Source: Janthinobacterium sp. (GTDB lineage: Bacteria; Pseudomonadota; Gammaproteobacteria; Burkholderiales; Burkholderiaceae_D). From it: DNA of 64,000 bases. Both the position numbers and the translations under genes were made by a program. The notes under the pieces were generated by a model, which saw only the letters and a program-made list of their open reading frames with translations, did no database searches and had not been told where the DNA came from. Shown here piece by piece: positions 1 through 64,000 of this stretch. The first letter of the stretch is position 1; each line of letters begins with the position of its first letter. The stretch covers positions 1 to 64,000 of the forward strand of contig NZ_RFSK01000013.1 in NCBI RefSeq assembly GCF_009923995.1. The letters are read 5' to 3'.

Positions 1-28
1 CCGGCGCCGCGGCGCCGGGATGCCCCGT

Positions 29-2749
<2,721 letters not shown>

Positions 2750-2965
2750 GGGGTAAGCGCCCGCGGGCCGGATAGGCCGGGGCGAGGATGACGGTGGCGG
2801 GACTACGCTGGAACTGGCGGCCAGCGTTCCCGTCCAGCAATCTAAGGCGAAACGGGGGCAAAGTCAACGCGCCAGGGGGCTGGTATGATGGACGCCTGGC
2901 TGTGCCGCCGCCGGACGGCCCCGCTGCGGATTGCCCAACTCCATAACGAGACGAGACCCACGCAC

Positions 2966-3589
2966 ATGAAACTGTACATCAGCCCCCGCACGCCCAATCC
3001 CCGCCGCGTCACCATGTTCATCGCCGAGAAGGGCATCGCCGGCATCGAAGAAGTGCCGCTCGACCTGATGGCGGGCCAGCACCGCGACCCCGCCTTCCTG
3101 GCAAAAAACCCGCTGGGCCGCGTGCCCGTGCTGGAACTGGCGGACGGGCGCGTGCTGACCGAGACGCGCGCCATCTGCACCTACCTGGAAGGCTTGCAGC
3201 CGCAGCCCAACCTGATGGGCGAAGGCTTCGAGGAGCGCGCCTTTATCGAAATGGCCGACCGCAGGGTGGAGCTGCACCTGTTCAGCGCCGCCGCCAACTG
3301 GGTGCGCCATGGCCATCCGGCCCTGGTGGCGCTGGAAAACCCGCAGTTTCCCGACTTCGCCCTGGCACAGGCGGGCAAGCTGCGCGAGACGGCGCAGTGG
3401 CTCGACCAGGTGCTGGCGGGCCAGCCCTACATCGCCGGCGAGCGTTTCACGATTGCCGACATCACGGCCTTCTGCGCGCTGGAATTCGCGCGCGGCCTGA
3501 TGAAATACCGCCCCGGCGCGGAAGGCCTGTCCAAGCTGCAGGCTTACCGCGACCGCATCGCCGAACGCCCCAGCGCGCAGGCGAAGTAA
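2966..3589 (+). CDS. Glutathione S-transferase family protein
   Basis: MKLYISPRTPNPRRVTMFIAEKG thioredoxin-like N-terminus, ETRAIC, C-terminal helical domain; start chosen downstream of the ORF-track start. Confidence 0.9.
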   Translation: MKLYISPRTPNPRRVTMFIAEKGIAGIEEVPLDLMAGQHRDPAFLAKNPLGRVPVLELADGRVLTETRAICTYLEGLQPQPNLMGEGFEERAFIEMADRRVELHLFSAAANWVRHGHPALVALENPQFPDFALAQAGKLRETAQWLDQVLAGQPYIAGERFTIADITAFCALEFARGLMKYRPGAEGLSKLQAYRDRIAERPSAQAK

Positions 3590-3595
3590 GCTTCC

Positions 3596-3633
3596 AAAAA
3601 AAACGCCTGCGCCGGAAGTCCGGTGCAGGCGTT
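3596..3633. terminator. Bidirectional intrinsic terminator between convergent genes
   Basis: A8 tract, then AACGCCTGCgCCGGA-ag-TCCGGtGCAGGCGTT hairpin; gives a T8 tail on the - strand. Confidence 0.8.
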
Positions 3634-3661
3634 CTCGCTTGCCGGGGCCGTCAAGCCCGTT

Positions 3662-5767
3662 TTACTTGAGCTGCTCCAGCAGGAAGGTATAGGTCAGCGC
3701 CCACATCAGCGCCTGCTGGTCGTTGTTGGCGGCGCCCGCATGGCCGCCTTCCGTGTTTTCCCAGTACAGCACGTCGTGGCCCTGTTCTTCCATCTTGGCC
3801 ACCATCTTGCGCGCATGGCCGGGGTGCACCCGGTCGTCGCGCGTCGAGGTGGTAAACAGCACGCGCGGATATTTCTTGTCCTTGAAGACGTTCTGGTAGG
3901 GCGAGTACTTGCTGATGTAGGCCCATTGTTCCGGCACGTCCGGGTCGCCGTATTCGCCCATCCACGAGGCGCCCGCCAGCAGCTTGTTATAGCGGCGCAT
4001 GTCGAGCAGCGGCACCTGGCTGACGACGGCGTTGAACAGGTCGGGACGCTGTACCAGCACGGCGCCCGTCAGCAGGCCGCCATTGCTGCCGCCCATGATA
4101 CCCAGGTGGCGCGGGCTGGTGACCTTGCGCTTGATCAAGTCCTGCGCCACGGAGATGAAGTCGTCATACGCGCGCTGGCGGTTTTCCTTCAGCGCCGCCT
4201 GGTGCCAGCGGGGGCCGAACTCGCCGCCGCCGCGGATATTCGCCAGCACGTACACGCCGCCTTTTTCCAGCCACGCCACGCCCGTGGTGCCGCTGTAGCT
4301 GGGTTTCAACGACACTTCAAAGCCGCCGTAGCCGTACAGCACGGTCGGGTTGCTGCCGTCGAACTTCGTCTTCTTGCCCATGATGGCGAAATACGGCACT
4401 TTCGTGCCATCCTTCGACGTCGATTCGAACTGCTCCACCTTGTATGGCGCCGCATCGTAGAAGGCGGGCAGGGACTTGATCTTCGTGCGCTTGTCGCTTT
4501 GCGCCGTGCCCAGGTACAGGGTGGTGGGGTTGAGGAAGTCGGTCACGGTGAGGAAGTACTGGTCCGATTCCACCGGGTCGAGCGCGCTGGTGGCCAGGGT
4601 GCCCAGCTTCGGCGCGTCGACGCTGCGGCGCAGCCACTTACCGTCCACGTGGCGCAGTTCCGTCAGGCGGTTCTTGACCTTGTCCAGGGTGGTGACGAGG
4701 ATGGCCGATTTCGTCGGCGTGACGTTGTCCAGCGACGACGTGGCCGTCGGCGCGAACAGCACTTCCAGGTCCTGCTTGCCCTGCATGAAGGCCTTGAAGT
4801 CCGTGGCCAGCAGGGCGCCCTGCGGATAGGTCTTGCCCTTGACTTTCCAGTCCGAGCGCAGGGTGATGATCAGCTGGTCGCGCACGGTGAAGGCCGTGGC
4901 ATCGTCCGGCTTCGGCACCTTGGTCAGCGTGGCGCCGTCGCGCAGGAACATCTCGCCGCTGTAGAAATCGATCTGCCGCTCGATGAACTGGTGCTCGTAG
5001 CCGGGCGTGAAATCCTTGTAGGCGGCCGCGCTCAGGTCGTCGGCCTTGGCCTCGTACACGGTCTGCGCCTGCGGCAGGGGCGTGCCGCGCTGCCACTGCT
5101 TGATGATGCGCGGGTAGCCCGAGCTGGTCATCGAGCCGGGGCCGAAATCGGTGGAGACGAAGAGGGTATCCTGATCGATCCAGCCGGCGCTGCCCTTCGC
5201 TTCAGGCAGGGTGAAGCCGCCCTCGACGAAGGCGCGTTTGGCCACGTCGTATTCGCGCACCACCTTGGCGTCGCCGCCGCCGCGCGACAGGGAAATGAGG
5301 CAGCGTTCGCCCTTCGGATACAGGCAGGTGGCGCCGCCCCAGACCCAGTTTTCATTCTCGCCGGCGGCCAGCTGGTCGAGGTCGATCACGGTTTCCCAGC
5401 TTGGCTCGGCCAGCTGGTACTGCGCCAGCGTGGTGCGGCGCCAGATGCCGCGCACGTGCTGCGCATCGCGCCAGAAGTTGTAGTAATACTCGCCTTCCTT
5501 GCTCACGTAGGGAATGCGCTCCTTGGAATTGAGGATGGTTTTCAGGCGCGCCTGCAGGGCTGGGAAGCCGGGCTGGCTTTCCAGTTCCTTGACGGTGACG
5601 GCATTGTGCTGCTTGACCCAGGCCAGCGGCTTGTCGCCGAGGACTTCTTCCAGCCACAGGTGGGGATCGGTATTGGCGGCGGCGGGCGCAGGAGCTTGCG
5701 CATGGGCAATACCCACGGCGGCCAGGCCGAGCAGCATGCTGCCGGCGAAGGTACGATATGACGACAT
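3662..5767 (-). CDS. Prolyl oligopeptidase family (S9) serine peptidase
   Basis: GGSNGGLL catalytic serine motif, beta-propeller N-terminal region, signal peptide MSSYRTFAGSMLLGLAAVGIAHAQ. Confidence 0.93.
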   Translation of the reverse strand: MSSYRTFAGSMLLGLAAVGIAHAQAPAPAAANTDPHLWLEEVLGDKPLAWVKQHNAVTVKELESQPGFPALQARLKTILNSKERIPYVSKEGEYYYNFWRDAQHVRGIWRRTTLAQYQLAEPSWETVIDLDQLAAGENENWVWGGATCLYPKGERCLISLSRGGGDAKVVREYDVAKRAFVEGGFTLPEAKGSAGWIDQDTLFVSTDFGPGSMTSSGYPRIIKQWQRGTPLPQAQTVYEAKADDLSAAAYKDFTPGYEHQFIERQIDFYSGEMFLRDGATLTKVPKPDDATAFTVRDQLIITLRSDWKVKGKTYPQGALLATDFKAFMQGKQDLEVLFAPTATSSLDNVTPTKSAILVTTLDKVKNRLTELRHVDGKWLRRSVDAPKLGTLATSALDPVESDQYFLTVTDFLNPTTLYLGTAQSDKRTKIKSLPAFYDAAPYKVEQFESTSKDGTKVPYFAIMGKKTKFDGSNPTVLYGYGGFEVSLKPSYSGTTGVAWLEKGGVYVLANIRGGGEFGPRWHQAALKENRQRAYDDFISVAQDLIKRKVTSPRHLGIMGGSNGGLLTGAVLVQRPDLFNAVVSQVPLLDMRRYNKLLAGASWMGEYGDPDVPEQWAYISKYSPYQNVFKDKKYPRVLFTTSTRDDRVHPGHARKMVAKMEEQGHDVLYWENTEGGHAGAANNDQQALMWALTYTFLLEQLK

Positions 5768-6054
5768 GATAGGTTCCTTGATGAGACGGATGGAGGCCGT
5801 GTTGCGGGCAAAACGGCGCAGCCATGGTGCCACGGATTGCTGTGAGGAACCAGTGTAACCTTGATATCAATGTCGTCGTGACATGTATTTCCTATAATAT
5901 TTGCTGCTGGACGGCCAGGCCGTATTTTCTGCGGCGCCGGGCGGCGCCTCACTTCCCGCTTGCCGCACCGTCCCGGGGGCAGGCGCGCGCCAGCCCGGCA
6001 CCGGCAGCCTGCCGGTCGCCGGTCGCCGGTCGCGGCAGGCTGCTGCCGCCCTGC

Positions 6055-6483
6055 TTAATTGCCCAGGACGATCTGCGCGATCACGCCCGTGGCCACGGCC
6101 ATCAGCACGTAGTCGCCGTCGACCTGTACCCATTGGTGGCCACGCGGCGGGGCACTGAGGTGGCGGCCGCGCCAGTCGCTGACGTAGTGCTGCTTGTTGC
6201 GGTATTCGCTGGGCACGCGATTGCCCTTGTGCAAGTCATGGCGCGGCCCCGCGCCGCGGTTGCTGGCGTGGCTGTCGCCATGCTCCGGGCGCGCATCGGC
6301 ATGGCCGCGGCCGTTGTCGTCACGCTGCCTGCCATTGTCGGCGTGATCGCGCGCGGCATCCCCGCGCTGGTCTTGCTGCTGTGGTCCGCGCTCATTCTGC
6401 TCGTGGCGATCCTGGGCCGACGCCGACGCGCCACATGCCATCAGGGCCGCGACCAGGGCGGAAACGACGATATTCCTGTTCAT
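6055..6483 (-). CDS. RcnB-like periplasmic protein, Asp/His-rich
   Basis: signal peptide; C-terminal VPSEYRNKQHYVSDWRGRHLSAPPRGHQWVQVDGDYVLMAVATGVI matches an RcnB-type domain. Confidence 0.75.
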   Translation of the reverse strand: MNRNIVVSALVAALMACGASASAQDRHEQNERGPQQQDQRGDAARDHADNGRQRDDNGRGHADARPEHGDSHASNRGAGPRHDLHKGNRVPSEYRNKQHYVSDWRGRHLSAPPRGHQWVQVDGDYVLMAVATGVIAQIVLGN

Positions 6484-6610
6484 CAGAGACTCCTCTTTCA
6501 ATGTGGGCCGACACGAATGACCGGACCATGACTGATGAGAACACGCTTGCCGCCGTCCCGTCCGTTCGCTGGCGTACGGATGAGGCCCCGGCGCCGCCTG
6601 GCGCCTGCGC

Positions 6611-8389
6611 TCAGGCGCCGGGACCTTGCGTCACCCACACGGGCGCCGACCAGACGATGTTGCCATCGTCCTGCGTCAATCTTGCGTAATAGAAATGCAG
6701 GCCGGGCGCGGGAGTCAGCGTCACGCTGGCCTGGTCGGACACTTGCGTGACGGAACCGTTGCCGCCCGGCACGCCGTGGAAGATGGCGACGGCCGCCGCC
6801 TGGCGTCCCGCGCTGTTGCTGAAGTGGGTGGACAGCTGCAGCGGTCCCCGGTTCTCGAAGCGTTCGCCCATCAGCCTGCCATTTGCCATGAACAGCAGCT
6901 GGGCATGCTTGTCCATGGTGGCAAACACGCGGCGCGCGCGCAGCGCCTCGAAAAGTTGCTCGCGCGACAGGGGCGCGGTGGCCGCGCCGGCGGGCACGAG
7001 CACGGCCGTGCGGTTGCCGTAGGCCGTTCCCCAGTTGGCGCAGTGGTTGTCCTGGTTGCTGCTGAAGGCCAGGTGGTAGCCGGCCGCCAGGGCGCGGTTG
7101 CAGGCCGCTTCGTAATTGCTGCGCCGCGTCTCCGTTTCCTCGTCATTCGCGGAAAACGCGGACGTGTTCATCACTTCGCACAGCACCATGGCCGCGTCGC
7201 CATCGGCCGTATAGCCCAGCGGCTGGCCATTGACGAGGAACTGGCCCGCCGACGCCGGGTGGTTGAACTGGCCCAGCCAGCCCCGTTCGCGCATCAGCGC
7301 GTACAGGCCAGCGTAGTCGCCCTTCGGCGTGTCGATGTCGGCCAGCAGTTCGCCGCGCCCGTTCCTTTCCCAGCCCAGCAGCTGGTCGCTGTTGAAGATG
7401 TTCAGGTGGCCGCCCTTGCTGATGACGCCCCATTCCATGCCGTACAGGGCCAGGAAGCCCGGGTGTGCCGCCGTGTAGGCGGCCGCTTCGGCCAGGCCCG
7501 TCTGGTACAGGGCCTGCGCCTCGGCAGGGGTGGCCTGTGCATTCGTGCCGTCGGCGCCGTCGTACATGTGGTTGTGCTCGGACGTCAGCAGGGCGTCGAG
7601 GCCATGGCCCTGCGCATATACATAGGCATCGATGGGACCGAAGGAGCCCGTTTGCGGTGCCTGCGCGCCATGGCAGGCGTCCAGCGGGGCGCCGCCGTCG
7701 CTGTGGCGCGTCTGGCTGTGCAGGTTGGCGTAGACGATGCGGTAGGCGGGCGGGCCGTCGAGGCCGGACAGTTGCCGCAGGCCGGCCTGGAATGGCGGCA
7801 CTGTGGGCGCCGTGCTGGCGCCCCGCTGCACCTGGATTTGCCATTGCTGCTCCACCTGCGCTTCCTGCGGCGTGCCTGCGTCCGCCACGGCCACGAGGCG
7901 CAGCTGGTACAGGCCATCGGCGACCAGTGCCCGCCGTTCGCGCGCAGCGGCATCGGCCCGTCCATCCCAGGGCAGGGCCAGGCTCACCGTGCCCGCTCCG
8001 ACGTTCGCCTGGCCGGACCACTGGCGCCGCAGCGCCCCTTGCGGGCCGGGGCCGGACAGGGTCAGGCGCCAGCGCACCGGGTGGGAGAGGCTGCCGCCGT
8101 CGCTGCCGTCGCTGCCCACCGTCCCCACGCCTGCCGCCGTGCCTGCCGCCCCCGGCGGGCCGGCGGGATAGGCGAGGCGCACGACAAAGGTGCGCGCCTG
8201 CGTGCGCGATGCGCCGGGCGCGGCGCTGAACGGCGCCAGCACGGTGGCGTCGAGTTCGCTGTGCTCCCTCGGTGGGGCGGCACGGTCTTGTGCTGCAGCA
8301 CTATGGCTCCAGGCGAGCAAGAGCGCCCCCACGCATGCCCACGCCACCGCGCGCGCGACGCCGCGCCGCAGCTGCCTTTGCCTGACCAT
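6611..8389 (-). CDS. CehA/McbA-type PHP-like metallohydrolase, secreted
   Basis: signal peptide; YANLHSQTRHSDGG ... GLDALLTSEHNHMYDG ... PHP-like motifs; start at MVRQRQLRR. Confidence 0.7.
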   Translation of the reverse strand: MVRQRQLRRGVARAVAWACVGALLLAWSHSAAAQDRAAPPREHSELDATVLAPFSAAPGASRTQARTFVVRLAYPAGPPGAAGTAAGVGTVGSDGSDGGSLSHPVRWRLTLSGPGPQGALRRQWSGQANVGAGTVSLALPWDGRADAAARERRALVADGLYQLRLVAVADAGTPQEAQVEQQWQIQVQRGASTAPTVPPFQAGLRQLSGLDGPPAYRIVYANLHSQTRHSDGGAPLDACHGAQAPQTGSFGPIDAYVYAQGHGLDALLTSEHNHMYDGADGTNAQATPAEAQALYQTGLAEAAAYTAAHPGFLALYGMEWGVISKGGHLNIFNSDQLLGWERNGRGELLADIDTPKGDYAGLYALMRERGWLGQFNHPASAGQFLVNGQPLGYTADGDAAMVLCEVMNTSAFSANDEETETRRSNYEAACNRALAAGYHLAFSSNQDNHCANWGTAYGNRTAVLVPAGAATAPLSREQLFEALRARRVFATMDKHAQLLFMANGRLMGERFENRGPLQLSTHFSNSAGRQAAAVAIFHGVPGGNGSVTQVSDQASVTLTPAPGLHFYYARLTQDDGNIVWSAPVWVTQGPGA

Positions 8390-8541
8390 GGCCGCCTCCG
8401 CTTCATGAGTCCGATAGCGTTTAGACAAGCACTGCCACGTTCGGGTTCCTGCGCGCACCAAGAAGAGGCGTCCGTGCACCGCCAGGTGCCATGATCTGGC
8501 GCAAACCATGTGCGGATAGCGGCGCGTGCCCGTGCAGGGCG

Positions 8542-8558
8542 CTGGCACGGCGCTTGCT
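8542..8558 (+). promoter_or_regulatory. Sigma-54 (RpoN) -24/-12 promoter of the nitrate assimilation operon
   Basis: CTGGCACGGCGCTTGCT, exact match to YTGGCACG-N4-TTGCW; predicted +1 near 8569. Confidence 0.85.
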
Positions 8559-8571
8559 AAACAGAAGGGAC

Positions 8572-8639
8572 GGATCAACGGCGATCCCCGGAATACACGC
8601 ACAACGGTCCAACGACGGACCACCTGGACAACGGCGTCC
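8572..8639 (+). ncRNA. Putative ANTAR-responsive leader with three hexaloop hairpins
   Basis: GGATC-AACGGC-GATCC (8572-8587), GGTCC-AACGAC-GGACC (8606-8621), GGAC-AACGGC-GTCC (8626-8639); each loop has A1 and G4. Confidence 0.75.
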
Positions 8640-8684
8640 GCTCTGGCTGATCTTGCATCGGCGGGGGCGGGCGCCGTTTTGTTT
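8631..8684 (+). terminator. Leader intrinsic terminator upstream of the nitrate transporter gene
   Basis: ACGGCGTCCGC (8631-8641) pairs with GCGGGCGCCGT (8667-8677, one G-U), followed by TTTGTTT; 5' arm overlaps the third hexaloop hairpin. Confidence 0.75.
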
Positions 8685-8711
8685 GATCAACGGGATACTT
8701 CGGGAGCCACC

Positions 8712-10007
8712 ATGGCCAGCCAAAAAGCAACGCGCATCGCGCTCTTCTCCTTCGCCACGCCGCCCATGCGCGCATTCCACCTGACGTGGATGGCATTTTT
8801 CGTGTGTTTCTTCGCCTGGTTCGCCTGCGCGCCCCTGATGCCCGTCATCAAGGGCGAATTCGGCCTGTCCCTGGCGCAAGTGGCGAACATCAATATCGCG
8901 GCCGTCGCCATCACCATCCTCGTGCGCCTCATCGTCGGACCGCTGTGCGACCGCTATGGCCCGCGCAAGACCTACACGGGCTTGCTGCTGCTGGGCGCCA
9001 TTCCCGTGCTGGGTGTGGCGGCCTCGCAAAGCTATGAAAGCTTCCTGTTCTTCCGCCTGGGCATCGGCGCCGTCGGTGCCAGCTTTGTCATTACGCAATA
9101 TCACACCTCCGTGATGTTCGCGCCCCGCGTGGTGGGCACGGCGAATGCGGCCGCCGCCGGCTGGGGCAATGCGGGCGGCGGCGCGGCGCAGGCGCTGATG
9201 CCCTTGCTGCTGGGCGCCGTGCTGATGCTGGGCGTGTCCGAATCGCTGGGCTGGCGCATCGCCTTGCTGGTGCCGGGCGTGCTGATGCTGGTGATGGCCG
9301 CCTTGTACTGGCGCTATACGCAGGATTGCCCGGAAGGCAATTACGCGGACTTGCGCGCCGCCGGCGGCGCCATTGAGGGTAGTAAAAAGGGTGGCTGGGC
9401 CAGCTTCAAGGCCGCCAGCGGCAATTACCGCGTGTGGCTGCTGTTCGTCACCTACGGCGCCTGCTTCGGCATCGAGATCTTCATCCACAACATCGCCGCC
9501 GTGTACTACGTCGACCATTTCGGCCTGTCCCTGAAATCGGCGGGCCTGGCCGCCGGCAGCTTCGGCCTGCTGGCCCTGTTCGCCCGCGCCCTCGGTGGCT
9601 GGCTGTCCGATAAATTGGCCCTGCGCGGCAATCTGAACAGCCGCGTGACCCTGCTGTTCATGCTGATGATAGGCGAAGGCGTGGGCCTGCTGTGGTTTGC
9701 GAAAGTCGACAGCGTCACGTACGCCGTCATCGCCATGCTGGTCTTCGGCCTGTTCACCCACATGGCGTGCGGCGCCACCTACGCGCTGGTGCCCTTCATC
9801 GACGGCAAGGCGCTGGGCGGCGTGGCCGGCATCATCGGCGCGGGCGGCAACGTGGGCGCCGTGGCGGCCGGTTTCCTGATGAAGGGCACGGGCGACATCC
9901 GCCAGACCCTGATCATCCTCAGCGCCCTGGTGGTGATCTCGGCCCTGTGCGCCATCGGCGCCCGGTTTACGGGGCTGGCGGCCGAACCGAACATGGCCGC
10001 GGCCTGA
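8712..10007 (+). CDS. narK: MFS nitrate/nitrite transporter (NarK/NasA-type)
   Basis: MFS signature GPLCDRYGPRKT, about 12 TM segments, directly upstream of nirBD; start after the leader. Confidence 0.9.
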   Translation: MASQKATRIALFSFATPPMRAFHLTWMAFFVCFFAWFACAPLMPVIKGEFGLSLAQVANINIAAVAITILVRLIVGPLCDRYGPRKTYTGLLLLGAIPVLGVAASQSYESFLFFRLGIGAVGASFVITQYHTSVMFAPRVVGTANAAAAGWGNAGGGAAQALMPLLLGAVLMLGVSESLGWRIALLVPGVLMLVMAALYWRYTQDCPEGNYADLRAAGGAIEGSKKGGWASFKAASGNYRVWLLFVTYGACFGIEIFIHNIAAVYYVDHFGLSLKSAGLAAGSFGLLALFARALGGWLSDKLALRGNLNSRVTLLFMLMIGEGVGLLWFAKVDSVTYAVIAMLVFGLFTHMACGATYALVPFIDGKALGGVAGIIGAGGNVGAVAAGFLMKGTGDIRQTLIILSALVVISALCAIGARFTGLAAEPNMAAA

Positions 10008-10017
10008 GGAGACCAGC

Positions 10018-12582
10018 ATGAACCATCCCCTGAACATCATCGTCCTTGGCCATGGCATGGTCGGGCATAAGTTCCTGGAACGGCTGGCGCTGGACAACGC
10101 CCCGCACCTGCACGTCACCGTGCTGTGCGAAGAGCCGCGCCCCGCCTACGACAGGGTGCACCTGTCCGAGTTCTTCAGCGGCAAGTCGGCCGAGGACCTG
10201 TCGCTGGTGGCGCCCGGCTTCTTCGACAAGGCCAACGTCGTCCTGAAACTCAATGCGCGCGCCGTCTCCGTCGACCGCGTGGCGAAGACCGTCACGGCCA
10301 GCACGGGCGAGGTGCTGCCTTACGACAAACTGGTGTTTGCCACCGGCTCCTCGCCCTTCGTGCCGCCGCTGCCGGGCAAGGAGCGCGACGGCTGCTTCGT
10401 CTACCGCACCATCGAAGACCTGGAAGCCATGCTGGCCTGGGGCGGCAAGTCCCGCACGGGCGTGGTGATCGGCGGCGGGCTGCTGGGCCTCGAATGCGCG
10501 AAGGCCTTGTGCGACTTGCAACTCGACACGCATGTGGTGGAATTCGCGCCGCGCCTGATGGCCGTGCAGGTGGACGAGGGCGGCGCGCGCGTCCTGCGCC
10601 GCAAGATCGAGGAACTGGGCGTGACCGTGCACACGCAAAAGAACACCCTGGCCATCGTCGACGGCGAGGCGGCCACGCACCGCATGCAGTTCGCCGACGG
10701 CAGCCACCTGGAAGCGGACATGATCGTCTTCTCGGCCGGCATCCGTCCCCGCGACGAACTGGCTCGCGCCTGCGGCCTGGAGGTCGGGCCGCGGGGCGGC
10801 ATCGCCATCGACGACCGCTGCGTCACCTCCGACCCGGACATCTACGCCATCGGCGAATGCGCGCTGTGGGGCGGTCTCGTCTTCGGCCTGGTGGCGCCCG
10901 GCTATGAAATGGCGCGCATCGCGGCGCGCCACCTGCTGCAGGAGGAGGAAGGAGAAGCGGGCGAGGCCGGCTTCAAGGGCGCCGACATGAGCACCAAGCT
11001 CAAATTGATGGGCGTGGACGTGGCCAGCCTGGGCGACCCGCACGGCCATGCGCCGGGCAGCCGCTCCTACCAGTTCATGGACGAGCGCAAGCAGATCTAC
11101 AAGAAGATCGTCGTTTCCGACTGCGGCAAGTACCTGCTGGGCGGCGTGATGGTGGGCGACGCCAGCGAATACGGCACCCTGCTGCAGATGATGCTCAACA
11201 AGATCGAGCTGCCGGCATCGCCCGAATTCCTCATCCTGCCGCAGGCGGACGGCCAGCAAAAGACGGGGCTGGGCGTGGCTGCCTTGCCCGATGGCGCGCA
11301 AATCTGCTCGTGCAACGACGTGTCGAAGGGCGCGCTGTGCGCGGCGGTGGCTGCGGGCGCCACCAGCATCGGCGCCCTGAAGAGTGCTACGTGCGCGGGG
11401 ACGGCCTGCGGCGGCTGCGTGCCCCTGGTGACGCAGGTCATGAAGGCGGAAATGCAGAAGCAGGGTCTGGCAGTCGACAACCACGTGTGCGAGCACTTCG
11501 CGTATTCGCGCCAGGAGCTGCATCATCTGGTGCGTGTGGGCAAGATCCGCAGCTTCGGCGCGCTCCTGGCCGCGCACGGCCGGGGTCTCGGCTGCGACGT
11601 GTGCAAGCCCGTGGCGGCGAATATCCTCGCCTCGTGCTGGAATGATTTCGTGCTGTCGCCCGTCCACGCCAGCCTGCAGGATAGCAATGATTACTTCCTT
11701 GGCAATATCCAGAAGGATGGCACGTATTCCGTCGTGCCCCGCATGCCGGGCGGCGAAGTGACGGCCGATGGCCTGATCGCCGTCGGCATGGTGGCGAAAA
11801 AATATGGTCTCTACACGAAAATCACGGGCGGCCAGCGGGTCGACCTGTTCGGCGCCCGCGTGGAACAGTTGCCGGCCATCTGGGAAGAGTTGATCGCGGC
11901 CGGCTTCGAATCGGGCCACGCCTACGGCAAATCCTTGCGCACGGTCAAATCGTGTGTCGGTTCCACCTGGTGCCGCTACGGCGTGGCCGACAGCGTGGGC
12001 TTTGCGATTCAGCTGGAAAACCGCTACAAGGGCTTGCGCACGCCGCACAAGATCAAGTTCGGCGTCTCCGGCTGCACGCGCGAATGCGCCGAGGCGCAGG
12101 GCAAGGACGTCGGCCTGATCGCCACGGAAAAGGGCTGGAACCTGTACGTGTGCGGCAACGGCGGCATGAAGCCGCGCCACGCGGAACTGATCGCCGCCGA
12201 TCTCGATGAAGCCACCCTGGTGCGTTATGTGGACCGCTTCCTGATGTTCTACGTGCGCACGGCCGACCGCCTGCAGCGCACCAGCGTATGGCGCGACAAC
12301 CTGGAAGGGGGCCTCGATTACCTCAAGCGCGTCATCATCGACGACAGCCTGGGCATCGCCCACGAGCTGGAGGCGGACATGCAGCACGTGGTCGACACCT
12401 ATGCCTGCGAGTGGCAGGCGGCCGTCACCGACCCCGCCGTGCGCCAGCGCTTCCGCCATTTCGTCAACAGCGACCAGCGCGATGAAAACGTCGTCTTTGC
12501 CGCGGAACGGGGCCAGATCCGGCCCGCCACGCCTGAGGAACGCCGCAGCACCGTGATCCCCATCCTTGCCGTGGAGGCGTGA
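10018..12582 (+). CDS. nirB: Nitrite reductase [NAD(P)H] large subunit
   Basis: FAD/NAD domains, BFD-like Cys motifs, siroheme/4Fe-4S motif GVSGCTRECAEAQGKDVG. Confidence 0.95.
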   Translation: MNHPLNIIVLGHGMVGHKFLERLALDNAPHLHVTVLCEEPRPAYDRVHLSEFFSGKSAEDLSLVAPGFFDKANVVLKLNARAVSVDRVAKTVTASTGEVLPYDKLVFATGSSPFVPPLPGKERDGCFVYRTIEDLEAMLAWGGKSRTGVVIGGGLLGLECAKALCDLQLDTHVVEFAPRLMAVQVDEGGARVLRRKIEELGVTVHTQKNTLAIVDGEAATHRMQFADGSHLEADMIVFSAGIRPRDELARACGLEVGPRGGIAIDDRCVTSDPDIYAIGECALWGGLVFGLVAPGYEMARIAARHLLQEEEGEAGEAGFKGADMSTKLKLMGVDVASLGDPHGHAPGSRSYQFMDERKQIYKKIVVSDCGKYLLGGVMVGDASEYGTLLQMMLNKIELPASPEFLILPQADGQQKTGLGVAALPDGAQICSCNDVSKGALCAAVAAGATSIGALKSATCAGTACGGCVPLVTQVMKAEMQKQGLAVDNHVCEHFAYSRQELHHLVRVGKIRSFGALLAAHGRGLGCDVCKPVAANILASCWNDFVLSPVHASLQDSNDYFLGNIQKDGTYSVVPRMPGGEVTADGLIAVGMVAKKYGLYTKITGGQRVDLFGARVEQLPAIWEELIAAGFESGHAYGKSLRTVKSCVGSTWCRYGVADSVGFAIQLENRYKGLRTPHKIKFGVSGCTRECAEAQGKDVGLIATEKGWNLYVCGNGGMKPRHAELIAADLDEATLVRYVDRFLMFYVRTADRLQRTSVWRDNLEGGLDYLKRVIIDDSLGIAHELEADMQHVVDTYACEWQAAVTDPAVRQRFRHFVNSDQRDENVVFAAERGQIRPATPEERRSTVIPILAVEA

Positions 12583-12945
12583 ATGATGAATGACCTGTCC
12601 TTGCCCTTGCCCCGGGATGCCGATTGGCAGCCCGTCTGCGCCCTGCATGACATCGTGCCCGACACGGGGGTCTGCGCCTTGCTGAAAGGCCGCCACGTGG
12701 CCGTGTTCCGCGTCGGCGATGCGTCGCCGCGCGTCTACGCCATCGACAATATCGACCCGAACGCCGGTGCTTCCGTGCTGTCGCGCGGCATCGTGGGCAG
12801 CATCGGCGAGCGCGTCGTCGTCGCCTCGCCGCTGTACAAGCAGCATTTTGACCTGGCCAGCGGCGAATGCATCGAAGCGCCCGGGCACTCCGTGGCGGCC
12901 TGGCCCGCGCGCGTGTTTGCCGACATGGTGTGGGTGGCCCTGTGA
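12583..12945 (+). CDS. nirD: Nitrite reductase small subunit (Rieske-like)
   Basis: IVPDTGVCALLKGRHVAVFRV...YAIDNIDPN...SPLYKQHFDLASG; directly follows nirB. Confidence 0.93.
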   Translation: MMNDLSLPLPRDADWQPVCALHDIVPDTGVCALLKGRHVAVFRVGDASPRVYAIDNIDPNAGASVLSRGIVGSIGERVVVASPLYKQHFDLASGECIEAPGHSVAAWPARVFADMVWVAL

Positions 12946-14168
12946 ACCCGCCCCGGCGCCCCTCCTTGGTGGTGGTCGGCAACGGCATGGCCGGCATGCG
13001 CACGGTCGAGGAATTGCTGAAACTGGCCCCCGACCTGTACGACATCACCGTCTTCGGTGCCGAGCCGCATGGCAATTACAACCGCATCCTGCTCTCCCCG
13101 GTGCTGGCCGGCGAAAAGACGGTGGACGACATCATGCTGCACACGCGCGACTGGTATGCGCAGCACGGCATCACCCTGCACGCGGGCGACCCCGTCGTGC
13201 GCATCGACCGCCAGGCGCGCACCGTGCAGGCCCGCTCCGGCATCACGGTAGGCTACGACCGCCTGCTGCTGGCCACCGGTTCCACGCCGTTCATCGTGCC
13301 AGTGCCGGGCCACCAGCTGCCCGGCGTGATCGGCTTTCGCGATATCAGCGATGTCGACACCATGCTGCGGGCGGCGCGCACGCACCGCCACGCCGTGATC
13401 ATCGGCGGCGGCCTGCTGGGACTGGAAGCGGCCAATGGCCTGCAGCGCCAGGGCATGGACGTCACCGTCGTGCATGCCAGCGGCAGCCTGATGAACCAGC
13501 AGCTGGACCAGCCCGCGTCGCTGCTGCTGAAAACGGCGCTGGAAGCGCGCGGCCTGCGGTTCCTCATGCACGCGCAGACGGCCGAAATCACGGGCACGGA
13601 TCGGGTGCAGGGCGTGCGCTTTGCGGACGGCAGCGTCATCCCCGCCGACCTGGTGGTGATGACGGCCGGCGTGCGCCCCAACATCGCGCTGGCGCAGGCG
13701 GCCGGCCTGCATTGCGAGCGGGCCATCGTCGTCGACGACTGCCTGCAAAGCTATGATCCGCGCGTGTACGCCGTGGGCGAGTGCGTGCAGCACCGGCGCG
13801 CCACCTTCGGCCTGGTGGCGCCCATCTGGGAGCAGGCGCGCGTGTGCGGCGCCCACCTGGCCGGCGCGGGCCACCGGCGCTACGTGCAGCAAGCCAGCGC
13901 CACCAAGCTGAAGGTGACGGGCATCGACCTGTATTCGGCCGGCGACATCCTCGGCGGCGAAGGCAGCGAAGACCTGGTGCTGCGCGACCCGCGTCGCGGC
14001 GTCTACAAGCGCCTGGTGGTGCAGGGCAGCCGCCTGGTGGGCGCCGTGCTGTATGGCGAGGTGCAGGACGGGCCCTGGTATTTCGACCTGATCCAGCAGC
14101 GCCGCGACATCGGCGCGCTGCGCTCCCACCTTTTGTTTGGCCAGGCCCTGTGCGGCCAGGCCGCCTGA
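12942..14168 (+). CDS. NAD(P)/FAD-dependent oxidoreductase, NirB N-terminal/NasB-like; likely nitrate reductase electron-transfer subunit
   Basis: VVVGNGMAGMRTVEEL, IIGGGLLGLEAANGL, YAVGECVQHR; GTG start overlaps the nirD stop. Confidence 0.85.
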   Translation: MNPPRRPSLVVVGNGMAGMRTVEELLKLAPDLYDITVFGAEPHGNYNRILLSPVLAGEKTVDDIMLHTRDWYAQHGITLHAGDPVVRIDRQARTVQARSGITVGYDRLLLATGSTPFIVPVPGHQLPGVIGFRDISDVDTMLRAARTHRHAVIIGGGLLGLEAANGLQRQGMDVTVVHASGSLMNQQLDQPASLLLKTALEARGLRFLMHAQTAEITGTDRVQGVRFADGSVIPADLVVMTAGVRPNIALAQAAGLHCERAIVVDDCLQSYDPRVYAVGECVQHRRATFGLVAPIWEQARVCGAHLAGAGHRRYVQQASATKLKVTGIDLYSAGDILGGEGSEDLVLRDPRRGVYKRLVVQGSRLVGAVLYGEVQDGPWYFDLIQQRRDIGALRSHLLFGQALCGQAA

Positions 14169-14181
14169 CAGGAACCCCCCC

Positions 14182-16851
14182 ATGACGATTTGCGCGCCCG
14201 TGAAAACCACTTGCCCGTACTGCGGCGTCGGCTGCGGCGTCGAAGCGACACGCCTGCCCGATGGCGCCATCCGCATCGCCGGCGATGCCAGCCACCCGGC
14301 CAACCTGGGCAAGCTGTGCGTGAAAGGCTCGGCGCTGGGCGACACCCTGGGCCTGGAGAACCGTTTGCTGCAGCCGCAGATGCGCGTCGACGGCGTGCTG
14401 CGGCGGGTTTCCTGGGATGCGGCGCTGGACCGGGTGGCGGGCGGCCTGCGCGCCATCATAGCCGAGCACGGCTCCGACGCCGTCGCCCTGTATGTCTCGG
14501 GCCAGCTGCTGACGGAAGACTATTACGTCGCCAACAAATTCATGAAGGGCTACGTGGGCAGCGCGAATATCGACACCAATTCGCGCCTGTGCATGTCCTC
14601 GGCCGTCGCGGGCCACAAGCGGGCGTTCGGCGAGGACATCGTGCCCGGCTGCTATGAGGACCTGGAACTGGCCGACATGGTGGTGCTGGTCGGCTCGAAC
14701 ACGGCCTGGTGCCACCCCATCCTGTTTCAGCGCATCGCGCGCCTGAAGGAAGAGCGGCCGGGCATGAAGCTGGTGGTGATCGACCCGCGCCGCACGGCCA
14801 CCTGCGAGCTGGCCGACCTGCATTTGCCCGTGAAGCCGGGCACGGACGTGTGGCTGTTCAACGGCTTGCTGTGCTATCTGGCGCGGGAAGGCGCGATCGA
14901 TGACGCTTTCGTCACGCAGCACAGTGCGGGCCTCGACGACGCGCTGGCCGCCGCGCACGTGGATTGCGGCGACCCGCTGCAGGTGGCGCGCATCTGCAGG
15001 GTCGATGCGCAGGCCCTGCTGGCGTTCTACCAGGCGTTTGCCGCCACGCGCAAGGTGGTCACGGCGTTTTCCCAGGGCGTCAACCAGTCGTCTTCCGGCA
15101 CGGACAAGGTCAACAGCATCATCAACTGCCACCTGGCGACGGGGCGCATCGGCCAGCCCGGCATGGGGCCGTTTTCGCTGACGGGCCAGCCGAATGCCAT
15201 GGGCGGGCGCGAAGTGGGCGGCCTGGCCAACATGCTGGCGGCGCACATGGAGCTGGACAAGCCGCTGCACCGCGACACCGTGCAGGCGTTCTGGGACGCG
15301 CCCCGCATGGCCGGCAAGCCGGGCCTGAAGGCCGTGGAACTGTTCCACGCGATCGAGGCGGGCACGGTGAAAGCCGTGTGGATCATCGCCACCAATCCGC
15401 TGGTGAGCATGCCGGACGCCGACCAGGTGCGCCGCGCGCTGGCCAAATGCGAACTGGTGGTGGTGTCGGACATCAGCGCCGAGTCGGACACGAATGCCCA
15501 TGCCGACGTGCTGCTGCCCGCGCTGGGCTGGGGCGAGAAGGATGGCACGGTGACGAACTCGGAGCGGCGCATCTCGCGCCAGCGCGCGTTCCTGCCGGCG
15601 CCGGGCGAGGCGCGCGCCGACTGGCAGGTGCTGTGCGACGTGGCGCGGCGCATGGGCTACGCGGGCTTCGATTTCACGACGCCGCAAGCCATCTTCGACG
15701 AGCATGCGCGCCTGTCTACCTTTCGCAACGGCGGGGAGCTGGCGCGTCTGTTCAATCTGGCGGGCCTGGAAAACCTGGACGCGGCGCAATACGATGGCCT
15801 GGCGCCGCAGCAGTGGCCGGGGGGCCAGGCGCGCCTGTTCGGCGACGGCCGTTTCGCCCATGCGGACGGGCGCGCCCGCTTCGTGCCCACGCCGCCGCGC
15901 GCACCGCGCAACGCCCCCGACGAGGATTATCCGCTGATCCTCAACACGGGCCGGGTGCGCGACCAGTGGCATACCATGACGCGCACGGGCAAGGCGGCGA
16001 AACTGTCCGGCCACGTGGCCGAGGCTTTCATCGACCTGCACCCGCAGGATGCGCTGCTGTACGGCGTGCGCGAGGGCGAACTGGCGCGCATCTCCAGCGC
16101 CTGGGGCGCCATGGTGGCGCGGGTGGTGCATGGCGGCGGCATCGCGCGCGGCCAGGCCTTCGTGCCCATCCACTGGAGCGACGCGAATGCCTCCGACGCG
16201 CGCGTGGGCGCCGTCGTCAATCCGGCCGTCGATCCCGTCTCGGGCGAGCCGGAATTCAAGCATACGCCCGTGCGCATCGAGCAATTCCGCGTGCACTGGC
16301 ATGCCTTCGTCCTGAGCCGCACCGCGTTAAACCTCGACGGCGTGGCGCACTGGACGCGAATCCAGGGCGGACAGTTCCTGCGCTACGAGCTGGCGGGCCG
16401 CCAGCGCATCGCCGACCTGGGCGCCTGGGCGCGCGCGCTGCTGGGCGTGGCGGACGAGCAGGCCGACTGGCTCGATTATGCGGATGCCAGCGCCGGCGTG
16501 TACCGCGCCGTGCACCTGAACGAGGGGCGCATCGCGCAATGCGTATACGTCTCGCCGCGGCCCGACCTGCCGTCGCGCGCCTGGCTCGCCAGCCTGTTTG
16601 CGCACGCGCAGATGGACGCGGCCGACCGCGCCGGGGTACTGCTGGGCCAGCCCATCGGCAAGGGCGCCGATGCGGGGCCGACCGTGTGCGCATGCTTTGG
16701 CGTGGGGCGCAACACCATCTGCGCCGCCATCCGGGAGCAAGGGCTGACGACGACGGCGCAGGTGACGGCCTGCGTCAGGGCGGGCGGCAATTGCGGCTCC
16801 TGCGTGCCGGAGATACGACAGTTGCTGCTGGAGGTGCGCAGCGTGGCCTGA
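14182..16851 (+). CDS. nasA: Assimilatory nitrate reductase catalytic subunit with C-terminal BFD-like [2Fe-2S] domain
   Basis: TTCPYCGVGCGVEA 4Fe-4S motif, molybdopterin oxidoreductase body, C-terminal VCACFGVGRNTI...GGNCGSCVPEI. Confidence 0.93.
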   Translation: MTICAPVKTTCPYCGVGCGVEATRLPDGAIRIAGDASHPANLGKLCVKGSALGDTLGLENRLLQPQMRVDGVLRRVSWDAALDRVAGGLRAIIAEHGSDAVALYVSGQLLTEDYYVANKFMKGYVGSANIDTNSRLCMSSAVAGHKRAFGEDIVPGCYEDLELADMVVLVGSNTAWCHPILFQRIARLKEERPGMKLVVIDPRRTATCELADLHLPVKPGTDVWLFNGLLCYLAREGAIDDAFVTQHSAGLDDALAAAHVDCGDPLQVARICRVDAQALLAFYQAFAATRKVVTAFSQGVNQSSSGTDKVNSIINCHLATGRIGQPGMGPFSLTGQPNAMGGREVGGLANMLAAHMELDKPLHRDTVQAFWDAPRMAGKPGLKAVELFHAIEAGTVKAVWIIATNPLVSMPDADQVRRALAKCELVVVSDISAESDTNAHADVLLPALGWGEKDGTVTNSERRISRQRAFLPAPGEARADWQVLCDVARRMGYAGFDFTTPQAIFDEHARLSTFRNGGELARLFNLAGLENLDAAQYDGLAPQQWPGGQARLFGDGRFAHADGRARFVPTPPRAPRNAPDEDYPLILNTGRVRDQWHTMTRTGKAAKLSGHVAEAFIDLHPQDALLYGVREGELARISSAWGAMVARVVHGGGIARGQAFVPIHWSDANASDARVGAVVNPAVDPVSGEPEFKHTPVRIEQFRVHWHAFVLSRTALNLDGVAHWTRIQGGQFLRYELAGRQRIADLGAWARALLGVADEQADWLDYADASAGVYRAVHLNEGRIAQCVYVSPRPDLPSRAWLASLFAHAQMDAADRAGVLLGQPIGKGADAGPTVCACFGVGRNTICAAIREQGLTTTAQVTACVRAGGNCGSCVPEIRQLLLEVRSVA

Positions 16852-16913
16852 TAATCTGTCCTTTCCCGCACGGCTTTGTTATATTGCCAGCTCTACAAGA
16901 GAGAGGCAGTGTG

Positions 16914-17444
16914 ATGACAGCAGTACAACATCCTACCGTCTGGCTGACGGGCTTGAGCGGCGCCGGCAAGACCAGCATCGCCCTGGCGCTGGCGCAGGCG
17001 CTGAAGGCGCAGGGCCGCGCCGTGACGGTGCTCGATGGCGACCAGCTGCGCCATGGACTGAACCGCGACCTGGGTTTCACGCCCGCGGACCGGCATGAAA
17101 ACATCCGCCGCACGGCCGAAGTGGCGCGCCTGATGAACAATGCGGGCCTGACCGTCATCGCCGCCTTCATTTCGCCGTACCGCAGCGACCGCGCCACGGC
17201 CGCCGCCATCGTCGGCGCCGGGAATTTCATCGAGGTGCATGTCAGCACGCCGCTGGCCGTGTGCGAGGCGCGCGACGTCAAGGGCCTGTATGCGCAGGCG
17301 CGCGCGGGACGGCTCGCGCAGTTCACGGGCATTTCCGCGCCCTACGAAGCACCGCTGGACGCGGCGCTGACCCTGGACACGGGCACGCTGGCGCTGGACG
17401 AGGCGGTCGAGCGCATTTGCCGGCACCTGCGGCAGCGGCCGTGA
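16914..17444 (+). CDS. cysC: Adenylyl-sulfate (APS) kinase
   Basis: WLTGLSGAGKTSIA P-loop, LDGDQLRHGLNRDLGF, FISPYRSDR. Confidence 0.92.
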   Translation: MTAVQHPTVWLTGLSGAGKTSIALALAQALKAQGRAVTVLDGDQLRHGLNRDLGFTPADRHENIRRTAEVARLMNNAGLTVIAAFISPYRSDRATAAAIVGAGNFIEVHVSTPLAVCEARDVKGLYAQARAGRLAQFTGISAPYEAPLDAALTLDTGTLALDEAVERICRHLRQRP

Positions 17445-19441
17445 AGACCTGGCGCAAACGGCTGCGCCGGCGCCTGCCCGCCAGCCTGAAGGCGCGCATG
17501 AGCGTGGTCGTCTTCCTGCTGGTGCTGGGCGCCGTCGCGCTGCTGGCGCTGGCCACCCTGGCCGTGGCCGAACTGGGCATGCGCGACGTCACGGGGCGCC
17601 AGCAGTATGTGTCGCTGGCCGGCGCCGCCGTCTTCATCGACGAGGAACTCGACGCCAAGCGCAACGTGCTGCGCGCGATCGCCGACAGCCTGGCGGCCGG
17701 CGGCGCGCAGGACGGCGCCAGCCTGCAGCGCTTCCTGTCCGCGCAGACCGTGCTGGCCAGGGAGTTCTATTCGGCCGGCGTCGTCGGCATGGACGGCCTC
17801 GTGCTGGCCAGCGTGAGTCCCTTCAAGCCGCAGGCGGGGCTGAACCTGAAAGGCCGCCCGTATTTCGAACAGACGCTGGCGAGCCGGCGCTCGGTGATCT
17901 CCGCGCCGCTCAACGGCAGCATTTCCGGCATGCCCATCGTGGTGGTGACGCAGCCCGTGTTCGACGCCAGCGGCGGCGTGCGCTACGTGCTGGCGGCCAG
18001 CGTCAACCTGCGCCAGCCCGATTTCCTGGGGCGCCTGGGCGCGCTGAAGCCCGGCGCGGGCGGCTACCTGTACATCATGACCAGCGACGGCGTCATCGTC
18101 GAGCACCCGGACAAGTCGCGCATCATGCAGCACATCGAAGCGCAGGGTCCCGTCAGCGCGCCCACGCGGCGCGCCATGCAGGGCTTCGAGGGCTGGCTGG
18201 CGGGCAGCACCACGCAGGGCGTCGATGCGCTGTTCGCCTACCATCGCATCGCCTCGACGGGCTGGATACTGGCGTCCGTCTACCCCATGCGCGACGCGTT
18301 CGCGCCGCTGCACGCCATCCGCAGCAAGATCCTGCTGGCCGCCGTGCTGCTGGCGGCGCTGGCGGGCCTGGCCGGCTGGCGCGCGGTGCTGCGCCTGCTG
18401 CAGCCCCTGGCGCGCCTGCGCCACCAGGTGCACGAGATCCGCCGTCATCGCCTGGGCATCGACGTGCTGCAGATCGAGCGGCGCGACGAGATCGGCGACT
18501 TGAGCCGCGATTTCTACTCGCTGGTGGCCGAGCGCGAAATGGCCGAGGCGCAGACGCGCGACAGCGAACGGCGCCTGAAGCTGCTGACGGACCACGTGCC
18601 CGTGGTGATCGTCTACATCGACCGCGAACACCGCTACCAGTTCATCAACGCGACGTTTGAAAAATGGTTCGGCAAGTCGCGCAAGGAAAGCCTGATGCAC
18701 TCCGTGCGCGAAGTGCTGGGCGAGGAAGCGTACCAAATGCGCGAAGCGTATCTGCGGCGCGCCTTTGCGGGCGAAGAGGTGGACTTTGAATTTACGGTCG
18801 GGGCCGAGGGCGATGGCTTGCGCGCCTTCCAGACCAGCTACGTGCCCGACGTGGACGAGCGCGGCGCGGTGGCCGGCGTGTATGGCCTGATCCACGAAAT
18901 CACCAAGACCCGGGCCGTGCACACGGCGCTGCAGTTTGCCGCCGCCACCGACACCCTGACGGGCATCGCCAACCGGCGCCGCTTCGACGAGCAGCTGGAG
19001 CAAAGCATGCAGCGCACGCGCGCCACGCGCGCGCCGATGGCGCTGGCCTACCTCGATATCGACCGCTTCAAGGCCATCAACGACCGCCTGGGGCACCAGG
19101 CGGGCGACGAGGTGCTCAAGGAGTTCGCGGGCCGCCTGGCGCGCAGCGTGCGCGCCAGCGACCTGGTGGCGCGCCTGGCCGGCGATGAATTCGTGATCGT
19201 TCTCGAGGGCGTGAAGAGCGCGGCCGAAGTGGGCCAGATCGGCGCCAAGATCATCGACGCCATCCGCCAGCCCTTCGAGCTGGCCGGCGGCCCGCTGCCG
19301 GTGACGACCAGCATCGGCATCGCCATCTTCCGCGACGGCGCGCTGACGCCGGCGCAGCTGCTGGACCTGGCCGACCAGGCCCTGTATGCCGCCAAGGGGC
19401 AGGGCCGCGATGGCGTGGCGCTGCTCGAGGCGGCGGAATAG
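17441..19441 (+). CDS. Cache-PAS-GGDEF diguanylate cyclase, membrane-anchored
   Basis: N-terminal TM, Cache-like extracellular region, HAMP-like segment, PAS (VPVVIVYIDREHRYQFINATFEKWFG), RASD I-site and AGDEF; GTGA overlap with cysC. Confidence 0.9.
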   Translation: MKTWRKRLRRRLPASLKARMSVVVFLLVLGAVALLALATLAVAELGMRDVTGRQQYVSLAGAAVFIDEELDAKRNVLRAIADSLAAGGAQDGASLQRFLSAQTVLAREFYSAGVVGMDGLVLASVSPFKPQAGLNLKGRPYFEQTLASRRSVISAPLNGSISGMPIVVVTQPVFDASGGVRYVLAASVNLRQPDFLGRLGALKPGAGGYLYIMTSDGVIVEHPDKSRIMQHIEAQGPVSAPTRRAMQGFEGWLAGSTTQGVDALFAYHRIASTGWILASVYPMRDAFAPLHAIRSKILLAAVLLAALAGLAGWRAVLRLLQPLARLRHQVHEIRRHRLGIDVLQIERRDEIGDLSRDFYSLVAEREMAEAQTRDSERRLKLLTDHVPVVIVYIDREHRYQFINATFEKWFGKSRKESLMHSVREVLGEEAYQMREAYLRRAFAGEEVDFEFTVGAEGDGLRAFQTSYVPDVDERGAVAGVYGLIHEITKTRAVHTALQFAAATDTLTGIANRRRFDEQLEQSMQRTRATRAPMALAYLDIDRFKAINDRLGHQAGDEVLKEFAGRLARSVRASDLVARLAGDEFVIVLEGVKSAAEVGQIGAKIIDAIRQPFELAGGPLPVTTSIGIAIFRDGALTPAQLLDLADQALYAAKGQGRDGVALLEAAE

Positions 19442-19445
19442 GCGG

Positions 19446-20363
19446 CTACAGGGTGGCGGCCCAGTGGTCGAGCTGCTGCGTGGTGGCCGTCACGCCGCCG
19501 CAGACGATGACGAGCACGTTGCGGTAGGGCGCCAGCTGCGGCACCTTGCCGTACACGGCGGCCAGCGCCGCGCCGCAGGCCGGTTCCACCACCAGGCGCT
19601 GGTCGGTGATGAAGCGTTGGCAGGCTTCCACCGCGGCCCGGTCCGGCACCACCACGCTGTGCAGCAAACGCGTCTGGCTGATGTGGAATGCCTGCGCGCA
19701 GACCTGGCGCGCGGCCAGCGAGGTGGCGATGCTGCTCACGGCGGGCAGGGCCACGTGTTCGCGCGCGGCCACGGCGGCCGCCAGCGAGGCGGCGCCCTCG
19801 GTTTCCACGGCCACCAGGGCCACGTCGTCCCAGCCGTTGCGCTGCAGGCCTTCGGCCACGCCGGCCAGCAGGCCGCCGCCGCCCACGGACAGCACGACGG
19901 CGTCCGGTTTCACGCCCGCGCGCGCCACTTCGTCGATCATGCCCGCATGGCCCTGCCACAGCAGCGGGTCGTCGAACGGGTGCAAAAAGGCGTCCTGCGG
20001 CGTGAGCATGGATTGCGCCAGTGCGTTCGCTTCCTGCCACGCGGCGCCATGCACGATGACTTGCGCGCCTTCCTGCGCGATCAGGGCCCAGGCCCGGGCG
20101 CTCGTGGTTTCCGGCACCACGACGATGACGGGTATGCCCAGCTGGCGCCCCGCATAGGCGACGGCGATGCCGGCATTGCCGCCGGAAGAAGAGATGAAGC
20201 GGCTGGCGCCGCGCCGCGCATATTCCTCGCACGCGAGGCCGATGCCGCGGATCTTGAAGGAGCCTGGCGGCTGCAGCGCTTCGAGCTTGAGCCAGACGGC
20301 GCGCTCGCTGTGCAGGCTCAGGGCGCGCGAGTTGAGCAAGGGGGTTTCGATGTGCAGGGCCAT
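19446..20363 (-). CDS. PLP-dependent serine/threonine dehydratase family protein
   Basis: PPGSFKIRG PLP-lysine motif, SSSGGNAGIA, SVGGGGLLAG. Confidence 0.88.
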   Translation of the reverse strand: MALHIETPLLNSRALSLHSERAVWLKLEALQPPGSFKIRGIGLACEEYARRGASRFISSSGGNAGIAVAYAGRQLGIPVIVVVPETTSARAWALIAQEGAQVIVHGAAWQEANALAQSMLTPQDAFLHPFDDPLLWQGHAGMIDEVARAGVKPDAVVLSVGGGGLLAGVAEGLQRNGWDDVALVAVETEGAASLAAAVAAREHVALPAVSSIATSLAARQVCAQAFHISQTRLLHSVVVPDRAAVEACQRFITDQRLVVEPACGAALAAVYGKVPQLAPYRNVLVIVCGGVTATTQQLDHWAATL

Positions 20364-20442
20364 GCGGATTCCTGGAAGACGGTCAGGCCAGCATCATAGC
20401 CGAAGCGCCGCCGCCGCCCCCTCACCCTTGCCGCCGGGACGT

Positions 20443-21963
20443 TCAGTCGAGGCGGTTGTCGGCCACGCGGTAGTGCGGGTCTTCCAGCTCGTTGACTTCG
20501 ACCAGGGGGCGCGCCTTGCCCAGGATGGCCAGGCAGTCGGGACTCAGGTGGCGCAGGTGCAGGGTCTTGCCCGCCTGCTGGTAGCGCTGCGCCAGCGCGT
20601 CGATGGCCTCGATGGCGGAATGGTCGACGACGCGCGCGCCGGCAAAATCGATCACCACGTGCTGGGGATCGTCCTTCGGCTGGAACAGGGCCGCGAAGTT
20701 GGCCGTCGAGGCGAAGAACAGCGTGCCTTCCAGCGCGTAGACTTTCCAGCCCCGTTCGTCGGTGCTGGTGCGCGCGGCCATCTGGCGCGCATGCTGCCAG
20801 GCGAAGACGAGGGCGGCAAACACCACGCCCGCCAGCACGGCGACGGCCAGGTCCGTCAGCACCGTGATGATGGTGACGCCGATCACGGTGATGGCGTCGG
20901 CGCGGGGAATCTTGCGCAGGGTTTGCAGGCTGCCCCAGGCGAAGGTCTTGGCGCAGACGACAAACATCAGGCCCACCAGCGCAGCCAGCGGGATTTTCTC
21001 GATCCATGGGGAGAGGAACAGGATAAAGCCCAGCAGCAGCACGCCGGCCACGATGCCCGACAGGCGCGAGCGGGCGCCGTTGCCGATATTGATCATGCTC
21101 TGGCCGATCATGGCGCAGCCGCCCATGGAAGCGAAGAAGCCGCTGACGACGTTGGCGATGCCCTGCGCCAGGCTTTCGCGGTTGGGCCTGCCGCGCGTGT
21201 CCGTGATGGTGTCGATCAGGTTGAGGGTCAGCAGCGTCTCGAGCAAGCCGATGGTGGCCAGGATCAGCGCATACGGGCCGATGATGGTCAGCGTTTCCAG
21301 CGTCAGCGGCACGCGCGGGACGTGGAACTGCGGCAGGCCGCCGGCGATGGAACCCATGTCGCCCACGGTCTTCGTTTCCAGCCCCAGGGCCCAGACCAGG
21401 CCGGCCACCACGAGGATGGCCGCCAGCGAGGACGGGATGACGGTGGTCAGGCGCGGCAGCAGATAGATGACCAGCATGGTCACGGCCACCAGGGCCAGCA
21501 TCAGGCATAGCGGGGCGCCGCTGATCCAGGTGAGCGCGCCGCTGGCGTCCGGCACCTTGAAGTGGCCGAACTGCGCCATGAAGACGACGATGGCCAGGCC
21601 GTTCACGAAGCCCAGCATGACGGGATGCGGCACCATGCGTATCAGCTTGCCCAGGCGGCAGGCGGCAAACAGCATTTGCAGCAGCCCCATCAGCACGACG
21701 GTGGCGAACAGGTATTCGGCGCCATGGCTGACCACCAGGCTGACCATCACCACGGCCAGCGCGCCGGTGGCGCCGGAAATCATGCCGGGACGGCCGCCCA
21801 GCGCGGCCGTGATCAGGCACATGAAAAAGGCCGCATACAGGCCGGTGAGGGCGCTGACGTGGGCCAGCAGGGCGAAAGCGATGGCTTCCGGGACGAGGGC
21901 GAGGGCGACAGTGGCGCCGCTCAGGACGTTGACCTTGATAGCGGCCGGGCTGAGTGCAGACAT
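20443..21963 (-). CDS. SulP family inorganic anion transporter with STAS domain
   Basis: multi-TM, SSLAAILVV and GGCAMIGQSMINI SulP motifs, C-terminal STAS (VVIDFAGARVVDHSAIEAID). Confidence 0.92.
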   Translation of the reverse strand: MSALSPAAIKVNVLSGATVALALVPEAIAFALLAHVSALTGLYAAFFMCLITAALGGRPGMISGATGALAVVMVSLVVSHGAEYLFATVVLMGLLQMLFAACRLGKLIRMVPHPVMLGFVNGLAIVVFMAQFGHFKVPDASGALTWISGAPLCLMLALVAVTMLVIYLLPRLTTVIPSSLAAILVVAGLVWALGLETKTVGDMGSIAGGLPQFHVPRVPLTLETLTIIGPYALILATIGLLETLLTLNLIDTITDTRGRPNRESLAQGIANVVSGFFASMGGCAMIGQSMINIGNGARSRLSGIVAGVLLLGFILFLSPWIEKIPLAALVGLMFVVCAKTFAWGSLQTLRKIPRADAITVIGVTIITVLTDLAVAVLAGVVFAALVFAWQHARQMAARTSTDERGWKVYALEGTLFFASTANFAALFQPKDDPQHVVIDFAGARVVDHSAIEAIDALAQRYQQAGKTLHLRHLSPDCLAILGKARPLVEVNELEDPHYRVADNRLD

Positions 21964-22213
21964 GGACTTCCAAAGAAAAATGCGGCGCGCGGCACGGCAG
22001 CGGGCGCGCGCGGAAACACAGGCGCAGGCCGAAGGCGGCGCCGGACAGGGTGAGGGCAGGCTGGCAGGGGAAAACTACATCGGTATGGGCTGCGCGAGTG
22101 AACGACAGGCCCTATTATTGCACAGGCAAGCGGGGCCGATCACGGCCCGGCCGGCCGGGGGCAGGGGATGGCGCGGGCAAGGTCCATCCCGGCGAAGGCG
22201 CCGGGACCTGCCC

Positions 22214-22750
22214 TCAGTTGAGGGGCGCGCTCTTCAGCTGGTGCGTGCGCGCCACTTCCTTCATCGCTTCGAGCAGGTCTTCGCGCAGCTGGCGCGGCAG
22301 CTTGCCGAAGAATTCCTCGTCATTCTGGTCGGCCATGCCGGCCAGCACGGGCACCAGCGCCTCGCCCTCGGTCGTCAGCTCGATGGAGTGCTGGCGGCGG
22401 TCGGCCAGCAGGATGGACTTGCTGACCATGCCCTTGCTTTCCAGGCGGTCGATCAGCTTCGAGACGGCGCCCTTGCTCATGCCGGCCACCTGCGCCAGCA
22501 CCGTGGGCGAGGTGCAGCCCAGGCGGAACATTTCGCGCAGCACCACCCATTCGGACACCGTCACGCCGTTGGCTTCGGCTTTTTTCTGGAAGCTGTGGGA
22601 GACGTGGTTGGAAACGAAGCGCAGCCAGTAGCCGAGGTGCGCTTCCAGTTCGCTGACGGGAGCGCGGTTGGGATGGGAGGCTTGCGGCGTGGCGGCCGCT
22701 TCAAAATTATGGCTCATTTCTTTTCCTTCACTGGGCGGCGCAGCCGGCAT
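22214..22750 (-). CDS. MarR family transcriptional regulator
   Basis: VSEWVVLREMFRLGCTSPTVLAQVAGMSKGAVSKLIDRLESKGMV wHTH. Confidence 0.9.
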   Translation of the reverse strand: MPAAPPSEGKEMSHNFEAAATPQASHPNRAPVSELEAHLGYWLRFVSNHVSHSFQKKAEANGVTVSEWVVLREMFRLGCTSPTVLAQVAGMSKGAVSKLIDRLESKGMVSKSILLADRRQHSIELTTEGEALVPVLAGMADQNDEEFFGKLPRQLREDLLEAMKEVARTHQLKSAPLN

Positions 22751-23083
22751 GGTTCAGGCCTTCGCGCTTGCTGTCGAGTGGTTTGTTGGGGAACAATCGT
22801 CTTGCGTGAGGTAGTTCTAACACTGTTTTCACTGGAAATCATTTGCGCGTCACGTACTTTTCTTCATTTTATTGCTTTAAGTGCATAAAAAGCAATATCA
22901 GGCAAATAATCGTCTTGCCGGAGAGGAAGATTAAAACAATAACGCATGTTGCATCAATGGTAACAGCATTTTTGCCGAATTGATAAATATTTCATATCAT
23001 TCTGTGAGGCCGCCCACACAAGGCGTCTTGCCCGCGCGACAGCGTGCGGCGCCGTGGCCGCGGCGGGGCTGGCAGGCCGCCCG

Positions 23084-23845
23084 TCAGGCCGCCACCACCA
23101 CCTTCACGCCCGCGTCGCGCAAGACGTCGGCAAAGCGGGGCGGCGGCGGGGCATCCGTAAACAGCACATCGACCTGCGCCAGGTCGGCCAGGCGCACGAG
23201 GGCCTTGCGGCCGAATTTATGCTGGTCGGCCACCAGCCACACTTCGCGCGACTGCTCGATGATGGCTTGCGCCACCTTCACTTCGCGCGCGTCGAAGTCG
23301 CGCAGGCTGCCATCCTCGTCGATGCTGGAAATGCCGATGATGCCGATGTCGACCTTGAACTGGCGGATGAAGTCGATGGTGGCTTCGCCGACGATGCCGC
23401 GGTCGCGCCCGCGTACCACGCCGCCGGCCACGATGACTTCGCAGGCCGCGTTGTCGGCCAGGATGGCGGCCACGTTGAGGTTGTTCGTCACCACGTGCAG
23501 GCCCGTATGCCGGCCCAGCGCGCGCGCCACTTCCTCCGTGGTCGTGCCGATATTGATCAGCAGCGAACAGCCGTGCGGCACCTGCGCGGCGACGGTGGCG
23601 GCGATGCGCCGCTTGGCCTCGCTGTTGAACACCTGCCGCTGGCTGTAATCGATGTTTTCCACGGACGAGGGCAAGCCCACGCCGCCGTGGTAGCGGGCCA
23701 GCAGGCGCGCCTCTTCCATCTGCTTGACGTCGCGGCGCACGGTTTGCGGCGTCACGTCCAGCTGCTGCGCCAGCTCCTCGACGGACATGGTGACCTTCTG
23801 GCGCACGACGTCGAGCAGGCGGCGCTGGCGGGGATTCAAAATCAT
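23084..23845 (-). CDS. glpR: DeoR-family regulator, glycerol-3-phosphate repressor
   Basis: RQRRLLDVVRQKVTMSVEELAQQLDVTPQTVRRDVKQ HTH and DeoR C-terminal sensor; divergent from glpD. Confidence 0.88.
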   Translation of the reverse strand: MILNPRQRRLLDVVRQKVTMSVEELAQQLDVTPQTVRRDVKQMEEARLLARYHGGVGLPSSVENIDYSQRQVFNSEAKRRIAATVAAQVPHGCSLLINIGTTTEEVARALGRHTGLHVVTNNLNVAAILADNAACEVIVAGGVVRGRDRGIVGEATIDFIRQFKVDIGIIGISSIDEDGSLRDFDAREVKVAQAIIEQSREVWLVADQHKFGRKALVRLADLAQVDVLFTDAPPPPRFADVLRDAGVKVVVAA

Positions 23846-23865
23846 GGGCGTGTCTCTTTATTAAT

Positions 23866-23889
23866 CAAAACGAACAAAAACGAACAAAT
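23866..23889. promoter_or_regulatory. Candidate GlpR operator (two direct half-sites 10 bp apart)
   Basis: CAAAACGAACAAAAACGAACAAAT in the glpR/glpD intergenic region; CGAACA at 23871 and 23881. Confidence 0.5.
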
Positions 23890-24039
23890 AATGATGAAAA
23901 ACTGTTGCTATGGGTTCGTATTCTGGCGTAACCTTATTCATATTGCATGCGTATGACAGCAATCCTGATCTTAACGACAGTTGCCGGCGGTGCCTAGTCT
24001 TTCCTGGCGCGCCGGTGCTTTCCCAGCGATGGAGTTCCG

Positions 24040-25599
24040 ATGGCGGCAGCACGGCAGGGCGTGGAAGTGGCGGCGGACGGCACGGTCGAATGCGACGTGC
24101 TGGTGGTGGGCGGCGGCATCAATGGCGCCGGCATCGCGCGCGACGCGGCCGGGAGGGGCCTGTCCGTGCTGCTGTGCGAAAAGGACGACCTGGCCTCCCA
24201 CACCTCGTCGGCCTCCACCAAGCTGATACACGGCGGCCTGCGCTACCTCGAATACTATGAATTCGGCCTCGTGCGCAAGGCGCTGGTCGAGCGCGAAGTG
24301 CTGCTGCGCTCGGCGCCGCACATCATGTGGCCCTTGCGTTTCGTCATGCCGCACGCGAGGGGCCAGCGTCCCGCCTGGCTGATACGCGCCGGCCTGTTTC
24401 TGTACGACATGCTGGCGAAGCGGGAAATCCTGCCCGCCTCGCACGGCATCGACTTGACGCGCCATGCGGCCGGCCAGCCGTTAAAACTCCAGTTCAAGCG
24501 GGGCTTCGTGTATTCCGACGGCTGGGTCGACGATGCGCGCCTGGTGGTGCTCAACGCCATGGATGCGGCCGAACATGGTGCGACCATCCTGACGCGCACG
24601 CGCTGCACGGCCCTGGCGCGCGCGGGCGAGCGCTGGCAGGCCACCCTGCTGCAAGGCGACGGGCGCGAACTGGCCGTGCGTGCGCGCAGCGTCGTCAACG
24701 CGGCCGGGCCGTGGACGGCCGAGTTCCTGCGGCAGGCGGCGCCCGCCGCGCCGCACCGGCATTTGCGCCTGATCAAGGGCAGTCATATCGTCGTCAAGCG
24801 CCTGTTCGAGCATGATCATGCCTACATCTTCCAGCATCCCGATGGCCGCATCGTGTTTGCCATTCCGTACGAGCACGATTTCACCCTGATCGGCACCACC
24901 GACCTCGACTACCACGGCGACAGCGGCAAGGTGGCCATCGAGGACGAGGAAATTCGTTACTTGTGCGAACTTTCAAGTTATTATTTCAGCAAGCCCGTCA
25001 CGCCTGCCGACGTCGTGTGGACGTATGCGGGCGTGCGGCCGCTGGTGGAAGACGCGGCGGCCGACGCCAAGGCCGTCACGCGCGACTACCGTTTCGAACT
25101 GGACCAGGATGGCCCGCCGCTGCTCAGTGTTTTCGGCGGCAAGATCACCACCTTCCGCAAGCTGGCCGAGGAAGCACTGGACTTGCTGGCGCCGCTGCTG
25201 GACGGCACGCGGCGGGCCTGGACGGCGCGGGCTTGCCTGCCCGGGGGCGACCTGTTCGGCAGCACGCCGCAAAACCGTGCCGTGCGCGAGTTCGGCCGCT
25301 TCGTGCAGGGCTTGCAGCGCGAATATGCGTGGCTGCCGGGCCCGCTCGTGGCCCGCTATGCGCGCGCCTACGGCACGCGCATCCACGTGCTGCTGGACGG
25401 GCGCGCGGACGTGGCGGCCATGGGCGAGGAAATCGCCGCCGGCCTGTACGGGGCGGAAGTGGACTATCTGCGGCGCCATGAATGGGCCGTGAGCGCGGCC
25501 GACATCCTGTGGCGGCGCTCCAAGCTGGGCCTGCACCTGCCGGGCGGGACGGCGGACAGGCTCGATGCCTGGCTGTCGCAGCATCCCTTGCCGCCGTAA
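24040..25599 (+). CDS. glpD: Glycerol-3-phosphate dehydrogenase
   Basis: DVLVVGGGINGAGIARDAAGRGLSVLLCEKDDLASHTSSASTKLIHGGLRYLE. Confidence 0.95.
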   Translation: MAAARQGVEVAADGTVECDVLVVGGGINGAGIARDAAGRGLSVLLCEKDDLASHTSSASTKLIHGGLRYLEYYEFGLVRKALVEREVLLRSAPHIMWPLRFVMPHARGQRPAWLIRAGLFLYDMLAKREILPASHGIDLTRHAAGQPLKLQFKRGFVYSDGWVDDARLVVLNAMDAAEHGATILTRTRCTALARAGERWQATLLQGDGRELAVRARSVVNAAGPWTAEFLRQAAPAAPHRHLRLIKGSHIVVKRLFEHDHAYIFQHPDGRIVFAIPYEHDFTLIGTTDLDYHGDSGKVAIEDEEIRYLCELSSYYFSKPVTPADVVWTYAGVRPLVEDAAADAKAVTRDYRFELDQDGPPLLSVFGGKITTFRKLAEEALDLLAPLLDGTRRAWTARACLPGGDLFGSTPQNRAVREFGRFVQGLQREYAWLPGPLVARYARAYGTRIHVLLDGRADVAAMGEEIAAGLYGAEVDYLRRHEWAVSAADILWRRSKLGLHLPGGTADRLDAWLSQHPLPP

Positions 25600-25687
25600 G
25601 CGGCCACGATAAGCAAGATGACGCTGGCGACCGTGCCCCGCAGAGGGCGCGGAGCGGCACGAGGATACATCACAGGAGGAGAAGCGC

Positions 25688-26794
25688 GTGCAACTGGTAC
25701 TGGAAAATATCAGCAGGAAGCAGGGTGCTGAAACGTATTTGTATCCGATGTCGCTGGCCCTCGTGCCGGGGGCCATCAATGTGCTGCTGGGCACGACGCG
25801 TGCCGGCAAGACGACCCTGATGCGCGTCATGGCGGGCCTGGACCGGCCCAGCGGGGGCAGCGTGGCGGCCGACGGCGTGGATGTGACGGGCGTGCCCGTC
25901 AGCCGCCGCAACCTGGCCATGGTGTACCAGCAGTTCATCAACTATCCCGCCTTCACCGTCTACGACAATATCGCTTCGCCCTTGCGCTTGCGCAAGGTGC
26001 CCGAGGAACAGATCCGCGCGAAAGTGCTGGCGCTGGCCGAGCGCCTGCACATCACGCCCTACCTGCAGCGCACGCCGGGCGAACTGTCCGGCGGCCAGCA
26101 GCAGCGCACGGCGCTGGGACGCGCCCTGATCAAGGATGCCTCCCTGCTGCTGCTCGACGAACCGCTCGTCAACCTCGACTATAAATTGCGCGAGGAATTG
26201 CGCCGCGAACTGACGGAACTGTTTTCCAGCGGCAGCACGACGGTCGTGTACGCCACCACGGAACCGCTGGAAGCGCTGCAGCTGGGCGGCCACGTGGCCG
26301 TGCTGCACGAGGGACGCCTGCTGCAGCAGGGACCCACCCTGGACGTCTTCAACGCCCCCAATTGCATCGCCGTGGCGCGCACCTTCAGCGACCCGCCCAT
26401 CAACCTGATCCCCGCCCGCGTGGATGCGCATGGCGTGGCGCAGGCGGCGGACGGCCTGGCCATCCACCTGAGCGGTGCGCAGCGCGCGCGCATCGGTGCG
26501 CAGAAGGAAGTGATCCTCGGCGTGCGTGCCCACAGCCTGCACCTGTCGCCCCAGTCCGATGGCGACGTACCCATCGCGGCCACGGTGGACCTAGCGGAAA
26601 TCAGCGGCTCGGAAACCTATGTGCATGCGCGCCGCGGCGCGCTGGCCCTGGTGGCGCAGCTGGGCGGCGTGCACGAGCTGGAGATCGGCAGCGCCTGCAC
26701 CATGTATTGCCAGCCCCATGCCCTGCTGATCTTTGGCGACGATGGCGGCCTGCTGTTTGCGCCAGGGCAAGCCGCTGCGGCAGGGAGAGCCTGA
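25688..26794 (+). CDS. glpS: ABC transporter ATPase, glycerol importer
   Basis: GTTRAGKTT Walker A, LSGGQQQR signature, LLLLDEPL Walker B; gene order as in the described glpDSTPQUVK type locus. Confidence 0.85.
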   Translation: MQLVLENISRKQGAETYLYPMSLALVPGAINVLLGTTRAGKTTLMRVMAGLDRPSGGSVAADGVDVTGVPVSRRNLAMVYQQFINYPAFTVYDNIASPLRLRKVPEEQIRAKVLALAERLHITPYLQRTPGELSGGQQQRTALGRALIKDASLLLLDEPLVNLDYKLREELRRELTELFSSGSTTVVYATTEPLEALQLGGHVAVLHEGRLLQQGPTLDVFNAPNCIAVARTFSDPPINLIPARVDAHGVAQAADGLAIHLSGAQRARIGAQKEVILGVRAHSLHLSPQSDGDVPIAATVDLAEISGSETYVHARRGALALVAQLGGVHELEIGSACTMYCQPHALLIFGDDGGLLFAPGQAAAAGRA

Positions 26795-26795
26795 C

Positions 26796-27887
26796 ATGGC
26801 GCGCATCGAACTGGCGGGCCTGGCCCACGCCTACAAGCCCGATCCTTCCGCGGCGACGGATTATGCGCTGCGGCCCATGAGCATGGAATGGCGCGACGGC
26901 GGCGCGTATGCCTTGCTGGGGCCGTCCGGCTGCGGCAAGACGACCTTGCTCAATATCATCTCCGGTCTGGTGAAACCGTCGCATGGCCAGGTGCTGTTCG
27001 ACGGCAAGGACGTCACCCAGCTGCCGACGGAAGCGCGGAATATCGCGCAAGTGTTCCAGTTTCCCGTCATCTACGACACCATGACCGTGCACGACAACCT
27101 GGCGTTTCCGCTGAGAAATCGCGGCTGGAAAGAGATCGAGGTGAAAAAACGCGTGCAGCAGGTGGCGCAGATGCTGGAATTGACGGACGACTTGAAGCTG
27201 CGCGCCAGCGGCTTGTCCGTGGACGCCAAGCAAAAGATTTCGCTGGGCCGGGGCCTCGTGCGCCCCGACGTGGCGGCCGTGCTGTTCGACGAACCGCTGA
27301 CGGTGATCGACCCGCATTTGAAATGGCTGCTGCGCCGCAAGCTCAAGGAAATCCACCACGAACTGAAATTGAGCTTGATCTACGTCACGCACGACCAGGT
27401 GGAGGCCTTGACCTTTGCCGACCAGGTGGTCGTCATGACGCAGGGCGAAGTGGTGCAGACGGGCAGCGCGCAAGCCCTGTTCGAGGAACCGGAGCACACC
27501 TTCGTCGGCTATTTCATCGGCAACCCGGGCATGAACTTGCTCGATGGCACCCTGGACGATGGCGGCGTGCGCGTGGCGGGCCAGCTACTCGCCGTGTCCG
27601 CCGCCGCCCGCGCGGCCCTGCTCGGGGCGCAAGGGAAAATCACCGTGGGCGTGCGGCCCGAATTCGTCGAATGCGTGAAGGCGGGTGAGGGGGATGATCA
27701 TTGCCTGGAAGCCACGGTGACGGCCGTGCGCAACATGGGCACGCATTATCTGGCGGAATTCCAGCTGGGCGGCGCCACCGTGGCCGCCAAGCTGCGCGCC
27801 ATCGATGCCCGGCCTGGCCAGCCTGTGCGGCTGCGCTTTCCGCCGCAACGCACTTTGTTCTACGTCAACGACAAGCGGGTGGCATGA
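26796..27887 (+). CDS. glpT: ABC transporter ATPase, glycerol importer
   Basis: GPSGCGKTT Walker A, degenerate signature LSVDAKQ, YVTHDQVEAL H-loop, C-terminal TOBE region. Confidence 0.85.
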   Translation: MARIELAGLAHAYKPDPSAATDYALRPMSMEWRDGGAYALLGPSGCGKTTLLNIISGLVKPSHGQVLFDGKDVTQLPTEARNIAQVFQFPVIYDTMTVHDNLAFPLRNRGWKEIEVKKRVQQVAQMLELTDDLKLRASGLSVDAKQKISLGRGLVRPDVAAVLFDEPLTVIDPHLKWLLRRKLKEIHHELKLSLIYVTHDQVEALTFADQVVVMTQGEVVQTGSAQALFEEPEHTFVGYFIGNPGMNLLDGTLDDGGVRVAGQLLAVSAAARAALLGAQGKITVGVRPEFVECVKAGEGDDHCLEATVTAVRNMGTHYLAEFQLGGATVAAKLRAIDARPGQPVRLRFPPQRTLFYVNDKRVA

Positions 27888-28771
27888 TGATGAATAATGG
27901 TAAAACCGATAACAACCGCCGCGCCTGGCTGCTGATCCTGCCCGTGCTGCTGTGCGTGGCCTTTTCCGCCATCCTGCCCCTGATGACGGTGGTCAATTAT
28001 TCCGTGCAGGATATTTTGAGCCCCACGCAAAAGGTATTCGTGGGCACGGAGTGGTTCCGCATGGTCATGCTCGACGGCGACCTGCACAGCGCCTTGCTGC
28101 GCCAGCTGCTGTTTTCCGCCACCGTGCTGGCCATCCAGATACCGCTCGGTATCCTGATCGCCCTGTGCATGCCGGCCGATGGCTGGAAAGCGTCGCTGGC
28201 CCTGGTGCTCATCGCGCTGCCCCTCTTGATTCCGTGGAACGTGGTGGGCACCATCTGGCAAATCTTTGGCCGCGGCGACATCGGCCTGATGGGCTATGCC
28301 TTGAATCAATTGGGCTTTGACTACAATTACAACGGCAACTCGCTCGACGCGTGGCTGACGGTGATGGTGATGGATATCTGGCACTGGACGCCGCTCGTCG
28401 TGCTGCTGTGCTATGCGGGCTTGCGCGCCATCCCCGACGCGTATTACCAGGCGGCACGCATCGACGGCGCCTCGCGCCTGGCCGTGTTCCGCTACATCCA
28501 GCTGCCGAAACTGCGCAATATCTTGATGATCGCCGTCCTGCTGCGCTTCATGGACAGTTTCATGATCTACACGGAACCGTTCGTGCTGACGGGCGGCGGA
28601 CCCGGCAATGCCACCACCTTTTTGTCGCAGTACCTGACGCAAAAGGCCGTGGGCCAGTTCGACCTGGGGCCGGCGTCCGCGTTTTCATTGATCTATTTCC
28701 TCATCATCCTGCTGTTCTGCTTCGTGCTGTACACGTGGATGCAGCGCGTCGGCACGGGAGACCAGAAATGA
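27884..28771 (+). CDS. glpP: ABC transporter permease, glycerol importer
   Basis: multi-TM with EAA-like loop AYYQAARIDGASRLAVFRYIQLP; ATGA overlap with upstream gene. Confidence 0.87.
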   Translation: MMMNNGKTDNNRRAWLLILPVLLCVAFSAILPLMTVVNYSVQDILSPTQKVFVGTEWFRMVMLDGDLHSALLRQLLFSATVLAIQIPLGILIALCMPADGWKASLALVLIALPLLIPWNVVGTIWQIFGRGDIGLMGYALNQLGFDYNYNGNSLDAWLTVMVMDIWHWTPLVVLLCYAGLRAIPDAYYQAARIDGASRLAVFRYIQLPKLRNILMIAVLLRFMDSFMIYTEPFVLTGGGPGNATTFLSQYLTQKAVGQFDLGPASAFSLIYFLIILLFCFVLYTWMQRVGTGDQK

Positions 28772-29574
28772 TGCACAAGAAAATCAGCACTGCCATCCTG
28801 GCCGTCTTCCTGCTGGGTTCCCTGCTGCCCATCTACTGGATGCTCAACATGTCGCTCAAGACCAACGAGGAAATCGTGGGGGTCTTGAGCCTGTGGCCCC
28901 GGAGCCTCACGTTTGCCAACTACAAGACCATCTTTACCGACCCGTCCTGGTACAGCGGCTACGTCAATTCCATGATCTACGTGGCGCTCAACATGGTGAT
29001 GTCCGTCACGGTGGCCTTGCCGGCCGCGTATGCCTTCTCGCGCTACAACTTCGTGGGCGACAAGCATTTATTCTTCTGGCTCTTGACCAATCGCATGACG
29101 CCGCCTGCCGTCTTCCTCGTACCCTTCTTCCAGCTGTACTCGACGGTGGGCCTGATGGACACGCACCTGGCCGTGGCGCTGGCGCACATGGTCTTCAACG
29201 TGCCGCTGGCCGTGTGGATACTGGAAGGCTTCATGTCCGGCGTGCCCAAGGAAATCGACGAGACGGCGTACATCGACGGCTACAGCTTTCCCCGCTTCTT
29301 CATCCAGATTTTCTTGCCGATGATTAAGTCGGGCGTGGGCGTGACGGCCTTCTTCTGCTTCATGTTCAGCTGGGTGGAACTGTTGCTGGCGCGCACCTTG
29401 ACTTCCGTCAATGCCAAGCCCATCGCCGCCACCATGACGCGCACGGTGTCGGCGGCCGGCATGGACTGGGGCGTGCTGGCGGCGGCCGGCGTGCTCACCA
29501 TCGTGCCCGGCGCGCTGGTGATCTGGTTCGTGCGGCATTACATCGCCAAGGGCTTTGCCATGGGGAGGGTGTGA
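28768..29574 (+). CDS. glpQ: ABC transporter permease, glycerol importer
   Basis: multi-TM MalG-like, EAA loop EIDETAYIDGYSFPRFFIQIFLPM; ATGA overlap. Confidence 0.87.
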   Translation: MMHKKISTAILAVFLLGSLLPIYWMLNMSLKTNEEIVGVLSLWPRSLTFANYKTIFTDPSWYSGYVNSMIYVALNMVMSVTVALPAAYAFSRYNFVGDKHLFFWLLTNRMTPPAVFLVPFFQLYSTVGLMDTHLAVALAHMVFNVPLAVWILEGFMSGVPKEIDETAYIDGYSFPRFFIQIFLPMIKSGVGVTAFFCFMFSWVELLLARTLTSVNAKPIAATMTRTVSAAGMDWGVLAAAGVLTIVPGALVIWFVRHYIAKGFAMGRV

Positions 29575-29575
29575 C

Positions 29576-29890
29576 ATGGAAAACAGTGTGGATAGCACAG
29601 CGAGCAACGTCGGCCTGTTCGGCTGGATGGCGTGGACGCCGGAAGTGGCCATCTTTTTCATCTGCATCGGCCTCATGCTGGCCGGCATGACGATCTGGCA
29701 AATCCGCTCGCCCAGCATCGCCCGCAAGGGTTTCCTGCCCATGCCCACGACGCGCGGCGACCGCCTGTTCATCGGCTTGCTCACGGCCGCGTACGTGAAC
29801 CTGGCGTGGGCGGGGTTCACGGAAATGCAGCAGGCCATCGGGGCTGGCATCAGTTTTGTAGTGTTGTTGGTGGTAATGCGTTGGGGGTGA
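29576..29890 (+). CDS. glpU: DUF2160-family small membrane protein of the glycerol ABC locus
   Basis: about 104 aa, three predicted TMs, position between permease and binding-protein genes. Confidence 0.8.
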   Translation: MENSVDSTASNVGLFGWMAWTPEVAIFFICIGLMLAGMTIWQIRSPSIARKGFLPMPTTRGDRLFIGLLTAAYVNLAWAGFTEMQQAIGAGISFVVLLVVMRWG

Positions 29891-29942
29891 GGGCACCAGA
29901 CATCAGCTACTGCGCGGCGCGCTTTGCGGCCGGCGATGCTCA

Positions 29943-29958
29943 CCGTACTAAAGTACGG
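29943..29958. repeat. Short hairpin CCGTACT-aa-AGTACGG within a possible repetitive intergenic element
   Basis: ATGCTCACCGTACTAAAGTACGGTTGCGCTTCTCGGCC in the glpU-glpV intergenic region. Confidence 0.5.
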
Positions 29959-30097
29959 TTGCGCTTCTCGGCCACAAATCACTGCCGCTCGCTACGCTTC
30001 TGTCAGGCGCTTCAAATTAGTTGGATGTGTGAAGTCGTAGATGAAAACAGCGGCCCGCCTCCGGCAGGCCGGATGACAACTATAAGGGAGATTCACG

Positions 30098-31825
<1,728 letters not shown>

Positions 31826-31855
31826 TCGTGTAGACTCCTGCCGCCGTAGTCCCGG

Positions 31856-31883
31856 GGCACGGGCGCAGGCCCGTGCCTTTTTT
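31856..31883 (+). terminator. Intrinsic terminator between glpV and glpK
   Basis: GGCACGGGC-gcag-GCCCGTGCC-TTTTTT. Confidence 0.9.
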
Positions 31884-31906
31884 ACTGTACAGACGTAGTA
31901 GCGACC

Positions 31907-33400
31907 ATGACCAAATACATACTTGCTTTAGACCAGGGCACCACCAGTTCGCGCGCCATCCTGTTCGACCATGCGGGCCGGCCGCACGCCAGCGCGCAGC
32001 GCGAGTTCCGGCAGATTTTCCCCCAGCCTGGCTGGGTCGAGCATGACGCGGGCGAAATCTGGGCCTCGCAAGAAGGCGTGCTGCAGCAGGTGCTGCGCGA
32101 CAGCGGCGTGGCGGCATCCGACGTGGCCGCCATCGGCGTGACCAACCAGCGCGAAACGACGGTGCTGTGGGACCGCGCCACGGGCGTGCCCGTCGCCAAC
32201 GCCATCGTCTGGCAAGACCGCCGCAACGCGGCCTTTTGCGAACAGCTGGTGGAGCAGGGCAAGGCGGACGTGATCCAGCGCAAGACGGGCCTCGTGCTCG
32301 ATGCCTATTTTTCCGCCACCAAGCTCAAATGGCTGCTCGACAACGTGGACGGCGCCCGCGCGCGCGCCGAGCGGGGCGAGCTGGCCTTCGGCACGGTGGA
32401 CAGCTGGCTGATCTACAAGATGAGCGGCGCCCACATCACGGACACGAGCAACGCGGCGCGCACCATGCTGTTCAACATCCATACCCTGCAGTGGGACACG
32501 GACCTGCTGGCGCTGCTGGATATTCCCGCCTCCCTGCTGCCCGACGTCGTGCCGTCCAGCGGCGTGGCGGCCCGCACGCATGCGGCCTTGCTGGGCGTGT
32601 CCGTGCCCATCGCCGGCATCGCGGGCGACCAGCAGGCGGCCACGTTTGGCCAGGCCTGTTTGAAACCGGGCATGGCGAAGAATACCTATGGTACGGGCTG
32701 CTTCATGCTGATGAACGTGGGCAAGCGCCCCCTGCCATCGAAAAACCGGCTGCTGACGACCGTGGGCTGGAGCCTGGGTGTTGACGCCGATCAAACCGAT
32801 TACTTGCTCGAAGGCAGCGCCTTCATCGCGGGCGCGGCCGTGCAATGGATGCGCGACGGCATCGGCATCATCCGCGACTCGTCCGAAGTGGAAGCGCTGG
32901 CCACCAGCGTGCCCGATTCGGGCGGCCTCGTCTTCGTGCCCGCCTTCGCGGGCCTGGGCGCGCCGTACTGGGACCCGTATGCGCGGGGCACCCTGATCGG
33001 CATCACGCGGGGCACGGGCAAGGCGCACATCGCGCGCGCGGCGCTGGAAGGCGTGGCCTACCAGAACGTGGACGTGCTGTCCGCCATGCAGGACGACGCG
33101 GGCATCGCGCTATCCGAGCTGCGCGTGGACGGCGGCGCGGCCCGCAACGACATGCTGATGCAGTTCCAGGCCGACATCTTGAATGTTCCCGTGGTGCGTC
33201 CCGTGGTGACGGAAACGACGGCCCTGGGCGCCGCCTATTTGGCGGGCCTGGCCGTGGGTTTCTGGCAATCCGAGGACGAGATCGCCGCCCAGTGGCAGGT
33301 AGGGCGCCGCTTCGAGCCAAAGATGGCGGCCGACGAGCGCCTGACGCGGCTGCACAAATGGCAGCGCGCCGTGGAACGCTCGCGCGACTGGAGCGAGTGA
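31907..33400 (+). CDS. glpK: Glycerol kinase
   Basis: [70 protein letters not shown]. Confidence 0.96.
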
Positions 33401-33410
33401 ACACGGGCGC

Positions 33411-33971
33411 TCAGTGGCGCATGAAATACACGACATAGCCCACGGTTTCGCGGGGCACGGAATACAGGTCGCGCGGCTCGAAGTAGGGCGCGTGCACCTG
33501 GCCGCTGACGGCGATGCCGCTGCGCTCCAGCGCCAGGCGGAAGCGGGGCACGTGGAAGTATTGCGTGGCGACCATGGCTGTCTTCCAGCCATGCTGGCGC
33601 ATCAGGGTGGCCGCGTTGCGGGCCGTGGCGTCCGTGGTCCAGCCTTGATTGTCCTCAAGGATGGCGCTAACCGGTACGCCGCGCGATTGCAGGTAGCGGG
33701 CCATGGACGCGGCTTCGTCGAATCCTTCCTTGCCCGTCGCTCCGCTGACGAGGATGCGCGGCGCCCGGCCTGCCTGGAATTGCGTCAGCGCCGCGTCGAG
33801 CCGCGCTTGCAGGCGGGGGCTGGGCGTGCCGTCCGGCAGGATGGTGTTGCCGGGCACGACGATCACGTCGGCGGGCGCCAGCTTGTCGTTCAGCCCCGCC
33901 AGCACGAGGGCCGCAGTGGCCAACAGGAAAATACCAACGGTGCTTGCACCGAGCAGTGCTATTTTTCGCAT
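33411..33971 (-). CDS. YdcF family (DUF218) protein
   Basis: single N-terminal TM, VIVVPGNTI...RLDAALTQFQAGRAPRILVSGATGKEG...EDNQGWTTDATARNA. Confidence 0.8.
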   Translation of the reverse strand: MRKIALLGASTVGIFLLATAALVLAGLNDKLAPADVIVVPGNTILPDGTPSPRLQARLDAALTQFQAGRAPRILVSGATGKEGFDEAASMARYLQSRGVPVSAILEDNQGWTTDATARNAATLMRQHGWKTAMVATQYFHVPRFRLALERSGIAVSGQVHAPYFEPRDLYSVPRETVGYVVYFMRH

Positions 33972-34025
33972 TATTCATCGTCAAGTAGGGAATGGACGCA
34001 TGATACCCGTCCATTCCCGCCGGCG

Positions 34026-34658
34026 TCAGTTCGCCTGCGCTTTTCTCGCGCGCTGGTTCGACAGATAAATATTGTCCTTGTCCAGCGCCTTGCCTTCGCG
34101 TACGGCAGCGAGCCAGTCCTGCGTGCTGGCGACGGCGGCGAAATTCGAGTGGAACACGGCGCTGAAGACGCGGTGGATTTCCTCGGCGCTGGCCGTGCCG
34201 CCCGCATTCGCGTAGGGCAGGGTGCCCGTGGCGTCCTGCAGGAATTCCACCTGCAAGCCGTCGTGCGCGGCGTGGTAGATGGTGGCTGCGTCGCAGTTGT
34301 GCGTCATGTAGCCGACCACCGTCAGGGTATCGATGCCGTGGCGCTCCAGCCAGGCGCGCAGGTCCGTGCTCGCAAACACGCTGCCCATGATCTTGTTGAT
34401 GCGGTGATCGGCGGTGAAGGCGGCCACTTGCGGATGCAGCTGCCAGCCGTCGCTGCCCTTGGCGAAGATGGGCGAGCTTTCCGGCGCATCGTGCTGGACG
34501 ACGATGACGGGCACGCCGGCGGCGCGGGCGCCCGCCATGGCCGTGACGATGTTGGGCAGGGAAATGTCGACGGACGGATATTCGATGGGCATGTCGCCCG
34601 TGAAGTATTCATTTTGCACATCGATGACGAGCAGGGCGCGGCGCGGGGCGGTGGTCAT
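34026..34658 (-). CDS. Cysteine hydrolase (isochorismatase-like) family protein
   Basis: RALLVIDVQNEYF, TVVGYMTHNCDAATIYHAAHDG. Confidence 0.85.
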   Translation of the reverse strand: MTTAPRRALLVIDVQNEYFTGDMPIEYPSVDISLPNIVTAMAGARAAGVPVIVVQHDAPESSPIFAKGSDGWQLHPQVAAFTADHRINKIMGSVFASTDLRAWLERHGIDTLTVVGYMTHNCDAATIYHAAHDGLQVEFLQDATGTLPYANAGGTASAEEIHRVFSAVFHSNFAAVASTQDWLAAVREGKALDKDNIYLSNQRARKAQAN

Positions 34659-34770
34659 GGGGTCTCCTGGACTGGTTGAAAGAGGAAGGACTTCCTCGAT
34701 ACCGCCATTCTCGGGCCGGGCGCCGCAAACAAAAAGTGGCCCGAAGGCCTATCTGCGATAAAATCGGGCC

Positions 34771-35760
34771 ATGCCTATCCTATCTGCCGCCCCCCTGACC
34801 ATTGCCGTGATCGCCTTCGATGGCATGACGCCCTTCCACCTGTCCGTGCCCTGTCTCGTGTTCGGCGCCCAGACGGACGAGATCGACCTGCCGCGTTTCC
34901 ACGTGCGCGTGTGCGCGGCCGACCCTGCGCCCCTGCGCACGGCGGCCGGTTTTTCCATCACGCCCGGGTTCGGCCTGGAAGGGCTGGACGGCGCCGATAT
35001 CGTCATCATGCCCGCCTGGCACGACGATTGCCGCGACGCGGCGCCGCCCCTGGTCGCGGCGCTGCAGGCGGCCAGCCGGCGCGGCGCGCGCATGGTTGGC
35101 CTGTGCCTGGGCGCCTTCCCCCTGGCCCAGGCCGGCTTGCTGGACGGCAAAGGCGCCGCCACGCACTGGGGCATGGCGGAACGGCTGGCGGCACGCTATC
35201 CGGCGGTGCGGGTCGAGCGCGACATGCTGTACGTGGACGAGGGCGGCATGCTGACGTCGGCCGGCGTGGCGGCCGGACTCGACTGCTGCCTGTATCTGCT
35301 GCGCCAGCTGGCGGGCGCCGAAGTGGCCAATCGCGTGGCGCGCCGCCTGCTGGTGGCGCCGCACCGCCAGGGCGGGCAGGCGCAATTCATCGAGCGCCCG
35401 CTGCCCGTGTCCGGCAGCGAGGGGCGCTTCGCCGAGGTGCTGGCTTGCGTGACGGCCAACCTGGGCGTGGCCCACAGCATCGATGCGCTGGCCGAGCGGG
35501 CAGCCATGAGCCGGCGCAACTTCACGCGCCATTTCCGCCAGGCTACGGGCACGTCGTTCAAGCAGTGGCTGCTGAACCAGCGTCTTGCGCATGCGCAAGG
35601 CCTGCTGGAAAAAAGCGCGGCCTCGATCGACGTCGTTGCGCAGGAAGCGGGCTTCGGCACGGCCCTGTCCTTGCGCCAGCATTTCCGCGCCAGCCTGCAG
35701 ACGTCGCCGTCGGCGTATCGCAAGCTGTTCCGGCAGCGCTCGGCCGATGGCATGGCCTGA
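34771..35760 (+). CDS. GlxA family transcriptional regulator (DJ-1/PfpI + AraC HTH)
   Basis: DJ-1-like N-terminal domain (MVGLCLGAFPLAQAGLLDGKGAATHW), C-terminal AraC double HTH. Confidence 0.9.
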   Translation: MPILSAAPLTIAVIAFDGMTPFHLSVPCLVFGAQTDEIDLPRFHVRVCAADPAPLRTAAGFSITPGFGLEGLDGADIVIMPAWHDDCRDAAPPLVAALQAASRRGARMVGLCLGAFPLAQAGLLDGKGAATHWGMAERLAARYPAVRVERDMLYVDEGGMLTSAGVAAGLDCCLYLLRQLAGAEVANRVARRLLVAPHRQGGQAQFIERPLPVSGSEGRFAEVLACVTANLGVAHSIDALAERAAMSRRNFTRHFRQATGTSFKQWLLNQRLAHAQGLLEKSAASIDVVAQEAGFGTALSLRQHFRASLQTSPSAYRKLFRQRSADGMA

Positions 35761-35873
35761 GTCCGGCACGGCCCTTTATTATTGTTAAATAATAAATGTG
35801 TATTTCTGGTTGTGCTGGGGTAATATTCACGCAGATTTTACATATTGACATTACCCAGCCGAAAGAGACGCGC

Positions 35874-36773
35874 TTGAAAAACCTGTTTTCCGTCACCGCA
35901 CTGACGTTCCTCCTGTTGTCAAACGCGGCTCTTGCCCAATCTGACAAAGATTGCAGCGCCATCGTCAAGTCCCCGCAAGACGCGGCAGACAGGGCCGATT
36001 GGGTGATCGATGCCGATGTCGTCGATGTCGTGCGCATGCATTCCGACCCCGCCCTTCATGTCAGCATTGAAAATGCTACGGTTCAATATGAACTTGAGCG
36101 TTCACCGCGTTTCTTCAGTGCCATGCTGACCGCCGATGCCTGTTTGTCGCCAGGGGCCATACCCATGCAGGGCAAGGCCGCCGCCAGCCGGTTCGTGGGC
36201 AAGCGCATGCGCTTTTACGGCACGAAGCTGGCGGCAGGCGGGGGGCGTCGTTTTTTCTTCGTGCAAGCCGTCGAGCCGGCCATGCCCGCCATTGCCGCTG
36301 TGCGCAAGGAATATACGGATAAACAACAGATGCCTATCGCTGCGCCGTTCGATGCGCAGGGCTGGACACGGGCGCGCTCGGCGGACGGCGGTTTTTCCGT
36401 GGACATGCCCGGCCCTTTTTCCGATATGACGCAGGGCAGTGCCGGACGGGCGGGATTCATGCTGCGTGGAACTGATCGGCATGGCACCCTGTTCATGGCC
36501 GTGTTTGAACGGTCCGGTCCGGGTTCGGGCATGGGCGCAACGTTTGACGAGGCATATTCCAAGCCAAATGCCAAGGTCACCAAGTTCAAGGGGGCCGATG
36601 CCGTCATCACGCTGGGAACTTTGCCAGAGAGTAATGGTGCAAAGATCACGCATGGACTGTGGTTCCGGGTGCCCGGTGGGACGTATATGTTGAGCGTCAT
36701 TGCTGACAAGGAGCAAGATGCGCAGTCGCTCGCGTCCCGGCAGCGATTCTTCCATTCCCTGGCCTTCGAATAA
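35874..36773 (+). CDS. Hypothetical secreted protein
   Basis: likely TTG start gives signal peptide LKNLFSVTALTFLLLSNAALAQ; no family recognised. Confidence 0.6.
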   Translation: MKNLFSVTALTFLLLSNAALAQSDKDCSAIVKSPQDAADRADWVIDADVVDVVRMHSDPALHVSIENATVQYELERSPRFFSAMLTADACLSPGAIPMQGKAAASRFVGKRMRFYGTKLAAGGGRRFFFVQAVEPAMPAIAAVRKEYTDKQQMPIAAPFDAQGWTRARSADGGFSVDMPGPFSDMTQGSAGRAGFMLRGTDRHGTLFMAVFERSGPGSGMGATFDEAYSKPNAKVTKFKGADAVITLGTLPESNGAKITHGLWFRVPGGTYMLSVIADKEQDAQSLASRQRFFHSLAFE

Positions 36774-36800
36774 CATCTTTGCAGGGATTCCGGCAGCAAC

Positions 36801-37661
36801 TCAGCCAGGTCCGGCAACCATAAGCCCGGCCGGGTCCCGGCTGCCCTGGGGCAGCATGGCGCTGACGGCGCGTTGCCGCGCCAGGAAGGCGGCCGGCGCG
36901 AAGGCATGGCGTTCCTGGAAGGAGACGGTTTCCGCGCTCATCAGTTCGGCGTAGGTCTGCATCAGGGTCGCGGCGCACACGTGCTTGCCCTGCTCCAGGT
37001 AGGTTTCAATGGCCGCGAGCAGCACGGGGTAGTCCGCATTGTCCTTGCTGCCGCCAAAACTGAACGACAGCTGCCCGCAGGCGCGCCGGATGGGGTCGAT
37101 TTCCCCTTCCGGCACCGGCTGCGCGCGCAGCCATTGCAAGGCTTTCAGGGGCGGGCCGCCCAATGACGGTGGCGAAATGATGGCCTGGATGGCCACCTTG
37201 ACGGCCGCATCGATTCTTCCCGCGCGTACATACTGGCCATGCAGCAAGGTCAGGGCGTCCGTGTATTCGGGCACGATGGCCAGCGCCCCTTCCAGCAGCG
37301 CGATGGCCGCGTCTGGCTTGCGCTGCGCGATCAATTCCTTGGCTTCCAGGAAGGCGGCGCGCGGCGAAGCGGGGTCGTCGTCCAGCGATGGCGCGCCGAC
37401 ATAGTCGTCCTCGGCGGCCGCATGGGCTTGCAGGAAGGCGGCCAGGCTGGAAAAGTGCGGCTGGATACGCCGCTCGTCGTGCCACGTTTCGACGACGATG
37501 GGTTCGCATGCTTCGCGGCCGATGGGCCAGTACAGGCCGAAGGTGTCGCCATTGCCCAGCGCCCCTTCGGCGAAGGGGATGAAACCGAGGGGCGGGTAGG
37601 GCGCGTCGTGCCGCCAATCCTTGTCTGTCGAGATGTGGGCGAGGCGTGCGGGTAATAGCAT
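36801..37661 (-). CDS. SMI1/KNR4 (SUKH)-like N-terminal region plus TPR-like C-terminal region
   Basis: YPPLGFIPFAEGALGNGDTFGLYWPIG followed by repeat-like helical region. Confidence 0.5.
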   Translation of the reverse strand: MLLPARLAHISTDKDWRHDAPYPPLGFIPFAEGALGNGDTFGLYWPIGREACEPIVVETWHDERRIQPHFSSLAAFLQAHAAAEDDYVGAPSLDDDPASPRAAFLEAKELIAQRKPDAAIALLEGALAIVPEYTDALTLLHGQYVRAGRIDAAVKVAIQAIISPPSLGGPPLKALQWLRAQPVPEGEIDPIRRACGQLSFSFGGSKDNADYPVLLAAIETYLEQGKHVCAATLMQTYAELMSAETVSFQERHAFAPAAFLARQRAVSAMLPQGSRDPAGLMVAGPG

Positions 37662-37793
37662 GGGGGCACCGGAGAATAAAACGCCAGTGTAGAACAGGAG
37701 GGCGCCACTGGCGCGCACCGTCGGAGCGTGCGGCGGCGCCCGGCCAGGCGGATCGCCGCACCGAAGCGGCATGCGCCGCGCAGGGCAAGGCCC

Positions 37794-38360
37794 TCAGTCG
37801 CGTTCCGGCACCGGCACGTTGAAGCCGTTCAAGGTGGTCGATACCAGTGCGTACAGTCCCACGAGGTAGATCAGCTCGTTGGTGCCATGCTGGCCAAAGG
37901 TGGCCAGCGCCAGGCGGTACAGCGGCTCCGGCAGCGTGCCGCCACGGCTGAGCGCATAGGCCAGGTCGTAGGCCACGCTCTCCTGCTTGTCCAGGTCGAC
38001 CGGCTTGACGTCCGCCACCAGCGTGGCGAGGCGCTCGGCCGGCATGCCTTCGCGCTCCGCGACGGCGATGTGGGCATAGATTTCGTAGGCGGCGTCGTAG
38101 CGCGCGCCTACCACCAGGATGGCAATCTGGCGCACCTTGTCGGGCAGCGTGGCGTTGGCCGTCATGGCCAGGGTCAGGTTCCAGATCGCCTTGCCGATGG
38201 CCGGTTCGTGCAGCCACGGATTCCACGGCCCCATCAGGGCGCCGTCTTCGCGGACGGCGATGAAATCGTTGAAATTGCTGGTGATGCCTTTGCGCATGTC
38301 GTCGTACAGCGGCTTTTGTTCGGGCGTCAGGTCTTGCGGAGCGATCAGGGGCAGGCGCAT
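37794..38360 (-). CDS. Carboxymuconolactone decarboxylase (AhpD-like) family protein
   Basis: MRLPLIAPQDLTPEQKPLYDDM...KVRQIAILVVGARYDAAYEIYAH. Confidence 0.8.
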   Translation of the reverse strand: MRLPLIAPQDLTPEQKPLYDDMRKGITSNFNDFIAVREDGALMGPWNPWLHEPAIGKAIWNLTLAMTANATLPDKVRQIAILVVGARYDAAYEIYAHIAVAEREGMPAERLATLVADVKPVDLDKQESVAYDLAYALSRGGTLPEPLYRLALATFGQHGTNELIYLVGLYALVSTTLNGFNVPVPERD

Positions 38361-38488
38361 GGAAACTCCTTGCTGGGTGAGGGGGCGGTGGGCGGCCGTA
38401 GCCAGCAGACAGTATAGCCATCTGGCTGGCGGCGGCCGTTCACTGGCGCACGCTGGCGCGCCCTGCGCCGAGTCGTGCCTGCCCGCGC

Positions 38489-38836
38489 CTACTTCCGCGG
38501 CTCGTGGATGCGGAATTTCCGGACGATGCCGGCCTGGTCGAACATGACGGCCACTTCGCGCGTGCCTTTTTCGCCCAGCAGGGGGATCAGCCGCGTCATG
38601 CCGGGCGCCTGCAGCTGGTTCTTGTAGACCCACACTTCGTAGCCGGGGTCGAAGCTGACGACGGTGGCGTTGCCCAGGGCGGCGTCAAGGTCCAGGCGGG
38701 TGGTCTTGCCTACCTGGATGTTCTGATAGATGGCGCCGTTCGCCGGCGCGCGGTTGACCTTGTACTCACTGGCGGTGCACATGGCCACGGCCAGGCCCGC
38801 GAGGCAGGAAGCTGCCAGTTTTATCAATGTGTTCAT
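38489..38836 (-). CDS. Small BamE/SmpA-like hypothetical protein
   Basis: signal peptide, IQVGKTTRLDLDAALGNATVVSFDPGYEVWVYKNQ. Confidence 0.6.
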   Translation of the reverse strand: MNTLIKLAASCLAGLAVAMCTASEYKVNRAPANGAIYQNIQVGKTTRLDLDAALGNATVVSFDPGYEVWVYKNQLQAPGMTRLIPLLGEKGTREVAVMFDQAGIVRKFRIHEPRK

Positions 38837-38984
38837 ATGGACTCCCAGTGTGCATCACTGCTTCCAATCTCAGAGGGGACGGGCGTGATGTCAGGACTGG
38901 AGTGTGCTTGGATAGCGGCCAATGTGCTACCAGATTATACAAAGTCTCAAAATGTGATGCCGCTGGTACCGGCAGGCGGTACCT

Positions 38985-39485
38985 TTAACGGTTCTGCAGT
39001 ACTTCCGTCGAGAGCGCCAGGGTTTCCTTGATTTCTTCCATCACCACATAGCTTTTCGACTGGGCGGCACCGGGCAGCTGCAGCAGCATGTCGCCGAGCA
39101 ATTTGCGGTACTCGGCCATTTCATGGATGCGCGCCTTGATCAGGTAATCGAAGTCGCCCGACACGAGGTGGCATTCCTGCACTTCGGGTATCTGCAGCAC
39201 TTCCCGGCGGAATTGCTCGAAGGCGGACGCGGATTTCTGATTGAGCGTAATCTCCACGAAGACGAGCAGCTTGGCGCCCAGCGCGGCCGGGTTCACCTTG
39301 GCGTGATAGCCCGTGATCACGCCGTCGCGCTCCATGCGCTTGACCCGTTCGATGCAGGGCGTGATGGACAGCCCCACCTGTTCACCCAGGTCTTTCATCG
39401 AGATGCGGCCATCCTGTTGCAGGATGCGCAGGATGTGGCGGTCCAGCTTGTCGAGGCCACGTGCCGATTCTTTAAGGATTCTCAT
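38985..39485 (-). CDS. Lrp/AsnC family transcriptional regulator
   Basis: LDKLDRHILRILQQDGRISMKDLGEQVGLSITPCIERVKRMERDGVI; divergent from dadA. Confidence 0.93.
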   Translation of the reverse strand: MRILKESARGLDKLDRHILRILQQDGRISMKDLGEQVGLSITPCIERVKRMERDGVITGYHAKVNPAALGAKLLVFVEITLNQKSASAFEQFRREVLQIPEVQECHLVSGDFDYLIKARIHEMAEYRKLLGDMLLQLPGAAQSKSYVVMEEIKETLALSTEVLQNR

Positions 39486-39589
39486 GATTTATTGCTGAAT
39501 ATCTCGATTTATACGTGAACAAATACTGGCTCTTTCCCAATATGATAGCGGTTAATCTGGCACTAGCCATAAATATAATTGAGGAAACT

Positions 39590-40879
39590 ATGCGTATTGT
39601 GATTCTGGGTAGCGGCGTCATCGGCGTCACCAGTGCTTACTATCTGGCCAAGGCAGGACATGAGGTGACCGTCATCGACCGCCAGCCGGGCCCGGCACTG
39701 GAAACCAGCTTCGCCAATGCGGGGCAGATCTCGCCCGGCTACGCCTCGCCATGGGCCGCCCCCGGCATTCCCCTGAAGGCCGTGAAGTGGATGATGCAGC
39801 GCCACGCGCCCCTGGCCATCTCGCTCGACGGCAGCGCCGCCCAGCTGAAATGGATGTGGCAGATGTTGCGTAATTGCACACCGGAAGCGTATGCCGTCAA
39901 CAAGGAGCGCATGGTGCGCCTGGCCGAGTACAGCCGCGATTGCTTCAAGGTCTTGCGCGCCGAGGCGGGCATCACCTATGAAGGCCGGCAGCAAGGCACG
40001 ATGCAATTGTTCCGCACCGAAAAGCAGTACCACGATGCGGCGAAAGACATCGACGTGCTGAAAGAAGCGGGCGTGCCGTTTGAAGTGCTGCAGCGCGACG
40101 AGCTGTCGCGCGCGGAACCGGCCCTGGAAGCCGTCAAGGACAAGCTGTTCGGCGGCCTGCGCCTGCCCAACGATGAAACGGGCGACTGCCAGTTGTTTAC
40201 CACCCGCCTGTCGGAAATGGCCGCCGCCCTGGGCGTGAAGTTCCGCTACGGCGTGGCCATCGATGCGCTGCTGACGCAGGGCGACGAGATTGCCGGCGTG
40301 CAATGTGGCGCGGAAATCGTCAAGGCCGATTCCTACGTGGTGGCCCTGGGTTCCTACTCGACGGGCTTCATGAAGCCGCTGCTCGACATCCCCGTGTATC
40401 CATTGAAGGGCTATTCGATCACCGTGCCGATCGTCAACGCGGCCAAGGCGCCCGTGTCGACCATCCTCGATGAAACGTACAAGATTGCCGTGACCCGTTT
40501 CGACGACCGCATCCGCGTGGGCGGCATGGCGGAAATCGCCGGCTACAACCTGAACCTGAACCCGCGCCGCCGCGAAACCCTGGAAATGGTCGTCAACGAC
40601 CTGTTCCCGGGCGGCGGCAACACGGCCGAAGCGACCTTCTGGACGGGATTGCGCCCGATGACGCCGGACGGCACGCCCATCGTCGGCCGCACGCCGCTGC
40701 GCAACCTGTTCCTGAACACGGGCCACGGCACGCTGGGCTGGACCATGTCCTGCGGCTCGGCGCAGTTGCTGGCCGACCTGATGTCGTCGAAGAAGCCGGC
40801 CATCCTGGCCGACGACCTGTCCGTGGGCCGCTACAGCGGCGCGCAGCGCGGCGGCAAGCTGCAGTACGCGGGAGCCTGA
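39590..40879 (+). CDS. dadA: D-amino acid dehydrogenase
   Basis: [59 protein letters not shown]. Confidence 0.95.
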
Positions 40880-40880
40880 G

Positions 40881-42011
40881 ATGGCGGGAAGCATGCCTCC
40901 AAAGGAACGTAGCGGCGCCATCCTGACGGTGGACCTGGACGCCGTGCGCGCCAACTACCGCTTGCTGCGCGACAAGGCGCACCCGGCCGCCTGCTCGGCC
41001 GTCGTGAAGTCCGACGCCTACGGCCTGGGCGCCGCGCAAGTGGGTGCGGCCCTGTATGAAGAAGGCTGCCGCCACTTCTTCGTGGCGCACCTGGAAGAGG
41101 GCATCAGCCTGCGCCCGCACGTGGCGCCGGACGCGGCTATCTTCGTGCTGCACGGCCCGCCCGTCGGCACGGAAGGCGAATTCACGGCCCATGGCCTGAC
41201 GCCGGTGCTCAACAGCGAGCCGCAGGTGGCCGGCTGGCGCGCGCATGCAACAGCGCTGGGCCGCGAGCTGGACGCCATCGTGCAGGTGGACACGGGCATG
41301 TCGCGCATGGGCCTGTCGCCGCAGGAAATCGATGGCTGGCTGGCCGATGACCACTTTCTTGACGGCATCAAGGTGCGCTACATCATGAGCCACCTGGCGT
41401 GCGCCGACGAGCGCAGCAACCCCATGAATGGCGAGCAGCTGGCCCGTTTCATCGCCATCCATGCCCGCCTGCCGCAGTACCGCGCCAGCCTGGCCAATTC
41501 CTCGGGCATCTTCCTGTCGCCCGATTATCATTTCGACCTGGTGCGCCCCGGCGCGGCCCTGTACGGCATCGCGCCGCAGGGCGACGCGCCCAATCCCTTG
41601 CGTCCCGTCGTGCGCCTGCAGGGCAAGGTGCTGCAGACGCGCACGATCGCCGCAGGCGACCACGTGGGCTACAGCCGCCGCTACACGGCCAGCGAGCCGC
41701 GCCAGGTGGCCACCGTCTCCGTCGGCTATGCCGATGGCTGGCTGCGCAGCATGAGCAACCAGGGCCTGGCCATCGTCGACGGCGTGAAAGTGCCGCAGAT
41801 CGGCGCCATTTCCATGGATTCCATCACCCTGGACGTGAGCGCCATCGCCCGCGAGCGCATCGTGCCGGGCAGCCTCGTCGACCTGATCTGCGCCGAACAC
41901 CCCGTCGACGCCGTGGCGGCCATGGCCAATACCATCGGCTACGAGGTGCTGACCAACCTGGGCGGGCGCTATTACCGCGAGTATCGAGGCCTCGCGCAGT
42001 CCGCACGCTAG
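40881..42011 (+). CDS. alr: Alanine racemase (catabolic, DadX-type)
   Basis: AVVKSDAYGLGAAQVG PLP-lysine motif, HLACADE; 1-bp gap after dadA. Confidence 0.95.
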   Translation: MAGSMPPKERSGAILTVDLDAVRANYRLLRDKAHPAACSAVVKSDAYGLGAAQVGAALYEEGCRHFFVAHLEEGISLRPHVAPDAAIFVLHGPPVGTEGEFTAHGLTPVLNSEPQVAGWRAHATALGRELDAIVQVDTGMSRMGLSPQEIDGWLADDHFLDGIKVRYIMSHLACADERSNPMNGEQLARFIAIHARLPQYRASLANSSGIFLSPDYHFDLVRPGAALYGIAPQGDAPNPLRPVVRLQGKVLQTRTIAAGDHVGYSRRYTASEPRQVATVSVGYADGWLRSMSNQGLAIVDGVKVPQIGAISMDSITLDVSAIARERIVPGSLVDLICAEHPVDAVAAMANTIGYEVLTNLGGRYYREYRGLAQSAR

Positions 42012-42043
42012 GCAGCGCAAAACCCATGATTGTGTGGCAAGAT

Positions 42044-42080
42044 AGCCCCGGTGTGTATTCCACTCCGGGGCTTTTGTTTT
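42044..42080 (+). terminator. Intrinsic terminator after alr
   Basis: AGCCCCGG...CCGGGGCT followed by TTTGTTTT. Confidence 0.85.
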
Positions 42081-42102
42081 TCAACCATCATCGGGGATTT
42101 CT

Positions 42103-42660
42103 ATGAGTCAATATAACGTTGCAATCGTCGTTGGCAGCCTGCGCAAGGATTCCTTCAACCGCAAGCTGGCCGAGGCTATCATCAAGCTGGCGCCGCCCGA
42201 GTTTTCCTTCAAGCACATCGAGATCGGCGACTTGCCCCTGTACGACCAGGACGACGATGGCGCCCAGGCCGAGCAGGTGCTGCGGCTGAAGTCGGACATC
42301 GCCGCGTCGCAGGCCCTGCTGTTCCTCACCCCCGAATACAACCGCTCGATTCCCGGCGTGCTGAAGAATGCCCTCGACCATGGCTCGCGTCCCTACGGCC
42401 AGAGCGTGTGGGGCGGCAAGCCGGGCGCCGTGCTGGGCGTGTCCGTGGGCGCCACGGGCACGGCGCTGGCGCAGCAGCACCTGCGCAACGTGCTGGCCTA
42501 CCTGGACGTGCCGCTGCTGGGCCAGCCGGAAATGTTTATTCAGGCCAAGGAGGGCCTGTTCGACGAGCATGGCGGCATCGGCCCGGCCAGCCTGGGCTTC
42601 TTCCAGGGCTGGATGCAGCGCTACGTGGACTGGGTCAAGAAGCACGCCATCCACGCCTGA
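42103..42660 (+). CDS. NADPH-dependent FMN reductase family protein
   Basis: VGSLRKDSFNRKLAEAI, FLTPEYNRSIPGVLKNALDHGSRP. Confidence 0.92.
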   Translation: MSQYNVAIVVGSLRKDSFNRKLAEAIIKLAPPEFSFKHIEIGDLPLYDQDDDGAQAEQVLRLKSDIAASQALLFLTPEYNRSIPGVLKNALDHGSRPYGQSVWGGKPGAVLGVSVGATGTALAQQHLRNVLAYLDVPLLGQPEMFIQAKEGLFDEHGGIGPASLGFFQGWMQRYVDWVKKHAIHA

Positions 42661-42684
42661 TGCGGCCGGCCTGACCCGGCATCC

Positions 42685-42698
42685 TTGATACATATCAA
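42685..42698. promoter_or_regulatory. Candidate FNR/Anr-type box
   Basis: TTGAT-ACAT-ATCAA within ccTTGATACATATCAAgg, perfect match to TTGAT-N4-ATCAA. Confidence 0.65.
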
Positions 42699-42826
42699 GG
42701 CGGCAGCGCACGCCGTTGCCGCCTGTCCACAATCCCTGCCCATTGATGCCAGGATTTCAATGTTGGCACGGGTGTCTCGGTATAATGCGCCCTTTCTTTT
42801 GCGCAAGATTGCCTCTCTCCTACGCC

Positions 42827-44401
42827 ATGTGGACTAAACCTGTTCTGCGCATGAACCTGCGCCGTTTGATCGTGCTCGTGGCCTTTGCCAGTGCCCTGGT
42901 GTCCCTGGCCAATACCTTTTATGCCAGCTACCGCGTGCAGCGCCAGTTGCTGATCGATACGACCCTGGAAGCGAACCATGCGTATGCCAGCAAGCTGGCC
43001 AGCACGGCCGAGGATTTCCTGCAATCGGCACGCCAGCAGCTGGCCTACAGCGCGGCCAGCCTGCCGTCGCGCATGGCGGACGACGCCTGGCTGACGGCCG
43101 AGGCGCAGCGCCTGCGCCTGCAAACCAACAGTTTTAACTCCGTGCTCATCGTCGATGCCCAGGGCAAGGTGCTGGGCGTGTCGCCGGAAACCCTGGCCCT
43201 CAAGCACCGCACGCTCGATTCGGCAGGCGCCGCGCAGGCGCTGCGCGAACGGCGGCCCCTGATCACGCAGCCCTACGTCTCCTCGGCGGGCAACCTGGTG
43301 GTCTTCATTTCGCATCCCATCCTGGACAGGGACGGGCGCTACCTCGGCTACGTGGGCGGCAGCATCTACCTGAAACAGAAAAACATCCTGTACACCATGC
43401 TGGGCCAGCACTACTACCGCGACGGGTCCTACCTGTACGTGGTGGACCAGAAGCGGCGCCTGCTGTACCACCCGGACCCCGCGCGCCTGGGCGACGTGGC
43501 CGGCAGCAATGAAGTCATCGACGCCATCATCGCGCAGCAGGGCGGCGGCAACCGGCGCATGGACAACAGCCTGGGCGTGGACATGCTGGCCGGCTACGCC
43601 GTCATGCCATCGACGGGCTGGGGCATCGTGGCGCAGCGGCCGACGGCCATGACCCTGGCGCCGCTGAACCAGCTGATGGCCGACACGGTCTGGCATTCCC
43701 TGCCGATCGCCTTGCTGAGCCTGCCATTCATCTGGTGGCTGGCCAGCCTCATTTCGCGGCCCCTGGTGCAGCTGGCCGAGGGCGCGCGGCGCATGGATAC
43801 GCCTGGCACGGCCGAGCATATTGCCGCCATCCGTTCCTGGTACGTTGAAGCGGCGCAGATCAAGAAAGCCCTGCTGAAGGGATTGGCTTTGCTGCAAAGT
43901 AAGATCGGCAAGCTGAAGACGGACGTGCAGACGGACCCGCTGACGGGGCTGTCGAACCGGCGCGGCATGGCGGCGGCGCTGGACGCCTGGCATGCGCAGG
44001 CGCGGCCGTTCTCCGTCATCGCCATCGATATCGACCATTTCAAGCAGGTCAACGACCGGTGGGGCCACGCCGTGGGCGATGACGTCATCCTGCGCCTGGC
44101 GCAGCTGATGCGTGCCTGCTCGCGCGATGCGGACGTGCTGTGCCGCAACGGCGGCGATGAATTCATCATGCTGCTGCCCGACGCCGACCTCGACGTGGCC
44201 ATCCAGGTGGCCGAGCGCCTGCGCGCCAAGGTGGCCGCCGCCGTCATCCCCGGCGCGGGACCCGTCACCGTGTCGCTGGGCGTCGTGTCGTCGGAGCAGG
44301 AGGGCGGCGGCATGGACGCCGTGCTGCTGGCCGCGGACGCGGCCCTGTATGTGGCCAAGGAAAACGGCCGCAACTGCGTGGGCATCACGGAGCCGGCCTG
44401 A
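42827..44401 (+). CDS. dCache-GGDEF diguanylate cyclase, membrane-anchored
   Basis: two TMs, dCache-like periplasmic region, RDAD I-site and GGDEF. Confidence 0.92.
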   Translation: MWTKPVLRMNLRRLIVLVAFASALVSLANTFYASYRVQRQLLIDTTLEANHAYASKLASTAEDFLQSARQQLAYSAASLPSRMADDAWLTAEAQRLRLQTNSFNSVLIVDAQGKVLGVSPETLALKHRTLDSAGAAQALRERRPLITQPYVSSAGNLVVFISHPILDRDGRYLGYVGGSIYLKQKNILYTMLGQHYYRDGSYLYVVDQKRRLLYHPDPARLGDVAGSNEVIDAIIAQQGGGNRRMDNSLGVDMLAGYAVMPSTGWGIVAQRPTAMTLAPLNQLMADTVWHSLPIALLSLPFIWWLASLISRPLVQLAEGARRMDTPGTAEHIAAIRSWYVEAAQIKKALLKGLALLQSKIGKLKTDVQTDPLTGLSNRRGMAAALDAWHAQARPFSVIAIDIDHFKQVNDRWGHAVGDDVILRLAQLMRACSRDADVLCRNGGDEFIMLLPDADLDVAIQVAERLRAKVAAAVIPGAGPVTVSLGVVSSEQEGGGMDAVLLAADAALYVAKENGRNCVGITEPA

Positions 44402-44529
44402 TGGCATTGCCGCGCGGCACAAACTGATACGCTGTTTTCTGTTGCTTCTGAGCCTGTCCTGTTTGCGCGCCAGCGCTTACCATGGGGCCTTGACACGCAC
44501 AACGGGGATGGCAGGCATGGCAGGGATGG

Positions 44530-45057
44530 ATGGCAATGACGTTTGAGCAAGAGCTTGGCATCCGCTGCGACGTCGCCGGACGGCCGCACGCGCTGGCCTT
44601 CCTCGGCTGCTGCGACCTCAACTATGGCCAGCGCTGCGCGCTGCCGCTGCACCCCTTCCGCCTGCGCGTGCCGGAAGGGGCGCTGGCGGGCCTGCTCGAC
44701 GCGCCGTTCAACAGTTTTATCCAGACCTGCCGTGAAGACGACTTGCAGTATGAGGAAAGCGACTTGCCCGAACTCAAGGACGCCGGCTATCCCGGCATCA
44801 CGGCCATGCTGGGGGGCCACCGGCCGCTGCTGGCCGGGATGCTGCTGGACTTCATGATCGGCGACCTGCTGGCGGCCATCGGCCGCGCCAGCGGCTACCG
44901 TGCGCCCGATGCCCGCTACTGGGGCGACGTGGCGACGGCCGACCGGCGCGCCTATTTCACCATCAATCAGGTGCACACCGTGTCGTTCGCCGACGGCCAT
45001 GCCGTGTTCGAGGGCGAAGGCTACTACGGCGTGTACGTCATCTGGCTGACGCAGTGA
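44530..45057 (+). CDS. Hypothetical protein
   Basis: complete ORF with consistent codon usage; no recognised family. Confidence 0.6.
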   Translation: MAMTFEQELGIRCDVAGRPHALAFLGCCDLNYGQRCALPLHPFRLRVPEGALAGLLDAPFNSFIQTCREDDLQYEESDLPELKDAGYPGITAMLGGHRPLLAGMLLDFMIGDLLAAIGRASGYRAPDARYWGDVATADRRAYFTINQVHTVSFADGHAVFEGEGYYGVYVIWLTQ

Positions 45058-45076
45058 GCGGGGCGCAAATGGGGAC

Positions 45077-45107
45077 TTGACCTTCCTCATGTGGGAAGGT
45101 TTATAGT
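45077..45107 (+). promoter_or_regulatory. CueR/MerR-type promoter with 19-bp spacer
   Basis: TTGACC-N19-TATAGT with dyad ACCTTCC-N7-GGAAGGT (45080-45100). Confidence 0.88.
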
Positions 45108-45113
45108 CATGCC

Positions 45114-45539
45114 ATGAACCGTGCCTTTTTCCGCTCTCTCGCCCACTCGCTGCTGTGGCTGCTGGCCGTGACGCTGCCCTTGCAGGGCTTTGCGTCGGCC
45201 ATGCGCAGCTGCTGCGTGGACGAGCTGGCGGTCGCCGTCACGGCGGCGCAGGCGCAAGCCCCGCAGTGCCACGGCATGGCCGACATGGCCGATATGTACA
45301 TGCAGGACCAGCCGATGAGCATGAAAATGGCCATGGACGATGGCGGCGCCATGCAGCACGGCCACGATTGCAGCAACCATGGCGCTTGCACCGTGGGCGC
45401 CACGGCGCCGCCCGGCATGCCTGCCGTGCCCGCATGGACCTTGCGCGCGCCGCCCCCGGCGCTGGCGCCCGATTCCCTGTTCGCCGGGCATATCCCGCCC
45501 GGACCCGAACGTCCCCCGAGAAGCACGCACTCCGCCTGA
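45114..45539 (+). CDS. Small secreted Cys/Met/His-rich protein, CopL-like
   Basis: signal peptide; CC pair and HGMADMADMYMQDQPMSMKMAMDDGGAMQHGHDCSNHGAC. Confidence 0.65.
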   Translation: MNRAFFRSLAHSLLWLLAVTLPLQGFASAMRSCCVDELAVAVTAAQAQAPQCHGMADMADMYMQDQPMSMKMAMDDGGAMQHGHDCSNHGACTVGATAPPGMPAVPAWTLRAPPPALAPDSLFAGHIPPGPERPPRSTHSA

Positions 45540-45648
45540 CCGCCCGTGAACCTGGCGGTGCGCCGCCGCACGTCCCTGCACGTGGCGATGGCACGCCAGC
45601 GTTCCACCGCGCGCCCGCCGCGCCATACCCTGTCATTCAAGGAATACC

Positions 45649-46014
45649 ATGAAGCAATTACTTAGCCTCGCGCTGGCCGCCGGCGTTGCGCTGGCCGCGC
45701 CGCTGGCCGCCGCAGCCACCCCGGCCCCATCCGCCGCCGCGCCGCAAGACGCGCAAGCGCCCGTGCCGGCCGCCACCTACCGCTCCGCCTTCGCCGGCTA
45801 CCTTCCCGCCGCCGAGGACGACGCCACGCCCGACCAGACCTGGCGCGCCGTGAACGAAAAAGTCGGCAAGGCTGGCGGCCACATGGGCATGATGAAGATG
45901 GAAGGCCACAAGATGGAAGGCCATGCCATGCCGATGGACAAGATGCCGAAGGATGAGGCCATGCCCAAGCCGTCCGGCAAGCCCGCCCCGCAACACCACC
46001 ACGAAGGACACTGA
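45649..46014 (+). CDS. Small secreted Met/His-rich protein (putative copper-binding)
   Basis: signal peptide; HMGMMKMEGHKMEGHAMPMDKMPKDEAMPKPSGKPAPQHHHEGH tail. Confidence 0.7.
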   Translation: MKQLLSLALAAGVALAAPLAAAATPAPSAAAPQDAQAPVPAATYRSAFAGYLPAAEDDATPDQTWRAVNEKVGKAGGHMGMMKMEGHKMEGHAMPMDKMPKDEAMPKPSGKPAPQHHHEGH

Positions 46015-46015
46015 G

Positions 46016-47386
46016 ATGGCCCGCTTGCATACATCAATGTGCCTGACGCCGCTGGCGCTGGCAGCCGTCCTGCTGCTGGGCGGCTGCGCCAGCTTCAGCC
46101 CCGATGGCGGCATGGCGACGGTGTCCAGGGTGGCCGATGCCCGCACGGGCGCGCCCGGCGCGCTGTCCGCCACGGACACGGACGAGAAACTGGCACAGCT
46201 GCTGGCCCAGCCCCTGGACGCCGACAGCGCCGTGCGCATCGCCCTGATGAACAACCACGGCCTGAAAGCGGCCCTGGCCGACCTGGGCGCCTCCGAGGCG
46301 GACCTGGTGCAGGCGGGGCGCTTGCGCAATCCGGGCCTGTCCTTCGGCCGCTCGCACGGCAGCCACGGCAATGAAATCGACCGCGGCGTCAGCTTCGACC
46401 TGGCCGGCCTGCTGACCATGCCCCTGCGCGTGAACATCGAACGGGGCCGTTTCGAGCAGGCCAAGCTGCAGGCGGCCAGCAGCGCCGTGCAGCTGGCGGC
46501 CGACACGCGCCGCGCCTATTTCAATGCCGTGGCCGCCGTGCAGACGGAGCAGTTCATGCAGCGCGCGCTGCTGTCGGCCGAGGCGGGCGCGGAACTGGCC
46601 ACGCGCCTGCAGCAGGCGGGCAACTGGAGCCGCCTCGACCAGGCGCGCCAGCAAGTGTTTTATGCGGACGCCGTCAGCGACCTGGCCCGCGCGCGCCACC
46701 AGGCAGTGGTGACGCGCGAACACCTGACGCGCTTGCTGGGCCTGTGGGGCCGGCAGACGGCATTTACCTTGCCGCAGCGCCTGCCCGACCTGCCGGCCGC
46801 GCCGGCGCAAGCGGGCGATATCGAGGCGCAGGCCATGGAGCAGCGGCTCGACGTGCAGATGAGTAAGCTCGACGCGCACGCGACGGCCGACGCGCTGGGC
46901 CTGTCGAAGGTGACGGGTTTCGTCAACGTGCTCGACGCGGGCTATACCAACAAGAGCACGAGCGAGGCGCCGCGCGAGAACGGCTATGCAATCTCGCTGG
47001 AATTGCCCCTGTTCGACTGGGGTTCGGCGCGCAATGCAAAGGCGCAAGCCTTGTATGAACAGTCGCTGCAGCGCACGGCGGGCACGGCCGTCAAGGCCCG
47101 CTCGGAAGTGCGCGAGGCGTATTCCAGCTACCGCACGGCCTACGACCTGGCGCGCCACTACCGCGATGAAGTCGTGCCGCTGCGCAAGACGATTTCGCAT
47201 GAGGTGTTGCTGCGCTACAACGGCATGCTGGCCAGCGTCTTTGAGCTGCTGGCCGACGCGCGCGAGCAGGTGGCCAGCGTGAACGGTGCCATCGCCACCC
47301 AGCGCGATTTCTGGATCGCGCAAACCGAATTGCAATCGGCCATCAATGGCAGCGGCCCAGGTGCGGCAGCTGCGGCAAAGGAATAA
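46016..47386 (+). CDS. TolC family outer-membrane protein, lipoprotein-type
   Basis: lipobox LLLGGCAS, TolC-like helical repeats; within copper-type cluster. Confidence 0.87.
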   Translation: MARLHTSMCLTPLALAAVLLLGGCASFSPDGGMATVSRVADARTGAPGALSATDTDEKLAQLLAQPLDADSAVRIALMNNHGLKAALADLGASEADLVQAGRLRNPGLSFGRSHGSHGNEIDRGVSFDLAGLLTMPLRVNIERGRFEQAKLQAASSAVQLAADTRRAYFNAVAAVQTEQFMQRALLSAEAGAELATRLQQAGNWSRLDQARQQVFYADAVSDLARARHQAVVTREHLTRLLGLWGRQTAFTLPQRLPDLPAAPAQAGDIEAQAMEQRLDVQMSKLDAHATADALGLSKVTGFVNVLDAGYTNKSTSEAPRENGYAISLELPLFDWGSARNAKAQALYEQSLQRTAGTAVKARSEVREAYSSYRTAYDLARHYRDEVVPLRKTISHEVLLRYNGMLASVFELLADAREQVASVNGAIATQRDFWIAQTELQSAINGSGPGAAAAAKE

Positions 47387-48771
47387 TGATGATTACACGT
47401 AGAAACTTTTTCATGAACGCGGGCGCCGTCGCCCTCAGTGCCGCGGCCGTCAGCCGCGTGGGCGCCGCCTCCCTGCCGGAAGCCGTCACGATGGCCGGCG
47501 CGGATACCAAGGCGCCACTACCGCCGCCGAACGGACGCCCGTACAACCCCGTCGTCACCCTGAACGGCTGGTCCTTGCCCTGGCGCATGAACAACAACGT
47601 CAAGGAATTCCACCTGGTGGCGGAACCCGTCGTGCGCGAACTGGCACCCGGCATGCAAGCGAACCTGTGGGGCTATAACGGCCAGTCGCCCGGCCCCACC
47701 ATCGAAGTGGTGGAGGGCGACCGGGTGCGCATCTTCGTCACCAACAAATTGCCGGAACACACGAGCGTGCACTGGCATGGCCAGCGCTTGCCTAACGGCA
47801 TGGACGGCGTCACGGGCCTGACCCAGCCCGGCATCGCCCCGGGCAAGACCTTCGTCTATGAATTCATCGCCAAGCGCCCCGGCACCTTCATGTACCACCC
47901 GCATGCCGATGAAATGACGCAGATGGCCATGGGCATGATGGGCTTCTGGGTGACGCATCCGAAAGACCCGAATTTCATGAAGGTGGACCGCGATTTCGTC
48001 TTCCTGCTCAGCAACTACGACATCGATCCGGGCAGCTACACGCCGAAGATCATGACCATGACGGATTTCAATCTGTTCACCTTCAACAGCCGCGTCTTCC
48101 CCGGCATCGACCCCATGGTGGTGCGCCAGGGCGACAAGGTGCGCGTGCGCGTGGGCAATCTGACCATGACGAACCACCCCATCCACATGCACGGCCACGA
48201 ATTCGAGGTGACGGGCACGGATGGCGGCTGGACGCGCCCGGAGTCGCGCTGGCCGGAAGTGACGACGGACGTGGCCGTGGGCCAGATGCGCGCCGTGGAG
48301 TTCACGGCCACGGACCTGGGCGACTGGGCCTTCCACTGCCACAAGTCGCACCACACGATGAATGCCATGGGGCATGACGTGCCCACCATGATAGGCGTCG
48401 ACCACCAGGGCGTGGCGGCGAAGATCAACCAGCTCGTGCCCGGCTACATGGTGATGGGCGAGCGGGGCATGGCCGACATGGGCGAGATGCAGATGCCCAT
48501 TCCCGACAATACCCTGCCGATGATGGCTGGCGACGGCCCGTTCGGCGCCATCGGCATGGGTGGCATGTTTACCACGGTGAAGGTGCGCAAGGACCAGAAA
48601 CCGGGCGACTACCGCGACCCGGGCTGGTACAAGCACCCGGCCGGCACCCTGGCCTATGAATGGACGGGCGCCTTGCCGGAACCCGTGCGCGGCCAGGGCG
48701 CGGGCAAGTTGCCGGCCCGCGGTGGCGTGGAGATGACGGTGCGCAAGCCGGGCGGCCACGCCGGGCATTAA
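47386..48771 (+). CDS. Multicopper oxidase (copper oxidase)
   Basis: HWHGQRLPNGMDG, HPHADEM, HPIHMHGHEF, HCHKSHHTMNAM; TRRNFFMNAG N-terminus; TAATG overlap with the tolC-like gene. Confidence 0.93.
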   Translation: MMITRRNFFMNAGAVALSAAAVSRVGAASLPEAVTMAGADTKAPLPPPNGRPYNPVVTLNGWSLPWRMNNNVKEFHLVAEPVVRELAPGMQANLWGYNGQSPGPTIEVVEGDRVRIFVTNKLPEHTSVHWHGQRLPNGMDGVTGLTQPGIAPGKTFVYEFIAKRPGTFMYHPHADEMTQMAMGMMGFWVTHPKDPNFMKVDRDFVFLLSNYDIDPGSYTPKIMTMTDFNLFTFNSRVFPGIDPMVVRQGDKVRVRVGNLTMTNHPIHMHGHEFEVTGTDGGWTRPESRWPEVTTDVAVGQMRAVEFTATDLGDWAFHCHKSHHTMNAMGHDVPTMIGVDHQGVAAKINQLVPGYMVMGERGMADMGEMQMPIPDNTLPMMAGDGPFGAIGMGGMFTTVKVRKDQKPGDYRDPGWYKHPAGTLAYEWTGALPEPVRGQGAGKLPARGGVEMTVRKPGGHAGH

Positions 48772-48800
48772 GATGTGGGGCCGGCCCGGCTGAATCTGAC

Positions 48801-48827
48801 GGCTTGCCTAGCATGGCAAGCCGTTTT
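48801..48827 (+). terminator. Intrinsic terminator after multicopper oxidase gene
   Basis: GGCTTGCC-tagcat-GGCAAGCC-gTTTT. Confidence 0.7.
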
Positions 48828-49002
48828 GCGTGTTGCTTCAGATCAAGGATTTGTCGCGTAGTGACAATCCGAGTATTTTATCTGCCCTTTTTTCTTTATA
48901 TTCAAGGTGTTCCGTTTCTTTGAAGCGCTGCTCGTCCCGGCCGTGTCCGGCGCCGCTGTGCACGACCGCGGCGTGGTGGCATGGCTGCAAACCGGAGGAA
49001 TC

Positions 49003-50658
49003 ATGTTGAATCAGATGAAGGTGGGAACGCGCTTGCTGGCGGCATTTTTCTGTGTCGCCCTGATGGGGGCCATCGTGGCCGGCATCGGTATCTTCAATAT
49101 GGGCAAGATCGACACCATGGCGGGACAGATGTACAACAACGAGCTGCTGGGCTTGTCGTACATCAAGGAAGCCAATATCGCCCTGATCAAGGTGGGCCGC
49201 GCGCGCAGCAATTTCTTGCTGGCCACCACGCAGGAAGAGCGCGGCAAGCGCCAGGCCGATATCGAAAAATTTCTTGAAAGCAACAAGAGCAACCTGGCCA
49301 AGGCCCGGCCCCTGTTCGTCTCGCCGATGGCGAAGGAACTGTTTGCCCGCTTTGCCACCGTCGAGGCCGAGTATATCGCCACCATGCGGCAGGCCCTGGA
49401 AATGGCGGCGGCCGAGCCGCTGGCGCAGCGCAGCGCCACCCTGACGCAGTTGCTCGACAAGACGCGTCTGCATGCCGACGAGCTCGATGGCATGCTGGAT
49501 AAATTGTCCACGCAGAAAGAGGAGCGGGCCAGGGCGGCGGCGGCGCAGGCGTCGAGCGTGTACGAGACCAGCCGCAGCTTCATGATCGCGCTGGTGCTGG
49601 GCAGCGTGGCGGCGGGGCTGGCGCTGGGGGCGCTGATCACGCGGGCATTGACGCGCCAGCTGGGCGGCGAGCCGGCGTATGCCGTGCAGATCGCGGGCGC
49701 CATTGCCGAAGGCGACCTTACCGTGGATATCCGCACGGCCAGCCACGACAGCAGCAGCCTGCTGTTTGCCATGAAGACCATGCGCGACAAGCTGGTGGGC
49801 ATCGTCAGCCAGGTGCGCTCGGGCACGGATACCATCAATACGGCCTCGGGCGAAATCGCCCAGGGCAACCTGGACCTGTCGTCCCGCACGGAAGAACAGG
49901 CCAGTTCCCTGGAGGAAACGGCCTCGTCGATGGAGCAGCTGACCTCGGCCGTGCGCCAGAATGCGGACAATGCGCGCCAGGCCAATGTGCTGGCCGGCGC
50001 CGCTTCCGACGTGGCGGGCAAGGGCGGCGCTGCGGTGGGGCAGGTGGTGCAGACGATGGAGTCGATCAATGCATCCTCGCGCAAGATCGTCGACATCATC
50101 AGCGTCATCGACGGCATCGCCTTCCAGACCAACATCCTGGCCTTGAACGCGGCCGTGGAAGCGGCCCGGGCGGGCGAGGAGGGGCGCGGCTTTGCCGTCG
50201 TGGCGTCCGAGGTGCGCAGCCTGGCGCAGCGCTCGGCCAGTGCCGCCAAGGAAATCAAGACCCTGATCGGCGACTCCGTCGACCAGGTGGAAGCCGGTGC
50301 CAAGCTCGTGCATGACGCGGGCAAGACCATGGACGAGGTGGTCGCCAGCGTGCGCCAGGTGGCCGATATCATGCAGGAAATCACGGCCGCCAGCGCCGAG
50401 CAAAGCGCCGGCATCGAGCAAGTCAACCAGGCCGTGCTGCAGATGGACCAGGTAACGCAGCAAAACGCGGCCCTCGTCGAAGAGGCGGCCGCGGCGGCCG
50501 AATCGCTGCAGGACCAGGCGCAGACCTTGACGGAACTGGTGGGCGTGTTCCGCCTGCATGCCCAGGCCGAGCACATGGCCGTGCCGCCCGCCAGCAACGT
50601 CACGCCGCTGCGCCGGCCGTCGCCGTCGGCGCGGCAGGGCGTGCGCCGCCTGGCCTGA
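49003..50658 (+). CDS. Methyl-accepting chemotaxis protein (4HB-type sensor)
   Basis: [30 protein letters not shown] core [44 protein letters not shown]. Confidence 0.95.
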
Positions 50659-50735
50659 GTGCGGCTTGTCCGCGCGCAATCGGCGCGGCGGTGGTAGGCT
50701 GTCGCTATTGCGCGTTTGCCACTTCCGGGTCCTGT

Positions 50736-51497
50736 ATGCCGTCTCTTCGCCTGTTATGCCTGTCCCTGCTCCTGGCGCCGCTGGTGTCCCTGGCGCAGGA
50801 GGGCGAGCCCGTGCTGCCGTATCGCCCTTCCGTCGCCAGTCCCGCGCAGCTGCCCGCACCGGGCCAGCTGGAATTCGAGGCGGGCGGCCTGGCGACGAAG
50901 ACGGATGGCACGCGCCGCGCCAGCCTGCCGTACACCTTCAAGCTGGCGTTCAGCCCGGAATGGGGCTTGCTGCTCGAAGGCGAGGCGTATGTGCGCCTGC
51001 GCGACGAGCCGGGCCGGCGCGAGACGGGCGTGGGCGACACGACCCTGGTGCTGAAGCGGGCCTTCTTGCTCGACAGCGCCACGGCGCTGGGCCTGGAACT
51101 GGGCTGGAAGGCGCCGACGGCCAGGGATACCATCGGCAGCGGCAGGAGCGACGTGTCGCTCAACGGCATTTTCAGCCGCGACCTGGGCGCCGTGCACATG
51201 GATGCGAACCTGAACGCCACGCGCCTGGGCGCCTCCGATCCGGGCACGGGAAGGGTGCAAACGGGCTGGGCGGCGTCATTTTCCACGCCCGTCAGCGCGC
51301 GCTGGGGCGCCACGGCGGAATTGTCGGGCACGCGCCTGCGGGGCGCGCCCGCCACCGCCCAGCTGTTGCTGGCCGCCACCTACAGTCCCACGCCGCGCCT
51401 GGCCATCGATGTCGGCATGGCAAGAGGCCTGACGGCCGCGTCGCCGGACTGGTCGCTGTTCAGCGGGCTGGTCGTGCCCCTGGGCCAGCTATGGTGA
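50736..51497 (+). CDS. Putative outer-membrane beta-barrel transporter-like protein
   Basis: signal peptide and alternating amphipathic beta-strand pattern. Confidence 0.55.
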   Translation: MPSLRLLCLSLLLAPLVSLAQEGEPVLPYRPSVASPAQLPAPGQLEFEAGGLATKTDGTRRASLPYTFKLAFSPEWGLLLEGEAYVRLRDEPGRRETGVGDTTLVLKRAFLLDSATALGLELGWKAPTARDTIGSGRSDVSLNGIFSRDLGAVHMDANLNATRLGASDPGTGRVQTGWAASFSTPVSARWGATAELSGTRLRGAPATAQLLLAATYSPTPRLAIDVGMARGLTAASPDWSLFSGLVVPLGQLW

Positions 51498-51589
51498 GCT
51501 TGCCACGCCGCTCTTATGTGTCCTTGCGAACAAACTTGTTTTTACGCAGGGTCTACAATGCAGGCATAACCAATAAAAGGAGTGCCTCC

Positions 51590-52102
51590 ATGAAAACCCT
51601 GATACTTGCCGCCGTCCTGCTTTCCGCCGCCACCGGCGCCATGGCGCAAGTCGGCGTTTCCGTCACTGTCGGCCAGCCTGGCTTTTACGGACGCCTCGAC
51701 ATCGGCGACTATCCCGCCCCCCAGTTGATCTATGCGCAGCCCGTCATCGTGCAGCGCCCGCAATACTATTCGGCTGCCCCCATCTACCTGCGCGTGCCGC
51801 CCGGCCATGCGAAACATTGGTCCAAGCACTGCCGCAAGTATAATGCCTGTAACCAAGAGGTATATTTCGTCCAAGATAGTTGGTATAACAACCAGTATGT
51901 GCCCCGTTATCGCCAGCAGCATGGCGACTATGGCCGTCCTGGCGGACGTCCGCCGCAACAGCATGGCCGCCCCGATTATCGGGACCATGACCGTGATCAC
52001 GGCCATTATGACAAGCATGATGACAAGCGCGACAAGCATGACGACAATCCGGGCAGGGGCCATGGCAACGGCAACGGCAACGGCAACGGGCGCAGGGACT
52101 AA
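51590..52102 (+). CDS. Secreted protein with His/Asp/Lys- and GN-repeat-rich C-terminus
   Basis: signal peptide MKTLILAAVLLSAATGAMA; RDHDRDHGHYDKHDDKRDKHDDNPGRGHGNGNGNGNGRRD. Confidence 0.6.
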   Translation: MKTLILAAVLLSAATGAMAQVGVSVTVGQPGFYGRLDIGDYPAPQLIYAQPVIVQRPQYYSAAPIYLRVPPGHAKHWSKHCRKYNACNQEVYFVQDSWYNNQYVPRYRQQHGDYGRPGGRPPQQHGRPDYRDHDRDHGHYDKHDDKRDKHDDNPGRGHGNGNGNGNGRRD

Positions 52103-52122
52103 ACAAGCAAGCAGGAGGATCT

Positions 52123-53421
52123 TTGCATAGTAAAATCGTAATCGTAGGTGGCGGGGCAGGCGGCCTGGAGCTGGCCTGCAAACTCAGCCGCAAGCTCGGC
52201 GCCGGCCAGGTCACCCTGGTCGACAGCCGCCTGTACCATATCTGGAAACCATCCCTGCATGAAGTGGCGGCCGGCACCCTGGACATCCACCAGGAAGGCC
52301 TGTCGTACCAGATGCTGGCGCATGACAATGGTTTTACCTATGTCTACGGTCCCCTGATCGCGCTCGACGCCGCCTCGAACAGCCTGACCGTGGGCGCCAT
52401 CGCCACGGACAAGGACGAGCAGCTCCTGCCGCAGCGCCAAATCAGCTACGACCAGCTGGTGCTGGCCGTGGGCAGCACTTCGAATTACTTCGGCGTGCCC
52501 GGCGCCAAGGAAAACACGATTTCCCTGAATGCCACGGAAGACGCGGAACGCTTCCGCCTGACCTTGCTCAAGCTGCTGGCCATGGCCGAGCAGCGCCAGG
52601 GCGACGCGGGCCATCCCGGCGTCGATATCGTCATCATCGGCGGCGGCGCCACGGGCGTGGAACTGGCGGCCGAGCTGCGCGAAGCGAGCGGCGTGTATGC
52701 GGCCTATGGTTTCCAGAACCTCAACGCCATCAAGGACGTGCGCATCACCCTGCTCGAAGGGGCGCCGCGCATCCTCGCGCCGCTGCCCGAGCGCGTCTCC
52801 ATCGCCGCGTCGAAACTGCTGCACCAGCACGGCATCACCGTGGTGACGGACACGCGCGTGACGGCCATCGACCCCGACCAGGTGACGGTGGCCAGCGGCA
52901 CCAGCTACGCGGCCGACATCTGCGTGTGGGCGGCCGGCATCCGCGCGCCGGAATTCCTGGCCACCCTGGGCTTGCCGACCAACCGCGCCGGCCAGCTGGA
53001 AGTGACGGGCATGCTCAACGTGCAGGGCCATGCGAATATCTATGCGCTGGGCGATTGCGCCGCCTGTACCGGCCCGGATGGCAAGCTGGTGCCCCCGCGC
53101 GCCCAGGCTGCCCACCAGCAAGCTGATTACCTGCTGAAAACCTTCGTGCTGCAGGCGAAGGGCAAGCCGCCGCAGACGAAACCGTATGAATACCTCGATT
53201 ACGGTTCGCTCGTGTCGTTCGGCCGCACCACCTCCGTCGGTACGCTGATGGGTTCGCTCAAGGGCCTGAGCTGGTTCGTCGAAGGCTTTGTCGCCCGCAT
53301 GATGTATGTCAGCCTGCACCTGATGCACCACAATGCCGTGCTGGGCAGCGTGCGCACGGCCGTTATGGCCATGGGCCGCTTCCTCATCAAGCGCAGCACG
53401 CCGCAGGTCAAGCTGCACTGA
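52123..53421 (+). CDS. NAD(P)/FAD-dependent oxidoreductase, type II NADH dehydrogenase (NDH-2)-like
   Basis: KIVIVGGGAGGLELACKL, DIVIIGGGATGVELAAELRE, IYALGDCAAC; TTG start. Confidence 0.88.
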   Translation: MHSKIVIVGGGAGGLELACKLSRKLGAGQVTLVDSRLYHIWKPSLHEVAAGTLDIHQEGLSYQMLAHDNGFTYVYGPLIALDAASNSLTVGAIATDKDEQLLPQRQISYDQLVLAVGSTSNYFGVPGAKENTISLNATEDAERFRLTLLKLLAMAEQRQGDAGHPGVDIVIIGGGATGVELAAELREASGVYAAYGFQNLNAIKDVRITLLEGAPRILAPLPERVSIAASKLLHQHGITVVTDTRVTAIDPDQVTVASGTSYAADICVWAAGIRAPEFLATLGLPTNRAGQLEVTGMLNVQGHANIYALGDCAACTGPDGKLVPPRAQAAHQQADYLLKTFVLQAKGKPPQTKPYEYLDYGSLVSFGRTTSVGTLMGSLKGLSWFVEGFVARMMYVSLHLMHHNAVLGSVRTAVMAMGRFLIKRSTPQVKLH

Positions 53422-53440
53422 AGAATGACTTGTTTCACTG

Positions 53441-53466
53441 AAAAAGGGGCCGCGAGGCCCCTTTTT
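53441..53466. terminator. Bidirectional intrinsic terminator
   Basis: AAAAAGGGGCC-gcga-GGCCCCTTTTT between convergent genes. Confidence 0.85.
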
Positions 53467-53980
53467 ATTTGCCCCGCGGGGCGGGCGCCGCCTCGCAGCG
53501 CGCCTTGGTCATGGGAAAGGCGATGGTGGTGAACTTGCCCTTCAGGGTGCCCACGATGCTGGCGTGCAGGATGCGCTCGCTGTCGCGGCGGTAGATGATG
53601 CGGCTGGGAAAGTCGTTGTCCAGGTTGGCGAAGATGAATTCATTCGGCTTGTCCTGGCGCAGCAGATTGAAGACGACGGGCGGCTGGCCCGATGGCTGCA
53701 CGATGTAGGCCAGCTGGCCCGGTTCCGTCAGGCGGATCTGCACGAATTCAAAATCCGTCGTCTTGCCGCCTTTCACCGTGCGGCTCGTGCCGAGGATGGT
53801 GCCGCCGGCGGCCGTGCTCCACTGTTCGCCGGAGCCCGGTTCGGCCCCATCGACGTTCCAGCAGCCGGCCAGCCAGGCCAGCTTGTCCACCGTTTCCGGC
53901 GGCGGCACGGTGTTGCCGGCGGCCCGGGCCGCGCCCATGGCCAGCAGCGCGGCCAGCAAGGTCATTGCGTATCGTTGCAT
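53465..53980 (-). CDS. DUF6265-like secreted protein
   Basis: signal peptide; LAWLAGCWNVDGAEPGSGEQWSTAAGGTILGTSRTVKGGKTTDFEF. Confidence 0.65.
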   Translation of the reverse strand: MQRYAMTLLAALLAMGAARAAGNTVPPPETVDKLAWLAGCWNVDGAEPGSGEQWSTAAGGTILGTSRTVKGGKTTDFEFVQIRLTEPGQLAYIVQPSGQPPVVFNLLRQDKPNEFIFANLDNDFPSRIIYRRDSERILHASIVGTLKGKFTTIAFPMTKARCEAAPAPRGK

Positions 53981-54120
53981 GCCATCTCCTGTCGTTGCGG
54001 TGTGTGGGCGCTCCCTGGGGCGCGCCCGTCCAGTGTAGCCGATGCTGGGCTGCACACGGCAAACACTTTATACTCGGCAAAGAGAGCGACCTTCCCCCCC
54101 CCATCTTGCCGAGGAGCACC

Positions 54121-54705
54121 ATGCACGAGACTTCCACGCCGCAGTTAGACGCCGCACCGGGCCGGTTCGATGATCGCTACATCAGCTTGAACAGCCTGGG
54201 CCTGGAGCCGGAGCAGCTCGATTTCTACCAGCTGCTGCTGGCCTGCGCGGGCGAGGAGGGGGCAAGCGTGCGGCAGGCCTTGCGTTTCCGCGTGGCCGGG
54301 TGTGGCAGGGCCAGTTTCATCGGCTCGCTGGACGCGCTGCCGGCGCCGCTGGCCACCTTTCCCCTGTGGCGCGCCGAGCTTGAAGGCTGGCCCGGCGAGC
54401 TGGCGCGCGAGGAATTGCTGGCGCGGACGAGTGCCTCGCTGGGCCAGCCTGCCGGCGTCTTCCTCGCGTCGCCCGCCTGGCGCCTGGCATTGCCCGACAT
54501 CTGGCAAAGCCTGCTGGCGCTGGCATGGACGGGAGCGGACCATGCGGCCGATGCCGCGCTGACGGCGCAATTGACGGATGTGTTGCGTGTTGGACATTTT
54601 TTGCAAATCCTGGAAGGCCGGCGCGCCAGCCTGGCCGGGCATGGCGCACGCCGCGCCGTGCTGGGCGCGCAACTGCTCTGGCCTGAAGGCTTGCGGCCGC
54701 GCTGA
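54121..54705 (+). CDS. Hypothetical protein
   Basis: complete ORF starting MHETSTPQLDAAPGRFDDRYISLNSLG; no recognised family. Confidence 0.6.
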   Translation: MHETSTPQLDAAPGRFDDRYISLNSLGLEPEQLDFYQLLLACAGEEGASVRQALRFRVAGCGRASFIGSLDALPAPLATFPLWRAELEGWPGELAREELLARTSASLGQPAGVFLASPAWRLALPDIWQSLLALAWTGADHAADAALTAQLTDVLRVGHFLQILEGRRASLAGHGARRAVLGAQLLWPEGLRPR

Positions 54706-54721
54706 CGCGCGCGGCTTTTGC

Positions 54722-55435
54722 TTATTCTTTTGGCGTGATGCGGGGCAGGATGACGCTCAGGGCCGTGCCGCCTTGCGGGTTGGCCGTCAGGTGCAGGCTG
54801 CCGCCCAGGTAGTGCACGCGTTCGCGCACGGAACGCAGGCCATGCTTGCTCATCTGCACGGGAGCGCTGCCGGGCAAGCCCACGCCGTTATCCTTGACCG
54901 TCATCATCAGCGCGTCTTCATTGTCGTCGATGATGATGTCCACTTCGCTTGCCTGCGCGTGCGCGGCGATGTTGCTCAGCGCTTCTTCCAGGGTGCGCAG
55001 CAGGGCCACGCCCACGTTGCGCGGGCAGATCAGTTCATCTTCGGGCAGGCTGCAGCGCACGGTGATCTTGTGTTGTTCGGCAAATTGCGTGGCCAGTTCG
55101 CCCAGCGCCACGTTCACGCCGAGGAATTCCAGCTTGTCGTTCCACAGCTTCATCTGCATCTGGCGGTTCGTCTCGATGACGTTCAGCAGCAATTGCTTCA
55201 TGGTTGCCGCCCGGTCGAGCAGGGGCGCTTCCTGCGGCATCTTTTGCGTCAGCAGCGACAAATGCATGGTCAGGGCCGTCAGGGAGGAGCCGAGGCTGTC
55301 GTGCAGCTGGCGCGACAGGGCGCGCCGCTCGTTATCCCAGCTGGTATTGACGTGGCCCAGCAGTTCGCTGAGGTCGGCGGCGCGTTCCGCATCGGCCTGG
55401 GCCGCTTCCTGGTTCGGATCTGTTTGTGCGGACAT
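54722..55435 (-). CDS. Cytosolic HisKA_3-type sensor histidine kinase (NarX/DegS-like core)
   Basis: RRALSRQLHDSLGSSLTALTMHLSLL, HATPase motifs DNGVGLPG; no TM in the chosen start. Confidence 0.8.
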   Translation of the reverse strand: MSAQTDPNQEAAQADAERAADLSELLGHVNTSWDNERRALSRQLHDSLGSSLTALTMHLSLLTQKMPQEAPLLDRAATMKQLLLNVIETNRQMQMKLWNDKLEFLGVNVALGELATQFAEQHKITVRCSLPEDELICPRNVGVALLRTLEEALSNIAAHAQASEVDIIIDDNEDALMMTVKDNGVGLPGSAPVQMSKHGLRSVRERVHYLGGSLHLTANPQGGTALSVILPRITPKE

Positions 55436-55578
55436 AGCGCCCCGTGAATGGTGAAAGGATAGGACCAAATTCAAGTGGTGGATCATACATGAGGATTCCA
55501 TCGCAGGGCGCATGGATGGAAAATTTCTGTCTTTTAGGCAATTTTAATCTCCTCCCATCATTTTTATGCAAAAAATAA

Positions 55579-56148
<570 letters not shown>

Positions 56149-56161
56149 GGCCGTCAGGCAT

Positions 56162-56199
56162 AAAAAAACCGGCTGGCCCCATGGCTCGCCGGTTTTTTT
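56162..56199. terminator. Bidirectional intrinsic terminator
   Basis: AAAAAAACCGGC...GCCGGTTTTTTT between convergent genes. Confidence 0.75.
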
Positions 56200-56232
56200 G
56201 CGTCTTGCGCGGCAGCTGCGCGCTGGCCGGCG

Positions 56233-57216
56233 TCAGGCGATCGAGGGGATGCCGCTCTTCTGCATGTTCACCTGGGCGGCGATCACTTCGTGGGGCGAGC
56301 AGCAAAAGCGGTTCTTGCCGGCGCGCTTGGCTTCATACAGGGCCGTATCGGCCGCGCCCAGCAGCGACTCGACGGAAGTGGCGTCGTCCGGGTAGATGGC
56401 GATGCCGATGCTGGTCGACAGGCGCAGGGTCAGGTCGTTGATGAAATACGGTTCGGAAATGACTTCGATCAGCTTGGCGGCCGGTTCGCGGGCGTCGCCC
56501 TTGCCGGCCAGGTTGCCCAGCACGATGACGAATTCATCGCCGCCGATGCGCGCCACCGTGTCTTCCTTGCGCGAGGCGCCCACCAGGCGCGCCGCCACCA
56601 TCTTGAGGATGTCGTCGCCATAGCCGTGGCCGTAGCTGTCGTTGATGGCCTTGAAGCCGTCCAGGTCCAGGTACAGGATGGCCGACTTGCCCCGGTTGCG
56701 GGCCGATTGCTGCAGGGTGTGTTCGATGCGGTCTTCCAGCAGGCGCCGGTTGGGCAGGCCCGTCAGCGGGTCGTGCAGGGCCAGTTCCTGCTGCTGCTTG
56801 CTGTACTGCGCCAGTTCCTTGTACAGCAGGCGCACTTCCAGCATGTTGTGGATGCGCTTGTGCACTTCCATCAGGTCGAAGGGCTTGCTGATGAAGTCGC
56901 GCGCGCCTGCTTCCAGGGCGGCGATCTTGAAGCTGGGCTGCGCCGTCAGGGCCAGCACGGGCAGGTAGCCGCCGTGCTCGATCTCCTTCAAGCCTTTCAT
57001 GACCTGGAAACCATTGAGTTCCGGCATTTGCAAGTCCAGCAGGATCAGGTCGTAGCAATGTTCCTGGTGCAGGGGGCAGACCTGGGCCGGGCGCATGGTG
57101 GCCGTGACGTTGGTATAACCGGCATCGCGCAGGATTTCCAGCATCAGGTCGACATTGTCGGGGGAATCGTCGACGACCAAAATTTTGGCTTTCAAAATCT
57201 CATCTTGGCTGGGCAT
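56233..57216 (-). CDS. Response regulator (REC)-GGDEF diguanylate cyclase
   Basis: REC KILVVDDSPDNVDLML...LILLDLQMPELNG, RKED I-site, GGDEF. Confidence 0.93.
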   Translation of the reverse strand: MPSQDEILKAKILVVDDSPDNVDLMLEILRDAGYTNVTATMRPAQVCPLHQEHCYDLILLDLQMPELNGFQVMKGLKEIEHGGYLPVLALTAQPSFKIAALEAGARDFISKPFDLMEVHKRIHNMLEVRLLYKELAQYSKQQQELALHDPLTGLPNRRLLEDRIEHTLQQSARNRGKSAILYLDLDGFKAINDSYGHGYGDDILKMVAARLVGASRKEDTVARIGGDEFVIVLGNLAGKGDAREPAAKLIEVISEPYFINDLTLRLSTSIGIAIYPDDATSVESLLGAADTALYEAKRAGKNRFCCSPHEVIAAQVNMQKSGIPSIA

Positions 57217-57534
57217 GTAGGGTCTCGGTTATACGGTCTATGCAACGCTGGCTTCTACCGCAGGTAATGGGCTGGCGACGGCTCGACAGGATAGTAGCGC
57301 CTTGCAACAAGATAGGGCGCACAACAGCGCATGAACTCGCTTCTGCCATTCCTGGCAGCCAGGGCCGATTGTCGGCACCCTGCCATGCAGGTGTGCTTCT
57401 GCATTTCAGTGTAGCAAACTTCAGTGAAGTTGCTTGTAGGACAGTGCCGCGTCTGAAAGTAGGAAGGCCAACCCATGGAAATGATCATTTTGTCCTGAGT
57501 AATGTATTTCCTTGCATCATCTTTTGTACGGCAG

Positions 57535-59988
57535 TCAAGGGGCTGCGGCGGCCAGGTGTGGGGCCGCCAGGCTGGCCACGGCGGCCAGCAGTTCGGCCGG
57601 GTCCAGCGGTTTCGAGATCCAGGCCTGGAAGCCGCTGTCGAGCGCCTGCTGGCGGTCCTGCGGCCGCGCGAAGGCCGTCAGCGCCAGCGCCGGCAGGGCG
57701 CCGGCCGCCCCGGCGCGTATCTGCGCCAGCAGGTCGAAACCGTCCATGCCGGGCATGCCGATGTCGCTCACCAGCACGTGCGGCTGCACCGTCGCCAGCA
57801 GGGCCAGCGCCTGCGCCGCGCTGCCGGCGCCATGCACTTCGGCATGGTGGTCGCGCAGGATGCGTTCCGTCAGCTCGCGCGCGTCGGCCTCGTCGTCCAC
57901 CAACAGCACCTTGATGCCGCGCAAGTCGCTGGCCGCGGGCGCCGCCTGGCCCGGGAGGCGTGCCGCGGCGGGCGGAGTGAGCGGCAGGCGCACCGTGAAG
58001 CTGGCGCCCTGCATGTCGCCGCCGCTGCTGGCCGTTACCGTGCCGCCATGCTGTTCCACCAGGTGCTTGACGATGGCCAGCCCCAGCCCCAGGCCGCCAT
58101 GCTTGCGCGTGGTCGAGGCATCGGCCTGGCGGAAGCGGTCGAAGACGTGGGGCAGGAAGTCTTTCCGGATGCCGATGCCGTTGTCGGCCACCGTGATGGC
58201 CAGGCGCGTGCCGTCGCGGCGCACGCCGATCTCCACGCGGCCTCCCTGGGGCGTGAATTTCAGGGCATTCGACAGCAGGTTCCAGATGACTTGCTGGATG
58301 CGGCTGGGATCGCCCGTGATGCTGCCCGCATCGCTGGCGACGTCGCAGAGGATGGTGATGTGCTTGGCGTCGGCCGCCGGGCGCAGGGTTTCGATGGCCG
58401 AGGCGATGACGGTGGCCGGCACGAGGGCTTGCAGGTCGAGCAGCACCTTGTCGGACGTGATGCGGCTCATGTCGAGCAAGTCCTCGATCAGCTGCGCCTG
58501 CGCGCGCGCATTGCGCTCGATGCTTTGCAGGCCCCGGTGCAGGTCGGCCTCGTCGCGCGTGCCGCGCCGCAGCACCTGGGCCCAGCCCAGGATGGCCGAC
58601 AGCGGCGTGCGCAGCTCGTGCGACAGGGTGGCGAGGAAATCGTCCTTCAGCTGGTTCGTGCGCTCGGCTTCGGCGCGCGCCTCGCGTTCGCTGTCGAGCA
58701 ATACCTTGCGCTCCTCGGCGGCCCGCGTGGCGGCCGCATACAGGCGCGTATTGTCCAGCGCGACGGCGGCCTGGGCGGCGATGGCCGCGACGATGCGTTC
58801 GCTGCGCGCGCTGAACATGCCCGCCTGCGGGTGGCCCAGCAGCAGGCGGCCCAGCAGGTAGCCCGAGCGCGAGCTGACAGGCAGGCTCAGGCAGCTGCGC
58901 AGGGGCGGGGCGGCGCCGGCGTGGCCGTCGGGCGCCGCCAGCAAGTCATTCCGGCGCATGGCCGGCCCCTGGCGCAGCTCCGCGGCGATGGCGTCGGCCT
59001 GGCGCAGGCTGATGCCGCTCACGGCGCGCGCCCGGTGCGTTGCCTGCTCGTCGTCATGGTAAAAGAAGGCGCCGAAGCGCGCGCCGCTGATGCGCGTGGC
59101 CGCATCGACGGTTTCCTGCAGCAGGGAGGGCAGGTCCAGGGTGCCGGCCAGGGCGGCGCCCGTATTGTTGAGCAGCTCTAGCACGCGGGTTTCGTCGCGC
59201 AGGGCTTCCTGCGCCCGCTTGACCTGGTCGACGTCGGTGCTCGTGCCAAACCAGCGCAGCAGCTGGCCGCCTCGGTCGCGCACGGGATTGGCGCGCGTCA
59301 GGAACCAGCGGTACTGGCCGTCGGCGCCGCGGATGGGAAATTCCATCTCGAAGGGCGCGCCGTCATGCAGGGCGGCCTTCCAGCCCTGCAGCATCTGCGG
59401 CAGGTGCTGCGCATCGTAGGCGATGCTCCAGCCGTCGCCCGCCATCTGCTCGGCGGTGGTGCCCGTGTAGTCGTGCCAGCGCTGGTTGTACCAGGCCATG
59501 GTGCCGTCGAAGCTGGCGATCCAGGCCAGTTGCGGAATGGAATTGGCCAGCGCGCGCAAGTCTTCCTCACTCTGGCGCAGGCTGTCCTCGGCCGCCTTGC
59601 GCTGGCTGATGTCCTGGATATATGTGGTCAGGCCGTCGCTGGAAGGGAAGATGCGCACTTCCAGCCAGCGTCCCAGGGGCGGGTACAACAGCTCGAAGCT
59701 GCTGCCTTGCTGCTGCGCCATGGCGCGCCGGTAGTGCGATTCCAGCTCGCTGCCCTGCAGGCCGGGGCAGGCTTGCCACAGGCTGCTGCCGGCCAGGCTG
59801 GCCCCTGGCGGGCGCTGCGGCGCCAGCATGTCGGCGCCGCGCGTGTTGATATAGCGGATGGTCCAGTCGCGGTCGAGCAGGCAAAAGCCGTCGGTAATGC
59901 CCTCAAGCAGGCTGGCGAGATGCTCGCCTGACAGGCTCAGCGGCCCGGATGGGGGCAGCAGGTCTTGCTTGCGTTCATGCTTGGCCAT
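57535..59988 (-). CDS. PAS-PAS-GAF hybrid sensor histidine kinase/response regulator
   Basis: HisKA LATLSHELRTPLSAILGWAQ, HATPase DNGIGIRKD, C-terminal REC VLLVDDEADAREL...VLVSDIGMPGMDG. Confidence 0.93.
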   Translation of the reverse strand: MAKHERKQDLLPPSGPLSLSGEHLASLLEGITDGFCLLDRDWTIRYINTRGADMLAPQRPPGASLAGSSLWQACPGLQGSELESHYRRAMAQQQGSSFELLYPPLGRWLEVRIFPSSDGLTTYIQDISQRKAAEDSLRQSEEDLRALANSIPQLAWIASFDGTMAWYNQRWHDYTGTTAEQMAGDGWSIAYDAQHLPQMLQGWKAALHDGAPFEMEFPIRGADGQYRWFLTRANPVRDRGGQLLRWFGTSTDVDQVKRAQEALRDETRVLELLNNTGAALAGTLDLPSLLQETVDAATRISGARFGAFFYHDDEQATHRARAVSGISLRQADAIAAELRQGPAMRRNDLLAAPDGHAGAAPPLRSCLSLPVSSRSGYLLGRLLLGHPQAGMFSARSERIVAAIAAQAAVALDNTRLYAAATRAAEERKVLLDSEREARAEAERTNQLKDDFLATLSHELRTPLSAILGWAQVLRRGTRDEADLHRGLQSIERNARAQAQLIEDLLDMSRITSDKVLLDLQALVPATVIASAIETLRPAADAKHITILCDVASDAGSITGDPSRIQQVIWNLLSNALKFTPQGGRVEIGVRRDGTRLAITVADNGIGIRKDFLPHVFDRFRQADASTTRKHGGLGLGLAIVKHLVEQHGGTVTASSGGDMQGASFTVRLPLTPPAAARLPGQAAPAASDLRGIKVLLVDDEADARELTERILRDHHAEVHGAGSAAQALALLATVQPHVLVSDIGMPGMDGFDLLAQIRAGAAGALPALALTAFARPQDRQQALDSGFQAWISKPLDPAELLAAVASLAAPHLAAAAP

Positions 59989-60251
59989 CGGAAATCCTGC
60001 AACAGTTAGTCTGCCACCTGGGCTGCCGCTTCCCGGTGGTCTGCCATCCCCGGCCGGGGCGGCGCGTCGCGGTCGCGTCACTGGCGGGCCGCGCACCGGC
60101 CAAGATGGAGGATTCCCGTCCGCCGGGTGCCCGCGCCAGCACCGTGTACCTGGGTAGTATTGTAGCTCCAAGCGGCAGGCTGCCACCGCACGCTTGCGCG
60201 CTGGCGGCCCGCGTGCCGGCCGCGTGTTTTTCCGGCGCCTGCAGATAGCAC

Positions 60252-60280
60252 TGGACAGGCGCGAAAGCAGTCCCTATAAT
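60252..60280 (+). promoter_or_regulatory. Near-consensus sigma-70 promoter upstream of the tRNA-Arg pair
   Basis: TGGACA-N17-TATAAT. Confidence 0.6.
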
Positions 60281-60477
60281 CCCGCTTCTTTCGAGACAGC
60301 AACTTCTCGATTCGCTGGATGCCACTGTGAAAGCAGCTGTGTCCATCGATAAAGGCGTCAGCTTTTTGGCGGTGAAAAGGTAGCGGATCATGCGGGGCGG
60401 TATTCTGCAAAGTCAGCTAAGCGATTGAAAAATCGAACTTTTCAAAGCGAAATGAATACGCTATAATGTTTGCCTGC

Positions 60478-60554
60478 GCGGCTGTAGCTCAGCTGGATAG
60501 AGTACTTGGCTACGAACCAAGGGGTCGTGGGTTCAATTCCTGCCAGCCGCACCA
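60478..60554 (+). tRNA. tRNA-Arg (anticodon ACG), CCA encoded
   Basis: GCGGCTG/CAGCCGC acceptor stem, CTTGG-CTACGAA-CCAAG anticodon arm, GTTCAATTC T loop. Confidence 0.97.
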
Positions 60555-60636
60555 GAATACTGAAAATCAGGCTTTGCCTGGTTATGTTGTAAAAAGTTGC
60601 ACCTCCATGTAGTCGATGGAATGTTGTAGAAGTTTT

Positions 60637-60713
60637 GCGGCTGTAGCTCAGCTGGATAGAGTACTTGGCTACGAACCAAGGGGTCGTGGGTTCAATTCCT
60701 GCCAGCCGCACCA
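60637..60713 (+). tRNA. tRNA-Arg (anticodon ACG), identical copy 2
   Basis: 77-nt identical copy of 60478..60554. Confidence 0.97.
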
Positions 60714-60729
60714 GTATCAGCAGTAAATG

Positions 60730-60762
60730 AAAAGCCCGGAGAGTCCGCTCTCCGGGCTTTTT
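60730..60762. terminator. Intrinsic terminator after tRNA-Arg copy 2
   Basis: AAAGCCCGGAGAG-tccg-CTCTCCGGGCTTTTT. Confidence 0.88.
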
Positions 60763-60783
60763 GCATTGCCGCGCGTGCTGTCC

Positions 60784-62007
60784 TTACGGCACGACATTCA
60801 CCAGGTTCGACAGGCTCAGGATCTTGCCCAGCGTTTCGCTGTTGGCGCTGTGGCTGGGGTCCCTGTTGACCGAAAGAAATTTCCCTTCCTGGTTCGAGAT
60901 GCTCAGCGCTCCCGACATCATGCCTCCCGTCGTCAGCAGGGTACCCAGCACGGTCGTGTACTTTCCTGCATTGCCCTGCACGCCGCCGCCGACAAAGCTG
61001 CCTTCGTAAATGCTGCTGCTGATAATGGTATTGCTGTAGGTATTCGATTTCAGGTTGATGCCGTATTGCACCTGCTCGAAGCGGGGCGCAATGATCGTGT
61101 TGTGGCTGAAATGGTCGGCGTCTATGCCGTTGAGCAGGCTTTCAAAGCCGATGTTATAGAACTTGTTGCCGTTGAAATAATCCGTCTGGTTCGGGCCCTT
61201 CTCGGCGCGCAAGCCTGTTTCGCCCGCGATGCGGCCACCCGTGAAGGTGTTTTCATTGACCCAGTTCTGGCTGCCCGTGCTTTCCGTCGTCAGGTAGATA
61301 CCCACCGCGTTCTGGTACAGGTAATTGAATTGCACCTTGTTGTACTGCGATCCCTTGGCGGTGCCGTCGCCCGTGACCTTGATGCCATTCCTGAATCCCT
61401 CGATCCAGCGAGCGTTGAGGTTGGCATTCGAGGCGTTGAGCAGGGTGACGCCGGAGCCGCTGTAGGTGCTGTAATCGGGCGTGGCGCTGGTCCAGCTCCG
61501 GCCGACGATTTTTTCCAAATACACATCATGGGTATTTTCCACGATGATGCCGTCGCCAGGCCCGAAGTACAGGGTGCCCAGCGACGTCAGGCGGATGCGT
61601 TTGTTCGCAGGCAGGCGCAGCGCACCCTGGAATCTGTATTCGCCTGCATCGATCACCAGTTCCTGGCCGGATTTCAGCCTGCCGATGGCGGCCGTGACGG
61701 CAGGGGTATTGTTGGCCGACGCTTCCGACAGGCCGAACCACTTGGCGTGCAGGGCGCCGCTGTACGAACGCTTGTACAGTTTGTTGCCGCTGAGGATGGT
61801 CGTGGCACCGTCGGTGTCGGCGGCGGTACCCGTGCCGGACAGGTAAAACAGGCCCTCGCGGCCCGTATCCGAGATGAACACCACGGGCGGCGGCGCCGGA
61901 TCGCCTTGCAGGGCGCTGATGCTCATCATGGTCTGGGCATGCACGGCCGGCGTCAGGGCGAGGGCGGCAAAGGTGGCGAAGGCGAAAGTCGAACAGGCAG
62001 GGCGCAT
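60784..62007 (-). CDS. Secreted right-handed beta-helix (pectate-lyase-superfamily-like) protein
   Basis: signal peptide; ADTDGATT... and repeated N/G/T-rich parallel beta-helix coils (NTHDVYLEKI, NASNANLNARWIEGFRNGIKV). Confidence 0.7.
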   Translation of the reverse strand: MRPACSTFAFATFAALALTPAVHAQTMMSISALQGDPAPPPVVFISDTGREGLFYLSGTGTAADTDGATTILSGNKLYKRSYSGALHAKWFGLSEASANNTPAVTAAIGRLKSGQELVIDAGEYRFQGALRLPANKRIRLTSLGTLYFGPGDGIIVENTHDVYLEKIVGRSWTSATPDYSTYSGSGVTLLNASNANLNARWIEGFRNGIKVTGDGTAKGSQYNKVQFNYLYQNAVGIYLTTESTGSQNWVNENTFTGGRIAGETGLRAEKGPNQTDYFNGNKFYNIGFESLLNGIDADHFSHNTIIAPRFEQVQYGINLKSNTYSNTIISSSIYEGSFVGGGVQGNAGKYTTVLGTLLTTGGMMSGALSISNQEGKFLSVNRDPSHSANSETLGKILSLSNLVNVVP

Positions 62008-62229
62008 GATTTCCTCTGGTGGCGGGAGTGGGACGGCTGAAATTTATTTAATTATCTTAAATATAACATCATTAAATAACGTTGTTTTATTTAAATGTAA
62101 AAGAAGTACTTTTTCGCACCGCGCAGGCGGTGTGCGCGGTGCGCCCAGGCAGTTGGTCCGCATCAACTGTGAAATATCGCCGCCACGCCCTTTGCCATTC
62201 TGCAAAGCCCTGCTATAATCGTGTCTTAG

Positions 62230-62306
62230 GCGGCTGTAGCTCAGCTGGATAGAGTACTTGGCTACGAACCAAGGGGTCGTGGGTTCAATTCCTGCCAGCC
62301 GCACCA
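62230..62306 (+). tRNA. tRNA-Arg (anticodon ACG), identical copy 3
   Basis: 77-nt identical copy; own promoter TTGCCA-N16-TATAAT at 62192-62219. Confidence 0.97.
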
Positions 62307-62313
62307 GAATATC

Positions 62314-62346
62314 GGGGATCAGATCGTAAAATCTGGTCCCCTTTTT
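62314..62346 (+). terminator. Intrinsic terminator after tRNA-Arg copy 3
   Basis: GGGGATCAGAT-cgtaaa-ATCTGGTCCCC-TTTTT (one G-U). Confidence 0.85.
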
Positions 62347-62361
62347 CGTTTCCGAAAGGTT

Positions 62362-63237
62362 TTATGCCGCGCCTGTCGGGCCGCGCCGGTACTGCTGGCG
62401 AAACGCGCGCGGCGTGAGCTGCCTGGCGGCGCGGAACTGGCGGTTGAAATGCGCCAGGTTGCGGTAGCCCGCCTCCTGCGCGATGACGGCGATGGCCAGA
62501 TTGCTCTCGATCAGCTGTTGGCAGGCGCGGCCGATGCGCAGCCGCAGCAGGTATTCGCCCGGCGTGCAATGCGCGTGGCGCTTGAAGCAGCGGTGGAAGG
62601 CGCCCAGCGACAGGGCCGCCCGCTGCGCCAGGGTCTCCAGTGCGATTTCTTCCCGGAAGTGCGCATGCATGAAGTCGAACACGCCGGCCATGCGCTTGTG
62701 CTGCCCGTCGGCCTGCACCGGCGCCTGCGCTTGCGAGGCCAGCGGCTGCGCGCCCCTGTCGCCGGCCAGCTCCAGCAGCACGTCGAGCAGCAGCGGCAGG
62801 CGCTGCGGCACGGCCAGGGCATTGAGCTGCAGCAGCCTGGCCGCGCAGCGCGCGCTCGTTTCCGGCGAAAAATGCAGGGCAGGGCCGGCGCGCGCCGCCA
62901 GTTGCCGCAAGCTGTGCAGCTCGGGAAAGCACGCCGCCAGCTGCGCCAGCCATTCCGGCGAAAACCACACGACGACGGCCAGCATGGGCTGCGCGCCGTC
63001 GATGCGCTCGCTGGCGGACCACGTGTGCGGCAGATTCGGCCCCAGCAGCACCAGGTCGCCCGGCTCGAAGTCGCCCACGTGGTCGCCGATGTAGCGCTGT
63101 CCACGGGCATTCACCGTCAGGGTCAGCTCGAATTGCGGGTGGTAGTGCCAGATGAAGGGAATGGTGTCGAGTTCGCGCCACAGCAAGCCCCAGGAGTGGC
63201 CGGGCGGTATCGTGACTTGTTCGAATAAAGGCGTCAT
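62362..63237 (-). CDS. AraC family transcriptional regulator with N-terminal cupin
   Basis: cupin-like HYHPQFELTLTVNARGQRYIGDHVGDFEPGDLVLLGPNLPHTW; AraC HTH at C-terminus. Confidence 0.9.
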   Translation of the reverse strand: MTPLFEQVTIPPGHSWGLLWRELDTIPFIWHYHPQFELTLTVNARGQRYIGDHVGDFEPGDLVLLGPNLPHTWSASERIDGAQPMLAVVVWFSPEWLAQLAACFPELHSLRQLAARAGPALHFSPETSARCAARLLQLNALAVPQRLPLLLDVLLELAGDRGAQPLASQAQAPVQADGQHKRMAGVFDFMHAHFREEIALETLAQRAALSLGAFHRCFKRHAHCTPGEYLLRLRIGRACQQLIESNLAIAVIAQEAGYRNLAHFNRQFRAARQLTPRAFRQQYRRGPTGAA

Positions 63238-63356
63238 CGTGACGTTGTGAACGTTGGAATAGTCAGGATAGTATCAGTATTGGCCGCCAACGGCGTAGTT
63301 TGCCCGGCACCGGCATCGCACAATCGCTCTCATCCCATCACCACCAGGAGACAGCG

Positions 63357-64000
63357 ATGCAAGACAAATACCACTACGGCGAAGACCGTCCCGGCAACCC
63401 GTCCGTGGCCTACACGGAACAGACCCAGTTGCGCGACATCCGCAAGCAGCTGCCCCTGCGCGTGCTGTCCGCCAGCGATTTCCTGCACTGGCAAACCTAT
63501 GGCTACGTCATCGTCAAGGATGCGGTTACTCCCGAGCAGGTGCGCCGCACTACCGATTTCCTGTGGGAATTTCAGGGCCTGGACGAGCATGACCCCGCCA
63601 CGTGGAACCGCGAGCAGCTGCGCGAACACGCGATGCAGGAGCTCAACGGTTCCGGCATGGTCGAGGCCTACCACAATCAGGTCCTGTGGGATAACCGCCA
63701 GACGCCGCGCGTGGTTGACGCCTTCGTCGATATCTGGGACCGTCAAGACCTGTGGGTGACCATCGACCGGGCCAACCTGAACACGCCCAACAAGGGCAAG
63801 CGCAAGTTTGGCGGCTTCATCCACTGGGATGCGGACACCACGCTGGACCCGCTGCCCGTCAACGTGCAGGGCGTGCTGGCCCTGTCCGACACCTCGCCCG
63901 AGAGCGGCGGCTTTCAATGCTATCCGGAATTGTTCAAGAATTTGCTGGCCTGGCGCAAGAGCGTGCCGCAGGACCGCAACCCGTGGCAGCCGGACCTGGC
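63357..64000 (+). CDS. Phytanoyl-CoA dioxygenase (PhyH)-like protein, truncated by window end
   Basis: DFLHWQTYGYVIVKDAVTPEQ...GGFIHWDADTTLDPLPVNVQGVLALSDTSPESGGFQCYPELF. Confidence 0.75.
   Translation, partial: MQDKYHYGEDRPGNPSVAYTEQTQLRDIRKQLPLRVLSASDFLHWQTYGYVIVKDAVTPEQVRRTTDFLWEFQGLDEHDPATWNREQLREHAMQELNGSGMVEAYHNQVLWDNRQTPRVVDAFVDIWDRQDLWVTIDRANLNTPNKGKRKFGGFIHWDADTTLDPLPVNVQGVLALSDTSPESGGFQCYPELFKNLLAWRKSVPQDRNPWQPDL

Follow-up and report, generated by a model that had tools for sequence, protein, structure and literature searches.

Antitermination proteins of the ANTAR type have as their textbook target a pair of hexaloop hairpins. Upstream of the nitrate assimilation operon of a Janthinobacterium strain three such hairpins stand in a row, which raises the question of what kind of switch this leader is, and which of its hairpins, if any, is the extra one. 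The locus lies within the 64,000-nucleotide stretch of contig NZ_RFSK01000013.1 analysed here (the window), and a preliminary description made from the letters alone had taken it for an ANTAR-type antitermination leader. The leader is almost certainly of the NasT (ANTAR) type, and it is highly probable that it is transcribed from a sigma-54 promoter and, under the control of NasS/NasT, regulates narK-nirBD-nasA by transcription antitermination. The kind of switch and its logic are already known from the NasT/NalA leaders. We found no description of three hexaloops as a conserved arrangement in a literature search that did not extend to the primary NalA papers, so that it may have been noticed earlier. 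In this study, we describe the anatomy of the leader, the exclusivity of its last hairpin and the terminator, the position of its predicted promoter, its conservation and covariation, and its co-occurrence with nasT. The parts of the leader are as follows.

8543..8557, + strand: predicted sigma-54 promoter TGGCAC-N5-TTGC (TGGCAC-GGCGC-TTGC), read directly; predicted +1 near 8569
8572..8587, + strand: HP1, 5'-terminal hexaloop hairpin, GGATC-AACGGC-GATCC, read directly and by script
8606..8621, + strand: HP2, middle hexaloop hairpin, GGTCC-AACGAC-GGACC, read by script
8626..8639, + strand: HP3, antiterminator hexaloop hairpin, GGAC-AACGGC-GTCC, read by script
8631..8677, + strand: intrinsic terminator stem, 8631-8644 with 8664-8677 (14 bp) and 8646-8651 with 8657-8662
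8677..8684, + strand: terminator U-tract TTTTGTTT, read directly

Direct reading and the script placed the three hairpins exactly where the preliminary description had put them, and A1 and G4 are present in all three hexaloops. HP3 can be extended to 8625-8640 by one U-G pair, and the linker between HP2 and HP3 is short (4 nt in the window). Because the 5' arm of the terminator takes five of the six loop bases of HP3 together with its entire 3' arm, HP3 and the terminator are mutually exclusive, as had been proposed; the terminator stem, described earlier as 11 bp (8631-8641 with 8667-8677), is in fact longer, with 14 bp and an inner 6 bp. The minimum-energy fold of 8569-8690 consists of HP1, HP2 and the terminator, and forcing HP3 costs about 8 kcal/mol. 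By folding, HP3 is transient, being present in an RNA that ends at 8640 and gone once the 3' arm of the terminator has been transcribed.

The element at 8543-8557 is, as far as its sequence tells, a textbook sigma-54 -24/-12 box, and it is a feature overlooked in the preliminary description. Since the start predicted from it lies near 8569, HP1 begins at about +4 of the predicted RNA and forms its 5' end. Of 89 family leaders, 88 have this box ahead of HP1, and in a pattern scan the combination of promoter and HP1 was unique within the strain's own genome. A palindrome upstream of the promoter, GCACCGCCAGGTGC, is not claimed as an NtrC site; a loose regular expression matched in 8/89 family leaders and 1/89 control windows. 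The genes that follow the leader are these.

8712..10007, + strand: narK, nitrate/nitrite MFS transporter, first gene of the operon (Pfam MFS_1; TIGR00886 at 296.4 bits, just under the cut-off of 311.7)
10018..12582, + strand: nirB, assimilatory nitrite reductase large subunit (TIGR02374, 1107.5 bits, above cut-off)
12583..12945, + strand: nirD, nitrite reductase small subunit (TIGR02378, 112.3 bits, above cut-off)
12942..14168, + strand: FAD reductase resembling the N-terminal part of NirB (nasB-like; Pyr_redox_2 and Rubredoxin_C, partial TIGR02374)
14182..16851, + strand: nasA-like assimilatory nitrate reductase catalytic subunit with a C-terminal BFD domain (Molybdopterin, Molydop_binding, Fer2_BFD)

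For the nasA-like gene, the best assimilatory nitrate reductase model was NasC, at 458 bits and under its cut-off. After it, on the same strand, follows an adenylylsulfate kinase gene (16850-17444; APS_kinase, 204.6 bits), a sulfate-assimilation neighbour unexpected at a nitrate operon. Elsewhere in the window, three tRNA-Arg(ACG) genes lie on one strand within 1.9 kb (60478-60554, 60637-60713 and 62230-62306).

The search for a regulator, suggested in the preliminary description, found nasT (ANTAR, 72.8 bits) directly adjoining nasS (NMT1_2, 294.5 bits) in the same genome, on a different contig from the leader. A domain search found no NIT domain in either of the two ANTAR proteins of the genome, so that neither qualifies as a NasR (NIT-ANTAR) protein. 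Among 246 genomes of the family, NasT occurs in 75/75 of those with the leader (by BLAST) as against 93/171 of those that lack it (Fisher p ~5e-16, an optimistic value, the genomes being related). Three congeners without the leader possess ANTAR proteins that score weakly, none of them strongly NasT-like, though two of the three assemblies are incomplete. The triple leader is present in a relative, G064, that gives no NasT match at the cut-off used; its sole ANTAR protein, at L381:430-1689, is a NIT-ANTAR protein of the NasR type. In this relative the nitrate sensor seems to have been replaced naturally while the RNA was retained. With nasT in the genome, the exclusivity of HP3 and the terminator, and the covariation described below, the proposed ANTAR-type antitermination leader on the nitrate assimilation operon is well borne out.

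A BLAST search with the leader returned 92 homologous leaders in the genus and the family. About 86 of the 92 carry three A1/G4 hexaloops under strict settings, a figure that expresses conservation and is no unbiased frequency, since the query was itself a triple leader; the remainder mostly show one mismatch or a broken contig. The short matches L053-L055, without hexaloops, were dismissed, and no further triple leader was found in the strain's own genome (next best R1 match, E = 0.43). In the family alignment (alignment A1), which was not fitted to structure, every one of the 43 aligned leaders has A1 and G4 in each of its three loops. Double-change cells number 28 within the family versus 8.1 after shuffling, mostly in HP2, and paired cells reach 95% versus 91% in shuffled and 21-51% in slid controls. 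HP1 is nearly invariant and HP3 wholly or nearly so; these two hairpins contribute little covariation because they show almost no variation. In many relatives the HP2 stem has 8 bp. Measured from loop to loop, the distance between HP2 and HP3 is tight (13-19 nt), and that between HP1 and HP2 is 21-36 nt. Strong terminator stems occupy the same place in the relatives; as the terminator scan ended at the first TTT, some stems with a T run in the loop were shortened, and those rows were not counted against conservation.

Beyond the family, a three-hairpin covariance model matched 47 of 349 order-level and 23 of 369 class-level genomes, nearly all of the matches being full-length. To avoid a bias toward triples, a further search used HP3 and the terminator only, and this yielded 90 strong-terminator leaders outside the family. 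Under strict settings two further A1/G4 hexaloops lie upstream in 31 of them, where shuffles predict 0.1 such leaders, and a single upstream hexaloop in about 50; two or more are found in 40/90 when one mismatch is allowed. The leaders are followed in 77/90 cases by a homologue of the window's own gene set or of its NasS/NrtA-like protein, and the genes behind them are mostly NrtA/NasS-like (58/90), NasB, NarK, NasA or NirB. One two-hexaloop leader behind a sigma-54-like box (L164:1501-2452, genome G363), for which no U-tract was scored, stands directly before an EAL-domain gene of the c-di-GMP phosphodiesterase type; this is of note, as inhibition of NasT by c-di-GMP has been reported from Pseudomonas putida (cited in PMC12830290). 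Across families, double-change cells number 291 over the whole structure versus 83 after shuffling, with a covariation score of 0.573 versus 0.139, values inflated by an alignment (A2, 71 distinct rows) that was fitted to the model and leans toward the structure. In the same alignment, double changes occur at every pair of HP1 and HP2. The HP1 stem varies freely across families, and A1/G4 are kept in 71 of 75 six-base HP1 loops. Covariation, named in the preliminary description as a check on the leader, was thus found both within the family and between families.

In the comparison with Rfam, proposed as another check, no Rfam model matched the leader of the window at its gathering threshold, the sub-threshold matches being narK RNA (RF03032; 23.2 bits, cut-off 43.2) and P11 (RF00625; 16.0 bits, cut-off 70). 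We take P11 to be the NalA leader. Since P11 appears to be NalA, a leader known for NasT antitermination shows the three-hexaloop form. The NalA leader is sigma-54/NtrC-driven and NasT-antiterminated in Pseudomonas (2026 review PMC12830290). When named genomes were scanned for HP3 in its Pseudomonas version, 67 real leaders of the P11 type were obtained, and triple hexaloops are present in 50/67 under strict settings and in 57/67 with one mismatch, where shuffles predict essentially none; two Pseudomonas examples that were checked match P11 at 134-136 bits. Like the leader of the window, this Pseudomonas nirBD leader has a sigma-54 promoter, control by NasT (PMC12830290), an HP3 (GGACAAAGGCGTCC) that overlaps the terminator and, by our own count, three A1/G4 hexaloops in most of its members. 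It differs in its first gene, which is mostly NasB/NirB-like instead of narK, and in the position of HP1, roughly 12-16 nt farther from the promoter. The narK RNA shares with the window a sigma-54-like promoter, an HP1 with an AACGGC loop at the 5' end and a second hexaloop that overlaps the terminator, but it has two hexaloops and lacks the middle hairpin. Our example, on a Pseudomonas mendocina contig (L302:976-1110), consists of the sigma-54-like box, two hexaloops and a terminator; the contig also carries a P11 leader about 3.3 kb further downstream, with no homologue of the window's nitrate genes in between. The three-hairpin form is therefore not the rarity for which it had been taken: most leaders of the home family and most P11-type leaders of Pseudomonas have it, as do about a third of the leaders elsewhere, and it is common to many Proteobacteria.

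How such a leader would work can be proposed by analogy with its better-studied relatives. In Paracoccus, NasS releases NasT on nitrate or nitrite, and after nitrate NasT binds to the leader of nasA (PMC3795266); growth on nitrate is lost when a hairpin of the nas leader is mutated (PMC5424462). The Paracoccus denitrificans nasA leader resembles that of the window in its NasS/NasT control, and its hairpins lie between nasTS and the nas genes (PMC5424462), but two of them (HI and HII) are described there instead of three. Similarly, the dual-hexaloop targets eut (EutV), nasF (NasR) and amiE (AmiR) share the A1/G4 hexaloops, the last of which is exclusive with the terminator (PMC3369931), and have two hexaloops where the window has three. 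The EutX RNA, reported to carry one extra hexaloop beside the dual motif (PMC8934654), is a partial precedent for the third. A1 and G4 are required for ANTAR recognition (PMC3369931). By analogy, then, RNA polymerase would start at about 8569, and in the absence of nitrate NasS would hold NasT, the terminator would absorb HP3, and transcription would stop at about 8684. Nitrate (or nitrite) would release NasT, which would bind the hexaloops of the nascent leader through A1 and G4 and keep HP3 folded, so that the terminator could not form and the operon would be read.

As to how HP1 and HP2 share the work and what a third hairpin is for, we offer a hypothesis only. HP1, the first hairpin to emerge at the 5' end, would most likely be an early loading site for NasT, and HP2 would be a second site, or a spacer hairpin where its loop has decayed, that holds NasT near HP3 as the latter emerges. 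For EutV, whose dimer binds one hexaloop at a time, not two of one RNA, and whose function is abolished by long linkers, it has been proposed that one hairpin recruits and the next antiterminates (PMC8934654). Since such a dimer cannot hold two hexaloops and long linkers abolish its function, HP1, at its distance from HP2, may not act by simple hand-off. Against the scheme stand the leaders outside the family with one upstream hexaloop (50/90, strict), which indicate that three are not obligatory, and the location of nasTS away from the leader's contig.

Several other accounts of the hairpins have to be weighed. It is possible, although somewhat less than probable, that HP1 and HP3 are the ancestral switch, with the middle hairpin serving chiefly as a spacer to bring them closer together, its hexaloop being secondary. 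Outside the family, the 55 leaders with a recognisable sigma-54 box retain the 5'-end hexaloop in 43 cases and a hexaloop adjoining HP3 in 29, the two being the same hairpin in six. Because the 5'-end hexaloop is the commoner one there, the promoter-proximal hexaloop appears to be the more persistent partner of HP3. The middle segment also tends to fold in the 18 leaders that lack a middle hexaloop (mean z -2.2, below -1.5 in 10/18), and the two hexaloops of the Rfam narK RNA stand right behind a sigma-54-like promoter. However, a plain spacer would have no need of A1 and G4, which the HP2 loop keeps throughout the home family (43/43). This constraint and the tight distance to HP3 argue that HP2 is read in the home family; the middle hairpin may be a relay, a spacer or both. 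At L153, L178, L208, L246 and L248 the middle hairpin persists with a loop that is no longer a clean A1/G4 hexaloop.

The converse assignment, which the preliminary description had favoured, makes HP2 and HP3 the core of the switch and HP1 the extra hairpin. In its full form, HP2 and HP3 would be a complete ANTAR switch and HP1 no NasT site at all, merely a 5'-end hairpin for RNA stability or promoter escape, as its start at about +4 might suggest. The spacing agrees with this, being tight between HP2 and HP3 and more variable between HP1 and HP2, and short linkers are required by EutV (PMC3369931, PMC8934654). Yet a stability hairpin would not need A1 and G4 in its loop, whereas in the HP1 loop both bases are invariant in the family and largely kept across families, and outside the family it is the middle hexaloop that is lost more often, not the one at the 5' end. 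We therefore consider this account unlikely and the view of HP1 as the extra hairpin doubtful, although the tight spacing of HP2 and HP3 in the family stands.

HP1 had also been suggested to act as an alternative pairing partner. With HP3 held open, its AACGGCG loop would capture the freed 3' arm of the terminator and keep the terminator apart. In the window, the best fold of the leader with HP3 forced does exactly this (-48.8 versus -42.2 kcal/mol with all three hairpins kept), but of 88 family leaders just 32 could form the 7-nt pairing; the remaining 56 and all Pseudomonas leaders tested reach at most 4 nt, and HP1 folds alone before the terminator arm exists. We rejected HP1 as a conserved pairing partner, and a role of this kind is very improbable.

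The second ANTAR protein of the genome, a REC-ANTAR protein on contig 108 (L002:1438-2070; 42.5 bits), is a most unlikely main reader of the leader; it is present, but similarly weak ANTAR proteins are kept in congeners without the leader, whereas NasT tracks the leader, and its neighbours, by eye alcohol-dehydrogenase-like and thiE-like, are not nitrate genes. That the hairpins arose by chance, or belong to an ordinary unregulated terminator, can be set aside: a strong terminator alone could explain the low folding energy of 8560-8712 (z = -3.1), but conservation and covariation contradict this reading, as do dinucleotide shuffles of 8569-8684, none of which (0/5,000) reached three A1/G4 hexaloop hairpins at a stem score of 4, a score of 5 leaving two qualifying hairpins in the window.

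Since the triple is not a local curiosity, the finding is broader and less exotic than it seemed. It points to Rfam P11 and narK RNA being members of a single family of NasT leaders, of which models with two hairpins give an incomplete picture. What is at stake is how a dimer makes use of two loops that cannot be held at once. Rather tentatively, and as a proposal that may well prove wrong, the three-site array could be a distinct, old and widespread ANTAR design, composed of a loading hairpin, a relay or spacer and an antiterminator, and read by a NasT oligomer larger than a dimer. Free Paracoccus NasT, at ~130 kDa, was described as 'broadly consistent with a hexamer' (PMC3795266). If this were true, antitermination would be cooperative in nitrate, and the design would fit with a single RNA that either NasT or NasR could serve. 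The natural variants, in which the middle loop is missing or decayed or NasT has apparently been swapped for NasR, are ready constructs for assigning recruitment, relay and antitermination to the individual hairpins.
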